A stretch of DNA of 64,000 nucleotides, taken from positions 1-64,000 of the forward strand of contig JACMJM010000032.1 in the NCBI GenBank assembly GCA_014380615.1, written 5' to 3'. The DNA is from Sphingobacteriaceae bacterium. Lineage in GTDB: Bacteria > Bacteroidota > Bacteroidia > Sphingobacteriales > Sphingobacteriaceae. How positions within the stretch are numbered: position 1 is the stretch's first letter; each line of letters starts with the position of its first letter. This document shows, piece by piece, positions 1-64,000 of this stretch. Below the pieces are notes generated by a model, which ran no database searches, was not told the DNA's origin, and saw nothing but the letters and a program-made list of their open reading frames with translations. The position numbers and the translations under genes are program-made.

Positions 1-657
1 AGCAGCGTTTACCTTAAATCCAGGGTCGAGAGAAAGTTCATCATGCCAGTCGCATTCGGTAATTAATTGTTTAGAATAACCCCAGTGCTCCAGATGCGCA
101 CCTGTTCCGAGGCCGGTTATTATCTTCTTTACCTTAGGTTTTAATCCGGTAATAGTTTCATAATCGAGATGGTCCCAATGGTCGTGGGTTAAAAAGAGGT
201 AATCAATTTCCGGAATATCTTCGGTGGTATACACATCGCTACCTTTGTAGCTTTTGGTTGTAAATTTTACCGGAGAGGATCTGCCGCTAAAGATGGGGTC
301 GACTAGTATTTTTTTTCCGTCTATCTGAATAAAGTAAGAAGAATGCCCGAACCATACCAGGGCATTTTCGGTAGGAGATAAGCTATGCAGATCGGTTTTT
401 ACAGATGGCAGTATTGCGGGAGGCCGAACCGTTTTACTTTTGTTAAAGAGATATTCTTTTAAAACTTTAAAAAACGTAGCCCCTTCGCTCAGGTCTGAAG
501 TGGGGCTTAAATTTTGAAATTTTCCCTCTTTGTAATTGGGCGACTTTTTTATTTTTTCCAGGCGTTCATCGGATGAAATTTTTCCGAATTGGGGCTGGTG
601 CAGAAAGGTGTAAGTACTAAGTAGTAGTATAATCAGAATCAGAGCAGTAATTAACAT
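1..657 (-). CDS. MBL-fold metal-dependent hydrolase (3' end cut by window)
   Basis: Open frame of 219 codons reading leftward from an ATG at 657 to the window edge, so the C-terminus is missing. Residues 2-19 are a hydrophobic helix (signal or membrane anchor). The zinc-binding signature THDHWDHLD lies at about residues 156-164, preceded by WFGHSSYFIQIDG and ILVDPIFS, the layout of the UlaG/NAPE-PLD-like branch of the metallo-beta-lactamase superfamily. This branch hydrolyses phosphodiester or lactone bonds in varied small molecules; the substrate cannot be told here. It lies upstream of the TolC-like gene on the same strand with a gap of about 70 bases toward that gene's stop. Family call is solid, function unassigned. 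Confidence 0.85.
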   Translation of the reverse strand, partial: MLITALILIILLLSTYTFLHQPQFGKISSDERLEKIKKSPNYKEGKFQNLSPTSDLSEGATFFKVLKEYLFNKSKTVRPPAILPSVKTDLHSLSPTENALVWFGHSSYFIQIDGKKILVDPIFSGRSSPVKFTTKSYKGSDVYTTEDIPEIDYLFLTHDHWDHLDYETITGLKPKVKKIITGLGTGAHLEHWGYSKQLITECDWHDELSLDPGFKVNAA

Positions 658-727
658 TGCCTTTAGGTGTGTTTGTCGACAAAGATAAAATATTCTATTC
701 TGCTCTTTTGATCGCTGCTTTTTTTAT

Positions 728-2149
728 TTAAAAGCTGAGCTTCCCCTCATAATAATCCAAAATTTTAGAGCGCAGCAAATACTCATACCTCGCATTAATC
801 AGGTTAATGTTAGCCTGGTCGAGGTTGTTTTTTGCGATGGTGTAATCAACTACCGTACCTGCACCCGCATTGAATCGAGCCTCGGCAGCCCTGAAAGATT
901 GGCTAAAGGAAGCAACCTGCCGCGTCAGAATCTCAACTTTATTACTTGAAGCCGTGATATTAAACCAGGCTAAATCTACGGCCTGTTTCAACTGTAGTCG
1001 TGTAGATTCTTCCGTTAGTTGGGTGCTATTTAAATCTATTTTGGCTAATGATATTTGGTTACGAACTCTTGATGCGTTAAAAAGCGGCATTCTTATACCA
1101 ATGCTTACAGAAGAACTATAATTATTCCTGATCTGGCTATTGTAAGCAATCCTGCGGTTTTCGAAAGAACGTTGAGTTGATATAACCGGGAGCTTGTTTC
1201 CGTTCAGTTCAACATAATCACTTCCGGGCAAATCTTCAGACGAGATCATTCTGCTGGTTTGCGCCGCCGACGAGTAGTTGCTGAAGATGTTACTATTTAA
1301 TGTGATTTGCGGATATAGATTTCCACGAGCAGCATGCACAGCTTTTTTCGCGCTTTCAGTTCGAAGGGCGGCTCCTCGTATCTGCGCAAGTTGCTGTAAA
1401 GCGAGCGAATAGATTTTATCGGGCCCTATATAATCAGCTGGTTTTAATGCATCCGGCGAAAGCGGCTCAATTTTAAAATCACGATTATATTCAACATTCA
1501 TTAACCCTGCCATGGCGATACGTGATGCATCGAATCTATTGCGGCTATTTATAACTGATAGTTCATCATTTGCAAGTTGTCCCATTAAATCAGAGAGTTG
1601 GGCCGGAGCAATTACTCCTTCTTTGCTTAGTAGTTTAGAGCGCTCTACCTGCTTGCTTGTAACATCAACTTGTAATTCTGCCTGGTTCAGTTGGTCCTGA
1701 TTGTTGAGGATTTGAAAATAAGCGAGTATCACATCAAGTGCGAGATTCTCTTTTGCTTGTTGCAGATCCATTTTGCTGGCTTCAAGAGCATATGAGTTTT
1801 GCTTCAACTGGTTTCTCAGTATCAATCCGCTGAAAAGCGTAATGCCGCCGTTTAAAGAATAATTTGCGTAGTCGATGTTCTTATTTGCGTAGGCGTTTGT
1901 GAAAGGATCGATACTTCGGCCCTGATTAGAGCCGTGGCCAATATTTGCAGACACTCCGGGAAGTAGATTTGCTCTGGCCTGCTTCAGGTTTACCGTGGAA
2001 GATTGCGCCTGTAAATCAGTCTGTTTCAGCTGTAAGTTATTGGTTAGTGCCAGTTCAATGCTTTGCTGCAAAGTGTATGTTTCCGGCTGTGCGATAGCAG
2101 AGGTGCTTATGAATATTAAAGAAGCAAGGGTTTTAAATATCGTTTTCAT
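728..2149 (-). CDS. TolC-family outer membrane efflux protein
   Basis: About 473 residues, usual TolC length. I place the start at the internal ATG at 2149 because it begins a clean signal peptide (MKTIFKTLASLIFISTSAIA, cleaved before QPETY); the frame stays open six codons further up to 2167. The mature protein shows two repeated stretches rich in Gln, Ala, Leu and Asn typical of TolC coiled-coil helices, for example LQQSIELALTNNLQLKQT near the N-terminus and NNLDQANINLINARYEYL near the C-terminus. TolC proteins form trimeric outer-membrane exit ducts. It follows the ABC permease/ATPase pair on the same strand (68-base gap), so the three probably act together, although no HlyD-type adaptor is present here. 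Confidence 0.88.
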   Translation of the reverse strand: MKTIFKTLASLIFISTSAIAQPETYTLQQSIELALTNNLQLKQTDLQAQSSTVNLKQARANLLPGVSANIGHGSNQGRSIDPFTNAYANKNIDYANYSLNGGITLFSGLILRNQLKQNSYALEASKMDLQQAKENLALDVILAYFQILNNQDQLNQAELQVDVTSKQVERSKLLSKEGVIAPAQLSDLMGQLANDELSVINSRNRFDASRIAMAGLMNVEYNRDFKIEPLSPDALKPADYIGPDKIYSLALQQLAQIRGAALRTESAKKAVHAARGNLYPQITLNSNIFSNYSSAAQTSRMISSEDLPGSDYVELNGNKLPVISTQRSFENRRIAYNSQIRNNYSSSVSIGIRMPLFNASRVRNQISLAKIDLNSTQLTEESTRLQLKQAVDLAWFNITASSNKVEILTRQVASFSQSFRAAEARFNAGAGTVVDYTIAKNNLDQANINLINARYEYLLRSKILDYYEGKLSF

Positions 2150-2217
2150 TATCTGATTTTTTGGCATAGCTCGCCCGTATCCATTAAAGAATAGGTAGCA
2201 GCTATGTATGATAAGTT

Positions 2218-4599
2218 TTATTCGGTTCTTAATGCTTTTACCGGATTGGCAACTGCAGCTTTGTATACTTTGGCGCCAATGGTGATGGCCGAGGTTAATA
2301 GAATTATGAGCAGGGTGAGGATAAAGGGCAATACCCCTATTTCAGGATGATAGACATACACAAACCTGAATAACAGATTATCGATTAGAAGAAATCCAAG
2401 TGTAGAGCCGATTACAAATGATATTAGCATCAAGCGTATAAAGTCTTTGTTTATCAAGCTAATAATAGAAATTATCGACGCTCCTAAAACCTTGCGGATA
2501 CCGATTTCTTTTCTGCGCCGGATTATATTTAACGATACCAGCGCGAATATGCCAGAGGCCGAAAGTGCGATGGTACTTAGCGCAAGAAAGAATGCCACCG
2601 ATTTGAAACCTTCGTTCATGTAAACTTCTTTTTCCACCAGTTCATCTTGCGTAAAGCCGCTAAAGGGTTTTGCCGGAAGAACGCGGTGCCATGTGTCTTG
2701 CATAGATTTAAAAACGCTATGCACTCCATCTTCAGGAATTCTGGCAACCAGGTACTTATAGTCTTCTGGATTGGCCGATTTTAATACCATGGGTGGAACT
2801 TTACCATGCAGGCCCATCTCTTTGTAGTCTTTCACTACCCCTACAATAGTGTAATAAGCACTGTCAACTTTAATTTTTTGTCCCAGTGGAGATTTGATGT
2901 TTAAGCTGGAAAGCAGCGTCTCGTTCACCATCACAGATGCATCCTGATCCAGGCTCTTGCCGGTGTAAAAATGGCGACCTTCTTTCAAAGTTACTCCGGT
3001 GGTTTTTAAATATTCTTCTCCGCCAATTACTGCTACGTTCGCTTTAATTTCGTTCGATTCGGCCTGCACTTTTCTTGTTGGCGAGCCTTCACCAATTTGA
3101 TGTACGGTGCCTGCCATGCTAAGGATACGTGGATTGTTTTTCAGAGCGTTGCTCAGGATATTATACTCCGATGCACTGTCTATTTGTAATACAGCCAACT
3201 CTTTGATAGCATACCCATAATCAACCGTTTGCTGATAAGAAGCATTTTTAGTGAGACTGATTCCTACTATCAAAGCCAGACAAGAAAGGCTGAACTGAGC
3301 GAACAGTAAGAACCGGGTAAAGCCGTTTGAATTACCGAAAGTAGTTTGGCCCTTAAGTATCGATATAGGTTTGAATGAACTGATGTACAAGGCTGGGTAG
3401 AGTCCCGAAATAAACGCTGTGAACAGAGGCAGTGCCAGCAGAAACAAATACATGGATGAATCCTGTAAATTGAACCGGAGATTTAAGGAAGAAGTGCTAT
3501 TGAATGAAGGTAAAAGCGCGGCTACAAATAGAATCGCTAAGCCGGATGCTATGGTGCATAGGATTAAATTCTCAATCAGAAATTGCTTTATCAACTGCTT
3601 TCTTACTCCTCCAAGAACCTTCCTGATTCCAATTTCCTTTAAGCGGTTACTTGCAAAGGAGATAGAGATATTGGTAAAGTTAAAGCAAGCGATTAGCAAG
3701 ATCAGAAATGACATAATTGCTGGTCCGATAACAATAACACCACGCGGATTTGAATTCAGAGGACTTCCGTATACATAACCCTCGAAATCTCTGTCAGAAC
3801 TAAAGGCTATGTTTTGAAAGGGCTGTAATTTAAATCCTTCAAGTTTATCGTCTGCCCGGCTGCTGTTGTAAACCGCGGTAAACGTTTTTGCCTGACGTTC
3901 CAGATTTTCGAGGGAGCTTTTGTCTGTAACTTCCACGAAAGTGCTTACCTGGTTGTTGTTCCTCCAATCAATCTGTTCCGCTTCGGTAAAGTAATTCTCG
4001 AAAGAGGTGATAATATCAAACTGGAAGCTGGAGTTATCCGGAAGTTTTTCCAAAACGCCGGTAATGGTATAAACTTGCTCATTTCCCTCGCGGTTCAATA
4101 ATGTGATCTTTTGATTGAGCGCTTGTTCATTGTTAAACAATTTCTCTGCAAAAGCTTTGCTTATAACTACCGAATTTTTGTCGGCAAATTGACTGCTGTT
4201 CCCATCCGCTAAGGGAAACTTAAAAAGATCAAATAAGGCAGGATCGGCAAAGTATACCCGTTCGCTGAAACTGTTCTCTTTGCTTTTTACAACCGCCGAG
4301 CTGCTATACAGCCTTGCGAACCGTTTAATTCCCGAGTTGCTTTTTGCCAGCGTACCGCCCAAAGCCAGGGGAGAAACTCCCCATTGCTGTACCGATCCAT
4401 CAGTGATTTTTTTACTGTTGAGGCGGTATATATTTTCGGTATTGTGGTAATTGGAGTCGAAGCTGGCGCGATAATCATAATTAAGATAAGCAAGTAGGCA
4501 GCAAGCCAGGGCAAAACCAAGCCCGATAATATTTAATGCCACATAGGTTTTGTGTCTGGATAAAACCCGAAGCGCTATTTTGAAATAGTTTCTTATCAT
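2218..4599 (-). CDS. FtsX/MacB-like ABC transporter permease
   Basis: 793 residues with the duplicated MacB/FtsX layout. There is one N-terminal membrane helix (about residues 18-41), a MacB-type periplasmic domain, three helices (about 286-405), another helix (about 428-448), a second periplasmic domain, and three C-terminal helices. Each half carries the cytoplasmic coupling motif KEIGIRKVLG (RLKEIGIRKVLGG and RRKEIGIRKVLGA). Such permeases do mechanotransmission or export rather than uptake, driven by a LolD/MacB-type ATPase. The start overlaps the stop of the ATPase gene by four bases (4596-4599), indicating translational coupling. Substrate unknown; lipoproteins, peptides or toxic molecules are family possibilities. 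Confidence 0.88.
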   Translation of the reverse strand: MIRNYFKIALRVLSRHKTYVALNIIGLGFALACCLLAYLNYDYRASFDSNYHNTENIYRLNSKKITDGSVQQWGVSPLALGGTLAKSNSGIKRFARLYSSSAVVKSKENSFSERVYFADPALFDLFKFPLADGNSSQFADKNSVVISKAFAEKLFNNEQALNQKITLLNREGNEQVYTITGVLEKLPDNSSFQFDIITSFENYFTEAEQIDWRNNNQVSTFVEVTDKSSLENLERQAKTFTAVYNSSRADDKLEGFKLQPFQNIAFSSDRDFEGYVYGSPLNSNPRGVIVIGPAIMSFLILLIACFNFTNISISFASNRLKEIGIRKVLGGVRKQLIKQFLIENLILCTIASGLAILFVAALLPSFNSTSSLNLRFNLQDSSMYLFLLALPLFTAFISGLYPALYISSFKPISILKGQTTFGNSNGFTRFLLFAQFSLSCLALIVGISLTKNASYQQTVDYGYAIKELAVLQIDSASEYNILSNALKNNPRILSMAGTVHQIGEGSPTRKVQAESNEIKANVAVIGGEEYLKTTGVTLKEGRHFYTGKSLDQDASVMVNETLLSSLNIKSPLGQKIKVDSAYYTIVGVVKDYKEMGLHGKVPPMVLKSANPEDYKYLVARIPEDGVHSVFKSMQDTWHRVLPAKPFSGFTQDELVEKEVYMNEGFKSVAFFLALSTIALSASGIFALVSLNIIRRRKEIGIRKVLGASIISIISLINKDFIRLMLISFVIGSTLGFLLIDNLLFRFVYVYHPEIGVLPFILTLLIILLTSAITIGAKVYKAAVANPVKALRTE

Positions 4600-5273
4600 G
4601 ATTCCTGAAGGTTAGTTTGTCCGTCCAGAAGGTTTATGATGCGGCTGCCATATTCAGCGTTTTTCTCCGAGTGGGTCACCTGGATAACCGTTACTCCTTC
4701 TTTATTCAGTTCGCTGAAAATTTTCATGATTTCTTCCCCTTGTTTAGAGCTAAGGTTCCCGGTAGGTTCATCTGCTAAAATTAACCGGGGATTTGCAATC
4801 AATGCCCGGGCTATGCCTACCAGCTGCTGTTGGCCGCCGGATAACTGCGCCGGGAAAAGGTCTTTTTTGCCGACTATTTGAAACCGGTCGAGCATATCGG
4901 CAACACGTGCTTTTCGTTCTGATGATGGTACGTCGAGGTAGAGTAGGGGCGTCTCAATATTTTCATAAACAGTTAAATCATCAATCAGGTGGTAAGCCTG
5001 AAATACAAAACCGATATTTTTCTTCATCAAAGCCGCCCGTTGCTTTTCCTTCATCTGATGAATGGCTTCACCTTCAAAAAAGTATTCGCCTTCGCTGGCT
5101 TGTTCTAATGTTCCAAGGATATGAAGCAGGGTCGATTTTCCACTGCCAGAGGGGCCCATGATGGATACAAACTCTCCGTCTTTTATTTCGAGATTAATAT
5201 CTTTTAAAATAAAAACGCGTTTGCTTCCGGTGTTTACCCAGTGAAAAATGTTGTTGAGTTGGATTAAGTTCAT
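4596..5273 (-). CDS. ABC transporter ATP-binding protein (MacB/LolD type)
   Basis: 225 residues, typical for a LolD/MacB-class stand-alone ATPase. Walker A GPSGSGKST is at residues 40-48, the Q-loop Gln at about 92, the signature LSGGQQQ at 144-150 and Walker B LILADEP at 164-170, followed by the switch His (QVTHSEKNAEYG). After the signature the usual Arg of QQQRVAIARAL is replaced (QQQLVGIARAL), a small oddity. It hydrolyses ATP to drive the permease encoded immediately downstream, with which it shares a four-base overlap. It is the first gene of the three-gene minus-strand export cluster. Confidence 0.93.
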   Translation of the reverse strand: MNLIQLNNIFHWVNTGSKRVFILKDINLEIKDGEFVSIMGPSGSGKSTLLHILGTLEQASEGEYFFEGEAIHQMKEKQRAALMKKNIGFVFQAYHLIDDLTVYENIETPLLYLDVPSSERKARVADMLDRFQIVGKKDLFPAQLSGGQQQLVGIARALIANPRLILADEPTGNLSSKQGEEIMKIFSELNKEGVTVIQVTHSEKNAEYGSRIINLLDGQTNLQES

Positions 5274-5400
5274 GCTCTATAAATATGCGGGTTTATTTAT
5301 TAGGTTCCCTCATGTCTTATTTGCTTACAAAGTTGTGCCATATTATTAAGTAGGTGATTATTAGTGATTTATATCTATTTGGTAAAAAATAACTGTTCGT

Positions 5401-5423
5401 TATCGAACACCCGGAGTTCGATA
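5401..5423. promoter_or_regulatory. Inverted repeat upstream of the ABC export operon
   Basis: Perfect 8-base arms TATCGAAC (5401-5408) and GTTCGATA (5416-5423) around a 7-base spacer, about 130 bases upstream of the ATPase start at 5273. The spacing suits a dimeric regulator's operator, but no cognate regulator is adjacent. This is the only clear signal in the first part of the 5274-5842 gene-free region. Confidence 0.35.
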
Positions 5424-5558
5424 GTGTTACTGAAAGGTTAACTGGTTGACGAAAGATTGTGGTTTGGGGATATCTATAGGAAGCATCATGCCAATAGTGA
5501 TGTGAAAGATTTCAGTTAAGAATCCACGTGGTTTTCATTAAGCTAAAATGTAAAAGCT

Positions 5559-5599
5559 AACCGTGAAAATCCAAAATCATATTTTTGATTTTCACGGTT
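5559..5599. repeat. Long near-perfect palindrome in intergenic region
   Basis: Arms AACCGTGAAAATC (5559-5571) and GATTTTCACGGTT (5587-5599) are exact complements. After one C/T mismatch a further five pairs form inside them, leaving a three-base loop, so almost the whole 41 bases fold. No T-run follows on either strand, so it is not a standard terminator. It sits in the gene-free 5274-5842 region together with the operator-like repeat and the OmpA terminator; I see no open frame there. Confidence 0.6.
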
Positions 5600-5730
5600 G
5601 AGCAGGCTCTGTCTAAGCGATAGATAGCTGTCTATAGTTGCGTCAATCCACTCTTTTATCGATTATGTTCTGGGTGCTTAGTGTTGCCAAGAGAGATCAG
5701 TCATCCGATGACTATCACGCCGCAACATCG

Positions 5731-5763
5731 CAAAAAAACAAAGCCGGAAAAAATTCCCGGCTT
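5731..5763 (-). terminator. Rho-independent terminator of the OmpA-type gene
   Basis: On the minus strand, arms AAGCCGG and CCGGCTT (5757-5763 and 5741-5747) flank a 9-base loop and are followed by TGTTTTTTT (5740 down to 5732). It lies about 80 bases past the stop at 5843. Confidence 0.8.
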
Positions 5764-5842
5764 CATATTATAAGGTAAACACTTATCCCTTATAATAAAG
5801 AAATGCTAAATATAATTCACCGTTTCCGGGGAATTTTTAAAC

Positions 5843-6697
5843 CTACTTCTCAGCCTCTTTCCCGATCAAATCCATAAACTGATCAAGTTTTGGAGTAATA
5901 ATAATTTGAGTTCGTCTGTTTTTACTTCTGCCGGTTTCGGTGTTGTTATCTGCAATCGGGTTATATTCTCCCCGTCCGCCAGCCGTTAAACGTTTAGGTT
6001 CAACACCGTGGTTGTTTTGTAGTGCCTGTACCACAGATGATGCTCTTAAAGCACTCAGGTCCCAATTGTTGCGCAGGGTTTTCTGGGTGATAGGTACATT
6101 GTCTGTATTTCCCTCAATTAATACATCGTAGGTATTATAATCTTTAATGATCTTGGCAATTTTGCTCAACGTTGCAGCAGATCTGTCAGAAATTTCGTAA
6201 CTGCCCGATTGATACAGCATATTGTCGGATAAGGAAATATATACTACACCTTTTAATACCTGAACATTTACGTCGTTTATCTCCTGTGCACTCAAAGAGC
6301 GGGTTAAATTATTGGTGAGAACCATATTGAGCGAATCGCTTTTGTTTTTTGCGTTAACTAACTGCTGTATATATTTATTGGAGCTGTTAATCTCATCAAC
6401 CAGTTTAGAGATATTTACATTTCCCTGGCTGCTTGCATTTAAGCATTTGCTAAGCGCATCTTGTAATGATTTAGAGTTCGCTTTTTCAGATGCTATCTGC
6501 TCTTCAAGACTTTTCCCCCGGTTGGTTAGTACAGCAACATTTCGTTCGCTGGTTAAAAATTTAGTATTCAAGTCGCGGGTATTCCGGTCAAGCTCATTAT
6601 AACTATTTTGCAGTTGCTGATGTTTTTTTGAGCTGACACAGCTTTGGGCCATTACAGCTCCAAGCAATAATGTCGGTATGATTAATTGTGATTTCAT
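5843..6697 (-). CDS. OmpA-family peptidoglycan-binding lipoprotein
   Basis: 284 residues from the ATG at 6697, chosen because it starts a lipoprotein-like signal (MKSQLIIPTLLLGAVMAQSC, Cys at residue 20); the open frame continues ten codons upstream without signal character. Residues about 25-130 are predicted coiled coil (QQLQNSYNELDRNTRDL and following). The C-terminal half is an OmpA domain with the conserved peptidoglycan-contacting region: VLIEGNTDNVPI, LSALRASSVVQAL and SKNRRTQIIITP. It most likely tethers the outer membrane to the wall. It is monocistronic with its own terminator at 5731-5763. A second member of the same architecture starts at 63480. Confidence 0.9.
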   Translation of the reverse strand: MKSQLIIPTLLLGAVMAQSCVSSKKHQQLQNSYNELDRNTRDLNTKFLTSERNVAVLTNRGKSLEEQIASEKANSKSLQDALSKCLNASSQGNVNISKLVDEINSSNKYIQQLVNAKNKSDSLNMVLTNNLTRSLSAQEINDVNVQVLKGVVYISLSDNMLYQSGSYEISDRSAATLSKIAKIIKDYNTYDVLIEGNTDNVPITQKTLRNNWDLSALRASSVVQALQNNHGVEPKRLTAGGRGEYNPIADNNTETGRSKNRRTQIIITPKLDQFMDLIGKEAEK

Positions 6698-6977
6698 TTC
6701 GTACTGTTTAATTAAGAATATTAACACTATGTGATGCGACTTGTTTCAATACTGCATTTTAGAGAAGGGAAAATGCGCCGTGGAGCCCCTGGCCACTGTA
6801 CCACTTAACTTCATATAGAATTTTGCCATAACTTTTTAAAGCCACCTCAACACTTAGAGAACACTTCCTTAGATACTCTCCCTAAGCTCCCCTAAGATGA
6901 TAGGATAAAACAAATTCCGCCACTTTAAATCAGTTTCACAGTCAAACACCCGCAGCCTCAAACATCCGCCCCCCTTT

Positions 6978-7011
6978 TGTGGTTGTATATATCATTATCA
7001 CAATAACCACA
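6978..7011. promoter_or_regulatory. Inverted repeat just ahead of the FhaA-like gene
   Basis: Arms TGTGGTT (6978-6984) and AACCACA (7005-7011) with a 20-base AT-rich spacer, ending 15 bases before the ATG at 7027. This is a possible operator or promoter-overlapping site for the kinase/cell-wall locus. I could not place a convincing TAnnTTTG box here, so the promoter itself is unassigned. Confidence 0.3.
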
Positions 7012-7026
7012 TTTAGAAAATAAACA

Positions 7027-7977
7027 ATGACAACAGAACCTTCTTTTTGGCAACGTATTGGCATCCACGAATGGTTTTTAAACGATAGCGGCGCTGCGCC
7101 TACCGAACCTGAAGCACTTACTCCAAACGTAGTTTACAAGTATATCATTGATAAATTCAAAGAGTCTATCGGGCAATTAACTTTTGCCGACAGGATAGTT
7201 TTTTACCACGAATACATCATCAGCTTTAATCCTGATGATTACCGGGAATTTATGGACAATAAGAAAGGGATTTTCGGACTTATTGTACAGGAAGCTGTAA
7301 AAAAGTTTTATGAAGTTTTAAACCAATATCGGGCAGAAGGGAAAACGGTAGAACCCTCGAGCAGTAAATGGGTGTTTCGTTTTGTATCGCATCCCGATTA
7401 TGCCCGTGGTGATAAGGGATTTATCGGCAAACTGTTACCTGGCGGAAGTCAGAAAGATGAAAACCTCAGAGTAACATTTATTCCCCGCCAAACGGGTATT
7501 GCCGAAACATTCGACGTTAACGACGATATTTTAAAGGGTTTTAACTTCTATAGCGAAGGGTATTATGAAGTCCCTTATGTTGACGAATTAAAGTACGACG
7601 AAACCAAGCTTAAAAATACCGAACAAACCGGATTCGCACGTTTTGAAACTATTCTTCCCGATAAGGCTTACCGGGGGCATAAAGTGGAGTTCTTTATGAA
7701 AGATGAGCAGATTACCATTTCGGGCGATGAGGAAACAAATACCGATTCGAATGTATTTAAAATCCCTTCCGAATGGGTAAATACACCGCATCTATTTATT
7801 AAACACAATAAGTCCGAAGGCAAATTCTACCTTGCCTCCTTCGGCGAAAAAACCATCGTAAACGAAAAGGAGGTACAGCCGAGTACTGATGTACATTCTC
7901 CTGCCTGGGTAGAACTCCCTATCAACTCGAGGATGATATTAAACGGTATTGTAGGAATCAATATTTTTAAATCATAG
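7027..7977 (+). CDS. FhaA-like protein with degenerate FHA domain
   Basis: 316 residues, first gene of the kinase/phosphatase/RodA-PBP locus. Residues about 45-150 (TFADRIVFYHEYIISFNPDDYREF and following, ending SSSKWVFRFVSHPD) resemble the DUF3662/FhaA N-terminal domain, which carries the pattern of an FHA-protein adaptor next to RodA/PbpA in Actinobacteria. The last 110 residues look like an FHA beta sandwich (QITISGD, FYLASFGEKTIVNEKEV, ELPINSRMIL). The usual phosphothreonine-binding GR and SxxH residues are missing, so it may have lost phosphopeptide binding. No signal peptide or membrane helix; cytoplasmic. The similarity is by eye and distant; fold prediction would settle it. Confidence 0.55.
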   Translation: MTTEPSFWQRIGIHEWFLNDSGAAPTEPEALTPNVVYKYIIDKFKESIGQLTFADRIVFYHEYIISFNPDDYREFMDNKKGIFGLIVQEAVKKFYEVLNQYRAEGKTVEPSSSKWVFRFVSHPDYARGDKGFIGKLLPGGSQKDENLRVTFIPRQTGIAETFDVNDDILKGFNFYSEGYYEVPYVDELKYDETKLKNTEQTGFARFETILPDKAYRGHKVEFFMKDEQITISGDEETNTDSNVFKIPSEWVNTPHLFIKHNKSEGKFYLASFGEKTIVNEKEVQPSTDVHSPAWVELPINSRMILNGIVGINIFKS

Positions 7978-7978
7978 T

Positions 7979-8077
7979 ATGTCGCAGATCTTAACGGTAG
8001 CACTGCTTTTTATTTGCGCCTTTTTATTGGCCGCACATTTTAAGGATATAAAAAACACGCATAAACGTAATGGCTGA
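7979..8077 (+). CDS. 32-residue single-pass membrane peptide
   Basis: Short frame from ATG 7979 to TGA 8077. The peptide starts MSQILTVALLFICAFLLAA, one hydrophobic helix, then a basic tail HFKDIKNTHKRNG. It begins one base after the stop of the FhaA-like gene and overlaps the start of the PP2C gene by eight bases, so it sits in a tightly coupled position. That placement and the perfect helix-plus-basic-tail composition argue for a real small protein, but nothing of its function is known. An alternative is a pure coupling leader. Confidence 0.6.
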   Translation: MSQILTVALLFICAFLLAAHFKDIKNTHKRNG

Positions 8078-9518
8078 GAACTTTTTTGGATTAACAGATA
8101 CTGGAAAAGTACGGGATAACAATGAAGATGCCTTCATCGCTAAAAAGGTGATGGATAATAAATTCATTATTGCCTGTGCCATTGACGGGGTGGGCGGTTA
8201 CTCGGGCGGCGAGATTGCGGCCGAAATTGCCCGCGAGTCGATCTTTGAAAACTTTGCGCGGCCTTCCGGCGATCTTATAGCTGCCATGAAATCATCGTTT
8301 ATTCTGGCCAATCAAAAAATATTCAACGAGAAGCTGCAGAATAAAGAACACGGGAAAATGGCTTGTGTACTTACGCTGGCCGTAGTAGATGTGGAGAATA
8401 ATCAGTTTCATTATGCCCATGTGGGCGATACAAGGTTGTATTTACTGCGTGATAGTTCGCTGGTGAAGGTTTCCAAAGATCATTCATTTGTTGGGTTTCT
8501 CGAAGATTCGGGCCGTATTGATGAAGATGCCGCCATGAAACATCTTAAACGCAATGAGATTAACAAAGCCCTTGGTTTTGGAACAGATATAGAAACCCAG
8601 GATGATTATATCGAAACAGGAAGCTCACCGTTTTTGCCCGGCGATTTACTTCTGCTTTGCAGCGACGGATTAACCGATATGGTTAATAAGGACGATATTA
8701 CTTCCATCTTAATAAGTAATAATTCGCTGGAAGAAAAAGCGAAACAGCTGGTTGCCTTGGCCAACAAAAATGGCGGTAAGGACAATATTACAGTAGTTTT
8801 GGTTCAAAACGATACGGCGTCGTCCTGGCAGGCCACCCCGCCTGCGGGTATAGTTTCCGGCTCGGCTGTTAAAAAAAAAGTAGCGACTAACTATCCCGCC
8901 CCGGTAGCGGAAAATAAAACCGCAATAATACCCGCTCCGGTAACGCCTCTTACCAAATCAAACGGCATCAATAAAATTCTGGGGGGCTTATGTCTGCTTT
9001 TTTTAGCAAGTACACTATTCTTACTGTGGCGCAATGCCCCGGGAACTGAAGAGGAGAATACTGTGGTTGCGCCTGTAGCCGACACCAGAAATGCTGAAGA
9101 GAAAAAACTTCAGGGTCTTTTAGATGCGGTTGCCAACGATACACTCTTGCTTTCGGATTCCATTTTTAAACAGCCTATCGTTATCAGCGATACACTGAAC
9201 ATTCATCAGGATTCTTTATTTATTTTAAGCAAGGGAAAAATAATTCTTCGAGGAGATAGCGCATTCCATGGCCCCGCATTTATGCTCTCCACCGATTCGA
9301 GATTGGTTTTACTCGACGGCCTGCAATTTGAAAATTTCGATGTAGCTGTTTCGGCTCAAAACGATGCTTTGTTTTTACGCAACGTTCAGTTTCTCAATTG
9401 CAAATGGCCCATACAAAACTTTTTTGTATTTCCTGATAAGCAATTCATCACCGGTCGTTTAGCCGGTTCTTATGTGTTTCGCACCGATTCGTTAATTACA
9501 ACAGCACCTACAAGATAA
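8070..9518 (+). CDS. Membrane-anchored PP2C-type Ser/Thr phosphatase (PstP-like)
   Basis: 482 residues. The PP2C domain spans about 5-245 with metal-binding motifs RDNNEDAF (15-22), IDGVGG (38-43), VGDTRLYLL (118-126), CSDGLTD (197-203) and GKDNITVVLV (236-245). A Pro/Ala-rich linker follows, then a membrane helix at about 302-321 and a 160-residue C-terminal domain outside the cytoplasm with repeated beta-strand-like segments (DSRLVLLDGLQFENFDVAVS). It should remove phosphates placed by the two kinases downstream, analogous to PstP. The next gene starts one base after its stop. It differs from PstP in having a longer, unrelated-looking ectodomain of unknown role. Confidence 0.9.
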   Translation: MAENFFGLTDTGKVRDNNEDAFIAKKVMDNKFIIACAIDGVGGYSGGEIAAEIARESIFENFARPSGDLIAAMKSSFILANQKIFNEKLQNKEHGKMACVLTLAVVDVENNQFHYAHVGDTRLYLLRDSSLVKVSKDHSFVGFLEDSGRIDEDAAMKHLKRNEINKALGFGTDIETQDDYIETGSSPFLPGDLLLLCSDGLTDMVNKDDITSILISNNSLEEKAKQLVALANKNGGKDNITVVLVQNDTASSWQATPPAGIVSGSAVKKKVATNYPAPVAENKTAIIPAPVTPLTKSNGINKILGGLCLLFLASTLFLLWRNAPGTEEENTVVAPVADTRNAEEKKLQGLLDAVANDTLLLSDSIFKQPIVISDTLNIHQDSLFILSKGKIILRGDSAFHGPAFMLSTDSRLVLLDGLQFENFDVAVSAQNDALFLRNVQFLNCKWPIQNFFVFPDKQFITGRLAGSYVFRTDSLITTAPTR

Positions 9519-9519
9519 C

Positions 9520-12500
9520 ATGACAGAAGATACCCTTGTATTAAAAAAAGGAAGAAAGACAGAGCGTTTGTTTTTAGTGTTAATTGCCGTAGTTCTGGGG
9601 GCTTTATTTTTCTATCTATACACCGTAATACAGTGGGATTTTAAGGATGTAAATAGCCGTTTATCGAACGGCACCATGCTTAATTTAAATGGCCGGGAGC
9701 CGGGGGAAGGGATAAAAACTCTCCTCAGGAAAGGGTATTATTTTGACGATAAAAAAGACATTGAACTAATCGGTTCGGTGGTGGCCAAGGGACTTAATCC
9801 GGCCGATAGGGCCATTGATAATATCGGGGAATTAAATAAGCGAAAATTCTTCGTCGATGCGGATGATGCGTATATCCGCGGGGGTGAAAATCTAAAGAAT
9901 CGGGTCATAGCTTCGCGTTCGCTGCTTGGTTTTACCGGCGACGATTCTATCGCCTTTGCGCAAGAGAGAAACAAGCCTCAGCAATTGCCCGCAATTACAA
10001 CTGTAGGTATGGGTAAGTATGGTATTTCCGGGCTGATAAAAGACAGGGAAGGAAAGCCCGTGTCGGGAGTGCTGGTACGGTTGCAAATGATATTGCCGCA
10101 AGATAGTGCCTACAGCGAAACAGTAACCGAAGTTGAAACGGAACTTATTGAAACAGGTGACGGATTTAAAAAAGGCTATCTGCTCGATTCTCTTAAACAC
10201 AAACAGTTAGAATCGTTAACTGCCTACGCCCGCAGCGACGCGAATGGCGTTTACACGTTTAAAGGTTTGCCCGATGATAAAGCTTTTGAGCTTTTGCCCT
10301 TAAAACCTGGTTTCCAGTTCGGAATATCGCAGGGGGTGCAGCAGTTAGATGATGATGAGAAATTGAATTTTGTACAGTCGCCACACACTATCAGGCTTTT
10401 ATCTACCCGGGATTTTAACATCCTCAAAAAGGAACGTTCATTAATTGTACGTACCCCCGAAGAGTTTAACGAATGGTTCTGGATTATAATGGGATGCTTT
10501 TTTGGTGGATTTTTGCTCGTGCATCTGGTGTTATCGATAAAATTCCCAGAAGCAGACCAATTGTTGATGCCCTTTATTATGCTGCTTACAGGGCTGTCGA
10601 TTTTAACCCTCTTAAGTTTGCAGGATCCGCTTCGCGATCGCTTTCTGGCTAAAGACACCTTGCTTTATTTAGGCATCGGGCTGTTCGGTATCTGTGCCAT
10701 GATGTTTGTAAAAGTTCGCAAATTTAATGTTGATAACAGCCTGTACCGGATGTTCATTTTCAAAAAGAACAAAAAAGCCGCCAACGGATGGCCCTGGGCC
10801 GCCGCCGCTGTTGGCTTACTGGCTCTTACAATTGTATTCGGCACCGGTCCGGAGGGTAGCGGAGTTAAAGTAAACCTGTTTGGCTTCCAGCCCAGCGAAA
10901 TTGTAAAATACTTTATCATCTTTTTTCTGGCAGGATTTTTTGCCACCAACGAGCGGTTTATCAGCGAATACCGAAGTTACCGTAAGCGCTGGTCATTCTT
11001 TTCATTCGCCTTAATCGCCATCCTCATCTCTATTTTTCTCTTTTTAGTGCTTGGCGATTTGGGGCCCGCAATGGTTGTTTGTTTTACATTTATTATCCTC
11101 TTTTCATTCTCCCGGGGCGATTTCATGTTCATGATAGGCTCGGTAGTGCTGTATGTTGTGGCGGCATGGATCTTAAACAGTATATGGCTCGCTACCGGCA
11201 TTACAGTTGTTTTGGTAGTTCTGGCCATGATTTTTAAGCGTAAGCAAATCAGCGAGTCGGCGGTAATGGCTTTGATGATTATCGCAGGCTTTTTATTAAT
11301 AGACCAGATCCCTTACCTCGATCAACTCTTCCCCGGTCCGGTAAAACGCTTAACCGAACGTAAAGCCATTTGGCAAGATGCCTGGAACAATGAAGTGTAT
11401 GGAGGCGACCATGTTGCCAACGGGATCTGGGCCATGTCTAGCGGCGGTGTCACCGGTCAGGGAATTGGCGAGGGTTTTGGTAAAACTATACCTGAAGCTC
11501 ATACCGATATGATTTTACCCGCCATTGGCGAGGAGTTTGGCTGGGCCGGTATCGTATGTATTTTCATTCTGTTTTTGATCTACCTTCATCGTTCCATTAA
11601 TGTGGGCCGCCAAACCGGTAATCCCTTTTTGTTTTACCTGAGTGCCGGTATCGGTATTAGTACCTTCGTGCAGTTTTTGCTTATCGCGGGTGGCTCTACA
11701 GGGGCGCTGCCGCTTTCGGGTGTATCGCTGCCTTTTGTAAGCTATGGCGGTTCGTCTATGGTGGCAAATTTTCTGGCGGTTGGGTTCTTGCTTTCAACTT
11801 CGATGGTGAGAGGTACAGAGGTGCAGATGGGATACGTAACTAGGCAGCACGATAAGAACCTCATTCCCGCATTAGCGGCCGCATTAATAGGGGTGCTGTT
11901 ACTCACGGTTAACGTTTCCAGGTATTTATTTAACAATAAAAAATGGGTGGTACAGCCATCGCTCGTAGCGGATAGAAGCGGACTGAGAATGTTTAGTTAT
12001 AATCCGCGAATCGCTATCCTGATGAACAGGCTGCAAGCCGGAAATATTTACGACAGGGACGGCAGGCTTCTTGCCACAAGTAAGCCTGAACTTATCAGGC
12101 AGCAGCAAGGTGTGCTTCGGGCGGCCGGAGGGCTTAACTTTGATATCGATTCGGTAATCCATAAACGATTAGACCGATATTATCCTTTTGCCGAAGAAAC
12201 CTTTTTCTGGACCGGCGACGCCAATACAGGTATTTTTGGAGGTAGTACAAACGGCTATTTTGCCGAGTACCAGCATTCGGCAGAACTACGGGGATTTAAT
12301 ACGCCTACCGAAAAGGTAACAGCTATCGCCAGTGCTTATCGCGAAGACCGCTTTTTGGCAAGGGGAGTTAAAGAGATGACGGTGGTTAAAAAAGACTATG
12401 GCGAACTCGCTCCGTTGCTGCTCGCCGGAATAAACAGTAAAGAAGTGGAGCAGTTTAAAAAGCGTAACCGCGATGTGCAATTAACAATTGATGCCCGCCT

Positions 12501-13737
12501 TCAAACCACTATCCAGCGTTCTATCGCCATGGACGATTCTTTGAAGGACAATCGTGTTTCGGTAGTGATTATGGAAGATTATACCGGAGACGTGATCGCA
12601 TCTGCCAATTACCCGCTCCCCCCGGTAAACAACTGGGAGCAAATGACCATGACCATGTCTGAACAAAACAGAATGGCCCAATGGATGACCACCCAGGATT
12701 TAGGCTTTACGTACGCAACTCAGCCCGGTTCTACCGCCAAGGTGGCCACAGCCATTGCGGCGTTTAATAAGCTTGGAATGGATGCTCTTAAAACAGTGTT
12801 TACTGTTAGCCCGCACGAAATTATTCGTAGAAAGGGACCCGAACCCGATGAAACAGGCAGAATAGGCCTTGAACGTGCGCTTGTAAGATCGAATAACGTG
12901 TATTTCATTAAGCTTGCCAACGAAGAGCAGTTGCAGGAAGACATGGTAAATGTTTATTTAAAAGCGGGCATGTTTTTACGAGGCGTTGGAGGCTTTTATT
13001 ATGAGAAGGATGGCGAAGACTTACAGCAAGAAAATAAATGGCGCGAACTGTGGAGAAACACCGAGTTCAAAACCCGGCCGCATTACGACCCTAATAATAT
13101 CAGGCGTACGAGAGCGAAAGGGATTTCGGGTATGTCGTGGGGGCAGGGCGAACTCATCGCTACGCCTGCTTCAATAGCCAGAATGGCTGCTGGTGTTGCC
13201 AATCATGGTAATATAGTTGCCAACAGGTATGTATTAAAGGTGCATAATCGAGAACAAGGTGTAAAAGGAAGCACCAAACTAACCAACGACCCTAAATACG
13301 CCGATCTGGTAAAAGACCTGATGTTAAAACAGAGTGCGCCAAAGGTTGCCATTCTGGGTATTGCCGTAGGAGGTAAAACCGGAACTCCCGAAAGAATTTG
13401 GAAACGAGAACGGATTAACGATGGTTGGTACGTGTTTTTTGCTCCGAAGATGAAAGGGCAGGGCCATGTGGTGGTCTGCATTCGTGTAGAATCAACTAAA
13501 GGATCGAGCGATGCCGTGGCGTTGGCGGGCAAGCATATTATTCCGCTGTTGCTGCAAAGAGGGTATATTAAAAGTTTCGCATCATCGCAGCCTGTAAGCG
13601 GGCGATTAATGGGCGATGGCACACCTACTCCGGGACCGGTAAATTCTCCTTCTCCCGTTAACGGAGCTAACCCCGAGCCGGCACCTTCCAATGCAGATGT
13701 TGCTCCTCAGCCGCCGGATACTGCCGGAGGGGGATAG
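9520..13737 (+). CDS. RodA/FtsW glycosyltransferase fused to class B penicillin-binding transpeptidase
   Basis: 1405 residues, a natural fusion of the two enzymes that build septal or side-wall peptidoglycan. Order: membrane helix (about 17-39); periplasmic segment of about 275 residues containing a carboxypeptidase-regulatory-like beta sandwich near 165-260 (GLIKDREGKPVSGVLVRLQM); polytopic SEDS domain (about 318-800) with the FtsW/RodA signature GVSLPFVSYGGSS near 735; then a PBP domain opening with NIYDRDGRLLATSK near 845. Transpeptidase motifs are intact: SxxK as STAK (Ser1071), SxN as SNN (1124-1126), KTG at 1286-1288. A Pro/Gly-rich tail (about 1365-1405) ends the protein. SEDS proteins polymerise lipid II and the PBP crosslinks. 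Sitting between phosphatase and kinases, it is likely their target. Usual RodA and PBP2 are separate proteins of about 400 and 600 residues. Confidence 0.93.
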   Translation: MTEDTLVLKKGRKTERLFLVLIAVVLGALFFYLYTVIQWDFKDVNSRLSNGTMLNLNGREPGEGIKTLLRKGYYFDDKKDIELIGSVVAKGLNPADRAIDNIGELNKRKFFVDADDAYIRGGENLKNRVIASRSLLGFTGDDSIAFAQERNKPQQLPAITTVGMGKYGISGLIKDREGKPVSGVLVRLQMILPQDSAYSETVTEVETELIETGDGFKKGYLLDSLKHKQLESLTAYARSDANGVYTFKGLPDDKAFELLPLKPGFQFGISQGVQQLDDDEKLNFVQSPHTIRLLSTRDFNILKKERSLIVRTPEEFNEWFWIIMGCFFGGFLLVHLVLSIKFPEADQLLMPFIMLLTGLSILTLLSLQDPLRDRFLAKDTLLYLGIGLFGICAMMFVKVRKFNVDNSLYRMFIFKKNKKAANGWPWAAAAVGLLALTIVFGTGPEGSGVKVNLFGFQPSEIVKYFIIFFLAGFFATNERFISEYRSYRKRWSFFSFALIAILISIFLFLVLGDLGPAMVVCFTFIILFSFSRGDFMFMIGSVVLYVVAAWILNSIWLATGITVVLVVLAMIFKRKQISESAVMALMIIAGFLLIDQIPYLDQLFPGPVKRLTERKAIWQDAWNNEVYGGDHVANGIWAMSSGGVTGQGIGEGFGKTIPEAHTDMILPAIGEEFGWAGIVCIFILFLIYLHRSINVGRQTGNPFLFYLSAGIGISTFVQFLLIAGGSTGALPLSGVSLPFVSYGGSSMVANFLAVGFLLSTSMVRGTEVQMGYVTRQHDKNLIPALAAALIGVLLLTVNVSRYLFNNKKWVVQPSLVADRSGLRMFSYNPRIAILMNRLQAGNIYDRDGRLLATSKPELIRQQQGVLRAAGGLNFDIDSVIHKRLDRYYPFAEETFFWTGDANTGIFGGSTNGYFAEYQHSAELRGFNTPTEKVTAIASAYREDRFLARGVKEMTVVKKDYGELAPLLLAGINSKEVEQFKKRNRDVQLTIDARLQTTIQRSIAMDDSLKDNRVSVVIMEDYTGDVIASANYPLPPVNNWEQMTMTMSEQNRMAQWMTTQDLGFTYATQPGSTAKVATAIAAFNKLGMDALKTVFTVSPHEIIRRKGPEPDETGRIGLERALVRSNNVYFIKLANEEQLQEDMVNVYLKAGMFLRGVGGFYYEKDGEDLQQENKWRELWRNTEFKTRPHYDPNNIRRTRAKGISGMSWGQGELIATPASIARMAAGVANHGNIVANRYVLKVHNREQGVKGSTKLTNDPKYADLVKDLMLKQSAPKVAILGIAVGGKTGTPERIWKRERINDGWYVFFAPKMKGQGHVVVCIRVESTKGSSDAVALAGKHIIPLLLQRGYIKSFASSQPVSGRLMGDGTPTPGPVNSPSPVNGANPEPAPSNADVAPQPPDTAGGG

Positions 13738-13763
13738 AATGGGCAGGCCAAGGGAGGAGATAG

Positions 13764-13827
13764 CTTTTCGAAGCATAGAGCGGGTATTTAAGCCCCACAC
13801 ACGACCCTTCGACAGGCTCAGGGTGAC
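13764..13827. repeat. REP-like palindromic intergenic repeat, copy 1
   Basis: About 64 bases sharing TCGAAGCATAGAGCGGGT and CACACACGACCCTTCGACAG with the copy at 16424-16498. The right arm CTTCGACAGGCTCAGGGTGAC (13807-13827) is intact; the left arm is shortened to CTTTTCGAAG. It is the main content of the 280-base gap between the RodA-PBP and FHA genes. Confidence 0.75.
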
Positions 13828-13916
13828 TGGCCGCCACACCTCATAGGCCGCCTGTCGAAATACCTGGCAGATTCTTTTGCCCGGCAAACATTCTTCGATC
13901 TCGCTCACCGTAACAA

Positions 13917-13949
13917 CGCATGGAAAAACTAATTTAAGTTTTCCATGCG
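13917..13949. repeat. Hairpin between RodA-PBP and FHA genes
   Basis: CGCATGGAAAAACT (13917-13930) and AGTTTTCCATGCG (13937-13949) pair over 13 bases with one bulged A and a six-base loop. No T-run follows, so it may stabilise or process the operon transcript rather than end it. It lies 68 bases ahead of the FHA gene. Confidence 0.55.
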
Positions 13950-14017
13950 CCCAACAATAACGCCTTATTTCTGTTTCATAAACAAGCGATTACTAAATCA
14001 ATAGAAAGGTATAATTC

Positions 14018-14800
14018 ATGTTCGAAATATTTAACACCGACGCGGAAAGTCCGCAGGATGTAAAAAGCCTGCGCGATGCTTTGCTGCGTTCTATAAAGGA
14101 AGAATTGCAAGTTGTTGAAGGCGGAGAAGGGAAACATATACGGGGATTGCAATTGTTTATCACCTGTTCAGAAAATGAGAAACATGTATACGAATCGGCG
14201 GTTTACAGCGAAGAACCAACTCTTTTTAAACAAGAAATTCAGCGCATAGCGGATGATTTTGCTATCGACCTGCCTTCGGGCTGGACACTGGAAGTTACTT
14301 TCGAAGAAACCTTACCTCCAGAAGCTAAAAAGTTATCGGAAGTTCATGCTGCTTTGTTTATTAAAACCCGAAAACAAACTATACAAAAATCGGGTATCGC
14401 ATACATTAAAATTTTAAGCGGCCAGGCAGAAAAAGAAGAGTATGAAATTAATTCAGTTTCCGGAAAAATCACTATCGGCCGTGAGAAACGCGCTCAAACG
14501 GATGACGGATTTTTCAGAATAAATACCATCGCTTTTCCTGGCGATTGCGGCAATGATTGTAATAAATATATCAGTCGGCAGCATGCCCATGTTGAATGGA
14601 ACAATGATGCGGGCTGTTTTATGATTTTTGCCGACGAGGGTGGGGTGCCCCCGAAAAATAAAATAAAAATCAAATCTGTAGAGGATGACAACCTCATAAA
14701 ATTAAATTCTACGCATATCGGGCACCGCTTAAAAGAAGGCGATCAGATCATTCTTGGTGAAACTGCCGTGATAGAATTTTCCACTTCGGCACAATCTTAG
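14018..14800 (+). CDS. FHA-domain protein
   Basis: 260 residues. The N-terminal 115 residues are of unrecognised family (two short alpha/beta segments, MFEIFNTDAESPQDVKSL and following). The C-terminal FHA domain (about 145-255) has the phosphothreonine-binding set: ITIGRE (Gly-Arg), ISRQHAHVEW (Ser-Arg-x-His) and LKEGDQIILGE. An inserted loop carries two cysteines, CGNDC. No membrane segment; cytoplasmic. It probably binds an autophosphorylated kinase or the phosphorylated RodA-PBP protein, as FhaB does in Actinobacteria. It is followed by the first kinase after a 106-base gap. Confidence 0.88.
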   Translation: MFEIFNTDAESPQDVKSLRDALLRSIKEELQVVEGGEGKHIRGLQLFITCSENEKHVYESAVYSEEPTLFKQEIQRIADDFAIDLPSGWTLEVTFEETLPPEAKKLSEVHAALFIKTRKQTIQKSGIAYIKILSGQAEKEEYEINSVSGKITIGREKRAQTDDGFFRINTIAFPGDCGNDCNKYISRQHAHVEWNNDAGCFMIFADEGGVPPKNKIKIKSVEDDNLIKLNSTHIGHRLKEGDQIILGETAVIEFSTSAQS

Positions 14801-14906
14801 TTATAGTTATATATAACACACAAAGATTCGGGGCTAATACCCGGTGCATACACATGAGATAAAGCCTGGGAGTTCAAAATTCCAGTCTTTGTATACTATT
14901 AAACCA

Positions 14907-16376
14907 ATGGCTAAAGTATTCACAATAACAGAAGGATTAGAGAACATGGGCGCATTGCGTACCGGTGGACAGGGTTCTGTCTACAAGGGTAGACGCATAG
15001 GGGAGATTATTACCGCTGTTAAACTTTTACCTACGCCTATTCATACCGAAGACGATAACGATAAGAACTTTAAAGATTTTCAAAATGAAGTGACTAAGCT
15101 CAAACGCGTAAATCAGGAGCCGAACCCAAACGTTGTTAAAATTTTAAATTCCGGAATTACCGAAAGCGGCTCTCTTCCGTTTATAGAAATGGAATTTATT
15201 GAAGGGCCTGATCTTGAAGAGTTATTAAAACCTCCTCACGATACCGTTTTCAGTATCCGCGAAGTAATTAAAGTTGCCGATCAGCTATCGAACGCACTAG
15301 CGCATTGCCATAAAGTGGATGTAAAGCATGGTGATATAAAAAGTAATAATGTAAAGTTTAACCTTCATTCGGGTAATTACATGCTGCTCGATTTCGGCCT
15401 TGCGGTAATGTCTGATGAACAGCGTCGTACCAGTTTAAGGCATGCCGGGGCTATTGAGTTTATGGCGCCTGAGCAAAATGCCGGTGAAATGCTTTTCCAA
15501 ACCGATGTGTATAGTTTCGGAGTGATTTTGTTTGAGCTTTTGGCAGGCGTAGTGCCTTTTCCTTTACGGGATAAAGGAGAAACCTCAAGAAATGCTGTAA
15601 TGGTGTCTCACATGGAAACGCCTGTACCCGACGTACTGGCTTTACGAAGAAATAACCTTCCGGCAAACTGGAACGATGATAAACGGGCACGTGAGATGCG
15701 GGTTCCGGGCTGGTTACTTACTATTATAGCAAAGTGCCTTGAAAAACGATCCGAAAATCGTTTTAAAAACGGAATGGAATTGCACGAGGCCATAGTGTTA
15801 AACAGCACATCTCCGATAGATGATTTCGCTTATAATACCGGCGATATAGCGGTTTTGCAAAGCGAGAACGAACGCTTAAAAAATCTGCTCCTGCAATACC
15901 AGCAACAATCCGCTAAAGCTGTTGGATTGGCTTCGGCACAGGAAAACAATTCGATAAAAGAAACTGGGGCGTATTCTTTAAAAAGCGAAAATCGGACAGG
16001 TGCCGGGTGGTTAAATGCTGCTGCCTTCGGCGGCTTAAAACCCGTTGTAATCGGACTTATTATACTTCTTAGCTGCCTGGGTTTATTTGCGGGCTTTTCG
16101 ATGTACAACAGCCGAAATTCTGCCTTGGGGATCGATACCGCAAGTGTTAACGCAGAAAAGCAACGGCTTAGAGATTCTATCGCTACGCTCGAGAGGTTAA
16201 ACGCTAAACGCATTCAGGACTCTATTGATAATGCACGGAGATACAATTCGATAAAGCAGCAAATAACAGCGGTACAGCAAGAGGAACAGGAAAAACTGGA
16301 TAAGGATGCTGAAAAGGAGGAGAAAAAGAGAAGGAAGAAATTTTTTGACATACGATTTGAAAGAAAGCGCGACTAG
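14907..16376 (+). CDS. Transmembrane Ser/Thr protein kinase 1
   Basis: 489 residues from ATG 14907. I chose this start because the paralogue at 16605 begins at the same residue (MxKVFTITEG); the frame extends 21 codons up to 14844 with no kinase-like content. Kinase domain about 1-290: Gly loop GGQGSVYKG, Lys39 in AVKLL, catalytic HGDIKSNN with Asp143, Asp162 of DFG, and MAPEQ in the activation segment. HRD is replaced by HGD, so it is a non-RD kinase, a class usually not needing activation-loop phosphorylation. A membrane helix (about 380-401) leads to a short charged coiled-coil ectodomain (LRDSIATLERLNAKRIQDSI to the basic C-terminus). No PASTA repeats. Confidence 0.92.
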   Translation: MAKVFTITEGLENMGALRTGGQGSVYKGRRIGEIITAVKLLPTPIHTEDDNDKNFKDFQNEVTKLKRVNQEPNPNVVKILNSGITESGSLPFIEMEFIEGPDLEELLKPPHDTVFSIREVIKVADQLSNALAHCHKVDVKHGDIKSNNVKFNLHSGNYMLLDFGLAVMSDEQRRTSLRHAGAIEFMAPEQNAGEMLFQTDVYSFGVILFELLAGVVPFPLRDKGETSRNAVMVSHMETPVPDVLALRRNNLPANWNDDKRAREMRVPGWLLTIIAKCLEKRSENRFKNGMELHEAIVLNSTSPIDDFAYNTGDIAVLQSENERLKNLLLQYQQQSAKAVGLASAQENNSIKETGAYSLKSENRTGAGWLNAAAFGGLKPVVIGLIILLSCLGLFAGFSMYNSRNSALGIDTASVNAEKQRLRDSIATLERLNAKRIQDSIDNARRYNSIKQQITAVQQEEQEKLDKDAEKEEKKRRKKFFDIRFERKRD

Positions 16377-16377
16377 T

Positions 16378-16562
16378 GTGGTGGTATAATGGACAAATAG
16401 TGTTGTTAAGGCACAAAGGTAGCGTCATGCTGAGCCTGTCGAAGCATAGAGCGGGTTTGTGCCACCCACACACGACCCTTCGACAGGCTCAGGGTGACGT
16501 CCGGTGCACACGCAGAGGTGTAGCCGTAATCGCTTGGGCTTCGACTCCGCTCAGCCTGACAT
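16378..16562. repeat. Composite of REP-like palindrome (copy 2) and related repeats between the kinase genes
   Basis: The 228-base gap holds three repeat modules. First, 16378-16435 resembles two units at 34447-34592 (shared TGGACAAATAGTGTT and AAAGGTAGCGTCATGCTGAG). Second, a REP palindrome has arms 16424-16444 and 16478-16498 (21 bases, two mismatches), the right arm reading CTTCGACAGGCTCAGGGTGA. Third, 16539-16560 is a variant arm, CTTCGACTCCGCTCAGCCTG. An apparent 62-codon frame across it is an artefact of the repeat. Confidence 0.75.
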
Positions 16563-16604
16563 AGTACAATGACACGACACTAGCCAAAATAAAAGAAAAA
16601 AATA

Positions 16605-18293
16605 ATGGGTAAAGTATTCACAATTACAGAAGGCTTGGAAAATATGGGCGCTTTGCGCACCGGCGGGCAGGGCTCTGTCTATAAAGGCAGACGCATTGGC
16701 GAAATTATAAGCGCTGTTAAGCTTTTGCCAACGCCCATTCATACTGAAAATAACGACGACAAAAATTTTAGAGATTTTCAGAACGAAGTAGAAAAGCTGA
16801 AAAAAGTTAATGAAGAACCTAATCCAAACGTTGTTAAAATTCTAAACTCCGGTATTACAGAAAGCGGCTCTTTTCCTTTTATCGAAATGGAGTTTATAGA
16901 AGGGCCCGACCTCGAGGAATTATTAAAGCCCCCTCATGATCCTGTTTTTAGTATCCGCGAAGCGATAAAAGTTGCCGATCAATTGTCGAATGCCCTGGCC
17001 CATTGCCATAAGGTTTCGGTAAAACACGGCGATATAAAAAGTAATAATGTAAAATTTAACATCCGTTCGGGTAATTATATTTTACTTGATTTCGGGCTTG
17101 CTATTATGTCTGATGAGCAACGCCGCAGCAGTCTTCGGCATGCAGGAGCCATTGAATTTATGGCTCCAGAGCAAAACGACGGCAAGATGCTTTTTCAAAC
17201 CGATGTATATAGCTTCGGAGTAATCCTATTCGAACTTCTTGCAGGTATTGTTCCTTTCCCTTTGCTCGATAATGGCGAAACCTCCAGGAATACCGTAATG
17301 GTTTCGCACATGGAAACGCCCCTGCCCGATATTCTTGAACTTCGGCGCAAGCATTTACCCGCAACATGGCCGCAGGATAAAAAAGATAGTGAGATGCATG
17401 TTCCCGAATGGTTATTAGGGATCATATCCCGCTGTTTGGAAAAAAATCCTGAAGCGCGTTTTAAAGATGGGGTAGAATTGCATGAGGCGGTTATTTCTCA
17501 TAGTACAGTAGCTGTAAAAAGTGTTCCTGCCGATACCGAAAGCGTTGCCGTATTGCAAAGTGAAGTAAACAGGCTTAATGCCTTGTTGCTGCAATATCAG
17601 GAAGCCGCAACTAAAACTCCCGGACTAGCAGCTATTCAAGAGGAAAGCAGAGACGCCCGAATGTATGATCGGGATAGAAAATCGAGCGTAAGCCTTTCCA
17701 GGCCGGTGTTTTTTACATTGTTGATTCTACTAGCCGGTTTAGGGGTGTTTGCTGCTTATTCTTTATTTAACAGAAAGGGTAGCTCTGAAATGGATCTTAC
17801 TACCGCAGGTATAGATACTATTGCCGCCGCCGATACAGCGGGAATGACAGACGAGCAAAAAGATGAAATTTTAATACAAAAGCGAACAGCACGTGCGGTT
17901 TCAAGACGCGATTCAATCCGCGAAGCGGATAGTTTAAAAGCGATAAAAAGCCAGCAAGAAGACCTGGAAAATAACCCGCCCGCCGAGGAACCCCTGCCTG
18001 AAGATGACGCAGTAATAGACACTTCATCTGAAAGGCCAATGGGCACAAATGATACCGAACCGCCGAATGTACCCGACCGAAAAAAATATACTTTGGCAGT
18101 GCCGAAAGCCTTTTTTCACACTCAACCCGATGCGTCAACTCGCAGAGCAGCCCATCTTGTGCATTGGAACAATGCCGAACTTACTGCTCTGGACGATCGA
18201 AACGGATATATTTATGTAGTTTTTTTTAATACCGCAGGCCAGATTACCAAAGGCTGGCTCAAAAAAAGCGATCTAAAAAGGATTGGCAGATAG
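16605..18293 (+). CDS. Transmembrane Ser/Thr protein kinase 2 with SH3-like ectodomain
   Basis: 562 residues. The first ~290 residues are nearly the same protein as kinase 1 (same Gly loop, AVKLL Lys, HGDIKSNN, DFGLA, MAPEQ), while codon third positions differ widely, so this is an old duplicate held by selection. A membrane helix lies at about 368-390. The ectodomain differs completely from kinase 1: a charged, Asp/Glu-rich linker, then a C-terminal bacterial SH3-like domain (about 493-562; KYTLAVPKAFFHTQPDAS, GWLKKSDLKRI) of the kind that binds peptidoglycan or peptides. It may sense wall status and signal to the RodA-PBP fusion. Confidence 0.92.
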   Translation: MGKVFTITEGLENMGALRTGGQGSVYKGRRIGEIISAVKLLPTPIHTENNDDKNFRDFQNEVEKLKKVNEEPNPNVVKILNSGITESGSFPFIEMEFIEGPDLEELLKPPHDPVFSIREAIKVADQLSNALAHCHKVSVKHGDIKSNNVKFNIRSGNYILLDFGLAIMSDEQRRSSLRHAGAIEFMAPEQNDGKMLFQTDVYSFGVILFELLAGIVPFPLLDNGETSRNTVMVSHMETPLPDILELRRKHLPATWPQDKKDSEMHVPEWLLGIISRCLEKNPEARFKDGVELHEAVISHSTVAVKSVPADTESVAVLQSEVNRLNALLLQYQEAATKTPGLAAIQEESRDARMYDRDRKSSVSLSRPVFFTLLILLAGLGVFAAYSLFNRKGSSEMDLTTAGIDTIAAADTAGMTDEQKDEILIQKRTARAVSRRDSIREADSLKAIKSQQEDLENNPPAEEPLPEDDAVIDTSSERPMGTNDTEPPNVPDRKKYTLAVPKAFFHTQPDASTRRAAHLVHWNNAELTALDDRNGYIYVVFFNTAGQITKGWLKKSDLKRIGR

Positions 18294-18381
18294 CCGAAAG
18301 TTCTAATTAGGGATATAGGTGGCCGAATTTTCATTTGTACCAGTGAACGGCCCGTATTACTTCTTATTTTCATCGATAATT

Positions 18382-19035
18382 TTAGTTAATTAAGCCGTTT
18401 ATTACAGCAAAGCGAATAAGGGTGGCAGTATTTTTGGTGCACGTTTTCTCTAAAAGGTTCAATCTGTGCCCTTCTACAGTGCGTCGGCTTGTAAATAGTT
18501 TCTCGGCTATTTCATTATTGGTAAAGCCTTCGGCAATTAATAGTAATATCTCAAGTTCTCTGCGCGATAAGTTTACCGCGTTTTTACTTTCGGTTTTAGC
18601 TGCCTGTAGATCGATACTCAAAAATTTGGGTAACAATTTTTCTATTAGTTCCGAACATATGTACAGATTTCCGGCGATAACATGCCTGATCGCAAACATC
18701 ATTTCATCTTCACTGATATTCTTTAAAAGGTACCCGTTTACACCAGAATTCACAGCCTGAATTATATAACTGTCCTGATCGAGCATTGAGAGAATAAGCA
18801 CTTTTGTGCCAGGTGAGATTTTTTTAACTTCCTCAATTAGTGCTATGCCGTTTAGCTGGGTCATATTAATATCCGTTAGCACCAGGTCGGCCTGTATTCC
18901 TTCTTTAAGCTTTTTTAATACTTCAAGCCCGTTGGTTGCTTCGGCCACCACTTGTATATCAGTTTGTTTGTCGAGTAAGGAGCGAATTCCATTACGCACA
19001 ATAGTATGATCTTCTGCTAGTAGTACTTTTATCAC
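18382..19035 (-). CDS. NarL/LuxR-family response regulator (orphan)
   Basis: 217 residues. Receiver domain: acidic pair Glu8-Asp9, phosphoacceptor Asp55 in VLTDINM, and the conserved Lys in TKVLILS. The C-terminal LuxR-type helix-turn-helix reads LSRRELEILLLIAEGFTN then NEIAEKLFTSRRTVEGHRLN. It is a DNA-binding regulator presumably phosphorylated by a histidine kinase, but none is encoded nearby. It is convergent with kinase 2 across an 88-base gap with no clear terminator. Confidence 0.93.
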   Translation of the reverse strand: MIKVLLAEDHTIVRNGIRSLLDKQTDIQVVAEATNGLEVLKKLKEGIQADLVLTDINMTQLNGIALIEEVKKISPGTKVLILSMLDQDSYIIQAVNSGVNGYLLKNISEDEMMFAIRHVIAGNLYICSELIEKLLPKFLSIDLQAAKTESKNAVNLSRRELEILLLIAEGFTNNEIAEKLFTSRRTVEGHRLNLLEKTCTKNTATLIRFAVINGLIN

Positions 19036-19237
19036 GTATGGGTTTTGAATTGTAAAGGCTGATGAGCAAAATATATGTTACCTAATTCTGCGGCAAATAC
19101 CCGATTTAAACCCCGGAAAATACTTTGTTCGCTGTATAAGCACTCGGAGTTACAACCAAGGATGCTGCACTTTGTTTTAGTGGGCTATAAAAACTATTTC
19201 TGCTTGTAATACGTTATTATATTATTAGTTAAAGCGC

Positions 19238-19432
19238 ATGGAAGAAAGTCAATTCAGAAGCCTGGATATAGACAGGATAAATATAAGTGAGTATTATGAA
19301 GTAGAATACTGGTCGAGACAATTCGGGTTGCAGCCACTGGTTTTTAAAGAACTGGTTACTAAAACGGGAATTACTTCCGCAAAAGAACTAAAAAAATATC
19401 TTGCTAAGCAGTATGGAGAAAACGCCGCTTAA
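19238..19432 (+). CDS. Small DUF3606-like protein
   Basis: 64 residues. The body RINISEYYEVEYWSRQFGLQ and the helix KELVTKTGITSAKELKKYL match the DUF3606 pattern (start, paired aromatic Tyr-Trp segment, then a Val-rich helix). Such proteins are short, cytoplasmic and of unknown role, often expressed in stress or stationary phase. Own transcription unit, divergent from the response regulator with about 200 bases between starts. Confidence 0.7.
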   Translation: MEESQFRSLDIDRINISEYYEVEYWSRQFGLQPLVFKELVTKTGITSAKELKKYLAKQYGENAA

Positions 19433-19562
19433 TATTTATTGATTTTAGAGCCCTAATGTTTCGCATTGCCCCTAACCCGGGGAATCCTGCGGTAATATTT
19501 ATATGACGTTTTCTTTTTTTGAAGGCGGGAATGTTAATTTTATTGAATACCAACCCATAGAT

Positions 19563-20075
19563 ATGAAATTGTTATTGATCCTTGTGTTTACTTTCTTTGC
19601 CACGGCACCCAAAACGGTACACGATTTTAAGGTAAAAACCATTGATGGCAAAACTTTTAATCTCAATAAGTACAAGGGAAAAAAGATACTGATTGTAAAT
19701 ACGGCATCTAAATGTGGTTATACCAAGCAATACGCAGAATTGCAAAAGCTGTCTGAGCAGTATAAAGGAAAGCTGGTAATTATCGGGTTTCCGGCAAATA
19801 ATTTTAAGGGTCAGGAGCCAGGCTCAAACCTTGAGATTAAGCAGTTCTGTACCAAAGAGTTTGGAGTTACGTTCCCGATGATGGAAAAAGTGAGTGTAAA
19901 AGGTGCTGATATTGACGCCTTATTTAAATACTTAACCACAACAGCAAACCCCGACTTTACCGGCGATATCGCCTGGAACTTCGAGAAGTTTTTGATCGAT
20001 GAGAAAGGCAAGCTGATACATCGTTTCCGCTCAAAGGTTAATCCTTTATCACCTGAGCTTACTAAGTATCTGTAA
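19563..20075 (+). CDS. Glutathione peroxidase family protein (exported)
   Basis: 170 residues from ATG 19563, chosen because it opens a signal peptide (MKLLLILVFTFFATA); the frame upstream to 19503 has no such character. It has a thioredoxin fold with catalytic Cys51 in NTASKCGYT (Cys, not Sec), the catalytic Gln in FKGQEPGSN and the Trp in IAWNFEKFLID. It reduces peroxides, probably using thioredoxin rather than glutathione as is usual for bacterial Cys-type enzymes. The signal peptide suggests a periplasmic location. The tRNA-Val promoter follows downstream. Confidence 0.92.
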   Translation: MKLLLILVFTFFATAPKTVHDFKVKTIDGKTFNLNKYKGKKILIVNTASKCGYTKQYAELQKLSEQYKGKLVIIGFPANNFKGQEPGSNLEIKQFCTKEFGVTFPMMEKVSVKGADIDALFKYLTTTANPDFTGDIAWNFEKFLIDEKGKLIHRFRSKVNPLSPELTKYL

Positions 20076-20106
20076 AAAAGCGGGTTAAAAATAATATAAA
20101 TTTTAT

Positions 20107-20137
20107 TTTGAATAATAGGGGTATGCGTCTATATTTG
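20107..20137 (+). promoter_or_regulatory. Canonical Bacteroidota promoter of tRNA-Val
   Basis: -33 element TTTG (20107-20110), 19-base spacer, -7 element TATATTTG (20130-20137), ending 11 bases before the tRNA 5' end. It matches the Bacteroides/Flavobacterium consensus TTTG-N(17-23)-TAnnTTTG exactly. Confidence 0.88.
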
Positions 20138-20148
20138 CATTCCCAAAC

Positions 20149-20226
20149 GGGAGATTAGCTCAGCTGGTTCAGAGCATCTGCCTTACAAGCAGAGGGTCAC
20201 TGGTTCGAACCCAGTATCTCCCACCA
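20149..20226 (+). tRNA. tRNA-Val (anticodon TAC)
   Basis: Full cloverleaf: acceptor GGGAGAT (20149-20155) pairs with ATCTCCC (20216-20222); D-arm GCTC/GAGC; anticodon arm TCTGC-CTTACAA-GCAGA gives anticodon TAC, reading GTA/GTG; T-arm ACTGG-TTCGAAC-CCAGT; discriminator A and encoded CCA to 20226. The gene is the integration target of the element to its right. Its 3' part from 20166 is element-supplied sequence that restores a working gene. Confidence 0.95.
20166..20224 (+). repeat. attL: 59-base direct repeat, tRNA side
   Basis: Exact copy of 25700-25758. It starts GGTTCAGAGCATCTGCC and ends ATCTCCCAC, covering the D-loop, anticodon arm and 3' half of tRNA-Val. The intact tRNA lies on this side. 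Confidence 0.93.
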
Positions 20227-20232
20227 ATCAGA

Positions 20233-20264
20233 AGTCTTTAGATTAAGTTCTAAAGGCTTTTTTT
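20233..20264 (+). terminator. Terminator after tRNA-Val, supplied by the integrated element
   Basis: Arms AGTCTTTAG (20233-20241) and CTAAAGGCT (20250-20258), one T-G pair, followed by seven T. It lies inside the element; the original chromosomal terminator of this tRNA is now at 25759-25793. Confidence 0.75.
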
Positions 20265-20316
20265 GTTTTCGGCTCTTATCCTTATAGAGCAAGAAACAGA
20301 TGCTTTCATAGGGTTT

Positions 20317-20335
20317 GTTTGAATAGTGTTTGAAT
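20317..20335 (+). promoter_or_regulatory. Paired arm-type sites near attL
   Basis: Two copies of GTTTGAAT at 20317-20324 and 20328-20335, an 11-base step. The same pair recurs near the other end (25634-25652), in the same orientation, inside the element. This suggests integrase or excision-factor binding. Confidence 0.6.
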
Positions 20336-20371
20336 GACTACCATTCAGCAAATGACCATAATCCCCAAATT

Positions 20372-21574
20372 ATGGTACAATTAAAGATTGTTCTAAACAC
20401 AAGACAAAAGAAAGCCGATGGAACTTACAGCATCTACTACACAATCACAGAATCAAGAAAGGTCTATTACGTCTATTCGGGTTATTCGGTAGTACAAGAG
20501 CATTGGAATGAAGCAAACAGAACTGTAAAGAAGGCAAATCTCAACGCACAAGTAATTAATGCTTCAATTAGCAAACGATATTTTGAAATTCAGAAAATCA
20601 TCGTGCAATTGGAAGATGAGAAGCAATTTTCGATTAGCAGATTAAAGGAAAGGTTGAATCCTAAGAAAGTGATAACAACGGTAAAGGAATTTGCTGATAT
20701 GCTAATAGAGCAAATGTTTTCTCAAAATCAAACAGGAAACGCAATCATTTACAGGACGGCTATCAATAAGCTCTTTGCCTTCCATCCTAATACAGCATTA
20801 CGCTTTATCGACATAGATTTAAGATTCTTGGAAAACTATCATGCCTTTCTTATAGAAGAAAAGATTAGCGTTAATGGTATTAGCAATTACTTAAGAACTC
20901 TAAGGGCGATTTATAACAAGGCAATAAGAGAGAAGGTCATTGAAAAGAACTATTATCCGTTTGGTGATTTTAAAATCAAGCAAGAGAAAACTATAAAAAG
21001 AGCAGTCAATAGTGATGTAATTAAGCGTATTAAATCTAGCGGATTTGAATATAGTTCTATTCAGAATGCAAGAGATATGTTTCTGCTTTCGTTTTATCTC
21101 ATTGGTATTTCTTTTACAGACTTAGCTTATTTGAAGAGAGCAGACATTCAGGGTAATAGATTAATGTATCGAAGAAAGAAAACCGGTAAGCTTTATAATG
21201 TCCTGATTAATAATGAAGCATTGACCATTATAAACAAATACTCGCACTCTACACAGAAATACTTATTGCCAGTTCTTGGAAATGATGTAATTGAAGGTAG
21301 TCTGCAAGCAAAGTGTTTAATACATCAATGGATTAAAACCACAAATAAGTATCTCAATAAGGTAGTTGAGGAATTGAAGATTGAATACAAGCTTACAACT
21401 TACGTATCAAGACATTCTTGGGCAACAATTGCCAAGCGGTTGGGGTATTCAAACGAAGTGATTGCAGAAGCAATGGGGCATGAGTACGGCAATTCTACAA
21501 CTAATATCTATCTGGATGCTTTCGATAAAGGCGTAATAGATGAAATGAGTAAACGAGTAAGTAGCCTTAGTTAA
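20372..21574 (+). CDS. Tyrosine recombinase / integrase of the tRNA-Val element
   Basis: 400 residues from ATG 20372 (MVQLKIVLNTRQKKADGTYS), where the arm-binding domain typical of Bacteroidota integrases begins; the frame upstream to 20330 adds 14 unlikely residues. Order: arm-binding domain (about 1-90), SAM-like core-binding domain (about 95-200), catalytic domain (about 210-400). Catalytic residues visible: Arg347-His348 in SRHSWAT, the His of GHEYGNS, and nucleophile Tyr380 in TTNIYLD. The position of the first catalytic Arg reads FYLIGISFTDLAYLK, with no Arg before GIS. It is adjacent to attL and transcribed inward, as in most tRNA-targeted elements. Confidence 0.9.
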   Translation: MVQLKIVLNTRQKKADGTYSIYYTITESRKVYYVYSGYSVVQEHWNEANRTVKKANLNAQVINASISKRYFEIQKIIVQLEDEKQFSISRLKERLNPKKVITTVKEFADMLIEQMFSQNQTGNAIIYRTAINKLFAFHPNTALRFIDIDLRFLENYHAFLIEEKISVNGISNYLRTLRAIYNKAIREKVIEKNYYPFGDFKIKQEKTIKRAVNSDVIKRIKSSGFEYSSIQNARDMFLLSFYLIGISFTDLAYLKRADIQGNRLMYRRKKTGKLYNVLINNEALTIINKYSHSTQKYLLPVLGNDVIEGSLQAKCLIHQWIKTTNKYLNKVVEELKIEYKLTTYVSRHSWATIAKRLGYSNEVIAEAMGHEYGNSTTNIYLDAFDKGVIDEMSKRVSSLS

Positions 21575-21616
21575 ATTCTAAATATTGGATAGTTTTGTTT
21601 TATAGAACTATCCAAT

Positions 21617-22366
21617 ATGGTAGAAGAGCTAGAGCAGTATAAGTCGTTGATAATAAAAGCAAAGGGGGAATTTCAGATTGATGTAGTTATTCACACAATT
21701 GGGCATAGGGATTCAAATGAATATGAAGAAAAACAGGTCGATTTACAAACTACAAAATTTAATGGCTATGAACCTTTAGAGCGATTTAAAGCCAAGTTAA
21801 AATCTCTTAGTATTATCCTTGAAACGGAATACTTATTAGGAGATAGCAGCATATTATCAGAGTTAAAACCACTGAAAGATGTTTTCAGTCAGGCATCTAA
21901 TCAAATACAACATAAGGCATTTGAAGCAACATCGAACGTAGGCTATGAACCTACTGAAAATGATTTTCAAGAATATATAGTAGAGGCTTATAATAGCTTA
22001 ACTACGTTAATAGATTATCTGGAAAACGAGTTTCTAAACTTATTCATTGGTAATGAAAAAAAAGTAAAGGATAATAAAATGTTAGTGGATAGGATATTGG
22101 TAGAGTTTAAACTGATTGATAAATACGGAGAATCCTTATTGACAGAAAGGGGAAAAGCAATTGCATGGGTTGTAATAGACTTGCTTATTGAAGGTAATGT
22201 AATTAAAAAAGTTCCAGAACGTGACCTTATTACAAAATTCTGGAAGTACATCAAGGGTTCAGGGAATCCACCAATAAAACCACATAGAACATCAGATACT
22301 TATAAAAAAACTAAGTCTAAGTTGGCTAAATACCTTAATCAAATCAAACTGATTAACGACAATTAA
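21617..22366 (+). CDS. Element protein of unknown function
   Basis: 249 residues, no recognised family. It is charged and mostly helical. The C-terminal 80 residues look like a winged-helix or other small helical domain (LLTERGKAIAWVVIDLLIEG, then RDLITKFWKYIKGSG and a Lys-rich end TYKKTKSKLAKYLNQ). It lies 42 bases after the integrase and about 55 bases before the helicase, so it may be a replication or regulatory partner. Cytoplasmic by composition. Confidence 0.7.
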   Translation: MVEELEQYKSLIIKAKGEFQIDVVIHTIGHRDSNEYEEKQVDLQTTKFNGYEPLERFKAKLKSLSIILETEYLLGDSSILSELKPLKDVFSQASNQIQHKAFEATSNVGYEPTENDFQEYIVEAYNSLTTLIDYLENEFLNLFIGNEKKVKDNKMLVDRILVEFKLIDKYGESLLTERGKAIAWVVIDLLIEGNVIKKVPERDLITKFWKYIKGSGNPPIKPHRTSDTYKKTKSKLAKYLNQIKLINDN

Positions 22367-22420
22367 CGACAAGGCAATACCTCCCTTTAATTATCATCTT
22401 TTTTGGAAAAACTTAAAAGT

Positions 22421-23932
22421 ATGATAAATAGCGATAAAGAAAATTTCAGTAGTATCATCTATTACGATGAACTAGTTCAGGTAAGTCCAAAAGCAAAAGC
22501 ATTCCATTTCTGGGAGTTTTCCAAAGATTTGAACATAAGCAGTGTCTATAGAAAGGGATTCTTAAAATTCCTCACAGAACATGGATTTTATAGAAGGGTA
22601 TCTTCAAATGGCTCTTGGGGGTTGGTGAAAATCACCAATGGAGTTATTGAATATGTTTGTAAAGAGGACATAGTAATTTACATAAAGAACTATGTAGAGA
22701 GTATAACAAAACCTCTTAAAATCTACTATTCAAGAGGCAGAAGAGAATATAAGGTTATTGAATCAGAACAGTTTGCAAACGTTTTCTATAAGCAATTTCA
22801 TTTAGTCATAAACGAAGCATTTCTAATAGCTCTTGAGTTTGATAATAGTCAAACTTTGAATGATACTAAAGACTCGGCTTATTTGCTATTTAAGAATACT
22901 GTTGTAAAGGTAACCGAAGATAATGTTACTCTAAGTGATTATAGTGAGTTTGATAATCTGTTAGTATTTGAATCCCAAATAATAGATTCGGATTTTGAAT
23001 TTAATGACGAATGGAAAAACTGTCAATTCGCACAGTTTGTAAGAAATATAACTAATGATGATACTAATAGAAAGAATGCATTAAGGTCAGCTATTGGATA
23101 TTTGATTCATGGATTCAATGACCCTGCGAAATCGCAAGCTGTAATTCTTTATGATGAAGAATTAACAGATAAAAATACTCCGAAAGGTGGTACAGGTAAG
23201 GGTATTATTGGACAGGCTCTTTCCAAAATCAAGAAAGCGTTTATACAGTTAGACGGAAAATCATTAAGACTGGATTCGCAATTTTTATTTCAAAGAATCA
23301 AGGAAGATACTAGAATAATTTTCATAGATGATGTAGCAAAAAACTTTGATATTGATAGATTAAATTCTATTCTCACAGAGGGCATCACAATAGAGGAAAA
23401 GTTCAAGAAGCCTGTTCATATTGCTAAAGTGAATATGCCTAAGTTCCTTATAGCATCAAATATTATACTTCCGTTTGATGGTACAACAAGAACAAGAAGG
23501 CAATTCGTGATTGAACTGTCGAACCATTATTCAAATAAACTAAGTGCTGGTATCACGGAGCCTATACTACAAGAGCATAAAGCCAGGTTCTTTAGTGAAG
23601 AGTGGAGTAATTCCGAATGGAATGGCTTTTACACGTTCATTGTAAAATCAGTTCAATATTATTTAGCGAATGGATTAGTTCCACCACCTAAATTAAATAT
23701 GGAAATAAATTGGTTAATCCAGAAAATAGGGAAACAAGCATACTATTACTTTGAAAGTATTGAGTTACAAAAAGGGCAGGAGAGAATAACGAAAGATATT
23801 TACGAAGAGTTTAAGAAGCAAATACTAGATGATAGTTATAGCCAACGCCTATTTTCTGATAACCTAAAAGCTTACTTGAAATATAAGGGTATGAGTTCCA
23901 AATTTGATAAGGGCAAAGTGTTAATTGAATAA
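22421..23932 (+). CDS. SF3-like primase/helicase of the integrated element
   Basis: 503 residues from ATG 22421; a TTG six codons upstream (22403) is the alternative. Walker A GGTGKG is at residues 256-261, Walker B RIIFIDDV near 299-305, and a sensor-like segment PKFLIASNIIL with Arg-rich TTRTRRQF follows, as in DUF5906/D5-type superfamily 3 helicases of phages and satellites. No clear polymerase/primase active site is visible in the N-terminal half, so it may act as a helicase-loader only. It probably unwinds the element's origin for autonomous replication after excision. Directly upstream is a tandem ATTAACGACAA repeat (22353-22373). Confidence 0.8.
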   Translation: MINSDKENFSSIIYYDELVQVSPKAKAFHFWEFSKDLNISSVYRKGFLKFLTEHGFYRRVSSNGSWGLVKITNGVIEYVCKEDIVIYIKNYVESITKPLKIYYSRGRREYKVIESEQFANVFYKQFHLVINEAFLIALEFDNSQTLNDTKDSAYLLFKNTVVKVTEDNVTLSDYSEFDNLLVFESQIIDSDFEFNDEWKNCQFAQFVRNITNDDTNRKNALRSAIGYLIHGFNDPAKSQAVILYDEELTDKNTPKGGTGKGIIGQALSKIKKAFIQLDGKSLRLDSQFLFQRIKEDTRIIFIDDVAKNFDIDRLNSILTEGITIEEKFKKPVHIAKVNMPKFLIASNIILPFDGTTRTRRQFVIELSNHYSNKLSAGITEPILQEHKARFFSEEWSNSEWNGFYTFIVKSVQYYLANGLVPPPKLNMEINWLIQKIGKQAYYYFESIELQKGQERITKDIYEEFKKQILDDSYSQRLFSDNLKAYLKYKGMSSKFDKGKVLIE

Positions 23933-24437
23933 GTTCAGAATCAGGATTTAGCAATATTGGTATAAAGGGTATATTATCATAAATAGTACATACCCCTATT
24001 TATAAGAAAGACTAAATCCTAATCCCGATGTGAATGAGCGTAAGTGATTCCACACCTTGTTATTCCCATGAAATAAGTTGACAGTTGGACTGCTGATAAT
24101 TATATATAGAGATTTCATACATAAACACCTCAAATCAGGCTTACAAAAAATTATTTGTAGCGTGTAAAAATCTACATGACATACTAAACACCCCCACTAA
24201 GTTAGGGCAGGAGAAGAAGCCCCCCTGTCAGAGGTTATGCTGTATTTTCTTAGGCATTGTTCTTTTGAGATGGTTTACCTCATACACAAAACCCCTGAAA
24301 AGAACGTAGCAAAACTTTTAGTTGAATGTATTAAATTAGCAAAATAGAATGGAGGTAATAAGAAGACATACATAAAATTAACAAATCATATTAAATGAAG
24401 ATATAAGCGTTAGCTTATTTTGTTCTTGCTTTAGAAA
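23933..24437. other. Gene-free part of the integrated element
   Basis: About 500 AT-rich bases with no convincing gene. A 36-codon frame at 24237-24347 exists but has no support. G- and C-runs occur near 24188-24226 (CCCCCACTAAGTTAGGG, AGCCCCCCTG), which could pair locally. The region could hold the element's origin, but I see no iterons. Confidence 0.4.
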
Positions 24438-24616
24438 CCTAGGAAATTTCAAATGCAACAAGAGCAAATGAGTTCACGCCCATGCGATAAGCGTGGGTGC
24501 TGACTTGTTTGTTGTTGCAGGGCTTCCTAGGGCCTCTAAAGCACAAATTAAGTTCAGTCCTGCGCTTATTGTGTTTACTAGCATATCAATGGAGGGATTG
24601 CATTGGTACAAATCCC
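24438..24616 (+). ncRNA. Candidate structured RNA leader or cassette palindrome
   Basis: A long hairpin forms from four nested stems: 24438-24445 with 24524-24531; 24454-24461 with 24512-24519; 24465-24473 with 24503-24511 (two G-U pairs); 24479-24485 with 24491-24497 (one G-U pair) closed by GATAA. A second hairpin pairs 24540-24546 with 24569-24575. A third pairs 24594-24599 with 24611-24616 and ends on the base before the ATG at 24617. The wobble pairs favour function as RNA. Alternatives are an attC-like cassette palindrome or an origin hairpin. Confidence 0.5.
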
Positions 24617-25150
24617 ATGAGAACAAACTCTTTTATATTTTTAACCACTCTGATTAATCTTGTTAGTATTGGTGCTTTTGCACAATGTAGTATCACCAAG
24701 ACAGCAATTGATTCTAATACCACTTACATTGCTAAAGCTGAAAGCATTTACAGGAACAAGGACTTAGAAAACGGATTGCTCACCGCCTTCTTCCAGTTAG
24801 TAGTAATACAGAAAGGTGATAACAAAGACCTTCTAAAATTCGGATGTATAGCTAAGGTATTAGCTAGCAGACCCAAATCCTCACTAGTACCAAGACAGAT
24901 TGTATTTCTATTTGATGATAGTACTGAAATTGCGCTCTTAGCAGAGGATGCTAATCTATCGCAACCAATGGCAGGAATCAATCAGAATCAATGTAATTAT
25001 CAGTTTTCATCTAGGGAATTTCTAAAGTTTCAATCAAATAAGCTACAAAGTATCACTATTAGAGATACTAGATTGAATGAACAGATAATTTGCCAACCTT
25101 TTAATGGGCTTATTCAAGAACAAGCTAATTGTATCGCAAAGAAATTATAG
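24617..25150 (+). CDS. Exported protein of unknown function (element cargo)
   Basis: 177 residues from ATG 24617, chosen because it opens a signal peptide (MRTNSFIFLTTLINLVSIGA, cleaved near AQCS); the frame upstream runs through the hairpin region and is unlikely to be translated. The mature part has four or more Cys (AQCS, FGCIAK, QCNYQF, IICQPF), suggesting disulfides and a small secreted domain (QIVFLFDDSTEIALLAED). No family recognised. It is followed 12 bases later by the coiled-coil membrane protein, so the two may work together at the envelope. Confidence 0.7.
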   Translation: MRTNSFIFLTTLINLVSIGAFAQCSITKTAIDSNTTYIAKAESIYRNKDLENGLLTAFFQLVVIQKGDNKDLLKFGCIAKVLASRPKSSLVPRQIVFLFDDSTEIALLAEDANLSQPMAGINQNQCNYQFSSREFLKFQSNKLQSITIRDTRLNEQIICQPFNGLIQEQANCIAKKL

Positions 25151-25162
25151 AAGCTACTATAT

Positions 25163-25483
25163 ATGGAGAATAAAGCAAAGAGCCTATTAATACTAGCGTT
25201 TGTACTGCTATTAGTAGGCTCTATAATTGGATTTATTTGGCAATACAAAGCACTTAAAGAAGCTAATGAAGATATTGCAAGAAAAGATTCACAAATTAAT
25301 CTGCTAGAAAGCACAGTTCAAGAGAAACAAGCACTATTAGAAAATGCTGAAAGTAAATTGAAGAAATGCCAATTCAATTTAGGCATTATACAAAGTAACA
25401 ATTGGGATTTAGAAAACAGGAATATGAATTTGAAACAACAAGAAAGGATTCGGAAGACAGAAGACTTTTTCAATGGAAATTAA
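25163..25483 (+). CDS. Small membrane protein with coiled coil (element cargo)
   Basis: 106 residues. A membrane helix (about 7-28, LLILAFVLLLVGSIIGFIWQ) is followed by a long coiled coil (about 30-100, KEANEDIARKDSQINLLEST). The layout resembles spanin-like or septum-type bitopic proteins but no family is recognised. It lies 12 bases after the exported protein gene. Confidence 0.7.
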   Translation: MENKAKSLLILAFVLLLVGSIIGFIWQYKALKEANEDIARKDSQINLLESTVQEKQALLENAESKLKKCQFNLGIIQSNNWDLENRNMNLKQQERIRKTEDFFNGN

Positions 25484-25494
25484 CTTAAATAAAT

Positions 25495-25575
25495 ATGGCA
25501 AAACAAACAGATGATTTGAAGTGGCTAATATTACTGATAGTGATATTAACCCTAGGACAACAATGTAAAGGATAA
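25495..25575 (+). CDS. 26-residue hydrophobic peptide (element)
   Basis: ATG 25495 to TAA 25575, 11 bases after the previous stop. The peptide MAKQTDDLKWLILLIVILTL ends GQQCKG. A hydrophobic helix next to a Cys suggests a short lipoprotein- or lysis-type peptide, though the Cys comes late and the context is unproven. Too short to call firmly. Confidence 0.4.
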   Translation: MAKQTDDLKWLILLIVILTLGQQCKG

Positions 25576-25633
25576 TTAAGCAATAGCTATTTTTCCTCTA
25601 TAAGAATGATAACTGAATATTAACAGGTCATTT

Positions 25634-25652
25634 GTTTGAATGTAGTTTGAAT
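25634..25652 (+). promoter_or_regulatory. Paired arm-type sites near attR
   Basis: GTTTGAAT at 25634-25641 and 25645-25652, again stepped by 11 bases and framed by TTT before and RAC after, as at the left end. It ends 47 bases before attR. Confidence 0.6.
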
Positions 25653-25699
25653 AACAATTAAATAAACACCAATAAACAAGCATAGAGAATACTCTAAAG

Positions 25700-25758
25700 G
25701 GTTCAGAGCATCTGCCTTACAAGCAGAGGGTCACTGGTTCGAACCCAGTATCTCCCAC
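25700..25758 (+). repeat. attR: 59-base direct repeat, displaced tRNA 3' end
   Basis: Exact copy of 20166-20224 without a 5' tRNA half; it is the original chromosomal 3' end of the tRNA, pushed right by integration. It is followed directly by the original terminator at 25759. Confidence 0.93.
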
Positions 25759-25793
25759 AAAGCCTCAGAGAAATCTGGGGCTTTTGTATTTTT
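25759..25793 (+). terminator. Original tRNA-Val terminator (first copy)
   Basis: Arms AAAGCCTCAGA (25759-25769) and TCTGGGGCTTT (25774-25784) around a GAAA tetraloop, then TGTATTTTT. It starts directly after the displaced tRNA 3' end. Two further copies occur at 26101 and 26448. Confidence 0.85.
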
Positions 25794-25797
25794 ACCT

Positions 25798-26447
<650 letters not shown>

Positions 26448-26475
26448 AAAGCCTCAGAGAAATTTGGGGCTTTGG
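26448..26475 (+). terminator. tRNA-type terminator, copy 3
   Basis: Arms 26448-26458 and 26463-26473 with one C-to-T change, GAAA loop, weak T-run (TTTGGTG). It lies 347 bases from copy 2; the five-base difference from the first interval equals the deletion in cassette 1. Confidence 0.7.
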
Positions 26476-26559
26476 TGTTTATATCAACAGCGTGGTTCTT
26501 TACTCTTCCAGATAATTAGCTATAATTGTTATTCAAACCATTATCGATTTTAAACCATC

Positions 26560-28875
26560 ATGAACCTTGTTAAGCCACTTGTTTGTTTTCTAGTTTGTAG
26601 CATTAGTTTTTCTTTAAACGCACAACAGTCATCAGATGACCTCAAAATCTGGTTCAGTCATCCAGCCGGAAACTGGAATGAAGCTTTACCTGTAGGCAAT
26701 GGCCGACTTGGGGCAATGGTTTTTGGATATGCCTTATCCGAACGCCTGCAGCTTAATGAAGAAACGGTGTGGTCGGGGCAACCCAAAGATTTTGTAAACC
26801 CTGAAGCTAAAGCCGCATTACCGGTTATTAGAAAATTGCTTTTTGATGGAAAGTACGCCGAAGCACAAAAGCTGGCTCAGGAAAAGATGATGGGGAAGGG
26901 TAAACAGGAAGCTAGCTATCAAACCCTTGGCGATATGCTGATCGATATGGAAGTTCCGCAAAACGCACGAGAAAATATTACTAATTACCGACGGGAACTA
27001 AATCTCGAAACTGCGATATCGAAAGTGGTTTTCACTGCGGGAAATACAATCTATACCAGAGAGGTTTTTTCTTCAAAGCCTGGTGAGGCATTGCTCGTAA
27101 GATTAACTGCGAGCAGGCCAGGATCATTAACATTTAATCTAAAACTTCAACGGCCAGGCAATAAAGCATTAATCCAATATTCGGATAACGGAATAAGCCT
27201 GTCTGAACATACTAATAACGGGATAGGAGTGAAGCTTGTTTCAAAAACTAGCGTAATGAATGAAGGCGGTACCGTTGAGGCAAAGTCTACGCATCTGCAT
27301 ATAGAAAAGGCCGACGCCGTGACGATCCTTTTAACAGCAAATACTAATTACTGGAAAGGTGATCCGGAAACATTGTCGCAAGCTCAATTAAGCAAGGCAT
27401 TAACTACCTCTTACCAGAATCACCTTGATGCACACATTGCCGATTATCAAAAATACTTTAAGCGTGTCGACCTCGATCTGGGGCAAACCAACGCGACTTA
27501 TTTTCCTACCGACACCCGATTGGCTGCCTTGCAAAGCGGAAACATTGATCCCCAGCTTATTAAATTGTATTATCAATTTGGTCGTTATTTGCTAATCAGT
27601 AGCTCAAGGCCGGGCGATTTGCCTTCAAACCTGCAAGGGATCTGGTCCGACGGATTATCTGCGCCATGGTCGGCAGATTACCATATTAACATAAATATTC
27701 AAATGAATTACTGGCTGGCAGAACAGACGAATTTGTCTGAAATGCACCAGCCGTTTTTCGATTTTATCAATGCGCTTCGCCCGGATGGAAGAAAAACGGC
27801 AAAGGATATGTATGGTATGAAGGGAATTGTAGCCCATTATACAACGGATGCCTGGCTTTTTACTGAAACATCAGGTAACGTAAAATGGGCCATGTGGCCA
27901 ATGGGTTTAGGCTGGAGTGCCCAACACCTGTGGGAGCATTATCTGTTTACCGAGGATAAAAAACTGCTGGCGCAGCACTATCCGATTATGAAAGAGGCTG
28001 CTGAGTTTTATGTGAGCTGGCTGACAGAAAATCCGGTAACTAAGCAATTGGTATCGGGCCCTTCTACTTCGCCTGAAAATGCTTTTCTAACAAAGAGCGG
28101 CGAATCCGCTACGATGGTAATGGGGCCAACCATGGATCATATGATTATAAGAGACTTGTTTGAAAATACTATCGCGGCAAGTAAAATTCTGAGAAAAGAT
28201 GAATCCTTTCGCCGGAGTTTGGAAAATAAATTAACCCAGCTGGCGCCTACAAGGATAGGTAGCGATGGCCGGATTATGGAATGGACGGAAGAGTTTAAAG
28301 AGCCGGAGCCCGGGCACCGCCATATTTCGCATTTATTTGGCCTGCATCCCGGAAGGCAGATTACCAGCCAGAAAAGTCCGGAGCTATTAACGGCCGCCCG
28401 TAAAACCATAGATTTTCGTCTCGCAAACGGAGGCGGGCATACCGGCTGGAGCCGTGCATGGATCATAAACTTTTTCGCAAGACTGCAAGACGGGGCCGAG
28501 GCCTATAAAAACCTGATCGCTCTTCTGCAAAAATCTACGCTGCCTAATCTTTTTGATACGCATCCCCCGTTCCAGATAGACGGTAATTTCGGAGCCACAG
28601 CTGGAATCACCGAAATGCTTTTGCAAAGCCATAGCGGCGAGGTTCACGTGCTTCCAGCCTTGCCACTGGCGTGGCAAAAGGGATATATTCATGGGCTTTC
28701 GGCAAGAGGTGGTTTTGATATAGATATAGACTGGACAGAGGGCCGACTGGAAAAACTTACCGTTCTTTCAAAGCTTGGAAATCCATGCATCATAAGGTAT
28801 AAAGATCAAGCCTTAAAAATCTCTACGGTTAAGGGCAAATCCTATACTTTTGATTCGTTGTTAAGGCCACTTTAG
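26560..28875 (+). CDS. GH95-family alpha-L-fucosidase (exported)
   Basis: 771 residues with signal peptide (MNLVKPLVCFLVCSISFSLN, cleaved before AQQSS). N-terminal GH95/65-type beta domain opens WFSHPAGNWNEALPVGNGRL, then an (alpha/alpha)6 barrel. Segments corresponding to the GH95 active site are present: HININIQMNYW (paired Asn), GPSTSPENAF (acid Glu), GHTGWSRAW and FQIDGNFGATAG (Asp). These inverting enzymes remove alpha-1,2-fucose or the related alpha-L-galactose from plant or host glycans. Along with the GH29 remnant and PL11 lyase that follow, it suggests breakdown of fucosylated pectin such as rhamnogalacturonan. Confidence 0.93.
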   Translation: MNLVKPLVCFLVCSISFSLNAQQSSDDLKIWFSHPAGNWNEALPVGNGRLGAMVFGYALSERLQLNEETVWSGQPKDFVNPEAKAALPVIRKLLFDGKYAEAQKLAQEKMMGKGKQEASYQTLGDMLIDMEVPQNARENITNYRRELNLETAISKVVFTAGNTIYTREVFSSKPGEALLVRLTASRPGSLTFNLKLQRPGNKALIQYSDNGISLSEHTNNGIGVKLVSKTSVMNEGGTVEAKSTHLHIEKADAVTILLTANTNYWKGDPETLSQAQLSKALTTSYQNHLDAHIADYQKYFKRVDLDLGQTNATYFPTDTRLAALQSGNIDPQLIKLYYQFGRYLLISSSRPGDLPSNLQGIWSDGLSAPWSADYHININIQMNYWLAEQTNLSEMHQPFFDFINALRPDGRKTAKDMYGMKGIVAHYTTDAWLFTETSGNVKWAMWPMGLGWSAQHLWEHYLFTEDKKLLAQHYPIMKEAAEFYVSWLTENPVTKQLVSGPSTSPENAFLTKSGESATMVMGPTMDHMIIRDLFENTIAASKILRKDESFRRSLENKLTQLAPTRIGSDGRIMEWTEEFKEPEPGHRHISHLFGLHPGRQITSQKSPELLTAARKTIDFRLANGGGHTGWSRAWIINFFARLQDGAEAYKNLIALLQKSTLPNLFDTHPPFQIDGNFGATAGITEMLLQSHSGEVHVLPALPLAWQKGYIHGLSARGGFDIDIDWTEGRLEKLTVLSKLGNPCIIRYKDQALKISTVKGKSYTFDSLLRPL

Positions 28876-28895
28876 ATACAAAATGCCCCCTCTTT

Positions 28896-28928
28896 CTTTA
28901 GCTATGTAAAATAGCTGCATAGCTAAAG
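28896..28928. terminator. Hairpin between convergent GH95 gene and small minus-strand genes
   Basis: Perfect 11-base arms CTTTAGCTATG (28896-28906) and CATAGCTAAAG (28918-28928) just after the GH95 stop. No T-run follows, so termination is inferred from position only. Confidence 0.5.
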
Positions 28929-28975
28929 ATAATATTCTCACCAAGCAATAATAGTATAAAGCCCGAAAACAAAGA

Positions 28976-28992
28976 AAGGCCTTAAAGGCCTT
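28976..28992 (-). terminator. Short hairpin after the 78-residue gene
   Basis: AAGGCC and GGCCTT arms (28976-28981 and 28987-28992) with TCTTTG following on the minus strand, 27 bases past the stop at 29019. A weak but well-placed terminator. Confidence 0.45.
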
Positions 28993-29018
28993 AAAATTCT
29001 GTTCTATAAGCGAAACCC

Positions 29019-29255
29019 TTAAAGTTTTTCATTTAATAGTTCGTGTATTTCTTCCTTATCCAACTGAAGTAGAAGCGATCCGAAAAAAACCGCCGTTTTA
29101 TCCTGAGCCTGGAATCGTTGCAATACCGCACGCCTTATTTGATTATGGTCTAATTTGCCTTCGTTAAATGATCTTTTTATAAATTCAATCAATGCATTGC
29201 CCCCGTTATCCTTGTTCTGCTCCAGATAACCCGAAACCGTAGTCTTAACATCCAT
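29019..29255 (-). CDS. Small helical protein of unknown function
   Basis: 78 residues, no recognised family, charged and all-helical: GNALIEFIKRSFNEGKLDHN, RRAVLQRFQAQDKT, LLLQLDKEEIHELLNEKL. No signal or membrane segment. It follows a 44-residue membrane protein on the same strand after 12 bases, forming a two-gene unit. Confidence 0.65.
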   Translation of the reverse strand: MDVKTTVSGYLEQNKDNGGNALIEFIKRSFNEGKLDHNQIRRAVLQRFQAQDKTAVFFGSLLLQLDKEEIHELLNEKL

Positions 29256-29267
29256 TATCTCCTGCCC

Positions 29268-29402
29268 TTAAAATGATGTATAAATTGAAATTGATAAAAC
29301 CAGAATGGTTAAAATGATATACATAAGAATATCAAATTTCCTGTTTTGATCAGCACTGAATTTATGCTTGTGATGGTTTGAGGTGTAGGTTTTAACAATC
29401 AT
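29268..29402 (-). CDS. 44-residue membrane protein
   Basis: ATG at 29402 to TAA at 29268. The N-terminus is His/Lys-rich (MIVKTYTSNHHKHKFSADQN), followed by one membrane helix (YIILTILVLSISIY). It is 12 bases upstream of the 78-residue gene on the same strand, so probably co-transcribed. Conserved position and composition support it; function unknown. Confidence 0.6.
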   Translation of the reverse strand: MIVKTYTSNHHKHKFSADQNRKFDILMYIILTILVLSISIYTSF

Positions 29403-29680
29403 AGAATATATTTTTAATGCGAATTGTTATTAGCAATTCTCAGACCAAACCCGAATATTGAAATCGGGAGATAAAAATTTTCATAATATGAAAAAAACGG
29501 AAGGTTTAATTTAGTGCGCCTTTGGATATGAACGAAAAACAGAGCAGGTGTGTACAAATTTTAATTCACAGTTGCGCAAAGCAACGCGTTCTTTTTCAAG
29601 GCATTCCGTCTGTAACTTTTTTAACTATATTTCGACTTTTTCTTTAGGATAGGTAAATTGGCCGGGTAACCAATTAACCG

Positions 29681-30250
29681 ATGCGAATTAAATCAGTTAT
29701 AATAATTGTCTCCCTGTGTAGTTTTATCGCCTCATCTGGTAATGCTCAAACTAACTTTCGAGGCAAAAAGTACACTACCTCCGCCGAACTGATTAACGCG
29801 CTGATTGATACAGTAAGTAATACTCCTGACCGGGATTTTAATGTGGGCGGTTGGATAGATAAAGCTACCCTAAACAATAAGAGTTTATTTGAAGGCTTAA
29901 GTAAATGGCTGGGCATTTTTGGCGAAGGCATTTATAACACTACTCCCTGGAATATTAATCGGGAGAACGCTCTGTCGGGCAGGCAAACCGTCGACGTGCG
30001 CTTCACAAAGAAAAATAACAATGTATACGTTTTTGTAAAGAGCTTTAAGGATGCGGATATTTTGATTCATTCTTTCTCAACCGCCGCAAACGTTAAACCT
30101 ATCAATTCTATAACATTGCTCGGATCTACAGAACGCATTTCATGGGAACAGAAAGAAGAGGGATTGCTGATAGAAAAACCTGAAGTCTTTCCCTCAGACG
30201 CGGCCCTTATTTTTAAATTAACTTTTCAGGAATACTATAAGGCTCCTTAG
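29681..30250 (+). CDS. GH29 fucosidase remnant: signal peptide joined to C-terminal part
   Basis: 189 residues. Signal peptide (MRIKSVIIIVSLCSFIASSG, cleaved after NAQ), then sequence that reads like the end of a GH29 alpha-L-fucosidase: a segment resembling LLLNIGPxxDG is worn down to RDFNVGGWIDKATLNN, followed by LSKWLGIFGEGIYNTTPW (compare GEWLKVNGEAIYGTRPW) and the C-terminal beta sandwich. The catalytic barrel of about 300 residues with its nucleophile Asp is absent. It is a deletion derivative, either inactive or a stand-alone beta-sandwich domain. It lies nine bases ahead of the PL11 gene. Confidence 0.65.
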   Translation: MRIKSVIIIVSLCSFIASSGNAQTNFRGKKYTTSAELINALIDTVSNTPDRDFNVGGWIDKATLNNKSLFEGLSKWLGIFGEGIYNTTPWNINRENALSGRQTVDVRFTKKNNNVYVFVKSFKDADILIHSFSTAANVKPINSITLLGSTERISWEQKEEGLLIEKPEVFPSDAALIFKLTFQEYYKAP

Positions 30251-30259
30251 ATCAATCCT

Positions 30260-32107
30260 ATGAATTTTAAGATACCATTGCTTTCAGTTTTAGTACTCAT
30301 GTATTTCAACACATCTGCCCAAAGGCAAATGGAAAGATTAACACGTGGCCTGGTGGCTGTTAACAAAGGCGGCGATTCTGTTTATGTTGGATGGAGGCTT
30401 TTTGCTACCGATCCTGATAATATTTCGTTTAACCTTTACAGATCTTCGGGATCTGCTAAGGCACTTAAACTTAATAAGAAACCCATAACCGAAAGCACCA
30501 ATTATGTCGATATAAAAGTAGACCCAAATAAACCGACTACTTATTTTGTAAAAGCGCTGATTGATGGGAAAGAAAGGGAAGTAAGTAAACCGTTTACCTT
30601 GCCTGCTAATGCTCCGGCCCAGCAGTATTTGAATATCCCCTTAAAAACACCTCAAGGCTATAGCCCGAATGATGCTTCTGCTGCCGACCTCGACGGCGAT
30701 GGCGAATACGAATTAGTGGTGCATATGGCTGGTCGCGGCCGCGATACACCTGCAAACGGTTTTACCGATCCGGCAATTTTTCAAGCCTATAAAATGGATG
30801 GTACCCTGTTATGGGAAATTAATCTGGGTAAAAATATTCGCGAAGGTGCTCATTACACCCAATTTATGGTATACGATCTGGATGGAGACGGACGCGCGGA
30901 ATTTTCATGTAAAACCGGAGACGGCACTAAAGACGGACTAGGCAAATTCGTCGGAGATTCTTCAAAAGACTGGAGAAATAATCAGGGAAAAATAATTGCA
31001 GGCCCCGAATACTTTACTGTCTTTAGCGGGAGAACGGGGGCTGCCTTAGCTTCTGCGGAATACATTCCTAATCGCTATCCCACAAACGGCTGGGGTGGAG
31101 TTGGCGGAAATTCAGGTAATGATGATAACGCAAACCGCGTTGACCGGATGCTTGCCTGCGTGGCATATTTAGATGGGATTAGGCCGAGCGTAATTATGTG
31201 CCGTGGTTATTACGGACGGTCTGTTCTGGCCGCATGGGATTACAGAAACGGTAAGCTAAGTTCGAGATGGGTGTTTGATTCTCAAAACGGGCAAAACCCG
31301 TATTCGGGAATGGGATACCATTCGGTAAGCGTTGCTGATGTGGATAATGATGGTAAAGATGAAATAGTATACGGGGCAATGGTGGTGGATGATAATGGGA
31401 AAGGATTATTTACAACCGGATTGAGGCATGGAGATGCCTTGCACGTGAGTGACCTTGATCCAACCAAGCCAGGACTGGAAGTATTCGGTATCCATGAAAA
31501 TGAAACTAACGCCCACGGGCCAGGTGCGGCACTTTTTAATGCGCTTACAGGCGAAATTTATTGGACAGGCTCGAAAGGTCAGGATGTTGGAAGGGGGGTA
31601 GCCGCTGATATTGATCCCTCCAGTCCGGGAGCCGAATGCTGGTGGTCGGGATCGAGAAGCCTGAGAAGCATTAAAGGCGACAGTATCGGGCCCAATCCTT
31701 CGTCAACTAATTTCCTTGTTTGGTGGGATGGAGATCTATCGCGCGAATTACTTGACGGCAACCATGTAGATAAGTACAAAAAGGGAAGGATATTTACTGC
31801 CGAGGGTTGCAGGTCTAACAACGGCACCAAATCAACTCCGGCCCTTAGTGCAGATTTATTTGGCGACTGGCGCGAAGAAATAGTGTTCAGAACGGAGGAT
31901 AATAATAATCTGCGGATCTATACCACTACTATTCCAACCCGGCATCGAATTTATACATTAATGCACGACCCGCAGTACCGCCTGAGTATTGCGTGGCAGA
32001 ACGTAGGCTATAATCAACCGCCGCACCCGGGTTTTTTTCTGGGTACAGATATGACTAAGCCACCAAAGCCGAACATTAAATTTATACCGGCAACACTTTC
32101 TAAGTAA
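30260..32107 (+). CDS. PL11-family rhamnogalacturonan lyase (exported)
   Basis: 615 residues with N-terminal signal peptide (ending near TSAQ). It opens with the PL11 fibronectin-like domain (QMERLTRGLVAVNKGGDSVY, GWRLFATDPDNISFNLYR), then an eight-bladed propeller with Asp-rich calcium loops: ADLDGDGEYELVVH, YDLDGDGRAEFSCKTGDG, ADVDNDGKDEIVYG. Such enzymes (YesW/YesX type) cleave the rhamnose-galacturonate backbone of pectin by beta-elimination. Length is normal for the family. It pairs functionally with the fucosidase-type genes upstream. Confidence 0.93.
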   Translation: MNFKIPLLSVLVLMYFNTSAQRQMERLTRGLVAVNKGGDSVYVGWRLFATDPDNISFNLYRSSGSAKALKLNKKPITESTNYVDIKVDPNKPTTYFVKALIDGKEREVSKPFTLPANAPAQQYLNIPLKTPQGYSPNDASAADLDGDGEYELVVHMAGRGRDTPANGFTDPAIFQAYKMDGTLLWEINLGKNIREGAHYTQFMVYDLDGDGRAEFSCKTGDGTKDGLGKFVGDSSKDWRNNQGKIIAGPEYFTVFSGRTGAALASAEYIPNRYPTNGWGGVGGNSGNDDNANRVDRMLACVAYLDGIRPSVIMCRGYYGRSVLAAWDYRNGKLSSRWVFDSQNGQNPYSGMGYHSVSVADVDNDGKDEIVYGAMVVDDNGKGLFTTGLRHGDALHVSDLDPTKPGLEVFGIHENETNAHGPGAALFNALTGEIYWTGSKGQDVGRGVAADIDPSSPGAECWWSGSRSLRSIKGDSIGPNPSSTNFLVWWDGDLSRELLDGNHVDKYKKGRIFTAEGCRSNNGTKSTPALSADLFGDWREEIVFRTEDNNNLRIYTTTIPTRHRIYTLMHDPQYRLSIAWQNVGYNQPPHPGFFLGTDMTKPPKPNIKFIPATLSK

Positions 32108-32162
32108 GTGTTAATATGTGTTAAAAATTAATACCAGCGGTTACATAAACTTACTTTTATGT

Positions 32163-32882
32163 ATGCGTTTGTTGGTAATATACACCTTTGTATTTTTGCT
32201 GGTATGTGTTGGCGCAAATGCTCAAGGCATATTGGAGGGAAGAGTATTTGACTATAATACCAATCTTCCTCTTAATAAAGTAAACGTCTCAAATGTCAAC
32301 TCTGGCCGGATTGTTTTAAGTGATTCTACCGGGCGATTTAAAGTTAGAGCCCAAAAGGGCGATGTGCTTGCTCTTCACTTATCCGGATATGTACCAGATA
32401 CTGTGCTGCTATTAGATCTTAATCCCCGCGAGTTTCATCTTCAGATAAAGGCTCATCAGCTTAACGCAGTTGAAATAAAGGGTGTTAAAATAAATTCTTC
32501 AACTTGGGTTGATGATGAATTTCACGGCCAAACGGCGCGGTACCAGTATAATAAAGATGGATCGCGTAAAGGAGGGCTCGTATTTAGGTTCTGGTATTGG
32601 AACAAAGATTCAAGAAAAGAGCGGCGCATGTTAGGGCGTTTAAAGAATTATGAACTTCAGGATGAAATCGACAGGTTATTTAATTTAGCGTTTATAGCCG
32701 AACATATTCCGCTCAAAGGAACCGATCTGTTAGATTTTAGAAGTCTGTATCGTCCCTCCGTGAAATTGTATAAGTCGCCCGGCTTTAATATGCTATTGTA
32801 TTTAAATGATTCTTATAGAGAATTTATCTCGCTGCCTCCCGAAAAAAGAAAACTTCCCCCGCTTGCGCCTTTTGCCCCATAG
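32163..32882 (+). CDS. Carboxypeptidase-regulatory-like domain protein (exported)
   Basis: 239 residues from ATG 32163, which starts a signal peptide (MRLLVIYTFVFLLVCVGANA); the frame upstream to 32118 is not signal-like. Residues about 22-105 form a CarboxypepD_reg-like beta sandwich (GILEGRVFDYNTNLPLNKVN, DSTGRFKVRAQKGD). The C-terminal half (about 110-239) is unrecognised, basic and ends in a Pro-rich tail KLPPLAPFAP. This family is common at the Bacteroidota cell surface with unknown roles. It lies 55 bases after PL11. Confidence 0.8.
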   Translation: MRLLVIYTFVFLLVCVGANAQGILEGRVFDYNTNLPLNKVNVSNVNSGRIVLSDSTGRFKVRAQKGDVLALHLSGYVPDTVLLLDLNPREFHLQIKAHQLNAVEIKGVKINSSTWVDDEFHGQTARYQYNKDGSRKGGLVFRFWYWNKDSRKERRMLGRLKNYELQDEIDRLFNLAFIAEHIPLKGTDLLDFRSLYRPSVKLYKSPGFNMLLYLNDSYREFISLPPEKRKLPPLAPFAP

Positions 32883-32948
32883 TTCCGGGGAAAGGGAAAA
32901 ATTGTAGATTTACCGGTAACTATTGGTTTACATTACTGTCAAATAATC

Positions 32949-34370
32949 ATGAATATTAACCTACCCATCAAAAAGGCAGTATTGCTTGTAATTATAACCA
33001 TTCAAACAGCACTCGTTTATTCACAAGTTTCGGTTCAAAGCGATACACCCTTGTCTCCCGCAGGTAAATGGGAAGGCAAATTGCAACTGCCCACAGCCTC
33101 TCTCAGAATATTTATTCAAATTGAAGAAACCGCTCCGGGAAAGTTTCGAGCCAGCCTGGCCAGCCCCGATCAGGGTGCTAACAATATTCCCGTTGAAAGT
33201 GTAAACTGGAGAAATGATAGTTTATTTCTTGATGTTAAGGCTGTAAACGGAACATACACAGCTAAATTATCTGCTGATAAGAAACAATTTGATGGAGTAT
33301 GGAAGCAGGGCCCGGCTGCTCTTCCTCTGGTTGTACAAAGGGTTGAGACACTTGAATTTTCGAAGAAGCGGCCGCAAGACCCGCAAAAACCTTATCCTTA
33401 TCGGGAAGAAGAAGTACAATATGAGAACAAAACCGCGGCAGTTAGTTTAGGCGCCACTCTTACTTTACCACAGGGAAAGGGCCCTTTCCCTGTGGTTGTA
33501 TTAATTTCCGGATCGGGTCCGCAAAATCGCGATTCGGAAATAATGGGACATAAACCTTTTCTCGTTATGGCAGATTACCTGACGCGCCTCGGAATAGCGG
33601 TTTTGCGGGTAGACGACAGAGGAGTTGGCAAGTCAACGGGCGACGCAGGCACGGCAACCAGCGCAGATAATGCCGGGGATGTTACCGCAAGTCTGAATTA
33701 TTTAAAAAGCAGGGCAGATATCGATAAGAAGAAAATCGGATTAATCGGGCACAGCGAAGGCGGAATGATTGCTCCTGTAGTAGCATCGCAATCTAAAGAT
33801 CTTGCTTTTGTGGTGCTTTTAGCAGGAGTGGGCTTGCCCGGAGATCAGTTGCACCGCAGGCAAATGGAAGATATAATGCGTATGGGCCAGGTAAGTGAGG
33901 GAGATATTCAAAAAATGCTTTCATTAAACGAGAAATTATACGCTGTAATTAAAGCAGAGAAAGGAACTGTCATCATCGAAGATAAATTAACTGAAGTGGT
34001 TAAAGCAACCGCTCCCGCGGATGCTGCGGGTATGGCGCAATTCGTTAAAGCCTTATCCCAGCCATGGCTCAGGTATTTTATCGGTTTTAACCCCGCGCCT
34101 TATCTTGAAAAAGTAAATTGTCCGGTTTTAGCACTCAACGGAAGTAAAGACATTCAGGTTGCGGCGAAGGAGAATCTGGCCGCAATTGAAAAGGCACTTA
34201 AACAGGGAGGGAATAAGAAGGTAACGGTAAAAGAAATTCCGGGCCTCAATCACTTGTTTCAAACTTCTAAAACGGGTAGCGTATTAGAATACTCAAGTAT
34301 TGATGAGACATTTTCCCCTGTCGCTTTAAAGATTATCGGCGACTGGATAGCGGAGATTGTGAAACTTTAG
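32949..34370 (+). CDS. Exported alpha/beta hydrolase (S33-like)
   Basis: 473 residues: signal peptide (ending near TALVYSQ), an N-terminal beta domain (about 30-135, PAGKWEGKLQLP), then a hydrolase domain with oxyanion segment LISGSGPQNRDSE, nucleophile Ser in GHSEGG, acid Asp in NGSKDIQV and His in GLNHLFQ. This two-domain layout is frequent in Bacteroidota and annotated as a serine aminopeptidase or ester hydrolase; the true substrate is unknown. Own transcription unit, 66 bases from the previous gene. Confidence 0.88.
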   Translation: MNINLPIKKAVLLVIITIQTALVYSQVSVQSDTPLSPAGKWEGKLQLPTASLRIFIQIEETAPGKFRASLASPDQGANNIPVESVNWRNDSLFLDVKAVNGTYTAKLSADKKQFDGVWKQGPAALPLVVQRVETLEFSKKRPQDPQKPYPYREEEVQYENKTAAVSLGATLTLPQGKGPFPVVVLISGSGPQNRDSEIMGHKPFLVMADYLTRLGIAVLRVDDRGVGKSTGDAGTATSADNAGDVTASLNYLKSRADIDKKKIGLIGHSEGGMIAPVVASQSKDLAFVVLLAGVGLPGDQLHRRQMEDIMRMGQVSEGDIQKMLSLNEKLYAVIKAEKGTVIIEDKLTEVVKATAPADAAGMAQFVKALSQPWLRYFIGFNPAPYLEKVNCPVLALNGSKDIQVAAKENLAAIEKALKQGGNKKVTVKEIPGLNHLFQTSKTGSVLEYSSIDETFSPVALKIIGDWIAEIVKL

Positions 34371-34401
34371 CCCGGCAGATGGCTGTTTCTAATTCGTTTT
34401 T

Positions 34402-34592
34402 GTCATCTTAGGAAGGTGTTTTTTACAAATACTGAAGATGGGTGACGTGGAATATGGACAAGAATAGTGTTGTTATGGAACAAAGGGTAGCGTCATGCTG
34501 AGGAGGTAATTTTTTGCAAACACTGAAAGAGGAGTGACGTGGAATGATGGACAAATAGTGTTTTAAAGATCAAAGGTAGCGTCATGCTGAGA
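34402..34592 (+). repeat. Tandem ~90-base repeat (2.1 units)
   Basis: Units begin at GTCAT 34402, 34492 and 34581 (third truncated). The first two share TTTTTTRCAAAYACTGAA, GTGACGTGGAAT, GGACAAxAATAGTGTT and CAAAGGTAGC. The second half of the unit resembles 16378-16435 between the kinase genes. It fills most of the 372-base gap before prfB. A worn REP arm (TTCGACAGGTTCAAG) follows at 34618. Confidence 0.75.
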
Positions 34593-34730
34593 ACGGGTTA
34601 TTGAAACACACCTCCATTCGACAGGTTCAAGTCCTCCACTACATCATAAATATCACCTCGTCTTTGCCCGACGACAAAACCTAAAATACCGCCCAATTTG
34701 AAACACCCTCCGAAATTCGCTCCGTTTTCT

Positions 34731-34738
34731 TACTTTTG
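34731..34738 (+). promoter_or_regulatory. -7 promoter element of prfB
   Basis: TACTTTTG, matching TAnnTTTG, four bases before the ATG at 34743. No good -33 TTTG lies 17-23 bases upstream (one at 34697-34700 is too far). Predicts a start site at or next to the start codon. Confidence 0.6.
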
Positions 34739-34742
34739 CCCC

Positions 34743-35817
34743 ATGACTAAAGAACAGTTACAGGATTTAAGGGACAGAGTAACGTCCCTGAGGAGGCATC
34801 TTTGACATCGACAAGAAACTCGATGAACTCCATATCGAACAAGAACTAACATTAACTCCCGATTTTTGGGATCGGCCTAAAGAAGCCGAAAAGGTTTTAC
34901 ACTCAATTAAAGCAAAAAAATTCTGGACAGACGGCATAGTCGAAGTTAATTCGGCCGTAGAAGATGTTGCCGTGATGTATGAGTTTTTCCAATCTGGCGA
35001 CGCTACCGACGTTGAGCTGGAAGAACAGTATCAATTGGCACTTCAAAAGCTGGAAGAGCTGGAGTTTAAAAATATGCTTAGCTCCGAAGAAGATCAGCTG
35101 AACGCAGTGCTACAGATTACAGCAGGGGCGGGCGGTACCGAAAGCTGCGACTGGGCCCGGATGCTGATGCGGATGTACCTGATGTGGGCCGAAAAAAATG
35201 GCTACAAAGTAACCGAGCAAGATTCTCAGGAAGGGGAGGTGGCAGGTATAAAGTCGGTTACCATCCAGATTGAAGGCAATTTTGCTTATGGCTACCTGAA
35301 AGGAGAAAACGGTGTTCATCGTTTGGTTCGAATTTCACCCTTCGACGCAAACGCCAAGCGCCATACCTCATTCGCTTCGGTATATGTTTATCCTTTAGTG
35401 GATGATACCATCGAAATTGAGGTTAATCCGGCAGACGTGGAGTTCGAAACTTTTCGTTCGGGTGGTGCGGGCGGACAGAATGTAAACAAAGTCGAAACAG
35501 CCGTTCGCCTTTACCATAAACCTTCCGGAATCATTATAAAAAATCAGGAATCGCGCTCACAGCTTCAAAATAAAGACAATGCCCTCCGCTTATTAAAATC
35601 TCAGTTATATGAGATAGAAATGCGTAAAAGGCAGGAAGCCTCTGCTGCTATTGAGGGAAGCAAAAAGAAAATCGAGTGGGGCTCGCAAATCAGAAGCTAC
35701 GTTTTAGACGACCGCAGGGTAAAGGATCACCGTACAAATTATCAAACCTCTAATCCGCAGGCAGTACTCGACGGCGATTTGGATGAGTTTATTAAAGCGT
35801 ATTTAATGGAGTTTTAG
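34743..35817 (+). CDS. prfB: Peptide chain release factor 2 with programmed +1 frameshift
   Basis: 357 residues made from two frames: codons 34743-34802 ([20 protein letters not shown]), an in-frame TGA at 34803-34805, then GAC in the +1 frame from 34804. The shift site CTTTGAC follows a Shine-Dalgarno-like AGGAGG by three bases (34791-34796), the classic RF2 autoregulation signal: when RF2 is scarce ribosomes pause at UGA and shift. Downstream motifs are intact: SPF in [10 protein letters not shown] (stop-codon recognition) and GGQ in [10 protein letters not shown] (peptide release). RF2 reads UGA and UAA. Confidence 0.96.
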
Positions 35818-35824
35818 CTAGTTG

Positions 35825-35858
35825 CTTTGCGGGTTCTGGGTACTCAAAACCCGCAAAG
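35825..35858. terminator. Bidirectional terminator between prfB and the SirB1-like gene
   Basis: Perfect 11-base arms CTTTGCGGGTT (35825-35835) and AACCCGCAAAG (35848-35858), followed on the plus strand by TAATTTATTTTT. It serves prfB and probably the convergent gene ending at 35863. Confidence 0.85.
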
Positions 35859-35862
35859 TAAT

Positions 35863-36729
35863 TTATTTTTCGGCCTCTACCACCGCCAGCAGCTCTTCTA
35901 TTTCACGCGCCTTTTCATCGTATCCCAACTTAGTATACGACGAGATCAGATTCCGTAATATCCTTCGGATAATATCCTCATTCTTACAGGGCTCATAATA
36001 TTCTTTAGCCTGAGAAAGGTTAAGTTGTTTAAGAAAAGAATCTACATCACGTTTGCTGAAAATAAACCCTTTGTTAAAGGCATTAATGTAAAACAGAACA
36101 CCTTCTTCCGAAATATATTCCTTCGCTTCATCAATATAAGCCAAAATAAAATGCTGAGGCAGATTTACTCCATAAATGGGAATATCAAGCCTTTGGGCGA
36201 TTACCGAATAAATAATTGCCAAAGAAATCTGATTTCCTTTCTTGCTTTCAAGCACCTGGCTGATGTACGAGTTTTGAGGATCCTGATGATTTGTGGTGTT
36301 ACCCGAAAAGTTATAGATACTGTACAGAACATGGTTAATAATCTTAACCTTTTCGATGGCACTCATATCATAAACCATTTGCTGCCATACCTCTCTCTTA
36401 ATTTCTTCAATCTGATTGATGATTTTAAGGGGATCCATATCAGGGTATTGATATTTATTGATAATTATCACTCCCTGCAGCAAATCGAACGACCCGCCGT
36501 GATACCATAACTCGAGCTCTTTTTTAACGGACTGGTACTGTATTCTATGAACCAGATTTTCGATCCGCTCCTGCAAAAGCGCGTCGAATGATTGCTCCCA
36601 GGCACTTTCCAGATATTCAATCACTTCATTGCCGTACGATAATAGCTTTTGCTCAACATGGCGGGCTATTTCTTCGTCGGGGTCGTCAAGTAATTTAATC
36701 AGAGATTCGAGTTCTTTATCGTTGATCAT
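35863..36729 (-). CDS. SirB1-like transglutaminase-core protein
   Basis: 288 residues. The N-terminal region is HEAT-like helices (LDDPDEEIARHVEQKLLSYG). The middle carries the Transglut_core2/SirB1 signature: INHVLYSIYNFSGNTTN, SKKGNQISLAIIYSVIAQRL, LPQHFILAYID. The Asn-His-Asp-like positions are present, but the usual catalytic Cys is not obvious (GNQISLA replaces GxPxSL with no Cys), so catalysis is uncertain. The C-terminus is helical and TPR-like. Cytoplasmic, function unknown across bacteria. Convergent with prfB. Confidence 0.8.
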   Translation of the reverse strand: MINDKELESLIKLLDDPDEEIARHVEQKLLSYGNEVIEYLESAWEQSFDALLQERIENLVHRIQYQSVKKELELWYHGGSFDLLQGVIIINKYQYPDMDPLKIINQIEEIKREVWQQMVYDMSAIEKVKIINHVLYSIYNFSGNTTNHQDPQNSYISQVLESKKGNQISLAIIYSVIAQRLDIPIYGVNLPQHFILAYIDEAKEYISEEGVLFYINAFNKGFIFSKRDVDSFLKQLNLSQAKEYYEPCKNEDIIRRILRNLISSYTKLGYDEKAREIEELLAVVEAEK

Positions 36730-36838
36730 CTTTTACTAAAATATAAAAATGCCTGATACAGTTGTTCAAATTGAAAAACTAAATCTTATTGTGTCTTTTT
36801 TTTAAGAAAAAGCATGGTAATATCGCCTTAGTTTTATC

Positions 36839-36846
36839 TAATTTTG
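36839..36846 (+). promoter_or_regulatory. -7 promoter element of the methyltransferase gene
   Basis: TAATTTTG, matching TAnnTTTG, six bases before ATG 36853. No clear -33 TTG at proper distance. Implies a near-leaderless transcript. Confidence 0.55.
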
Positions 36847-36852
36847 CCGCCC

Positions 36853-37638
36853 ATGATTAATTGGCAACTGCTTAAATCATTTGTTAAACACCGGCTGAAA
36901 GCGAAGGCCCGGCACGGTGTTCATTCGCCTTTTGTATATAACCTTATCGATAAAGTTATTTACGATTTTAAGCCTCGCCGCGACTACGAATCCATCGAGC
37001 ATCTTAGAAAGAGCTTATTAGCAGACGAACGTGAAATCATAATTACTGATCTGGGTGCCGGGTCGCATGTTAATAACAACAAGCGCAAGAAAATAAGCCA
37101 CCTGGCCAAAAACGCCCTCAAACCAAAAAAGCTATCGCAATTAATTTATAGAATAGCTAACGACAGACAGCCAGCCAATATTATCGAACTGGGTACTTGT
37201 TTGGGTTTAACCACTTCTTACCTGGCCAGGGCCGTGCCCCGGGCGGCTGTTGTTAGTATAGAAGGCTGTCCGCAAACAGCTTTGATAGCGAAAGAGGTTA
37301 TACAAAGGTTAGAGATTACCAATGTAAAACTACTTACCGGAAACTTCGACACGCTGTTGCCCGAAATTATTTCTCAAACACATACACTTGATTTTGTGTT
37401 TGTTGATGGAAATCACCGAAAAGACGCTACATTAAATTATTTTTACTGGTGCCTTTCGAAAGTAAACGAGGATACGGTTTTGATATTTGATGATATTTAT
37501 TGGAGTAAAGGCATGGAAGAGGCCTGGCATGAAATAAAAAACCACCCCGAAGTGAGTGTTACAGTTGATTTGTTTTGGATCGGATTAGTCTATTTCAGGA
37601 AGGGGCAGGCTAAAGAACACTTTTATATTAAATATTAA
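36853..37638 (+). CDS. Class I SAM-dependent methyltransferase
   Basis: 261 residues from ATG 36853; a TTG three codons up overlaps the promoter box, so I reject it. Rossmann motif I NIIELGTCLGLTTSYLA near 118-135, acidic end of strand 2 (VVSIEGCPQTALIAKEV), and the strand-4 Asp FVFVDGNHRKDA, then IFDDIYWSKGMEEAW. The layout is like O-methyltransferases of the AdoMet_MTase 24 type. An N-terminal basic helix (VKHRLKAKARHGVHSPFVYN) is typical of this Bacteroidota group. Target unknown. Confidence 0.87.
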   Translation: MINWQLLKSFVKHRLKAKARHGVHSPFVYNLIDKVIYDFKPRRDYESIEHLRKSLLADEREIIITDLGAGSHVNNNKRKKISHLAKNALKPKKLSQLIYRIANDRQPANIIELGTCLGLTTSYLARAVPRAAVVSIEGCPQTALIAKEVIQRLEITNVKLLTGNFDTLLPEIISQTHTLDFVFVDGNHRKDATLNYFYWCLSKVNEDTVLIFDDIYWSKGMEEAWHEIKNHPEVSVTVDLFWIGLVYFRKGQAKEHFYIKY

Positions 37639-37672
37639 ATCACATATATTTAAATCCCAAACCTAAGCAAGT

Positions 37673-39049
37673 ATGTACCTGCGTTTTTTCTGGATACTAT
37701 TAATTGTACTGGTTGCCAGACTAAGCGGTTACGGGCAGATACGTGTTTCCCGTATCGATATAAACAGATGGGTGAGAGAGAATTTTACCGGCCAGGGTGT
37801 TGTGGTTGGCAATATAAAGGTGCATGGCAATGCCTTGTCTACGGGAGCCTTTACCAGCTCAAATAACATTCTTGAAATTCAGAAAGGCTTAGTGCTCTCA
37901 ACCGGGTCGGCTTTTTTAGTTGCCGGGCTTAATGATAAATCTAATCAATCCTATTCTTTTGGCGATGCCGAAAGTGATCCCGATATTAAAAAATATGTAA
38001 AACCTAACTTATATGATGTAAGCCTTATCGAATTTGATTTTGTACCCCTGGCCAATAACCTTCAGTTTAAATATCAGTTTGGTTCGGAAGAATACCCCGA
38101 ATACGTAGGCTCTACCTATAACGATGTGTTTGCTTTCTTTATCTCCGATGATAGTACAAACCAAAATATCGCGCTAATCCCCGGAAATAATGTTCCGGTT
38201 AGTATTAATACGGTGAATCATCTGGTTAATTCGAAGTATTATACTGATAATAATGTTTTCGCGAGCGGCGGTAGAAGAGAAGCCCCGGGTGCTATTGAAG
38301 AAGAAAGCGGCAGTTTTTTCGGTGGAATTTGGGGAGGTTTAAAGAGTATTTTCGGCGGATCGGGGAAAGAAAGTGCTGAAGAAAAGGCCGTCAGGGCAAA
38401 CCCGGAGTTATTGAAAAAGTACCGATCGGGAATTTACCGGTTTTTACAATTCGACGGGATAACTAAAAAGTTGACCGCTCAGGCCTATGTAACCCCGTAT
38501 AAAAAATATCACATGAAGATTATTATCGCCGATGTGGCCGATAATATTTTTGATTCGGGCGTTTTTATTGAAGACAAAAGCCTTACCGCCACGCCGGATA
38601 CCTCGCAGTTCAACTTTGCAGATTATTCGGGCATGGAAAAACTTGCCGATTCCAAACAAATTCTGTCGGGTAAAAAACTTGAAAATATTTTGCCCGATAC
38701 CGTTTATCTCCGTGACGCAAATATTTATTTTGAATTCGACAAGGCAGAAGTGCTGCCTTCTGAAATGCGAAAGCTTAAATCCCTCGTAGCGATGTATACC
38801 CGCTTAAAAAATAAATACACTATCCGGGTTGCGGGGCATACCGATAGCATCGGTAACCTGCAGTATAATATGGCTCTTTCGAGGAAACGAAATCAGGCCG
38901 TGATGAGTGCGATACAACAAATCGGTTCTATCGACGATCCTATCGAAATAACAGAGGACGCTTTTCTGAAACCTGCCGCCAAAAACGACACCGATTTTGG
39001 AAGGATGAAAAACAGGAGGGTTGAGATCTTTTTTGTAAAGCGGGATTGA
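37673..39049 (+). CDS. Choice-of-anchor L domain protein with C-terminal OmpA domain
   Basis: 458 residues: signal peptide (ending near GYGQ), then a choice-of-anchor L domain (about 22-300; VLSTGSAFLVAGLNDKSNQS, QFKYQFGSEEYPEYVGSTYN, DVFAFFISDD). The domain is interrupted by a Gly-rich insert (about 208-240; FFGGIWGGLKSIFGGSGK). The C-terminal OmpA domain (about 340-458; IYFEFDKAEVLPSE, VAGHTDSIGN, LSRKRNQAV, GRMKNRRVEIFF) binds peptidoglycan. It is a wall-anchored outer-membrane or periplasmic protein; the anchor-L part likely adheres to a surface or matrix ligand. 34 bases after the methyltransferase. Confidence 0.88.
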   Translation: MYLRFFWILLIVLVARLSGYGQIRVSRIDINRWVRENFTGQGVVVGNIKVHGNALSTGAFTSSNNILEIQKGLVLSTGSAFLVAGLNDKSNQSYSFGDAESDPDIKKYVKPNLYDVSLIEFDFVPLANNLQFKYQFGSEEYPEYVGSTYNDVFAFFISDDSTNQNIALIPGNNVPVSINTVNHLVNSKYYTDNNVFASGGRREAPGAIEEESGSFFGGIWGGLKSIFGGSGKESAEEKAVRANPELLKKYRSGIYRFLQFDGITKKLTAQAYVTPYKKYHMKIIIADVADNIFDSGVFIEDKSLTATPDTSQFNFADYSGMEKLADSKQILSGKKLENILPDTVYLRDANIYFEFDKAEVLPSEMRKLKSLVAMYTRLKNKYTIRVAGHTDSIGNLQYNMALSRKRNQAVMSAIQQIGSIDDPIEITEDAFLKPAAKNDTDFGRMKNRRVEIFFVKRD

Positions 39050-39079
39050 TCTTTCTAAAGCAGTAACTTATTTTTACGT

Positions 39080-39129
39080 TATAAAACTTATTTTTTAGTT
39101 GTAAAACTGAAAATTAAGTTTTACATTTG
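39080..39129 (+). promoter_or_regulatory. Promoter and likely BlaI operator of the blaI-M56 operon
   Basis: -33 TTG (39099-39101), 20-base spacer, -7 TACATTTG (39122-39129), three bases before ATG 39133. Lying between the two boxes is an exact inverted repeat TGTAAAACT (39100-39108) and AGTTTTACA (39117-39125). A third half site TATAAAACT starts at 39080, 20 bases upstream of the first. A bound BlaI dimer would cover the promoter, fitting autorepression. Confidence 0.75.
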
Positions 39130-39132
39130 GTT

Positions 39133-39501
39133 ATGGAAGAATTAACCAAAGCCGAAGAGCGTATTATGCAAATTGTTTGGAAACTGAAGAACACTTTTGT
39201 AAAAGACATAATCAACCAACTTGATGATGAACCAAAGCCTCCATATAATACTATATCTTCAATAGTCCGCCTGCTCGAAAAGAAAGGATATGTGGGTTAT
39301 AAGGCCTACGGCAAAACTTACGAGTATTTTCCATTAATCTCCAAAAGCGATTATCGTAAAGCATTCTTTAAAAAAATGATCTCCGGATACTTTGATAATT
39401 CGGTGGAGAGTTTGCTGTCTTTTATGGTAAAGGAGCAGAAGCTAAACGACGATGAGCTAAGAAAAATAAGAGAAATTATTGACCAAAACACCAAGCCATG
39501 A
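39133..39501 (+). CDS. BlaI/MecI-family transcriptional repressor
   Basis: 122 residues from ATG 39133; the TTG at 39127 is part of the -7 box. Winged helix: ELTKAEERIMQIVWKLKNTF, YNTISSIVRLLEKKGYVGYK, then a C-terminal dimerisation helix (SVESLLSFMVKEQKLNDDEL). Its usual role is to repress itself and a linked M56 protease that, once it senses wall damage, triggers repressor cleavage. The stop overlaps the start of the M56-amidase gene by four bases, so the pair is translationally coupled. Operator at 39080-39125. Confidence 0.93.
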   Translation: MEELTKAEERIMQIVWKLKNTFVKDIINQLDDEPKPPYNTISSIVRLLEKKGYVGYKAYGKTYEYFPLISKSDYRKAFFKKMISGYFDNSVESLLSFMVKEQKLNDDELRKIREIIDQNTKP

Positions 39502-41192
39502 TCACAGCCTCCGCAATATTTCAGGCTATCGTCAGCATGGCATTCTTCTGCGTTTTGTATCAATTAATCCTAAAAAAGTTAACCTTCTTTTCCCTTAATC
39601 GATGGTATCTTTTGTTCTCATTACTCTTAAGTATCAGTATTCCTTTTATCCATATTGAAGTTGAAAAACAGCAGTTAAGCCCTTTGGTAGAGGTGTTTGA
39701 AGGTTCTTTTGAGGGAGAAGCAGATTTTGAGACCGATTTTGAGAACATTAAAGTCGCAGCGATTGAAAATGTACAAAGTTCTGTGCCTGTTGAAAGTGCG
39801 TTATGGGCTCGGATACTGATCTGGGTGTATGGTGTTGTTAGCTTGGGTTTGTTATTTCGCTTTCTCATGGTAATGTTTGTATTGATAAGTAAATGCGCGC
39901 AAACACAAAAGGCAAATGGCGTAAGAATGATAAAATCTTTCTGGCGATTTTCTAACTGTTCATTCTTTAATCTGCTGATTATTGATTCGGAAAACCTTAA
40001 TCCCGAGGAGATAGAACAAGTTATTGCTCATGAGCGGCAACACATGCTTCGGCTGCATTCTATCGATAAGCTTTTGGTAGAAATCGCTTTGATTTTCATG
40101 TGGTTCAACCCCTTTATTTATTATTATAAAAGGGCTATTAGTCAGGCCCACGAATTCGAAGTCGACGATGCTGTGGGGAAGGCTTTTGATAAAAGAACAT
40201 ACAGCAGCCTGCTTCTTAAATTATCTGGTTATCCTGCTGAGCCACTGGTTAATAGCTTCAGTACAAATTCTTTAAAAACCCGAATTAAAATGTTGTTTAC
40301 TAACCAATCTCATAAAATGAAAAAACTCACTTATTTACTCGTTTTGCCTGCTGCTTCGGCTCTTATCTGGTTGTTCTCAATTGATGTAGTTCAAGCTGCC
40401 GCTTATAAAGTATCTGCTTTTTCCTCCCACTATCCCGCCTCAGGTAAAAATCTTCCCGTTGAAAATACCATTAAGGAAGAAACATACAAGATCATTGAAA
40501 AGCAACTGAAAAAATTAGATTATATCGGGCTGGTACTTGAAAAAGAAGTGGCCAAGGTTCCCGATGTTTTTACACTGAAAACTTTACAATCAGGTACAAT
40601 AAGCTCAGAAAAAATTCAAAGGCAGTTCGGGCAAATAGGCACCGGAAAACTACGTATCGTACTTGATCCCGGCCATGGAGGCAAAGATAGCTCACACAAA
40701 GCAGGTGGAGTGTATGAGAAAGATCTGGCTCTTGAAATATCACAGGTAATCAAATCAGTTCTTGAAGAAAAGGGGCATGAAGTAGTGATGACAAGAGAAT
40801 CGGATGTATTTGTTCCGCTTAAAGATAGAGTGGCCTTGCCGGGCGATATTTTTTTGTCTGTTCATATAAACACAGCCCCTACTCAACGACCGAATCTCAA
40901 TGGAATGGATATTCTTGTATCTAAAGATGCGAAACAAGGTTCTGTTTTGACTATAGCACGAGACCGGCTGGCAAGTTCTTTCTTTACTGAGTTAGGCAAA
41001 TTGCAAGGAATTAAGATGAACTTTTTAAATGAACAGCGACTATTTGTTTTACAAAATAATCCGGCACCGGCAATCCTAATTGAATTGGGTTATTTAACAA
41101 ACTCGCGCGACCTGAAATTCTTAACTGATAAAGAAAATCAGAAAAAAATTGCGAACACATTCGCCGACGCAATACAGGCGTATCAGAAATAA
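39498..41192 (+). CDS. BlaR1-type M56 metallopeptidase fused to N-acetylmuramoyl-L-alanine amidase
   Basis: 564 residues. N-terminal membrane helices and M56 protease domain with zinc motif HERQH (His178, Glu179, His182) and the later Glu in AHEFEVDDA. A final helix (about 275-297, YLLVLPAASALIWLFSIDVV) leads to the periplasm. The C-terminal third (about 382-564) is an Amidase_3 domain with all zinc/catalytic residues: His393 in DPGHGG, Glu in GGVYEKDLAL, His in SVHINT, Glu in IELGYLTN. BlaR1 normally has a penicillin-binding sensor there; here a wall hydrolase replaces it. It should cleave or bind the peptide-glycan bond and may signal to BlaI. Confidence 0.9.
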   Translation: MITASAIFQAIVSMAFFCVLYQLILKKLTFFSLNRWYLLFSLLLSISIPFIHIEVEKQQLSPLVEVFEGSFEGEADFETDFENIKVAAIENVQSSVPVESALWARILIWVYGVVSLGLLFRFLMVMFVLISKCAQTQKANGVRMIKSFWRFSNCSFFNLLIIDSENLNPEEIEQVIAHERQHMLRLHSIDKLLVEIALIFMWFNPFIYYYKRAISQAHEFEVDDAVGKAFDKRTYSSLLLKLSGYPAEPLVNSFSTNSLKTRIKMLFTNQSHKMKKLTYLLVLPAASALIWLFSIDVVQAAAYKVSAFSSHYPASGKNLPVENTIKEETYKIIEKQLKKLDYIGLVLEKEVAKVPDVFTLKTLQSGTISSEKIQRQFGQIGTGKLRIVLDPGHGGKDSSHKAGGVYEKDLALEISQVIKSVLEEKGHEVVMTRESDVFVPLKDRVALPGDIFLSVHINTAPTQRPNLNGMDILVSKDAKQGSVLTIARDRLASSFFTELGKLQGIKMNFLNEQRLFVLQNNPAPAILIELGYLTNSRDLKFLTDKENQKKIANTFADAIQAYQK

Positions 41193-41214
41193 CGTGGAAT
41201 TAAAGTAACGCGAT

Positions 41215-43275
41215 ATGAAAACACTCATCTATCTCCTTCAAGTATCATCATGCACCGGAATCTTCTTTTTGTTTTATAAGATAATACTGCAGAGACTAAC
41301 CTTTTTTACAACGAACAGGCTTTATCTTATGATAACACTGGGCCTGAGCTTCATTATTCCCTGTATAACTCTTCCCGCAGAGAATATTCCGGTGCAACCA
41401 GTATTTCATCAAATAACAGATCAGCCAGTAGATTATGGAAGTAATGACCCAACTATCACCATAATGGCTGAGGCTCCCGAATCTGGTACTCCTATTAATT
41501 GGGATCAGAAATTACATGCTTTTTATCTTCTTGCTACTGCTCTGTTAATGCTTCATTTTGTAGTGTCTTTAGTCATTTTCTTTCTTCGCCTAAGAAATCA
41601 ACAGATAGAGAAAATCGGAAAAATTAGGCTTGTAAAAAGTAGCTCAGGCGTTAGTAATGGCTCCTTTCTGAATTATATTTTTTTAAGTGATACCACGATA
41701 AGTAAATTAGAAGCTGAACAAATTCTGGCCCATGAAATTGAACATGTAAAACGGTATCATTCCATTGATAAGCTTTTCGCACGCGCTGTTCAGATAGTTT
41801 TATGGTTTAATCCCTTTAGTTATTTCTATAGCAAGGCTATAGAAGAGAATCATGAGTTTGAGGTTGACAGGGCTATATCACAGAATGCTGATAAACAACT
41901 TTATGCCGAATTGATATTTAAGTTATCAACCGGTACAAATGGTGAGTTTTTCAATCACTTCAGCAAATTTCCATTGCGAACACGTCTTAATATGTTATTC
42001 GCCAAACCCTCAAATAAAATCAAAAAGTTAATCTATCTACTCGTCCTTCCGCTAACGGTGGCAAGCCTTCTGGCATTCGCAGGCCGGGAGGCTTTAAAAT
42101 CAATCAAACCTGCTGTAGTCCATCCTCTGGATTCCTCGCAAGTTAATTATGAGCAGTTTTTAAAGAGAAATCCGTCTGTTAAACATCTCGGATGGTCAAT
42201 AGATGGGAAAAGAATGGGCGTCCATTTGAAGAATGGGAAAAGCGAAATGTATAAGCTGAATGATTCAAAAGATCTGGAAAAACTGAAATCTAAATATGGG
42301 AACCTTCCCGAAGCACCACCACCTCCTCAAACACCGCCAGTTAAAGCTCCTACAACAAGCTTAGTGCCCCTTGAAAAAGGAGTTGGCAATTCATTAAGTG
42401 TTGTTGACGGGCTAGAGAAGTTGGGCAGAAATCCGCTGGTTGAGATTGACGGAAAAACTTACGACAACAGCATACTTTATAAAATAAGCCGGTCATGCAT
42501 TCAGGGAAATACAGTATATTCTGTGGCAGGCGCCTTTGAGAAATTTGGAGAGGTTGGTAAAGACGGGGCTGTTGTAATCAAGACGAAAGAAGGAGTACTT
42601 ACTTATCTCAGTCCGCTGGATATTGAAAATTTAAAGGCGGAACGCGCTGTTCCCGGTTCCCGGGTTTATGGAACATATCCGATTAAAAAAACAGATGGAT
42701 CATTAGGTTACGGTGTGAGAATTAAATTCCCATCGGGAGGAAGTATGTCAGCTACGGTTAACGATCTTTCGAAAGTAGGCCATATGATAGATGGTAAACT
42801 ATATGAGAAAGAAGAGTTTATTCAAATCATTACTAAACTGGGGCGGTCAGGAAAGGGTGCATTTGGCGTTGGGCTCGACAAAAATCATCCTCAGCGAGCA
42901 GGTTTTGAAACTGTGCTATGGTTTCATACCAAGGAGTTTGATGGTTTGAGAACCGGATATAAGCCAACGAGGACTCAGCCTAAGTCTAAGATTGAGGGCC
43001 TGCTTTTTAACGCCTCCGACTCTGTAAAATTTACCGGAGATCATAGGTTTATACATCTTTACGGACGTACTTTTATAACCTATCAGATGAGTACAACCAT
43101 TTCGGCGGATTATGTTATGATCGATACCGAAGAACAAACCTTAATTGCTTCAGCAGAGGAAGGGAAAAAAGTCAGATTCAGCACGGATGCCGGTATGGTT
43201 CTGGCCGATACCGTGAAATATAATATCAGAACCAAAAAGGAAAAGTTGTTTAGGGATAATAGAGAGATAAATTAA
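41215..43275 (+). CDS. Second M56-family metallopeptidase with large unknown ectodomain
   Basis: 686 residues. Membrane helices at about 5-35, 95-120 and 275-295; zinc motif HEIEH at His173-His177, with ENHEFEVDRA supplying the third ligand region. The periplasmic part (about 297-686) has a Pro-rich linker (PPPPQTPPVKAP), repeated beta-rich segments (VEIDGKTYDNSILYKISRS, KSKIEGLLFNASDSVKF) and no recognised enzyme. It lies 22 bases after the M56-amidase gene and is likely in the same BlaI-controlled operon. Its ectodomain may be a second sensor. Confidence 0.85.
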   Translation: MKTLIYLLQVSSCTGIFFLFYKIILQRLTFFTTNRLYLMITLGLSFIIPCITLPAENIPVQPVFHQITDQPVDYGSNDPTITIMAEAPESGTPINWDQKLHAFYLLATALLMLHFVVSLVIFFLRLRNQQIEKIGKIRLVKSSSGVSNGSFLNYIFLSDTTISKLEAEQILAHEIEHVKRYHSIDKLFARAVQIVLWFNPFSYFYSKAIEENHEFEVDRAISQNADKQLYAELIFKLSTGTNGEFFNHFSKFPLRTRLNMLFAKPSNKIKKLIYLLVLPLTVASLLAFAGREALKSIKPAVVHPLDSSQVNYEQFLKRNPSVKHLGWSIDGKRMGVHLKNGKSEMYKLNDSKDLEKLKSKYGNLPEAPPPPQTPPVKAPTTSLVPLEKGVGNSLSVVDGLEKLGRNPLVEIDGKTYDNSILYKISRSCIQGNTVYSVAGAFEKFGEVGKDGAVVIKTKEGVLTYLSPLDIENLKAERAVPGSRVYGTYPIKKTDGSLGYGVRIKFPSGGSMSATVNDLSKVGHMIDGKLYEKEEFIQIITKLGRSGKGAFGVGLDKNHPQRAGFETVLWFHTKEFDGLRTGYKPTRTQPKSKIEGLLFNASDSVKFTGDHRFIHLYGRTFITYQMSTTISADYVMIDTEEQTLIASAEEGKKVRFSTDAGMVLADTVKYNIRTKKEKLFRDNREIN

Positions 43276-44402
43276 AAAGCTTCTCCCAACGCAACATAAA
43301 ATCCTTTCTGCCTATCCTCACCGCTCCGTTTTTCCCCGAAAGCATAATCCATCCTTAAACTCAACCCCCTTATTGTATCAAAGAAATAGCGTAATCCGCC
43401 CCCAACACTTGGTTTGAAATCTTCAAGGCTGAACTGATTGCCATAAACCGAGCCCGCTCCCGCAAAGGCCACAAAACCAATGCGCGGAATTATTCGGTAT
43501 TTATATTCCAGTTGCGCGGCCAAAAGATTTCGGTCGCGATAACGTCCGGTGTAATAGCCCCGCATAATCTGGTCGTTGCCTAGCTGAGGTAAAAGATAAA
43601 AAGGAGTAGCATTGCCCTGTATGGTTTGGTAGTTGAGATTGAATCCCAGAACCGTTTTGGGGTTATAGCTCTTGAATGCTCTCAGATCAAGCTTAGCGAA
43701 ACTTCCTGTAAAGTTGTCCCCGCCAAAAAAATCAGGTGCGTAAGAGTAATTAAACTTGACGTAAGAACCCCGAGTGGTGTAGACATTTGAGTTTCGCGAA
43801 TCGATAATTTGCGATAGTCCGAGAAAGGCTACCTGCCCCCCGTCTTTATCACGGATAAACATGTTTGTCGAATAAATTCCTCCGGGCTCTTTATCGAAAA
43901 AACGATGCTGCTCGTAGCTTGCGTTCAGGCCGGTATAACTTCCCCTACGCCTTAATTTTTCAACTTCTAATCCAACTCTGCTCAACTGCTGGGTTATTCT
44001 TTCTTCATCCTCCTTGCGGGTTTTGCTACCTATGCCATAGAAATTGAATGGAAAATCTTTGTATCGAAGGTCACCGATGTAATGGTAACGGTTTTGCTTC
44101 GACCATACATCAGGCTTTAAAGTAATTACCGACTGATTTTTGGTAGTGAAGGAAACCAGTCCGGCAATACTTGAATTCCGGGTTGCCGTATCTTTATCAG
44201 CGAAAAAAGATACAAGTGAAACTAATCCGTACTGAAATCCTGTTTCCTGGGCATAACCCAAGGCCGGAACAATGATAACCCTCGGCCTTCTCGTGCTATC
44301 ATTTTCATCAGAAAAGAACCTCCCTAGCGTTTTTTTTTGGCTAAAAACCGAATGGGGCAGGGCAAGGGTGAAAATTGCAGCAAGAATCAATAGTCTATTC
44401 AT
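43272..44402 (-). CDS. BamA/TamA-family outer membrane beta-barrel protein
   Basis: 376 residues from ATG 44402, which opens a signal peptide (MNRLLILAAIFTLALPHSVF); the frame upstream to 44441 is not signal-like. No POTRA repeats; nearly all of it is barrel with alternating aromatic strands (YTTRGSYVKFNYSYAPDF, GFNLNYQTIQGNATPF), the DRNLLAAQLEYKYRI segment and the C-terminal strand ending GFYVALGEAF typical of the D15/Omp85 superfamily. A POTRA-less Omp85 protein cannot act as a normal BamA; its role is unknown. The 3' end overlaps the convergent M56 gene by four bases. Confidence 0.85.
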   Translation of the reverse strand: MNRLLILAAIFTLALPHSVFSQKKTLGRFFSDENDSTRRPRVIIVPALGYAQETGFQYGLVSLVSFFADKDTATRNSSIAGLVSFTTKNQSVITLKPDVWSKQNRYHYIGDLRYKDFPFNFYGIGSKTRKEDEERITQQLSRVGLEVEKLRRRGSYTGLNASYEQHRFFDKEPGGIYSTNMFIRDKDGGQVAFLGLSQIIDSRNSNVYTTRGSYVKFNYSYAPDFFGGDNFTGSFAKLDLRAFKSYNPKTVLGFNLNYQTIQGNATPFYLLPQLGNDQIMRGYYTGRYRDRNLLAAQLEYKYRIIPRIGFVAFAGAGSVYGNQFSLEDFKPSVGGGLRYFFDTIRGLSLRMDYAFGEKRSGEDRQKGFYVALGEAF

Positions 44403-44559
44403 TTCTGCGAATATATGCTTTGTAAAAAAAAACAAAAACATTCCTTATAAATATTCGGGGTAAGCTGGGGCTTGGGTTTGATCCGGATACGAGTTTAATA
44501 GCATTAAAAACAAATTATTGTCAAATGAAATAGTAATTTTAGCCCTTTAGAAATTTACA

Positions 44560-45534
44560 ATGGAAAGAGGACCAATATCCAAATTTATAGAACACAACTA
44601 TCGCCATTTTAATGCCGCGGCCCTGGTTGACGCTGCCAAAGGTTATGAAACCCACCTTCTTGAAGGCGGTAAAATGATGATTACCCTGGCCGGAGCGATG
44701 AGTACCGCAGAGTTAGGGATTTCGCTGGCGGAAATGATCCGTCAGGGGAAAGTTGACATCATCTCTTGTACGGGTGCGAATCTCGAAGAAGATGTAATGA
44801 ATCTCGTTGCTCATTCTCATTACAAAAGAGTTCCTAATTATCGCGATTTAAGCCCCCAGGAAGAATGGGATCTGCTTGAGAACGGATACAACCGCGTTAC
44901 GGATACCTGTATCCCCGAAGAGGAAGCTTTTCGCCGTATTCAACGCCACATCCATAAGATCTGGAAAGATGCGGAGGATAGCGGTGAGCGGTATTTTCCG
45001 CATGAATATATGTACAAACTGCTGCTTAGCGGGGTGATGAAAGAGAATTACGAAATTCCTTTAGAAAACAGTTGGATGATTGCCGCCGCAGAAAGAAATT
45101 TACCGATTATCGTACCCGGATGGGAAGACAGCACCATGGGGAATATCTTCGCTTCGTATGTTATAAAAGGCGAATTAAAAGCCAGCACAATGAAAAGCGG
45201 AATTGAATATATGGCCTGGCTGTCCGACTGGTATCAGCAAAATTGCGGTGGAAAAGGAATCGGCTTTTTTCAGATTGGCGGAGGTATAGCAGGCGATTTT
45301 CCGATATGCGTGGTCCCTATGCTTTATCAGGATTTAGAAATGCACGAAATTCCGTTCTGGAGTTATTTTTGCCAGATTTCTGATTCGACAACTTCTTACG
45401 GATCTTATTCGGGAGCAGTGCCCAACGAGAAAATTACATGGGGAAAACTGGATATTCACACTCCGAAATTTATCGTCGAATCGGATGCGACAATTGTGGC
45501 CCCGCTAATATTCGCATGGGTTCTAAAGCAGTAA
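44560..45534 (+). CDS. Deoxyhypusine synthase-like enzyme
   Basis: 324 residues, normal for the family. NAD-binding and spermidine-site segments are present: MITLAGAMSTAELG, ISCTGANLEEDVMN, and the C-terminal active-site stretch SGAVPNEKITWGKLDIHTPK, whose WGK Lys matches the Lys that forms the enzyme-imine intermediate in eukaryotic deoxyhypusine synthase. Bacteria lack eIF5A, so the substrate differs; homospermidine or another aminobutyl acceptor is a family suggestion. It stands alone between the barrel gene and act genes; its terminator is at 45641. Confidence 0.88.
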   Translation: MERGPISKFIEHNYRHFNAAALVDAAKGYETHLLEGGKMMITLAGAMSTAELGISLAEMIRQGKVDIISCTGANLEEDVMNLVAHSHYKRVPNYRDLSPQEEWDLLENGYNRVTDTCIPEEEAFRRIQRHIHKIWKDAEDSGERYFPHEYMYKLLLSGVMKENYEIPLENSWMIAAAERNLPIIVPGWEDSTMGNIFASYVIKGELKASTMKSGIEYMAWLSDWYQQNCGGKGIGFFQIGGGIAGDFPICVVPMLYQDLEMHEIPFWSYFCQISDSTTSYGSYSGAVPNEKITWGKLDIHTPKFIVESDATIVAPLIFAWVLKQ

Positions 45535-45640
45535 AAGACTAGATAGTAACCAAATTATACCATGATAAGGGTCACCCAATAAACTAATTTGGATCACAAT
45601 CAACTGATGTTTAAACTGATAAATATAGTTTTGTGACCAA

Positions 45641-45674
45641 AAGCGCCTTTATTTAACGATAAAAGGCGTTTTTC
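45641..45674 (+). terminator. Terminator before the act operon
   Basis: CGCCTTT (45644-45650) pairs with AAAGGCG (45662-45668) across an 11-base loop, then TTTTT. It separates the deoxyhypusine synthase-like gene from the respiratory operon. Confidence 0.75.
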
Positions 45675-45743
45675 TATTAATTTAGAATGATTATAAATTA
45701 GTAATATAGGTCATTGAAGTGTCATCCATCGGCGAATTAATTA

Positions 45744-45751
45744 TACTTTTG
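45744..45751 (+). promoter_or_regulatory. -7 promoter element of the act operon
   Basis: TACTTTTG, matching TAnnTTTG, 70 bases before ATG 45822. The -33 candidate TTG at 45714-45716 is 27 bases off, longer than usual. Implies a 5' leader of about 60 bases. Confidence 0.5.
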
Positions 45752-45821
45752 CCTCCGAAAATGTTGGGGGAATCTCATTCAGCTTTCGTATACATATCAA
45801 ATTTTAAGAGTAAAATATAAT

Positions 45822-47180
45822 ATGAGGAGCATCTCATTGTTTTTTAGAAGTGTTGCAAAATCATTATTCTTAGTATCTTCTTTAAGTATCAGTATTCAGG
45901 CCTACTCCCAGAGTAGCTCGGATGCGAATGCTACGGCAGTGCAAAGTACGTCAGGCTCAGCCATCGCCGAGCCGGCTGCCGCAACCGCCGCTGCGGGAGA
46001 TGCAGGTGCTGGTGGAGCTATATTTAAGCAAAAGTGTACCAGTTGTCACGCTATTGATCGTCAGGTTGTCGGCCCCGCTTTAAAAGGTGTTACAGAAAGA
46101 CGTGATAATGCCTGGTTAATCAAATGGATTAAAAACTCACAGGCGTTAATAGCTGCGGGCGATCCTGTCGCGGTTAAACTATTCAACGAATACAACAAGG
46201 CCGTGATGACTCCTTTCCCGGAGCTTTCTGATGAGGATATTAATAACATCCTGGCATACGTTGATTCAGAAGCCAATAAGCCTGCTGAGGCGGCGGGAGC
46301 TGCTGCGGGTACCGAAGGTGCCGCTGCCGGAGCTGAGAAAGAGGGGGTTAGCGATTGGATACTCGGTGGATTAGTTGTTTTGGTTCTTGTCGCTTTATTC
46401 ATTATCCTGGTTTTAAATCGTGTAATCAAAACGCTTGAAAGGCTTTTACTTCAAAAACAAGGAGTAGAGGTTGAGGAAGTAGAGAGTGAAAGCACTGCGA
46501 TTCGTTTCAGAAGATTAGCTAAAAACAAAAAGTTTGTTGGTTTTGCGGTGTTACTACTGGTTATCTTCCTGGGTTCTTTAGGATGGAAAACTATGTGGAA
46601 TACCGGAATTCACCAGGGATATCAGCCAGAGCAGCCAATAAAATATTCTCACCAGTTACATGCCGGTACCTTAAAAATTGATTGCCAATACTGTCACTTT
46701 GGAGCATACAAATCTAAAAACGCATCAATACCGTCTTTAAACGTTTGTATGAACTGCCATAATTATGTTACCGCAAGTGATAAATACAATGGCGAAACCT
46801 CTCCGGAAATTACCAAGATTTACAAGGCTTTAGATTACGACCCTCAATCAAAAACTTACGGAGATGATCCTAAACCAATTCAGTGGATTCGTATTCACAA
46901 CCTTCCGGACCTGGCTTATTTCAATCACTCGCAACACGTAAAAGTGGCTGGCATTAAATGTCAGGAGTGTCACGGGCCTATTCAAACTATGGCAGAGGTT
47001 TATCAGTATGCGCCGCTTACAATGAAATGGTGTATTAACTGCCATAAAACCAGAGACGTTAATTATAAAGGCAATGCGTATTACGATAAAATCATTGCGG
47101 TACACAACCAGTTGAAAAAAGGTGCGCAGGTAACTCCTGCTGTATTAGGTGGTATCGAATGTGGTAAATGCCATTATTAA
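45822..47180 (+). CDS. actA: Alternative complex III subunit A, multiheme cytochrome c
   Basis: 452 residues with six CXXCH heme sites: CTSCH at 72, then CQYCH 288, CMNCH 309, CQECH 380, CINCH 404 and CGKCH 447. A signal peptide ends near AYSQ. Residues about 62-155 form a mono-heme cytochrome c domain with Met ligand segment VMTPFPELSD. Two membrane helices follow (about 182-206 and 240-262), then the five-heme domain typical of ActA. The common pentaheme ActA lacks the first domain. It receives electrons from ActB's centres and passes them on; the extra domain may deliver them to the oxidase. Confidence 0.93.
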   Translation: MRSISLFFRSVAKSLFLVSSLSISIQAYSQSSSDANATAVQSTSGSAIAEPAAATAAAGDAGAGGAIFKQKCTSCHAIDRQVVGPALKGVTERRDNAWLIKWIKNSQALIAAGDPVAVKLFNEYNKAVMTPFPELSDEDINNILAYVDSEANKPAEAAGAAAGTEGAAAGAEKEGVSDWILGGLVVLVLVALFIILVLNRVIKTLERLLLQKQGVEVEEVESESTAIRFRRLAKNKKFVGFAVLLLVIFLGSLGWKTMWNTGIHQGYQPEQPIKYSHQLHAGTLKIDCQYCHFGAYKSKNASIPSLNVCMNCHNYVTASDKYNGETSPEITKIYKALDYDPQSKTYGDDPKPIQWIRIHNLPDLAYFNHSQHVKVAGIKCQECHGPIQTMAEVYQYAPLTMKWCINCHKTRDVNYKGNAYYDKIIAVHNQLKKGAQVTPAVLGGIECGKCHY

Positions 47181-47225
47181 TAAAATATATTTAAAAAGAA
47201 CTTAGCAACAGTTTATATAGCTTAA

Positions 47226-50200
47226 ATGGAAAGCAATAAAAAATACTGGAAAGGTTTAGAAGAACTGAAAGCAACTCCGGAATTTGTTGAGAATAACAAA
47301 GGCGAATTCGCGGAGTCATTACCAATAGAAGAATTATTAAGTGAGGCTGGGTTGAAAACCCCTACTCCACGTCGTGATTTCTTAAAAGCTATGGGTTTTG
47401 GATTAGGTGCAGTAACTCTTGCTGCATGTCAAAAAGCTCCTGTTCACAAATCGATTCCTTATTTAATTAAACCGGAAGAAGTAACTCCCGGTGTGGCAAA
47501 CTACTACGTATCAAGTTATAAAGGTTACGGAGTTTTAGTTAAAACCCGCGAGGGCCGTCCGATTAAATTGGAAGGAAACCCTGCCTGTATTCTTGGCGAA
47601 GGCCGTTTAGATGCGGTAGCACAGGCTTCTATTCTTGATCTTTACGATTTTTCCAAGCTTAAAGATCCTATGTTAGACGGGAAAGAAGTTTCCTGGAATA
47701 ACATCGATTCGTTTGTTAAAGGCGAATTAAATAAAATTCAGGCTGGCGGAAAAAAGATCAGAATCGTTTCTTCAACTGTAAACAGCCCTTCTACTAACAA
47801 GGTTATTGCTGATTTTGTAGCGAAATATCCTAATGCCCGCCACATACAAGTGGATGCGGTATCATACACCGGTATTCTTAAAGCAAACGAAGCAAGCTTC
47901 GGAAAAGCGGTTCTTCCTCATTATCATTTCGACAGAGCAGATGTAATCGTAAGCTTTGGTGCTGATTTTCTAGGTACCTGGATTTCGCCTCTTGAATTTA
48001 ACCGTCAGTATGTTGTAAACCGCAGTCTGGCATCTTTAAAAAATAAAAAGATGTCGCGCCATATTCAGTTCGAAGCTGGTATGAGCTTAACGGGTACAAA
48101 TGCCGACGTTCGTATCGCTTTAAAACCATCTGAAGAAGGAATTGCGTTGTTGAATCTTTATGCAGCTCTTGGCGGCGGTGGTTCAGCTCCTAAATTATCA
48201 AACGCGAAAGCAGCTACGGCTTTAAGTTTAGTTGCGAAAGAACTTCTTGCGGCAAAAGGCAGAGCCTTAGTAGTTAGCGGTTCTAATGATATCGCTACTC
48301 AATCCATTGTTAACAGTATCAATACTTTACTAGGAAGCTACGGTACTACAATTGATATCGTTAATCCTTCTTACCAATATTTAGGTAATGACGCTGATTT
48401 CATTGGCCTTGTTGCTGAAATGGGGCGCGGCGAAGTTGATGCTTTATTCTTCCTCGACAGTAATCCTGCTTACAGCTCTGTTGCTTCAAAACAATTTACT
48501 GAGGGCTTGAGTAAAGTTAAGCTTAAAGTATCTTTTGCTGATCGTTTAGACGAAACAGCAGCACTTTGTAACGTTGTGGCACCGGTTCCTCATTATTTGG
48601 AGACATGGGGCGACGCAAATGCGGTTGCCGGATACTATACTATTGTTCAACCTACTATTAACCCGGTTCACAATACTCGTCAGGCCGAACAGAGTCTTCT
48701 TCTATGGTCTGATAACGCAATTAAAAATTATTACCAGTATGTTAAGAATAACTGGGAAACTACTATTCTTACTGGAGCAGGTTTAACCTGGAAACAACTC
48801 CTGCAAACCGGAGTAGTAAACGCTGGTGCCGTTACGGGCGCACCTGTTGCGGGAGCTTCGGCCCCAACAGCGGTAAACGCTGGTAACGCCGGGCAATCTA
48901 TTCTTGCGGCCGCTGCCGCACTGGCAAAAGGCGGAGAAAGTGCTACTGAGTTAACCATATACGAATCAGTTGCTATACGCGACGGTTCATTCGCGAATAA
49001 CGCATGGTTGCAGGAATTACCTGATCCGGTTTCTAAAGTTACTTGGGACAACTATGTTGCTTTGAACCCAAAGTATGCTGATAAATTAGGTGTTACAGAA
49101 TTTGATTTGGTAAAAGTAGAAGCAGATAACTATTCTGTTGTTCTTCCGGTGCTTTATCAACCGGGACAAGCTATAGGTACAGCTTCTATCGCCGTTGGTT
49201 ACGGCCGTACTAAAGCCGGAAAAGCCGGAGACGAAGTAGGTAAAAATGCTTATCCATTCTTAAAACTGGAAAACGGCTCCTTGCAGAAAGCAGTTTCTGT
49301 AAAGATTACTCCGGCAGGCGGAAAACGTGAGCTTGCTCAAACACAAACTCACCATTCTTACGAAGGGCGTAATATTATTCGCGAAACAACTTTCAATAAG
49401 TATGTTCAGGATCCTCATTCGGGAAGCGGAAGCCACGGTGCTGAACATCCGACCTATGATTTATGGCCCGAGCATAAGCAAATAGGTCATAGCTGGGTAA
49501 TGGCTATCGACTTAAACGCTTGTACTGGTTGTGGTGCCTGTGTTGTTGCTTGTAACGTAGAGAACAATATCCCGGTTGTTGGCCGCGATGAGGTTATTCG
49601 TCGTCGCGAGATGCACTGGATCCGTATCGATCGCTATTACAGTTTCCAGGATGAAAAAGGAACCAGCCTCACTGAAGAAGATCAAATTGGTGAACTCGCT
49701 GAAAGTGATAATACGCTTGAAGATGTAACGGTTGTAAATCAACCTATGTTATGTCAGCATTGCGATCACGCACCATGCGAAACGGTTTGCCCGGTTATAG
49801 CGACTATGCACTCATCAGACGGACTAAACCACATGGCTTACAACCGTTGCGTAGGAACTCGTTATTGTGCGAATAACTGCCCATATAAAGTACGTCGCTT
49901 TAACTGGTTCAACTACTGGAACGATTCCCGTTTTGATAACTACATGAATAATGAGTTTACACAATTAGTACTTAATCCTGATGTTACCACACGTTCTCGC
50001 GGGGTAATGGAAAAATGTACCATGTGTATTCAACGTATTCAAGGTGGAAAGTTGCAGGCTAAAATCGAGAAACGCCCATTGAGGGATCTTGAGATACAAA
50101 CCGCTTGTCAGCAAACCTGTCCTACAAACGCTATTATTTTCGGTGATAGGTTTGATCCGAACTCGGCTGTAAGTAAAGCCCTAGGTAATGAGCGTACTTA

Positions 50201-50282
50201 TTATGTATTGCAGGAACTTAATGTTCAGCCAGGTATCGGTTATCAAACTAAAGTTAGAAATACAGTAGAAGCACAAGCTTAA
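47226..50282 (+). CDS. actB: Alternative complex III subunit B (molybdopterin-like/iron-sulfur)
   Basis: 1018 residues, a fused form as usual for ActB. Tat signal with twin Arg and lipobox (RRDFLKAMGFGLGAVTLAAC, near residues 50-70) places it outside the membrane. Residues about 90-680 are a molybdopterin-oxidoreductase fold without cofactor residues in this family. An Ala/Gly-rich linker (about 535-565) interrupts it. The C-terminal part (about 760-1000) has four ferredoxin Cys clusters: CTGCGACVVAC, CQHCDHAPCETVC, CVGTRYCANNC and CTMCIQRI with CQQTC. It carries electrons from quinol-oxidising subunits to ActA. Confidence 0.94.
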   Translation: MESNKKYWKGLEELKATPEFVENNKGEFAESLPIEELLSEAGLKTPTPRRDFLKAMGFGLGAVTLAACQKAPVHKSIPYLIKPEEVTPGVANYYVSSYKGYGVLVKTREGRPIKLEGNPACILGEGRLDAVAQASILDLYDFSKLKDPMLDGKEVSWNNIDSFVKGELNKIQAGGKKIRIVSSTVNSPSTNKVIADFVAKYPNARHIQVDAVSYTGILKANEASFGKAVLPHYHFDRADVIVSFGADFLGTWISPLEFNRQYVVNRSLASLKNKKMSRHIQFEAGMSLTGTNADVRIALKPSEEGIALLNLYAALGGGGSAPKLSNAKAATALSLVAKELLAAKGRALVVSGSNDIATQSIVNSINTLLGSYGTTIDIVNPSYQYLGNDADFIGLVAEMGRGEVDALFFLDSNPAYSSVASKQFTEGLSKVKLKVSFADRLDETAALCNVVAPVPHYLETWGDANAVAGYYTIVQPTINPVHNTRQAEQSLLLWSDNAIKNYYQYVKNNWETTILTGAGLTWKQLLQTGVVNAGAVTGAPVAGASAPTAVNAGNAGQSILAAAAALAKGGESATELTIYESVAIRDGSFANNAWLQELPDPVSKVTWDNYVALNPKYADKLGVTEFDLVKVEADNYSVVLPVLYQPGQAIGTASIAVGYGRTKAGKAGDEVGKNAYPFLKLENGSLQKAVSVKITPAGGKRELAQTQTHHSYEGRNIIRETTFNKYVQDPHSGSGSHGAEHPTYDLWPEHKQIGHSWVMAIDLNACTGCGACVVACNVENNIPVVGRDEVIRRREMHWIRIDRYYSFQDEKGTSLTEEDQIGELAESDNTLEDVTVVNQPMLCQHCDHAPCETVCPVIATMHSSDGLNHMAYNRCVGTRYCANNCPYKVRRFNWFNYWNDSRFDNYMNNEFTQLVLNPDVTTRSRGVMEKCTMCIQRIQGGKLQAKIEKRPLRDLEIQTACQQTCPTNAIIFGDRFDPNSAVSKALGNERTYYVLQELNVQPGIGYQTKVRNTVEAQA

Positions 50283-50311
50283 TTGATTAATATTAAGAGT
50301 TTACAAAGATT

Positions 50312-51775
50312 ATGTCAGCACATAGCGAATCAATATTAAGAGAACCATTAATCACCGGTGAGAATATAACCTATTCGAAAATCACCGAAGATGTATTGGT
50401 TCCGGTTGAGAATAAGCCCAATAAAGCCTGGTGGATAGGATTTACAGTTGCGGCACTTTTTGCACTGTTATGGGTAGTATCAGTTAGTTATACTTTTTGG
50501 GTAGGAATTGGTGCATGGGGATTAAATAAAACAGTGGGATGGGCATGGGATATTACAGGTTTCGTTTGGTGGGTAGGTATTGGCCACGCCGGAACACTTA
50601 TCTCTGCGGTACTTTTGCTGTTCCGTCAAAACTGGCGTAACTCTATCAACCGTTCCGCGGAAGCGATGACCATATTTGCGGTTATTTGCGCGGCCACATA
50701 TGTAGTATCTCACATGGGGCGCCCATGGTTAGCCTATTGGCCACTCCCGCTTCCTAACCAGTTTGGTTCATTATGGGTTAACTTTAACTCACCATTGGTA
50801 TGGGACGTATTCGCGATCTCAACCTATTTCTCGGTATCATTAGTTTTCTGGTATACAGGTTTACTTCCTGATATTGCGACTATCCGCGACAGAGCGGCTG
50901 GAATGCGCAAGAGAGTGTATACAGTACTTTCCTTCGGATGGGCCGGATCGGTTAAAAACTGGCAGCGTTTTGAGGCCGTGTCTTTAATTCTGGCGGGTGT
51001 TTCTACTCCGCTGGTACTTTCGGTACACACCATTGTATCAATGGACTTTGCAACATCATTAGAGCCGGGATGGCACACCACGATTTTCCCTCCTTACTTC
51101 GTAGCCGGAGCTATTTTCTCTGGTTTCGCCATGGTACAAACCCTGTTACTGGTTGTACGCAAAGTAATGAATTTCGAAAATTACATCACCATGTTCCATA
51201 TCGAATCGATGAATAAAATCATCATCGTAACCGGATCAATTGTGGGTGTAGCGTATTTAACCGAGTTATTTATCGCTTGGTATTCTGGTGTTGAATACGA
51301 GCAATATGCATTCTTAAATCGTGTAAGCGGGCCGTACTGGTGGGCATACTGGAGTATGATGACCTGTAACGTAATTTCTCCTCAGCTTTTCTGGTTCAAA
51401 AAAATTCGTACAAGTATAGTAGCTTCATGGATTTTATCCATCGTGGTAAATATTGGTATGTGGTTCGAGCGTTTCGTAATTATCGTTACTTCACTGCATC
51501 GCGATTATCTTCCCTCAAGCTGGGTAATGTTTTATCCCTCGGTTATCGACGTTTGTATCTTCCTCGGTTCGATAGGATTGTTCTTCACCTTGTTCCTGCT
51601 ATTCCTGCGAGTATTGCCGGCTATCGCGATAGCAGAGGTGAAATTGATTCTGAAGAGTGCCAGCGATCAGGTAAAACAGAAACAGATACGGGAAGGGCAT
51701 GTGAAGAAAGAGGAGGGCGAAACCTATCTGGAATCTTTGAAGAAATATGATAGTGTAGATTACCTAAAAGTTTAA
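50312..51775 (+). CDS. actC: Alternative complex III subunit C (NrfD-like)
   Basis: 487 residues with about ten membrane helices of the NrfD/PsrC family (WWIGFTVAALFALLWVVSVS, FVWWVGIGHAGTLISAVLLL, FEAVSLILAGVSTPLVLSVH). It forms the quinol site and possible proton path together with ActF. It follows ActB by 29 bases and ends two bases before ActD. Confidence 0.94.
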   Translation: MSAHSESILREPLITGENITYSKITEDVLVPVENKPNKAWWIGFTVAALFALLWVVSVSYTFWVGIGAWGLNKTVGWAWDITGFVWWVGIGHAGTLISAVLLLFRQNWRNSINRSAEAMTIFAVICAATYVVSHMGRPWLAYWPLPLPNQFGSLWVNFNSPLVWDVFAISTYFSVSLVFWYTGLLPDIATIRDRAAGMRKRVYTVLSFGWAGSVKNWQRFEAVSLILAGVSTPLVLSVHTIVSMDFATSLEPGWHTTIFPPYFVAGAIFSGFAMVQTLLLVVRKVMNFENYITMFHIESMNKIIIVTGSIVGVAYLTELFIAWYSGVEYEQYAFLNRVSGPYWWAYWSMMTCNVISPQLFWFKKIRTSIVASWILSIVVNIGMWFERFVIIVTSLHRDYLPSSWVMFYPSVIDVCIFLGSIGLFFTLFLLFLRVLPAIAIAEVKLILKSASDQVKQKQIREGHVKKEEGETYLESLKKYDSVDYLKV

Positions 51776-51777
51776 CA

Positions 51778-52314
51778 ATGAGCAACACAAAATATATTTT
51801 AGGTCATTTTGCCGATCCTGATGATATGATGCACGGGATTGAAAAATTGCAGGCAAATAATATCAGCATTTACGATGCTTATACGCCCATGCCCATACAT
51901 GGTATAGAAGACAAGCTGGGTTATAAACGTTCGCGTTTACCGATAGCTGCGTTTTGTTTCGGGATTACCGGAACATTGACGGGCTTTTCTATGATTTATT
52001 ACATGCTTGTTTACGATTGGCCTATGAATATAGGTGGTAAGCCTGCGTTTTCGATGCCGGATTTCGTGCCGATTTGTTTTGAGCTAACTGTACTCTTTGC
52101 AGCTTTCGGAATGATGGCCTGCTTTATGTACGCAAACCATTTCTTCCCTGGCCGTGCGCCGCGGGTAATGGATTTAAGAGCAACCAATGATAGGTTTATT
52201 ATCGCTATCGATGCCCGCACTAATCCTTATCCCGATAAAATTGTCGATTTATTAACCGAAGCCGGTGCGGTAGAAATACTTCACAACGAAAGGAAATATG
52301 TTAGCTATGAATAA
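51778..52314 (+). CDS. actD: Alternative complex III subunit D (DUF3341)
   Basis: 178 residues, DUF3341. It has a soluble N-terminal domain (ILGHFADPDDMMHGIEKLQA), two membrane helices (about 58-80 and 97-120) and a conserved C-terminal segment (FFPGRAPRVMDLRATNDRF, DLLTEAGAVEI). It bridges the ActC/ActF helices to the periplasmic or cytoplasmic face. It overlaps the ActE start by eight bases. Confidence 0.93.
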   Translation: MSNTKYILGHFADPDDMMHGIEKLQANNISIYDAYTPMPIHGIEDKLGYKRSRLPIAAFCFGITGTLTGFSMIYYMLVYDWPMNIGGKPAFSMPDFVPICFELTVLFAAFGMMACFMYANHFFPGRAPRVMDLRATNDRFIIAIDARTNPYPDKIVDLLTEAGAVEILHNERKYVSYE

Positions 52315-52894
52315 GCTTAGAATATTAAGTCTTACTTTTTTAACAGTTGCGTCTGCGGCTATAATTGCTTCATGCGGCAATGGCAAGGGCCAGGCCTGGG
52401 AGTATGCCCGCAATATGTACGATCCCATTGCCTACAATCCGGATCAGCCAAATAAGAATTTTTCGAATCAACAAACGGCTCAATTACCTCCTGATGGAAC
52501 TACTCCGGTTGGATACGATAGGGTGGTTGAAGAATATCCGAACACATTAGAAGGATATAACGCCGCCAGCTCAGGATTGAAAAATCCGGTTCCTGTATCA
52601 GCAGGTACAATGAACGAGGGTAAATTGCTTTACAATCACATGTGCGCACATTGTCACGGTACTACCGGACAAGGCGACGGAAACGTGGTTTCGGTAGGTA
52701 AATTTCCTCCTCCGCCATCTTACTCTACCGGAAATTCTTCCAGAGGAGGTGCCATGAAAGATTTAACCGATGGAAAAATCTTCCATACAATAACTTACGG
52801 TGTAAACCTTATGGGGCCTCACCGTACACAACTGTCTCCTACAGAACGATGGAAGATCGTAATGTATGTTCATGAATTGCAAAAAGCTCAATAG
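52307..52894 (+). CDS. actE: Alternative complex III subunit E, mono-heme lipoprotein cytochrome c
   Basis: 195 residues from ATG 52307; an ATG three codons earlier (52298) is equally open. Lipoprotein signal MNKLRILSLTFLTVASAA ending IIASC. One heme site CAHCH in HMCAHCHGTTGQGDG and the later Met ligand segment GVNLMGPHRTQLSPTE. It anchors to the outer face of the membrane complex and can pass electrons to a soluble or fused acceptor. It starts within the ActD stop. Confidence 0.93.
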   Translation: MNKLRILSLTFLTVASAAIIASCGNGKGQAWEYARNMYDPIAYNPDQPNKNFSNQQTAQLPPDGTTPVGYDRVVEEYPNTLEGYNAASSGLKNPVPVSAGTMNEGKLLYNHMCAHCHGTTGQGDGNVVSVGKFPPPPSYSTGNSSRGGAMKDLTDGKIFHTITYGVNLMGPHRTQLSPTERWKIVMYVHELQKAQ

Positions 52895-52914
52895 TTAAAG
52901 TTTTAGGCCAAAAA

Positions 52915-54150
52915 ATGGGAACTCACAGTCATACAACACATAATTTCAACGAACAATTCGAATTCTCGGGTAAGGCGAAAACCTGGAGCCTGATTGCGAT
53001 CGTGATCGGTATAGTCGCAATTGCTTATGGTTTCTTAATCGATTCTTCTGAGCATCATTCTGAGCGTACTTTTGCGAGTCTGCTTTTGATGGGATATTAT
53101 TTTACCTGCGTTTGCGCAGCGGGAGCATTCTTTCTTGCTCTTCAGTTTGTTGCGCAAGCCGGATGGTCTGCCGGATTACTTCGCATTCCGCAGGCATTCG
53201 CTAAGGTATTACCAATAGCGGCAGTTATTCTGATTCTTATTATCGTAGCAGGTTTATTTAGCCATAACTTGTACCATCATTGGAATCACGAAGGCCTTAC
53301 CGACAAAAATCACGAGAATTACGATCCTCTTATCGCTGGTAAGGCAAGCTTTTTAAATGTGCCTTTTTTCTTACTGCGTCAGGTTATATTTCTCTCAATT
53401 TATAGCACTTTCGCTATACTACTTACCAAATATTCAAATGCCGAAGATCAGGTAGGCGGACTTAGCAATTATAATAAGAGCGTTAAAGTAGCCATCATCT
53501 TTTTAGTAATCTTCGGATTTACACAACCTATCTGGTCGTTCGATACCATAATGTCTATCGAGGCGCACTGGTTTTCTACCATGTTTGGCTGGTACAATTT
53601 TGCCGCACTTTGGGTGAGCGGTCTTAGTGCCATGACGTTGACGATTATCCTGCTTAAAAAGGCCGGATATTTAGGATGGGTAAACCAGAACCATTTACAT
53701 GATTTGGGTAAGTTCATCTTTGCATTTTCAATTTTCTGGACCTACGTTTGGTTTTCACAATTCATACTGATTTGGTACGCAAATATTCCGGAGGAAACAG
53801 TGTATTTCTTTAAAAGATGGGAACCGGAATATAAGCTTTGGTTTTGGTTAAATATTGTGATAAATTTCTTGTCGCCGGTATTGATTTTGATGACACGTGA
53901 TGCTAAGCGCCAAACCAACACGCTAATGTTTGTTTGTATCTTATTGCTTTGCGGACACTGGCTGGATTATTATATGATGATTATGCCAGGCAGTATGGGA
54001 AGCCATCCGGATTTCGGAATCACAGAAATTGGAATAGCTATAGGTTTTGTCGGAATGTTCACCTTCTTAATGCTTACTAAGCTTGCAAGCAAACCATTAG
54101 TGGCCCAAAATCACCCCTTATTAGAAGAAAGTTTACATCACCAGATTTAA
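52915..54150 (+). CDS. actF: Alternative complex III subunit F (quinol:cytochrome c oxidoreductase membrane subunit)
   Basis: 411 residues, about ten helices of the ActF/NrfD-like type (TWSLIAIVIGIVAIAYGFLI, SLLLMGYYFTCVCAAGAFFL, WSFDTIMSIEAHWFSTMFGW). The N-terminus is His-rich (GTHSHTTHNF). It mirrors ActC and is proposed to hold a second quinone or proton path. 20 bases after ActE; followed by coxB after 32 bases. Confidence 0.93.
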   Translation: MGTHSHTTHNFNEQFEFSGKAKTWSLIAIVIGIVAIAYGFLIDSSEHHSERTFASLLLMGYYFTCVCAAGAFFLALQFVAQAGWSAGLLRIPQAFAKVLPIAAVILILIIVAGLFSHNLYHHWNHEGLTDKNHENYDPLIAGKASFLNVPFFLLRQVIFLSIYSTFAILLTKYSNAEDQVGGLSNYNKSVKVAIIFLVIFGFTQPIWSFDTIMSIEAHWFSTMFGWYNFAALWVSGLSAMTLTIILLKKAGYLGWVNQNHLHDLGKFIFAFSIFWTYVWFSQFILIWYANIPEETVYFFKRWEPEYKLWFWLNIVINFLSPVLILMTRDAKRQTNTLMFVCILLLCGHWLDYYMMIMPGSMGSHPDFGITEIGIAIGFVGMFTFLMLTKLASKPLVAQNHPLLEESLHHQI

Positions 54151-54182
54151 GGCAGGATTATAAACGAATTTGAGATATAAAA

Positions 54183-55496
54183 ATGAAGTTTAATAAATTT
54201 ATAAAAGTCAGAGTATTTTTTGTAGCGGTAATTCTATGTCTTATTTCTGTTGCGGGTTCTGCTTTAGCACAGGGGGCACTAGAAGAAACTACAGCCGGAG
54301 ATCAGGTTGCAACAGATACCGCTCAGCAGATTAATTCTGATATCGGTTCAATTGGCGACACTCCTGTAGAAATCGGGCCGTCGGCAGAAGATGATCCGAG
54401 TACGCTGGAAGCTGTTACAGAGGTAAAAGATAATTCGGAAATGTACAAATCGGTAAGCTATTACCTGATCTTGTTTTTCCTTCTTTGTGTGTTTCTTGCA
54501 ATCATCGGGAAAGTGTTGAAGGTTTACGAGCTAACCAGTGAAATTCACGGAAAAAAGCAAAAGGTAGACTGGAATAAAATTCAGGCGGTACTTTTCGCCA
54601 TTACTCTTGTCTTAGGATTGTACGGTACTTATTGGTCGTATAAAGTTTGGGGAAATATGGCATCCGCCGAATCCGCTTCGGTACACGGGTTAACCCTGGA
54701 TTCGATGATGATGACAACCATTATCATTACAACAGTGGTTTTCGTAATTACACAGATTTTATTATTCGGCTTCGCATTTAAATACTCATCAACTGAAAAG
54801 CGCAAAGCGTATTTTTATCCTCATAATAACACTATAGAGAGATTGTGGACGATTATTCCGGCAATTGCTCTTACGGTTTTGGTATTGTACGGGTTCTTTA
54901 CCTGGAGAACAATTACCAACCCGGCTGATGCGGATATAAAAAGGGCTTTAAATATTGAAATTACCGGAGAGCAGTTTAAATGGAACGTGCGTTACGCTGG
55001 TGAGAATAATCAGTTTGGAGAGAGAAATTATAAACTTACCAGTCCTACTAACGCACTTGGGATCAATTTTAAGGATCCGAAAAGCTGGGATGACAAACTT
55101 GGTGGTGAGATCGTTTTACCGGTAAACAGACCGGTTCGCTTCACTATCAGATCTAAAGATATTCTACATAGTTTCTATTTACCTGATTTTAGAGCGCAAA
55201 TAAATGCTGTACCAGGCATGCCAACCTATTTCCAGATGGTGCCACGCTTAACAACTGATGCAATGCGTGAAAAGACTAATAACGCAAAATTTAATTATAC
55301 GTTGCTATGTGCGAAAATCTGTGGAGCGGGGCATTATAATATGCAGTATACAGTTAGAGTTGTGAGTGAGAAAGAGTATGCTGAGTGGTTAGCGAAGCAG
55401 CCTTTATTCTTTACAGATGATGTAAAGAAAGAATGGAAAATAGCTGAGAACAGCGAAACTGCTGCGGCAGATAAAAAATTAGCATTAAACAAATAA
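54183..55496 (+). CDS. coxB: Cytochrome c oxidase subunit II (CuA)
   Basis: 437 residues: signal peptide (ending near SALAQ), two extra helices upstream (about 92-112 and 132-153), then the two usual subunit II helices (about 176-200, 218-240) and the CuA domain. The CuA set is complete: His of LHSFYLPDFRAQINAVPGMP, and CAKICGAGHYNM (two Cys, His, Met). No CXXCH is present, so it has no fused cytochrome c and the oxidase is aa3, not caa3. It receives electrons from the Act complex. Confidence 0.94.
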   Translation: MKFNKFIKVRVFFVAVILCLISVAGSALAQGALEETTAGDQVATDTAQQINSDIGSIGDTPVEIGPSAEDDPSTLEAVTEVKDNSEMYKSVSYYLILFFLLCVFLAIIGKVLKVYELTSEIHGKKQKVDWNKIQAVLFAITLVLGLYGTYWSYKVWGNMASAESASVHGLTLDSMMMTTIIITTVVFVITQILLFGFAFKYSSTEKRKAYFYPHNNTIERLWTIIPAIALTVLVLYGFFTWRTITNPADADIKRALNIEITGEQFKWNVRYAGENNQFGERNYKLTSPTNALGINFKDPKSWDDKLGGEIVLPVNRPVRFTIRSKDILHSFYLPDFRAQINAVPGMPTYFQMVPRLTTDAMREKTNNAKFNYTLLCAKICGAGHYNMQYTVRVVSEKEYAEWLAKQPLFFTDDVKKEWKIAENSETAAADKKLALNK

Positions 55497-55515
55497 AATT
55501 CAGATAAAGCGAGAT

Positions 55516-57408
55516 ATGGCAAGCACAGCGATTCAGCATACATTAGAGCATTCTGGACACAGCCACGATGATCATGGTCATCACCATGAGACATTCCTTA
55601 CTAAATATGTTTTTAGTCAGGATCACAAAATGATTGCAAAGCAATTCCTGATTACCGGTATTATCATGGCCGTTATCGGAATGCTTCTTTCTATATTATT
55701 CCGTATCCAACTCGGCTGGCCCGATCAAAGTTTCCCTCTTTTGGAAACCTTCCTGGGTAAATGGGCTGAAGGCGGACGAATTAAACCGGATTTTTATCTG
55801 GCCCTGGTTACTATCCACGGTACCATCATGGTATTCTTTGTGTTAACTGCCGGATTGAGCGGTACTTTCAGTAACCTGTTGATTCCTTTACAATTGGGTG
55901 CACGCGATATGGCCTCTCCGTTTGTAAATATGTTATCGTTCTGGTTTTTCTTTACGGCCTGTGTTATCATGATGGCATCTTTCTTTGTTGAGAGCGGCCC
56001 CGCAAGTGCAGGTTGGACGATTTATCCTCCTTTGTCGGCTTTGCCTCAGGCAATATCAGGCTCGGCAGCCGGGATGACTTTATGGTTAGTGAGTATGGTA
56101 CTATTCATTGCCTCATCTTTAATGGGTGCGTTAAATTATATTAGTACCGTGCTTAACATGCGTACAAAGGGTATGGATATGTGGAAAATGCCTTTAACCA
56201 TTTGGGCGTTTTTCCTTACAGCAATTTTGGGAGTTCTTTCTTTCCCGGTTCTTGTATCGGGAGTAGTATTGTTAATATTCGACCGTAGTTTCGGTACAAG
56301 TTTTTATCTGTCGGAGATTGTAGTTCAGGGCCAAATATTACCTCAACAAGGTGGTAGTCCTATCTTGTTTCAACACTTATTCTGGTTCCTGGGTCACCCG
56401 GAGGTTTACATCGTAATTATGCCGGCTTTGGGTATCACTTCTGAAGTAATTGCAACAAACTCTCGTAAGCCGATTTTTGGTTACCATGCCATGGTGTATT
56501 CACTTATCGGTATAAGTGTGTTATCCTTCATCGTATGGGGGCACCACATGTTTGTTACCGGGATGAATCCATTCCTGGGAGGTGTGTTTATGATTACCAC
56601 TTTGATTATCGCGGTACCATCGGCTGTTAAAACCTTTAACTATCTGGCTACTATGTGGCGGGGTAATATCCGGTTTACACCGGCAATGTTATTCGCAATC
56701 GGATTAGTTTCATTCTTTATTTCAGGTGGTTTAACAGGTATTTTTCTTGGAAACGCAGCCTTAGATATTCCATTACACGATACCTATTTCGTGGTTGCTC
56801 ACTTCCACCTGGTTATGGGTTCGGCAGCAATTTGCGGAATGCTTTGCGGCGTTTACCACTGGTTCCCTAAAATGTTCGGAAGAATGATGGATGACAAGCT
56901 GGGATATTTACACTTCTGGTTTACGTTTATCGGTGCTTATCTGGTTTTCTTCCCGATGCACTTTATGGGACTTGACGGAGTACCACGCCGCTATTATGCA
57001 TTCACCGAATTTGAATTTATGAAAGAGTGGTTAACGGTGAATACTTTCGTATCATGGGCCGCGATCATTGCGGCGGTTGGCCAGATTGCTTTCCTTTGGA
57101 ACTTCTTCTATTCTATTTTTTACGGAAAGAAGACTACTCAAAATCCATGGGGATCGAATACAATGGAATGGACCACACCTATTGAGCATCTTCACGGAAA
57201 CTGGCCGGGAGAAATTCCGACAGTGTACCGCTGGCCTTATGATTACAGTAAGCCAGGCCATAGCGAAGACTTTATTCCGCAAACTACACCTTTCTCTCAA
57301 ACCATGAGTTCGAACCTGCCGCACGATTTTGAAGGAAATCCTGAAGCAGAGCGGATTCAGATAGAATGGCAGAAAAAGCAACAGGCAGAAGGTGAACAAG
57401 GAGTTTAA
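55516..57408 (+). CDS. coxA: Cytochrome c oxidase subunit I
   Basis: 630 residues, about twelve helices. Heme a/a3 and CuB ligands: LVTIHGTIMVFF (low-spin His), FWFLGHPEVYIVIMP (CuB His cross-linked to Tyr), WGHHMF (CuB His pair), VAHFHLVMGSA (heme His pair). The N-terminus carries a His cluster (HSGHSHDDHGHHHE), possibly for copper. It reduces O2 to water and pumps protons. A strong terminator follows at 57421. Confidence 0.96.
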   Translation: MASTAIQHTLEHSGHSHDDHGHHHETFLTKYVFSQDHKMIAKQFLITGIIMAVIGMLLSILFRIQLGWPDQSFPLLETFLGKWAEGGRIKPDFYLALVTIHGTIMVFFVLTAGLSGTFSNLLIPLQLGARDMASPFVNMLSFWFFFTACVIMMASFFVESGPASAGWTIYPPLSALPQAISGSAAGMTLWLVSMVLFIASSLMGALNYISTVLNMRTKGMDMWKMPLTIWAFFLTAILGVLSFPVLVSGVVLLIFDRSFGTSFYLSEIVVQGQILPQQGGSPILFQHLFWFLGHPEVYIVIMPALGITSEVIATNSRKPIFGYHAMVYSLIGISVLSFIVWGHHMFVTGMNPFLGGVFMITTLIIAVPSAVKTFNYLATMWRGNIRFTPAMLFAIGLVSFFISGGLTGIFLGNAALDIPLHDTYFVVAHFHLVMGSAAICGMLCGVYHWFPKMFGRMMDDKLGYLHFWFTFIGAYLVFFPMHFMGLDGVPRRYYAFTEFEFMKEWLTVNTFVSWAAIIAAVGQIAFLWNFFYSIFYGKKTTQNPWGSNTMEWTTPIEHLHGNWPGEIPTVYRWPYDYSKPGHSEDFIPQTTPFSQTMSSNLPHDFEGNPEAERIQIEWQKKQQAEGEQGV

Positions 57409-57420
57409 TTAATTGCCACC

Positions 57421-57447
57421 AGCCCCGGGTTTAACCCGGGGCTTTTT
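57421..57447 (+). terminator. Strong terminator after coxA
   Basis: Ten-pair arms AGCCCCGGGT (57421-57430) and ACCCGGGGCT (57434-57443), TTA loop, then TTTTT. It divides the respiratory gene run into an act-cox part and a ctaA onward part. Confidence 0.9.
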
Positions 57448-57474
57448 GGATACTTCCAAACTTTTATAGCAACT

Positions 57475-58545
57475 ATGTATCCCTCAAGCGAAAGAAGATT
57501 TCTGGCGATTAATTTTTTCACCATAATATCTCTTTTTGTGCTGATTTTGGCGGGGGGCATAGTAAGAAGTACAGGTTCTGGAATGGGATGCCCGGATTGG
57601 CCCAAATGCTTTGACAGGGTTATTCCACCGACAAATGTTTCTCAACTTCCGTCCGGTTATCAGGAAAAATTTGTTAAGAAAAGGGTAGAGAAGAATGATC
57701 GCTTTGCGAAGAGCTTAGAGATGTTAGGTTTCGCATCTACGGCAAACAAAATTCGTGGGGATAAAAGCATTTTACAGCCCGAGGCTTTTAACGCGGGCAA
57801 AACCTGGACAGAGTATATAAACCGTTTAATCGGGGCGATTACAGGTTTGCTGATGCTTGGTTGTGCCGTGTTCTCGATAACGTATTTAAAAACGAGGAAA
57901 CGGATAGTTGCCTTGAGTATTTTCAATTTGTTGCTTGTTGTATTTCAGGCCTGGTTGGGTTCAATCGTGGTATCAACAAATTTATTAGCCTGGGTGGTTA
58001 CGGTACATATGTTGGTGGCTCTGGCAATTCTGGCGATTAGTATTTATACTTATTTCCAGGCCAGGATATTGCGTGAAAGAAGCCTGTTAGCAAATCAGGA
58101 GCCGGGTGCCATTAAGATTGTAACAATTATTGCGTTATGGCTCACCGTTTTTCAAATTGCATTAGGAACAGATGTGAGGGAACAGATTGACGCTATCGCG
58201 GCAATTATGAAAAACTTTGATCGTGCCGAATGGATAGAGCGCTTAGGGTTCGAATTTAGATTTCATCGCGATTTGGGTATCGTGGTGTGCGTATTCAATC
58301 TCATTTTATTGTTTTTGATACGACGGAAATATATGGGGAGTACATACCATTTTAAATATATGACTTATGTGGTTTTGTTGATAGCGGTGCAAGTGGTTAC
58401 AGGAATTACACTATCCCGTTTTGGCTTGCCCCCCGTAGCTCAGGCTGCTCATATATTTTTGGCAAGCTTAATTTTTGGCGGCCAGTATTACCTGCTCTTG
58501 TTATTAAAGCAGAACAGATTATATAAATCCAGAATTATTAGATAG
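57475..58545 (+). CDS. ctaA: Heme A synthase (COX15/CtaA)
   Basis: 356 residues with eight helices and the four conserved His of CtaA, for example in RLIGAITGLLMLG, TVHMLVALAI, RFHRDLGIVV and VAQAAHIFLASLIFG. It oxidises the C8 methyl of heme O to the formyl group of heme A for the aa3 oxidase. The N-terminal motif RSTGSGMGCPDWPKCF with its Cys pair is typical. It directly precedes ctaB with no gap. Confidence 0.94.
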   Translation: MYPSSERRFLAINFFTIISLFVLILAGGIVRSTGSGMGCPDWPKCFDRVIPPTNVSQLPSGYQEKFVKKRVEKNDRFAKSLEMLGFASTANKIRGDKSILQPEAFNAGKTWTEYINRLIGAITGLLMLGCAVFSITYLKTRKRIVALSIFNLLLVVFQAWLGSIVVSTNLLAWVVTVHMLVALAILAISIYTYFQARILRERSLLANQEPGAIKIVTIIALWLTVFQIALGTDVREQIDAIAAIMKNFDRAEWIERLGFEFRFHRDLGIVVCVFNLILLFLIRRKYMGSTYHFKYMTYVVLLIAVQVVTGITLSRFGLPPVAQAAHIFLASLIFGGQYYLLLLLKQNRLYKSRIIR

Positions 58546-59418
58546 GTGTCGGAAGGAAGCTTTATTTCAGATTTTAAAAAGTTAATTAAGCTCAGGCTTA
58601 CTTTTCTGGTGGTGTTTTCTGCGTCTGTTTCCTTCTTAATCGGAAGTAAAGAACAAGATTATTATAACTGGACCAATTGGCTGATACTAACTATAGGCGG
58701 TTTTCTGGTTACAGGCGCAGCCAACGGATTTAATGAAATTATTGAAAAAGATCTTGATAAGCTGATGGCCCGCACAAGCGACAGGCCCATCCCTTCCGGA
58801 CGAATGACTACCGGGCAGGCACTGGTGTTAAGCTTATTTATGGGCATTGCCGGAACGCTTATACTGGTTCGCCTTAATTTTTTAACCGGGGTATTGTCGG
58901 TGTTTTCAATTATGCTATATGCGTTTTTATATACACCGGCAAAACGAAAATCGCCAATCGCCGTTTTTATTGGAGCCTTTCCAGGGGCCCTACCGCCACT
59001 TATCGGATATTTCGCGGCGTTTGAGAATCCGGAAATTTCATGGATTCCGATAATCTTATTTTTGATTCAATTTGTTTGGCAGTTTCCGCATTTCTGGGCC
59101 ATTGCCTGGGTGCTTGACGATGATTATAAAAAGGCTGGCTTCAGGTTGTTGCCCACCACCAAGCGCGACAAAATTAGTGCGTCGATGACTTTTTTGTCAA
59201 CAATTATTTTAATTCCCGTTAGTCTGCTGCCAACATTTATGGGTTTTGGCGGGTATGTAATAGGGGCGGTATCACTAATTTCGGGGCTGATTTTTTGCTG
59301 GTTGGGTTTACAGCTTTTTAATAGGATGGATATAGCTTCGGCTAGAAAAGTGATGTTTGGCTCTTTTTTTTATCTTCCTTTAGTACAACTAGTATTGTTA
59401 TTTGATTTTACAGGATAA
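58546..59418 (+). CDS. ctaB: Protoheme IX farnesyltransferase (heme O synthase)
   Basis: 290 residues, GTG start immediately after the ctaA stop. UbiA-type prenyltransferase with motifs NGFNEIIEKDLDKLMARTSD (DxxxD) and DDDYKKAGFRLLP, about nine helices. It attaches farnesyl to heme b to make heme O for CtaA. The stop lies two bases before the next start (TAATATG). Confidence 0.95.
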   Translation: MSEGSFISDFKKLIKLRLTFLVVFSASVSFLIGSKEQDYYNWTNWLILTIGGFLVTGAANGFNEIIEKDLDKLMARTSDRPIPSGRMTTGQALVLSLFMGIAGTLILVRLNFLTGVLSVFSIMLYAFLYTPAKRKSPIAVFIGAFPGALPPLIGYFAAFENPEISWIPIILFLIQFVWQFPHFWAIAWVLDDDYKKAGFRLLPTTKRDKISASMTFLSTIILIPVSLLPTFMGFGGYVIGAVSLISGLIFCWLGLQLFNRMDIASARKVMFGSFFYLPLVQLVLLFDFTG

Positions 59419-59419
59419 T

Positions 59420-60016
59420 ATGACGGCTTATAGTATGACACAAAATTCTTTTGAAAAAGACAGAGACAGTCTGAAAGCGAAAAAATTCATGATGTGGTTA
59501 TTCATGGTTTCTTCGTTTATTTACTTTGCCGGATTAACCAGTGGTTTTATTGTTTATACTGCCGGCGATCCTTCGAGGGGCATTAACACCATTCTGCCCG
59601 ATAGCTTTAATTACAGTACCGCAATTATAGCATTGAGCAGTTTAACCATGCACCTGGCTTATATGGCCGGTAAAAAGTTGCAGTTCAAATCGCAAAATGC
59701 TTACCTGGTTCTTACAGCTTTGTTAGGGATAGTTTTCCTGGTAATCCAGTTTCGCGCCTGGGGTGTCCTCTTTAATCGCGGTATCACTTTTACCGGCAAT
59801 CCTAATGCCTCACAATCATTTATTTACGTGTTTGTTGCATCGCACTTACTGCATATTGTAATGGGCATTATCCTGCTTTTACAAGCCCTTAAATTTAGGC
59901 TTGCTAAAGTAGATCCGATGCGTAATACCTTTAGACTGGAAGTGACATCTATATTTTGGCATTTTATAGATATACTATGGATTTATTTATATGTTTTCTT
60001 ACTTTTGAACCAATAA
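59420..60016 (+). CDS. Cytochrome c oxidase subunit III, first copy
   Basis: 198 residues from ATG 59420; a TTG at 59402 overlaps ctaB and is rejected. Five helices with the subunit III pattern (KFMMWLFMVSSFIYFAGLTS, FIYVFVASHLLHIVMGIILL, SIFWHFIDILWIYLYVF). The WHFxDxxW signature is intact. It stabilises proton uptake in subunit I. Confidence 0.93.
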   Translation: MTAYSMTQNSFEKDRDSLKAKKFMMWLFMVSSFIYFAGLTSGFIVYTAGDPSRGINTILPDSFNYSTAIIALSSLTMHLAYMAGKKLQFKSQNAYLVLTALLGIVFLVIQFRAWGVLFNRGITFTGNPNASQSFIYVFVASHLLHIVMGIILLLQALKFRLAKVDPMRNTFRLEVTSIFWHFIDILWIYLYVFLLLNQ

Positions 60017-60025
60017 ACTAACATA

Positions 60026-60727
60026 ATGAGTACTACTATTTCTCAATTAGACGAAGTAAAAACGGGTGCCTGGGATGGCGGAAGATCGCCGGTTGATGCC
60101 GAATATGGCAAGCTGATGATGTGGTTTTTTCTCCTTTCTGATGCGTTTACATTTTCTGCTTTTTTAATTTATTACGGTGCGCAGCGTTTCAGTAAACTAA
60201 CATGGCCCGATCCTGATATCGTGTTCCAGTCAATTCCCGGAATAGCCGATCATGGTTATCCGTTGGTATTTGTTGGTATCATGACGTTTATATTGATTAT
60301 GAGTTCTGTTACTATGGTTCTTGCCGTAGAAGCGGGTCATCGTAACTCGAAGAAAGAAGTTATTACCTGGATGATTTGGACGATTATAGGTGGTGCTACT
60401 TTTCTGGGATGTCAGGCACTTGAGTGGATCCACTTATTTCACGAAGGATTTGGTTGGGGTTCGATTCCGACGCCAGACGTGGTTAAACATCTTGGAGCTG
60501 ATGATGTAAGCACCACCCAATTCTCAAACCTGTTTTTTACCATTACAGGTTTCCACGGGTTCCACGTTTTTAGTGGTGTTATTATCAATATCATTATCAC
60601 ATTAATGGTGGCTAATAACGTGTTCCAAAAACGTGGTACTTACCTTATGGTCGAAAAAGTTGGACTATACTGGCACTTTGTAGACCTGGTTTGGGTATTC
60701 GTGTTCACATTCTTTTATCTTGTTTAA
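60026..60727 (+). CDS. Cytochrome c oxidase subunit III, second copy
   Basis: 233 residues, nine bases after the first copy. Same signature GLYWHFVDLVWVFVFTFFYL and an upstream segment LMMWFFLLSDAFTFSAFLI. Two adjacent subunit III-type genes are usual in Bacteroidota aa3 operons. Each probably fills a different position, as the sequences differ clearly. Confidence 0.93.
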   Translation: MSTTISQLDEVKTGAWDGGRSPVDAEYGKLMMWFFLLSDAFTFSAFLIYYGAQRFSKLTWPDPDIVFQSIPGIADHGYPLVFVGIMTFILIMSSVTMVLAVEAGHRNSKKEVITWMIWTIIGGATFLGCQALEWIHLFHEGFGWGSIPTPDVVKHLGADDVSTTQFSNLFFTITGFHGFHVFSGVIINIIITLMVANNVFQKRGTYLMVEKVGLYWHFVDLVWVFVFTFFYLV

Positions 60728-60747
60728 TTCTTTACAAAAAAAATATT

Positions 60748-61098
60748 ATGGCTTCAGAGCATATCCATACAACAGAAGATCACGGGCATGGCGATCATGC
60801 GGGCATGACGAAAAAGAAAATTTGGACAGTATTCTTCTACTTATTAGCAATTACAGCAGTAGAATTTATTATAGCGTTAGCTGTTCCCGAATCAATTATG
60901 GGCCGCGGTGTTCGCAATTTTATTTACATAGCCCTTACTCTGCTTAAAGCATTTTATATTGTGGCTTATTTTATGCACTTACGCTTCGAGAAATACGGTT
61001 TAATAACATCGATTGTACTTTCACTCATATTTATAGTATACTTTATTGTGTTAATGCTGAATGAAGGAGCATACCTGAATATTATGATGAATGAGTAA
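60748..61098 (+). CDS. Cytochrome c oxidase subunit IV family protein
   Basis: 116 residues from ATG 60748; the frame upstream to 60691 overlaps subunit III and is rejected. His-rich N-terminus (SEHIHTTEDHGHGDHAGMT), then three helices (about 28-50, 58-80, 87-110). It matches the COX4_pro family of small oxidase subunits. It overlaps the SCO gene by eight bases. Confidence 0.9.
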   Translation: MASEHIHTTEDHGHGDHAGMTKKKIWTVFFYLLAITAVEFIIALAVPESIMGRGVRNFIYIALTLLKAFYIVAYFMHLRFEKYGLITSIVLSLIFIVYFIVLMLNEGAYLNIMMNE

Positions 61099-61804
61099 TA
61101 AATCTTCATTCAAAAAGATATTAATCCTGGTAACCATATTAGCGTTGCCGGGATTTTTATATTATTTACTACAGGAAAAGGGTAAGAACAGGTACAGACC
61201 TCTGGGCATTTTAGGGCCAAAACAAGTAGCGGCTACCTTTCATACCAAGCGGGGAGTAAAGATTCCGGATACTATTTACCACCGGATCAGCGAGTTTAAA
61301 CTTCTGAGTAATACAGGCGATAGCATTGGAATCCCCACAGATAGTAATAAAATCGCTATCGTTAATTTTTTCTTCAGCCGTTGTAAAACGGTATGCCCCG
61401 AAATGAATTCTCAACTGGCACGGGTAGTGGCAGAATTTCCCGACAATAAAAGGCTTAAGTTTTATTCCATTTCGGTAGATCCGGCATATGACACTCCCGA
61501 AGTGCTGAATAGCTATGCGAAGTCTCTTAAAGCAAATCCTAAACGCTGGAATTTCCTTACGGGGGATAAAAATTTAATTTTCAAACTTGCTAAAGAAGAT
61601 TTCCTTATTGATGCGTTGGCACCGTCTCATAATGCTGATGAAATTGTACACAGTCCGATGCTTGTTTTGGTTGATCCCGACCGGAAGATTAGAGGCTATT
61701 ACGATTCAACAAATGATGATCAGATCAATAAACTGATTGACGAAATAAAAGTGCTTATAACCGAAGGCTTGAGGGAAGCGACTTCTTTAAAACCGAAAAA
61801 GTAG
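61091..61804 (+). CDS. SCO1/SenC-type copper chaperone
   Basis: 237 residues: N-terminal membrane anchor (about 8-24), thioredoxin-like domain with copper-binding CxxxC in FSRCKTVCPEM and the later His ligand in ADEIVHSPMLVLVD. It delivers copper to the CuA site of subunit II. One base separates it from the DUF420 gene. Confidence 0.94.
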   Translation: MSNKSSFKKILILVTILALPGFLYYLLQEKGKNRYRPLGILGPKQVAATFHTKRGVKIPDTIYHRISEFKLLSNTGDSIGIPTDSNKIAIVNFFFSRCKTVCPEMNSQLARVVAEFPDNKRLKFYSISVDPAYDTPEVLNSYAKSLKANPKRWNFLTGDKNLIFKLAKEDFLIDALAPSHNADEIVHSPMLVLVDPDRKIRGYYDSTNDDQINKLIDEIKVLITEGLREATSLKPKK

Positions 61805-61805
61805 T

Positions 61806-62378
61806 ATGAATGATAAATTAATCTTTCGTTTGATTACGGGTGTATCTATAATAGTTTTTCTAGTTGTAGTTATTCTCAATCGTAAAATAATCCCGGCACC
61901 CGAGCCAATCCCCGCGTTTACTTATTTTCTTCCAAAACTTAATGCGATCATTAACGGCACATGTAGCATATTACTGTTGCTGTCCCTGTATTTTATAAAG
62001 AAGAAAAATATTACCATGCACAAGCGTATAAACTTGTTCGCGTTTTTCTTGTCATCGCTTTTCCTGGTTTCATATATCCTGTTTCACTACCTGGCTCCCG
62101 AAACCAGGTTTGGAGATTTGGATCATGACGGAGCGTTGTCTCAAGGCGAGATAGCAACGGCCGGTAACACACGATATGTTTACTACGTTATCCTTATTAC
62201 TCATATTATCCTTGCGGCAATTGTTTTACCTCTGGTGCTATTCAGTTTTTACAGAGGGTTACAGTTACAGGTTGAAAAGCATAGAAAACTGGTTCGCTGG
62301 AGTTACCCAATTTGGTTATATGTAACCGTAACAGGAGTAATTGTTTATTTAATGATATCCCCTTACTATACGGTGTAG
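61806..62378 (+). CDS. DUF420 membrane protein (CtaM/YozB-like)
   Basis: 190 residues, five helices, with the conserved segments TYFLPKLNAIINGTCSILLL and KHRKLVRWSYPIWLYVTVTG. Homologues in Firmicutes assist maturation of heme A oxidases. Last gene of the ctaA-to-DUF420 cluster. An Asp-rich loop (GDLDHDGALSQGE) resembles a calcium site and lies between helices. Confidence 0.88.
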   Translation: MNDKLIFRLITGVSIIVFLVVVILNRKIIPAPEPIPAFTYFLPKLNAIINGTCSILLLLSLYFIKKKNITMHKRINLFAFFLSSLFLVSYILFHYLAPETRFGDLDHDGALSQGEIATAGNTRYVYYVILITHIILAAIVLPLVLFSFYRGLQLQVEKHRKLVRWSYPIWLYVTVTGVIVYLMISPYYTV

Positions 62379-62447
62379 ATACGCAAATAGACAGATACGA
62401 AGCGGTTATCTTTAATCTAAAAATCTTCTAATCCGCATATTTCCACA

Positions 62448-62510
62448 TCCGCACATCTTCCCATTTGCACATCTCTAATCCGCACATCTTCCATCGTTTA
62501 ATTTGCACAT
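62448..62510 (+). repeat. Imperfect tandem repeat ahead of a small membrane protein gene
   Basis: TCCGCACATCTTCC occurs at 62448-62461 and 62479-62492 (31-base period), each followed by TTTGCACAT (62464-62472, 62502-62510). It is short and of low complexity, filling the 149-base gap. Confidence 0.65.
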
Positions 62511-62515
62511 TTACT

Positions 62516-62523
62516 TATCTTTG
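62516..62523 (+). promoter_or_regulatory. -7 promoter element of the 90-residue membrane protein gene
   Basis: TATCTTTG, matching TAnnTTTG, four bases before ATG 62528. No -33 TTG at 17-23 bases, though TTTG at 62502-62505 lies closer. Near-leaderless. Confidence 0.6.
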
Positions 62524-62527
62524 CGTC

Positions 62528-62800
62528 ATGAAAACTATTAAGTACGGTGTGGTTGTAATTTGTTTTCTGCTTTCGATTACATTTTCTTCAAATGTTGAAG
62601 CGCAATGTTCTATGTGTACGTTAAATGCCGAAAACTCTGTGCAGCATGGAAACCATCAAGGAAAAAATCTAAACAAGGGAATTCTTTACCTTTTGGCAAT
62701 GCCCTATCTGGCTGTCGGGTTGATTGGTTTTATCTGGTATAAAAAATATCGCAAAAAGGATATTCTGGTAGATGTTAAAGACGGAAAATTAATTGATTGA
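62528..62800 (+). CDS. Small membrane protein with CSMC motif
   Basis: 90 residues from ATG 62528; the upstream frame to 62465 is repeat sequence. Signal peptide or first helix (MKTIKYGVVVICFLLSITFS, cleaved near VEAQ), then CSMCTLNAENS, a His-rich loop (VQHGNHQGKN) and one membrane helix (about 51-71). The CxxC and His pattern suggests metal or heme handling linked to the neighbouring oxidase genes; no named family. Confidence 0.75.
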   Translation: MKTIKYGVVVICFLLSITFSSNVEAQCSMCTLNAENSVQHGNHQGKNLNKGILYLLAMPYLAVGLIGFIWYKKYRKKDILVDVKDGKLID

Positions 62801-62808
62801 TCTGATCC

Positions 62809-63471
62809 ATGATCGAAGCACCAACACTGAAATTCTTAAAAGGACTTTCTCAAAACAATAACCGTGAGTGGTTCGGCATTCATAAGAAAGATTATGAGGC
62901 TTCCCGAGAGAATGTGCTGGAATTTACATCAAAAATTATAGCGGATCTAGCCGCTTTTGACGATACTATCCCCACCGATCTGAATCCTAAAGATTGTGTA
63001 ATGAGGATCTATCGCGACATACGTTTTAGTAACGATAAAACGCCTTTCAAAACTAATTTCGGAATTGCTATTTCCGCAAATGGTAAAAATTTTAAGGGGC
63101 CGGGTTATTACATTCATATTCAACCATCGAAATCTTTTATTGCGGGAGGTGCCTGGTATCCGGAAACGGATGAGCTGAAAGCCATACGCCAGGAAATTGA
63201 TTACAATGGTTCGGAACTGCGGTCAATTTTAAATGAGGATGGCTTTAAAAAAGTATTTGAAGATTTAGACAGGGAAGGGGCACTTAAAACTACGCCTAAA
63301 GGTTATCCGGCCGATCATGAAGATATTAACTATTTAAAATTGAAGAGTTTCACCGCAACCTCTCAGATCGCTGATACGGTTTTAACAGGACCGGGAGCCG
63401 TAAAAAAAATAGTTGATAACTTAGAAAAAATATATCCTCTTACAATTTTTTTGCGCAACGCTATTTCTTAA
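62809..63471 (+). CDS. DUF2461/TIGR02453-family protein
   Basis: 220 residues, normal family length. Signature segments: FLKGLSQNNNREWFGIHKKD at the start, MRIYRDIRFSNDKTPFKTNF, and FIAGGAWYPETDELKAIRQE. Soluble, function unknown; widespread in bacteria and some fungi. It starts eight bases after the previous gene and is followed by an OmpA-type gene eight bases on. Confidence 0.9.
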   Translation: MIEAPTLKFLKGLSQNNNREWFGIHKKDYEASRENVLEFTSKIIADLAAFDDTIPTDLNPKDCVMRIYRDIRFSNDKTPFKTNFGIAISANGKNFKGPGYYIHIQPSKSFIAGGAWYPETDELKAIRQEIDYNGSELRSILNEDGFKKVFEDLDREGALKTTPKGYPADHEDINYLKLKSFTATSQIADTVLTGPGAVKKIVDNLEKIYPLTIFLRNAIS

Positions 63472-63479
63472 TATTGTAT

Positions 63480-64000
63480 ATGAATAAACTTCTCTTTTTG
63501 TTGTTCGCGGCTTTCTTTTTAAGCTCCTGCATCGTTTTATCTACTAAAAAATATAATTCTTTACTTGCGGAGAGAGATTCATTGTCTGCCGGTTGGAACG
63601 ATGCGAATGTGAAGATTGAAAGTCTCGAAGAAGAGATAGCACGTTTAAAGGGTGATACATCTAAAATTAATCACCGCATGGCGGATTTGGAGAGTAAATT
63701 AACCGGCCTCGATGCTAATTATGCCTCGTTGCGGGCTAATAGTTCATCTGAGATAAAAAAACTGGCGGCCGACCTTGAGCGCAGGGAGGCACGACTTAAA
63801 GAAGTTGAGGAGATTCTCCGTAAGCGCGACGCTGCCACAAACGCTCTCAAGGAAAAGCTTCAAAAAGCGTTATTGGGATTCCAGAAAAGCGGGCTGGCCG
63901 TTGATATCAGGAACGGAAAAGTTTATGTGTCGTTAACCGATAAACTTCTGTTTTCGAGCGGGAGTATTGTAATCGATGAAAAGGGTAAACAGGCATTGGC
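63480..64000 (+). CDS. OmpA-family lipoprotein (3' end cut by window)
   Basis: ATG 63480, open to the window end (173 complete codons). Lipoprotein signal MNKLLFLLFAAFFLSSC (Cys 17), then a coiled coil (about 25-130; SLEEEIARLKGDTSK, ADLERREARLKEVEE), and the start of an OmpA domain (VDIRNGKVYVSLTDKLLFSSG). It has the same design as the gene at 5843-6697. It should anchor the outer membrane to peptidoglycan. Confidence 0.88.
   Translation, partial: MNKLLFLLFAAFFLSSCIVLSTKKYNSLLAERDSLSAGWNDANVKIESLEEEIARLKGDTSKINHRMADLESKLTGLDANYASLRANSSSEIKKLAADLERREARLKEVEEILRKRDAATNALKEKLQKALLGFQKSGLAVDIRNGKVYVSLTDKLLFSSGSIVIDEKGKQAL

Follow-up and report, generated by a model that had tools for sequence, protein, structure and literature searches.

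An accessory kinase, phosphatase and SEDS-PBP locus of Bacteroidota that resembles the wall-growth locus of Actinobacteria

Background

Does the kinase-controlled wall-growth locus of Actinobacteria have a counterpart in Bacteroidota and, if so, is this counterpart the growth machinery of its host? Actinobacteria carry a fhaA-fhaB-pstP-rodA-pbpA-pknA-pknB locus (Rv0020c-Rv0014c in Mycobacterium tuberculosis). The homologous locus phospho-controls wall growth in Mycobacterium (PMC6554272, PMC11898655), and a pknB-fhaA linkage has been described in Firmicutes (PMC6554272). The question is raised by a run of six genes in the first 64,000 nucleotides of contig JACMJM010000032.1 from a Sphingobacteriaceae bacterium (this whole stretch is hereafter called the window). 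A first-pass annotation of the window equated the run one for one with the actinobacterial cluster and named descent, transfer and convergence as possible origins. A literature search, with subscription journals mostly outside its coverage, turned up no paper describing such a locus in Bacteroidota.

Gene content and domain architecture

The six open reading frames at 7027-18293 are all encoded on the plus strand, each exactly where the first-pass annotation had placed it, and their coordinates, together with Pfam, bear out the co-directional set of an FhaA-like protein, a PP2C phosphatase, a RodA-PBP protein, an FHA protein and two kinases. The module has a GC3 of 0.38-0.49, near that of the neighboring genes, and thus gives no signal of recent import. 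Scans for promoters and terminators yielded matches no more common than those in shuffled sequences. Downstream of the module, 2 kb away, is an integrase-DUF5906 element.

The first gene (7027-7977, plus strand) encodes a soluble protein of 316 amino acids, which was characterized with AlphaFold2 and Foldseek. A Pfam scan of this protein produced no match, the FhaA_N model itself included, and hmmsearch against the PDB and hhalign against FhaA_N gave a weak sequence signal for the N-terminal domain; in one hhalign comparison, a module protein with no relation to FhaA_N happened to reach a higher score. The assignment of an FhaA_N/DUF3662-like domain (residues ~33-136) therefore rests on the structure search, in which the AlphaFold model was compared with 350,542 PDB chains and the best match of the N-terminal part was M. 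tuberculosis FhaA-Nter (2LC0, Foldseek probability 1.00), the other matches listed for this part having a probability of at most 0.33. The C-terminus (residues 204-316) is a divergent FHA fold with many matches of probability 1.00, including the FHA domain of M. tuberculosis FhaA (3oun). Judging from the predicted structure, the first protein of the module has the true FhaA architecture, an FhaA_N-type domain plus an FHA domain, and the original label “FhaA-like” was apt, although sequence evidence by itself would scarcely have established this. In the subtype of the window, this FHA domain no longer has the phosphothreonine Arg and Ser, which the Spirosoma type retains.

The second gene (8070-9518, plus strand) encodes a PP2C-type Ser/Thr phosphatase (Pfam PP2C, E = 1.8e-14) that consists of a cytoplasmic catalytic domain, a single transmembrane segment (residues 299-321) and a periplasmic tail with no assigned fold, a membrane PP2C of the PstP type as in the actinobacterial locus. 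In PDB searches, it matches PstP (1txo, 2e-29) and tPphA (4e-34), and the metal-site motifs DGVGGY and DN are present in 93 of the 93 sequences. In the PP2C tree, the module phosphatases group with PstP and tPphA, apart from other Bacteroidota PP2Cs (support 100/99).

Only 1 bp past the PP2C stop codon, a single open reading frame (9520-13737, plus strand) begins that encodes a SEDS-PBP fusion of 1405 amino acids (Pfam FTSW_RODA_SPOVE, 7.6e-44; Transpeptidase, 1.4e-24). The fusion comprises a first transmembrane segment (residues 13-40), a periplasmic segment (~41-317) with weak carboxypeptidase-regulatory-like similarity (Pfam CarboxypepD_reg, 0.0013 in the window and 7e-5 in Spirosoma), the SEDS domain (~342-765), another transmembrane segment (779-804; all transmembrane positions are estimates), the transpeptidase domain (1014-1332) and a Pro-rich tail. 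The counterparts of RodA and PbpA are, in this case, not only adjacent but fused, with intact catalytic motifs in both the polymerase and the class B PBP transpeptidase domains (HTD in SEDS, 100/100; PGSxxK in the transpeptidase, 100/100).

The next gene (14018-14800, plus strand) encodes an FHA-domain protein of 260 amino acids (Pfam FHA, 1.6e-6), in which the phosphothreonine-pocket residues GR and SRxH are intact in 99 of 99 sequences. Compared with FhaB, it has a longer N-terminal domain and a different gene position; comparison of this domain with FhaA_N gave no signal of kinship. The last two genes (14844-16376 and 16605-18293, both on the plus strand) encode membrane Ser/Thr kinases (Pfam Pkinase, 1.2e-32 and 2.7e-32) that are 86% identical across the kinase domain. 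Kinase 1 combines a non-RD kinase domain (HGDIKSNN) with a transmembrane segment (residues ~390-423) and a charged, coiled-coil-like tail; its translation probably starts at ATG 14907 rather than at GTG 14844 because conservation in the family begins there. Kinase 2 is of the same type, with a transmembrane segment at ~361-390 and a C-terminal periplasmic domain that looks SH3-like by eye, with no Pfam match, and contains a motif recurring in relatives.

The module resembles the actinobacterial locus in its predicted FhaA architecture, the membrane PP2C, the RodA-type SEDS protein with a class B PBP, the extra FHA protein and two membrane kinases, all on one strand; in content, the claimed one-for-one match holds. 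The gene order in the window is also the same save for the FHA gene, as originally noted, but this part of the claim does not extend to relatives, in which kinase genes lie upstream, inside or downstream of the core and number from 0 to 3 or more per locus. Unlike its actinobacterial counterpart, the module encodes a fused RodA and PBP with an extra N-terminal periplasmic segment, a degenerate FHA domain in the FhaA-like protein, and kinases that lack PASTA domains and vary in lineage, number and place. These kinases come from several unrelated lineages and are no relatives of PknA and PknB, PknB lying in a separate clade; no PASTA domain was detected in them, the PknB_PASTA model scoring 135 bits against a cut-off of 450, and one subtype carries an FHA-fused kinase. 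As orthology, then, the equation of the two kinases with PknA and PknB fails.

Origin of the synthase

The comparison set for the synthase comprised four actinobacterial loci (Nocardia, Tsukamurella, Nonomuraea and Arthrobacter; from chromosomes misfiled in a plasmid collection) and one clostridial locus (Monoglobus), and was confined to these two groups outside Bacteroidota. The module SEDS domain scores 123-136 bits against the actinobacterial-cluster RodA and the clostridial FHA-linked SEDS, versus 61-94 bits against RodA and FtsW of Bacteroidota. The SEDS tree separates the module and actinobacterial RodA from RodA and FtsW with support of 100/97, and the same split appears in the trees of SEDS plus transpeptidase (95/94 and 96/93), with long branches leading to the module. 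In the trees, the module SEDS-PBP groups with actinobacterial RodA-PbpA and not with the host RodA-PBP2; the AU test rejects a union of the module with the RodA side of Bacteroidota (p = 3e-5 and 0.018), though not one with FtsW-FtsI. The Monoglobus SEDS falls on the same side, and its gene, like that in the module, adjoins FHA and PBP genes, although SEDS and PBP are separate there, with no adjacent PP2C or kinase in the stretch examined.

Natural SEDS-PBP fusions are already known, one having been cited from Rhodococcus RHA1 (PMC10449877). The conjugative Rhodococcus plasmid pLW2 encodes its own fusion which, as in the module, joins SEDS and transpeptidase in one open reading frame adjoining FHA and PP2C genes, with a kinase gene nearby. 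However, this fusion is only 883 amino acids long, lacks the N-terminal periplasmic segment and is accompanied by a kinase fused to DUF4407; its synthase groups with actinobacterial RodA-PbpA (96/78), away from the module, so that SEDS-PBP fusion arose at least twice. The plasmid offers a precedent for convergence, whereby an unrelated SEDS-PBP fusion of Bacteroidota would have independently gathered PP2C, FHA and kinase genes. Compatible with this scenario are also the recruitment of kinases of several lineages to the module, the transpeptidase-only tree, in which the kin of the module transpeptidase is not resolved, and the AU test, which does not reject a union with FtsW-FtsI (p = 0.087 and 0.137). 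Nevertheless, we regard convergence as rather improbable given that, outside the module, the FhaA N-domain is a hallmark of FhaA proteins, the order FhaA-PP2C-RodA-PBP equals the actinobacterial one, and the SEDS and PP2C trees alike tend toward the actinobacterial proteins. Common ancestry of the module synthase with the actinobacterial/clostridial locus is, by these sequence comparisons, supported but not proven. Among the origins initially proposed, the synthase thus favors descent from a common ancestor followed by transfers among Bacteroidota, with the caveat of the FtsW-FtsI union (AU p = 0.09-0.14).

Proposed function

The genome of the window has its own mreB-mreC-mrdA-rodA and ftsI-murE-mraY-murD-ftsW-murG loci, whereas its only 2 Pkinase, 1 PP2C_2 and 1 FHA matches are all in the module; a relative without the module has zero matches to these three models. 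The original reading of the locus as wall-growth machinery of the host is not borne out, given these separate Rod and divisome loci and the patchy spread of the module, which is plasmid-borne once and sometimes duplicated.

On balance, we consider it likely that the six genes specify a self-contained accessory synthase of peptidoglycan, switched by phosphorylation, and that they derive from an ancestor shared with the actinobacterial fhaA-pstP-rodA-pbpA-pkn locus. Under this model, the SEDS half of the fusion would polymerize lipid II and the class B PBP half would crosslink the product. The state of the envelope would be sensed by one to three membrane kinases, whose periplasmic sensor domains are exchangeable; these kinases would phosphorylate module proteins on threonine, and the FHA protein, along with the FhaA-like protein where its pocket is intact, would dock on these phosphothreonines, switching the synthase on or off or recruiting precursor supply. 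The membrane PP2C would then reset the switch. The enzymatic activity, phosphorylation, docking and direction of control are all inferred. In evolutionary terms, the module would descend from the ancestral set of the actinobacterial locus, with relatives in Clostridia; SEDS and PBP would have fused once in Bacteroidota, and the set would then have been transferred among families, serving as an extra synthase next to the usual Rod and divisome systems while its kinases were replaced repeatedly.

PASTA kinases of other phyla govern cell-wall stress, and by analogy with this established role, the module might be a stress or beta-lactam-tolerant backup, in which the kinases activate a low-affinity PBP, paired with a SEDS protein of its own, once inhibitors block the normal PBPs. 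The accessory position of the module beside the normal machinery fits such a role, as do the best PDB sequence matches of the transpeptidase, the low-affinity PBP5 and PBP2a; however, these similarities are weak (E ~1e-9) and short, and the module has no visible resistance gene or BlaR-type regulator, so this more specific function appears fairly unlikely.

Distribution in Bacteroidota

By the standard of the first-pass annotation, its reading would have failed if the genes rarely occurred together in relatives; instead, the core genes are always together. The order FhaA-like, PP2C, SEDS-PBP fusion, FHA is kept in 80 of the 80 named relatives, contig ends aside; of 21 distant loci, 19 keep it as well. 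The fusion is accompanied by the FhaA-like protein in 77/80, PP2C in 80/80 and FHA in 78/80 cases, the absences being contig ends, a co-occurrence far beyond chance. Across three families, the module is present in 9-25% of genomes (module-bearing genomes per sample: 40/201, 13/148 and 37/150), compared with only 2-3% in the class and phylum samples (7/295 in one of them); it is patchy rather than a conserved core locus of the lineage. A Spirosoma plasmid carries a copy, some genomes have two, and one Spirosomataceae genome contains a second copy of the Sphingobacteriaceae type beside its own. The flanks differ, with flanking genes common only to close relatives, and no module was found in viral contigs. 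The module forms an accessory island that has spread horizontally.

The patchy occurrence, the copy on a plasmid, the exchange of kinases and the variety of sensor domains are also reminiscent of conflict systems, in particular, KKP modules (PMC11341870), which likewise combine PP2C with two kinases and are patchy and near mobile elements. In an anti-phage module of this kind, the kinases would poison the cell unless held by PP2C, the synthase being target or effector. The Spirosoma type has a PP2C-kinase-kinase run as in KKP, the kinases match PADLOC kinase models, and the downstream integrase-DUF5906 element is in keeping with this possibility. We nonetheless consider it very unlikely: the PADLOC matches are limited to kinase domains and look generic, the other module proteins having none; Pfam scans of the kinases of the window and representative relatives detected no cold-shock domain, which in KKP is fused to a PfkA-like kinase; the part of the module that stays constant is a wall synthase whose active sites are intact; and no copy was found in viral contigs. 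Vertical inheritance of an ancestral Bacteroidota locus lost from most lineages, for which the presence of the module in three families of the class could speak, is highly improbable in view of the Sphingobacteriaceae-type copy in Spirosomataceae, the plasmid copy, the flanking genes and the low frequency in the class and phylum samples.

Conclusions

The module is recognizably the same kind of gene set as the wall-growth locus of tuberculosis bacteria and their relatives. The link between FhaA, PstP, RodA-PbpA and Pkn kinases is studied in mycobacteria, in which these components are essential or bound up with core growth, and deleting them is difficult. The module presents components of the same type on an island that is self-contained and dispensable, with every Pkinase, PP2C_2 and FHA match found in the window's genome sitting in it, and provides a clean system for studying the effect of a kinase-FHA-PP2C loop on a SEDS-PBP synthase. 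It is also an example from Bacteroidota of a gene set of this type that travels as a mobile accessory. More tentatively, and with the chances somewhat short of even, the module may be a mobile plug-in synthase of actinobacterial/clostridial descent, in which kinase swaps rewire a constant core to new signals, giving Bacteroidota that have ordinary Rod and division systems a third, independently switched synthase.

Gene content and conservation of the module

The region 7027-18293 is occupied by six ORFs, all on the forward strand, among which Pfam identifies a PP2C phosphatase (8070-9518), a fusion of a SEDS protein with a transpeptidase (9520-13737), an FHA protein (14018-14800) and two Ser/Thr kinases (14844-16376 and 16605-18293); the Pfam scan gave no match for the first ORF (7027-7977), here denoted FhaA-like. 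The PP2C and fusion genes are separated by 1 bp, and kinase 1 most likely starts at the ATG at 14907, as suggested by the onset of family conservation at this position. The window comes from a Sphingobacteriaceae genome; among named relatives, Paradesertivirga mongoliensis is the nearest, with 87% identity across the fusion. The HTD motif of SEDS and the PGSxxK motif are both present in 100 of 100 fusions, and the GR and SRxH motifs in 99 of 99 proteins of the second FHA family. In Pfam scans, the periplasmic tail of the PP2C (8970-9515) has no clear family match; the extra periplasmic segment at the N-terminus of the fusion (9640-10470), also of no clear family, weakly resembles a carboxypeptidase-regulatory domain.

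Of 80 named loci that encode the fusion, all 80 also have PP2C, 78 the FHA protein and 77 the FhaA-like protein, with the missing FHA and FhaA-like genes falling at contig ends. The order of these core genes is invariant across the 80 loci; kinases, encoded within reach of the fusion in 73 of them, lie upstream, downstream or on both sides and number from none to three or more. The same gene set was found again in a further 21 loci of greater distance, at 35-47% identity or from other families, with the kinases located between PP2C and the fusion in the Spirosoma-type module; the exceptions are a split and divergent copy (L178) and an interrupted one (L179). In L178, the second module of genome G978, the FhaA-like, PP2C and fusion genes share one strand, and the FHA gene and two kinases are divergent. 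In two Chitinophagaceae loci, the downstream kinase (L185:13768-15153 and L186:13654-15039) bears a C-terminal FHA domain and has HND, not HRD, in the catalytic loop.

Architecture of the first protein

By sequence alone, the relationship of the first protein to FhaA is marginal: hhalign against the actual sequence of 2LC0, the N-terminal domain of M. tuberculosis FhaA, aligned the expected stretch with P 0.018. A wider profile outscored 200 of 200 column shuffles, yet an unrelated module protein scored higher still, so that such scores are not decisive. When the N-terminal 190 residues were folded separately, 2LC0 ranked first among 350,542 PDB chains with a probability of 1.00, the other matches listed having probabilities of 0.33 or less; the TM-score on the target is moderate (0.51). 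When the complete protein was modelled with AlphaFold, its C-terminus adopted the FHA fold, with matches including the FHA domain of M. tuberculosis FhaA. It is these structural matches, rather than the sequence scores, that show the protein to have the FhaA architecture. The phosphothreonine-contacting Arg and Ser of this FHA domain are lost in the subtype found in the window and are both kept in the Spirosoma subtype.

Distribution and mobility

In the sampled families, whose names were assigned through matching contigs, the fusion is present in 40 of 201 genomes of Sphingobacteriaceae, 37 of 150 of Spirosomataceae and 13 of 148 of Chitinophagaceae, and in only 7 of 295 across the class sample; the FhaA-like protein was detected in 9 of 395 genomes across the phylum sample, the same genomes that have the fusion. 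The module copy of Spirosoma oryzicola (G975) resides on a 136-kb plasmid, and two Spirosomataceae genomes hold two different copies each, one of which (L176) is of the Sphingobacteriaceae type. Flanking genes are common to close relatives only. Together, the patchy presence, the plasmid copy, the double copies and the flanks form the pattern of an accessory island that has been transferred. A low-GC stretch (0.32-0.34; 20330-23932), some 2 kb downstream, carries genes for an integrase of the tyrosine class (Phage_int_SAM_5) and for a DUF5906 protein, and looks like the beginning of an integrated mobile element.

Origin of the synthase, phosphatase and kinases

The pstP locus has been described in Actinobacteria, and pknB-fhaA linkage in some Firmicutes (PMC6554272); among the papers searched, we found none on a Bacteroidota version. 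The actinobacterial comparison covered four loci, taken from plasmid-database entries that are chromosomal or large replicons, with the order fhaA-fhaB-pstP-rodA-pbpA-pknA-pknB. Three 1-12 Mb PLSDB "plasmid" replicons carry the core fha-pkn locus (L195, L197 and L198; NZ_LN868939, NZ_LT559118 and NZ_AP024649), and of these the Nonomuraea record of 11.85 Mb, at least, has the appearance of a chromosome.

The module SEDS scores 123-136 bits against RodA of the actinobacterial loci and one clostridial FHA-linked SEDS, and 61-94 bits against RodA and FtsW of Bacteroidota. The SEDS tree splits the module and actinobacterial RodA from RodA and FtsW of Bacteroidota and E. coli (100/97); trees of SEDS plus transpeptidase recover the same split (95/94 and 96/93), with the E. 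coli pairs grouping with their Bacteroidota counterparts. A union of the module with RodA-PBP2 was rejected (p 3e-5 and 0.018); that with FtsW-FtsI was not (p 0.087 and 0.137). The module PP2C groups with PstP and one cyanobacterial PP2C, apart from other Bacteroidota PP2Cs. The kinases come from several lineages that are not related to one another, and none of these nests with PknA or PknB; the window-type kinase is non-RD (HGD). These relationships suggest a shared ancestral gene set, subsequently transferred, with repeated replacement of the kinases, but fall short of proof because the branches are long and the sampling is thin.

In Rhodococcus, SEDS-PBP fusions within one ORF have been described previously (PMC10449877 and its reference 18). 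The conjugative plasmid pLW2 (L300:299-8566) encodes a DUF4407-kinase fusion, a PP2C, an FHA protein and an 883-aa SEDS-PBP fusion, which is followed by a 279-aa protein of no assigned family; plasmid records of Rhodococcus fascians D188 contain a related fusion. Given that the pLW2 synthase groups with actinobacterial RodA-PbpA (96/78), the phylogeny indicates that the Rhodococcus plasmid fusion arose independently of the module fusion. In a plasmid record of the clostridium Monoglobus pectinilyticus (L274:3876-6861), the FHA, SEDS and PBP genes adjoin, and in the tree the SEDS protein falls together with those of the module and of Actinobacteria.

Relation to the host machinery and proposed function

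The genome containing the window has an ordinary mreB-mreC-mrdA-rodA cluster, with a 171-aa ORF without a Pfam match at the mreD position, and a dcw cluster with ftsI-murE-mraY-murD-ftsW-murG; the module synthase is therefore the host's third. The comparison with the actinobacterial fha-pstP-rodA-pbpA-pkn cluster made in the first-pass annotation largely holds, the gene set being real and conserved, but the assumption that it runs the growth of the host is wrong. Genome-wide, the only two Pkinase matches, the only PP2C_2 and the only Pfam-detectable FHA domain are all inside the module, although a gene of these families could have been missed in this 93% complete genome; a member of the family lacking the module has no Pkinase, PP2C_2 or FHA match.

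The homologous mycobacterial locus subjects wall growth to phospho-control, with FhaA binding phosphorylated MviN and CwlM (PMC6554272, PMC11898655). With its catalytic motifs intact, the Bacteroidota fusion would polymerise and crosslink peptidoglycan. For the regulatory steps, all of which we infer, the kinases would be the likely inputs, because their periplasmic parts differ (SH3-like, repeat-like or coiled-coil-like, as judged by eye), the FHA protein the likely phosphothreonine reader, the PP2C the likely reset, and the FhaA-like protein the likely scaffold.

Follow-up and report, generated by a model that had tools for sequence, protein, structure and literature searches.

A single-chain SEDS polymerase and class B PBP encoded beside protein-phosphorylation genes in a Bacteroidota bacterium

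Background

The window analysed here, a stretch of 64,000 nucleotides from a Sphingobacteriaceae bacterium, contains a gene that appears to join a SEDS polymerase to a class B PBP crosslinker, and it raises the question of whether such a protein is real, whether it does the work of the ordinary RodA-PBP2 or FtsW-FtsI pairs, and what its neighbours indicate about its function. Natural SEDS-PBP fusions as such are already in print, and the present one is therefore a further form of a known type. The published example, mentioned in PMC10449877 with a citation of the Rhodococcus RHA1 genome, likewise has SEDS and PBP in one open reading frame according to its description, but the passage mentioning it describes no N-terminal module or gene cassette. 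For the family described below, no description was found in the literature searched (openly licensed papers).

Results and discussion

Integrity of the gene and conservation of catalytic residues

The chain of 1405 residues is encoded on the forward strand (9520-13737) by an open reading frame with an ATG start and no internal stops, and it matches both PF01098 (FTSW_RODA_SPOVE, 150.6 bits against a cut-off of 26.4) and PF00905 (Transpeptidase, 87.3 bits against a cut-off of 22.1). Assignment of the second half to class B PBPs is based on the PF00905 match above cut-off together with the SxxK, SxN and KTG motifs, which are found as STAK (residues 1071-1074), SNN (1124-1126) and KTG (1286-1288). 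In an alignment of 80 rows, S1071, K1074, S1124 and N1126 of the transpeptidase and D663 and E671 of the SEDS part are invariant (80/80), and K1286 is present in 79/80, the remaining row having a gap. D663 falls in the (E)AHTD motif, aligns with the same motif of a solved FtsW, and is taken here to be the catalytic aspartate of that motif. The catalytic residues of both activities are also retained across 12 divergent fusions. The first-pass annotation, which had described one 1405-residue polymerase and crosslinker with an intact SEDS signature and STAK, SNN and KTG motifs, is supported by these Pfam matches and this alignment, and the loss of catalytic residues that it feared in homologues was not observed. 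Nor was the join of two genes that it feared at about 11900-12000: among the homologous loci, which are the best 80 of 225 found and lean to close relatives, 79/80 have a single open reading frame of more than 1200 residues, and the exception (L052) is in two pieces of 266 and 1159 residues, broken in the N-terminal part, away from the SEDS-PBP junction. Because of these 79 loci, the joining of two genes by assembly or sequencing error is ruled out; the fusion is a real single chain of SEDS polymerase and class B PBP.

Table 1. Features of the fusion gene and its neighbours in the window; locus counts are taken over loci with enough flanking sequence.
Feature	Coordinates	Strand	Basis or conservation
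Diverged FHA-related protein, 316 aa, no Pfam match of its own	7027..7977	+	upstream in 73/73 loci
PP2C-type Ser/Thr phosphatase, one TM helix	8070..9518	+	present at 79/79 loci
SEDS::class B PBP fusion, 1405 aa	9520..13737	+	Pfam matches, homologues
Short cytoplasmic N-terminus and TM helix a (residues 1-41)	9520..9642	+	hydropathy; AF2 helix 13-41
Helical periplasmic N-domain (residues ~42-155), no Pfam family	9643..9984	+	AF2 helices; held-out HMM
Transthyretin-like/CarboxypepD_reg-like beta-sandwich (residues ~163-291)	10006..10392	+	Pfam, fold comparison
TM helix b (residues 313-341), back to cytoplasm ahead of SEDS	10456..10542	+	AF2, hydropathy
SEDS glycosyltransferase domain (residues 346-768); Asp663 codon 11506-11508	10555..11823	+	Pfam, alignment, fold comparison
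PBP transmembrane helix (residues 781-804), behind short cytoplasmic linker	11860..11931	+	models, hydropathy
PBP pedestal region (residues ~815-975)	11962..12444	+	alignments
Transpeptidase domain (residues ~976-1345); STAK 12730-12741, SNN 12889-12897, KTG 13375-13383	12445..13554	+	Pfam, alignment, fold
Pro-rich C-terminal tail (residues ~1350-1405)	13567..13734	+	sequence; beyond matched stretch of most homologues
FHA-domain protein	14018..14800	+	present at 75/75 loci
Ser/Thr protein kinase 1, one hydrophobic (TM) segment behind kinase domain	14844..16376	+	Pfam, hydropathy
Ser/Thr protein kinase 2, one hydrophobic (TM) segment behind kinase domain	16605..18293	+	Pfam, hydropathy

Predicted structure and the N-terminal periplasmic module

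The AF2 model of the fusion is of moderate confidence (pLDDT 72-73) and weakest beside D663. Its SEDS part is predicted to share the fold of RodA (6bas; Z 22.4, rmsd 2.7, 280 residues aligned), with an extra TM hairpin in the Bacteroidia fusions, and its PBP half the class B PBP fold; most homologue matches stop near residue 1350-1360. The RodA-PBP2 and FtsW-FtsI complexes (for example PDB 6pl5, 8tj3, 8bh1) have the same SEDS and class B PBP folds, but consist of two chains, lack the N-terminal TM hairpin module and belong to other tree groups.

That module comprises a TM helix, a helical periplasmic domain, a beta-sandwich and a second TM helix, with approximately 270 periplasmic residues. 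The earlier description of an additional helix and about 275 periplasmic residues including a CarboxypepD_reg-like domain agrees with hydropathy, the AF2 model and the fold match, the PF13620 match of the window protein being below cut-off (19.5 bits against 32.3); two distant homologues (L101 and L102) exceed that cut-off with 44.8 and 38.9 bits. In the model, residues ~166-289 superpose on the transthyretin-like domains of carboxypeptidases D and N (Z ~8.5-9.2, rmsd 1.8-2.0, 75-80 residues). The likeness to the carboxypeptidase D domain, CarboxypepD_reg and CnaB is one of fold and, with the window protein below the Pfam cut-off, implies no function. The sandwich is absent from the L106 fusion. 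The helical domain, for which no Pfam match above cut-off was obtained in 8/8 members, is the most constant N-terminal part (a held-out HMM matches 10/11 distant fusions) and is found only in this fusion, both occurring in the same 15/394 phylum genomes, a tally that takes in the query genomes, from several of which profiles A3 and A6 were built. The module may be an activator or a sensor, perhaps the wall-binding sensor that the first-pass annotation suggested.

A lineage apart from the Rod and Fts sets

In trees of 26 SEDS rows and 24 PBP rows, actinobacterial RodA and PbpA not being among them, each half of the fusion forms its own group against FtsW/RodA and FtsI/PBP2 with support of 100/100. 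Neither the RodA equivalog TIGR02210 (140.8 bits against a cut-off of 336.7) nor the FtsW equivalog TIGR02614 (153.3 bits against 337.5) is reached by the fusion. The survey for stand-alone genes that the first-pass annotation had proposed found all four in the same genome (FtsW, RodA, FtsI-like and PBP2-like), and two stand-alone SEDS frames are present in 10/10 fusion genomes examined; in the phylum search with PF01098, which listed the best matches, candidates in more than three pieces were re-examined individually. Because FtsW and RodA are both present in the same genome, the fusion as a replacement for either is ruled out. Judged by sequence, the fusion is a third SEDS-bPBP lineage, neither RodA/PBP2 nor FtsW/FtsI, which supersedes the original naming of its polymerase half as RodA/FtsW. 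Its carriers are a Bacteroidota bacterium and scattered relatives; the distribution is patchy, with 9/61 family, 13/396 class and 15/394 phylum genomes, the phylum tally including the query genomes.

If RodA-PBP2 or FtsW-FtsI had simply become joined by chance and kept its usual work in the elongasome or divisome, the product would have the same domains, motifs and order of activities, but this reading is unlikely given the stand-alone FtsW, RodA and PBP partners, the position of both halves outside the corresponding tree groups, and the patchy distribution. The branch that divides the fusion SEDS group from other SEDS is long (1.85 changes per column), which together with the extra TM hairpin of the Bacteroidia members would suit a protein whose product is not ordinary peptidoglycan, or one that regulates and catalyses little; the invariance of the SEDS and transpeptidase catalytic residues, extending to the divergent fusions, makes this highly improbable.

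The kinase/phosphatase/FHA cassette and its proposed role

The genes around the fusion have a conserved order (FHA-like, PP2C, fusion, FHA, Ser/Thr kinase or kinases), and a kinase lies within 5 kb of the fusion at 64/64 loci with enough flank. Like neighbours adjoin fusions that are only 34-41% identical (L096-L099). Among other divergent loci, no PP2C or FHA match was obtained beside the L104 fusion, and no PP2C or kinase match beside those of L102, L103 and L105. The cassette is absent from the first-pass finding.

The FHA/PP2C/kinase cassette, suggested here as the best clue to the function of the fusion, resembles an actinobacterial locus that gathers pstP-rodA-pbpA-pknA/B-fhaA/B (PMC6554272). 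Like the cassette, that locus (pstP-rodA-pbpA-pknA-pknB-fhaA-fhaB) links phosphatase, SEDS, class B PBP, kinase and FHA genes, and an FHA protein with a recognisable FhaA_N domain (27.4 bits against a cut-off of 25) adjoins the L102 fusion; among 14 control genomes, FhaA_N was matched in Corynebacterium only. Unlike the actinobacterial locus, the present one joins SEDS and PBP in one chain, to which a private N-terminal module is added, no PASTA domain was matched in the window kinases, and separate RodA and PBP2 are also kept. The genome of the window organism, FHA-like gene included, gave no FhaA_N match at E 0.001, and PDB profile searches with two FHA-type alignments gave no match.

On the anatomy, conservation, separate lineage and gene neighbourhood established here, the fusion is probably (at roughly 0.6) a third, dedicated peptidoglycan synthase found in some Bacteroidota, with predicted activity and putative phospho-control. 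One chain would hold SEDS polymerase and class B transpeptidase at 1:1, with the private periplasmic module (helical domain and usually transthyretin-like sandwich) carried on a TM hairpin. The membrane Ser/Thr kinases encoded nearby would phosphorylate the FHA proteins, the cytoplasmic loops of the fusion, or both; the FHA proteins would bind the resulting phosphothreonines; and PP2C would return the switch to its starting state. Wall synthesis by the fusion might thereby be turned on and off, as the actinobacterial genes suggest by analogy. Within the predicted cytoplasmic loops, the conserved Ser/Thr residues (S578, S580, S761, T766) are candidate phosphosites only. FHA domains recognise phosphothreonine, not phosphoserine. 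Since the fusion gene adjoins genes of a protein-phosphorylation switch, wall growth directly under signalling control is suggested.

It is possible, if rather doubtful, that the fusion is instead a specialised synthase for a single condition (stress, antibiotic repair, differentiation or polar growth), which the kinase cassette would sense. The patchy spread, the two housekeeping SEDS in all 10 fusion genomes examined, and kinases whose C-terminal part lies outside, beyond a TM segment, are consistent with this, which is compatible with the dedicated phospho-regulated synthase rather than opposed to it. That the dedicated synthase typifies a third SEDS-bPBP class beside Rod and Fts, defined by a single chain, a private helical periplasmic domain and wiring to a kinase/phosphatase/FHA switch, has about even odds.

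For structural and kinetic studies, the fusion is a natural polymerase-crosslinker whose 1:1 ratio is fixed genetically. Cells might perhaps survive its removal, since the housekeeping Rod and Fts sets have genes of their own. The fusion may also be a wall synthase, outside the Gram-positives, that is a direct target of Ser/Thr phosphorylation, and the proposed link between synthase and phospho-switch, if true, would occur in both Bacteroidota and Actinobacteria, through common descent or convergence. In the L106 fusion, PP2C is joined in-frame to the synthase (PP2C::SEDS::PBP), a form seen in one distant genome (G234, the sole genome of its family) that, if the proposed reading is true, puts the phosphatase inside the synthase chain itself.

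The SEDS-PBP fusion and its architecture

The stop-free + strand ORF at 9520-13737 yields a 1405-residue product with two Pfam domains, SEDS at 150.6 bits and transpeptidase at 87.3 bits; CarboxypepD_reg leaves a sub-threshold trace (19.5 versus a cut-off of 32.3 bits), and the scores with the NCBIfam RodA, FtsW and PBP2 equivalogs are far under every cut-off. Homologs were taken as the best 80 of 225 relatives from a scan of a species-genome collection; all organism-named relatives among these 80 belong to Bacteroidota, in genera that include Mucilaginibacter, Pedobacter, Segetibacter and Ferruginibacter; the nearest is that of Paradesertivirga mongoliensis (Sphingobacteriaceae), with 87% identity across residues 1-1405. 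The union of polymerase and crosslinker in one chain, claimed in the first-pass annotation, is borne out by a single ORF of more than 1200 aa in 79 of the 80 homologous loci, two of which (L085 and L088) have ORFs that reach the contig end. At L052:8190-12482, a frame break in the N-terminal part, possibly due to assembly, leaves the fusion gene as two frames, one of 266 aa and one of 1159 aa. The catalytic residues S1071, K1074, S1124, N1126, D663 and E671 are kept in all 80 rows, and K1286 in 79, with one gap.

AF2 models of residues 1-985 (pLDDT 73.3) and 315-1350 (pLDDT 72.3), both of moderate confidence, are concordant with hydropathy on the domain layout (see table). The models suggest that the added N-terminal part would form a TM hairpin returning the chain to the cytoplasm ahead of SEDS, and that a short cytoplasmic linker would join the SEDS C-terminus to the PBP TM helix, a domain order that appears topologically sensible. 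Superposition with VIA-align matched the modeled SEDS part to RodA 6bas (Z 22.4, rmsd 2.7, 280 residues) and residues 166-289 to the transthyretin-like domains of carboxypeptidases D and N (Z 8.5-9.2); pLDDT falls below 50 around residues 642-663, adjoining the SEDS catalytic Asp. An extra TM hairpin within the SEDS domain (window ~11122-11290, residues ~535-590) is common to Bacteroidia fusions, absent in the distant fusions L101-L103, L105 and L106, and mostly missing in L104.

Domains of the fusion protein (residues) and neighboring genes (window positions)
Feature	Position	Strand	Basis or remark
TM helix	13-41		AF2 + hydropathy
Helical periplasmic domain	up to ~155		AF2 + hydropathy
Beta-sandwich	~159-290		AF2 + hydropathy
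TM helix	313-341		AF2 + hydropathy
SEDS	between TM helix 313-341 and PBP TM helix		AF2 + hydropathy
PBP TM helix	~781-804		AF2 + hydropathy
Pedestal, then transpeptidase	C-terminal to PBP TM helix		AF2 + hydropathy
FHA-like gene	start 7027	+	
PP2C gene	start 8070	+	one base between its stop and fusion start
FHA gene	start 14018	+	
Kinase gene 1	14844-16376	+	
Kinase gene 2	16605-18293	+	

The helical domain, which matches no Pfam family above cut-off, is a signature of the fusion. A profile built from the 80 close rows only matched 10 of the 11 distant fusions at E <= 8.3e-8, missing L104 (E 5.8), and none of the remaining ORFs of the test set, stand-alone SEDS and PBPs included, scored better than E 0.33. 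When 394 phylum genomes were searched with a profile, the domain turned up in 15, the same 15 that hold the fusion, as one copy each inside the fusion frame. Across fusions the sandwich is less constant than the helical domain: L101 and L102 score above the Pfam threshold for CarboxypepD_reg, and L106 lacks the sandwich.

A probable third synthase

By sequence relationship, the fusion is a third SEDS-PBP lineage, and probably a third synthase, apart from the RodA/PBP2 and FtsW/FtsI groups. In trees of the SEDS part (26 rows) and the PBP part (24 rows), both with zero actinobacterial rows, a branch supported at 100/100 in each separates the 12 fusions from the RodA-, FtsW-, PBP2- and FtsI-type rows, including those of E. 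coli. Besides the fusion, the window genome encodes two SEDS frames (398 and 420 aa), with two transpeptidase frames (705 and 639 aa) nearby on the same contig; it also has other transpeptidase frames, of 784 and 823 aa, and a 94-aa piece. Two stand-alone SEDS frames accompany the fusion in 10/10 fusion genomes examined (15 genomes were searched, five of which had no SEDS frame above 700 aa). The distribution within Bacteroidota, to which sampling was confined, is patchy (9/61 family, 13/396 class and 15/394 phylum genomes), with absences that rest on E-values, which diverged members may escape.

The kinase, PP2C and FHA gene cassette

Among the best 80 of 225 relatives, every locus with enough flank has the PP2C (79/79), FHA-like (73/73) and FHA (75/75) neighbors and a kinase within 5 kb of the fusion (64/64). 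The FHA-like gene of the window has zero Pfam matches, and Pfam FHA is matched by 2 of 24 family members; in a profile comparison, the C-terminal ~100 residues of the window protein align with the FHA domain carried by the L102 protein, at probability 85 and an E of 5.8e-6 for this single pair. The tandem window kinases are closely similar but end in different outer C-terminal parts; by eye only, the one in kinase 2 looks SH3-like.

Most likely, the fusion chain would polymerize lipid II and crosslink it in place, and the cassette would set its activity via phosphorylation that FHA domains would read and PP2C would erase. Several conserved residues fall in loops predicted to be cytoplasmic and are candidate phosphosites only: S578 and S580 (79/80 rows each), S761 (80/80) and T766 (Thr in 62/80, Ser in 16/80). 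The portion of PMC6554272 consulted describes pstP, rodA, pbpA, pknA, pknB, fhaA and fhaB as one cluster and the linkage of pstP, rodA, pbpA and the PASTA kinase as conserved in Actinobacteria, so such a phospho-locus is already known outside Bacteroidota. Likewise, SEDS-PBP fusion as such is already known, since natural fusions in a single ORF are mentioned, citing the Rhodococcus RHA1 genome, in the portion of PMC10449877 consulted. The Bacteroidota fusion lineage, its private domain, the cassette and the PP2C-fused form are undescribed in the openly licensed literature searched.

The distant loci L096-L099 (34-41% identity) all retain FHA-like, PP2C, kinase and FHA-type neighbors, with both kinases 5' of the fusion in L096-L098; the downstream protein of L099 matches the family profile only, without a Pfam FHA match. 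The same L099 cassette includes a single protein with kinase and FHA domains (L099:11654-13039). More distant loci have fewer such neighbors. L101 has PP2C and a HEPN-FHA protein; a Swt1-like HEPN is N-terminal in the FHA protein 3' of the fusion at L101:12435-13802 and L106:11479-12750. Beside the L102 fusion, an FHA protein (L102:11107-11973, - strand) also carries FhaA_N (47 bits for FHA and 27.4 for FhaA_N); among 14 control genomes, FhaA_N was matched in Corynebacterium glutamicum only. At L104, neither PP2C nor FHA was matched beside the fusion, and a kinase-like ORF ~4 kb off is the sole cassette-type neighbor; L104:5165-9088 is a second, diverged fusion (1307 aa) in the genome that also holds the L103 fusion. 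L106:7262-11416 is a frame of 1384 aa that spans PP2C, SEDS and transpeptidase domains, in one genome only.
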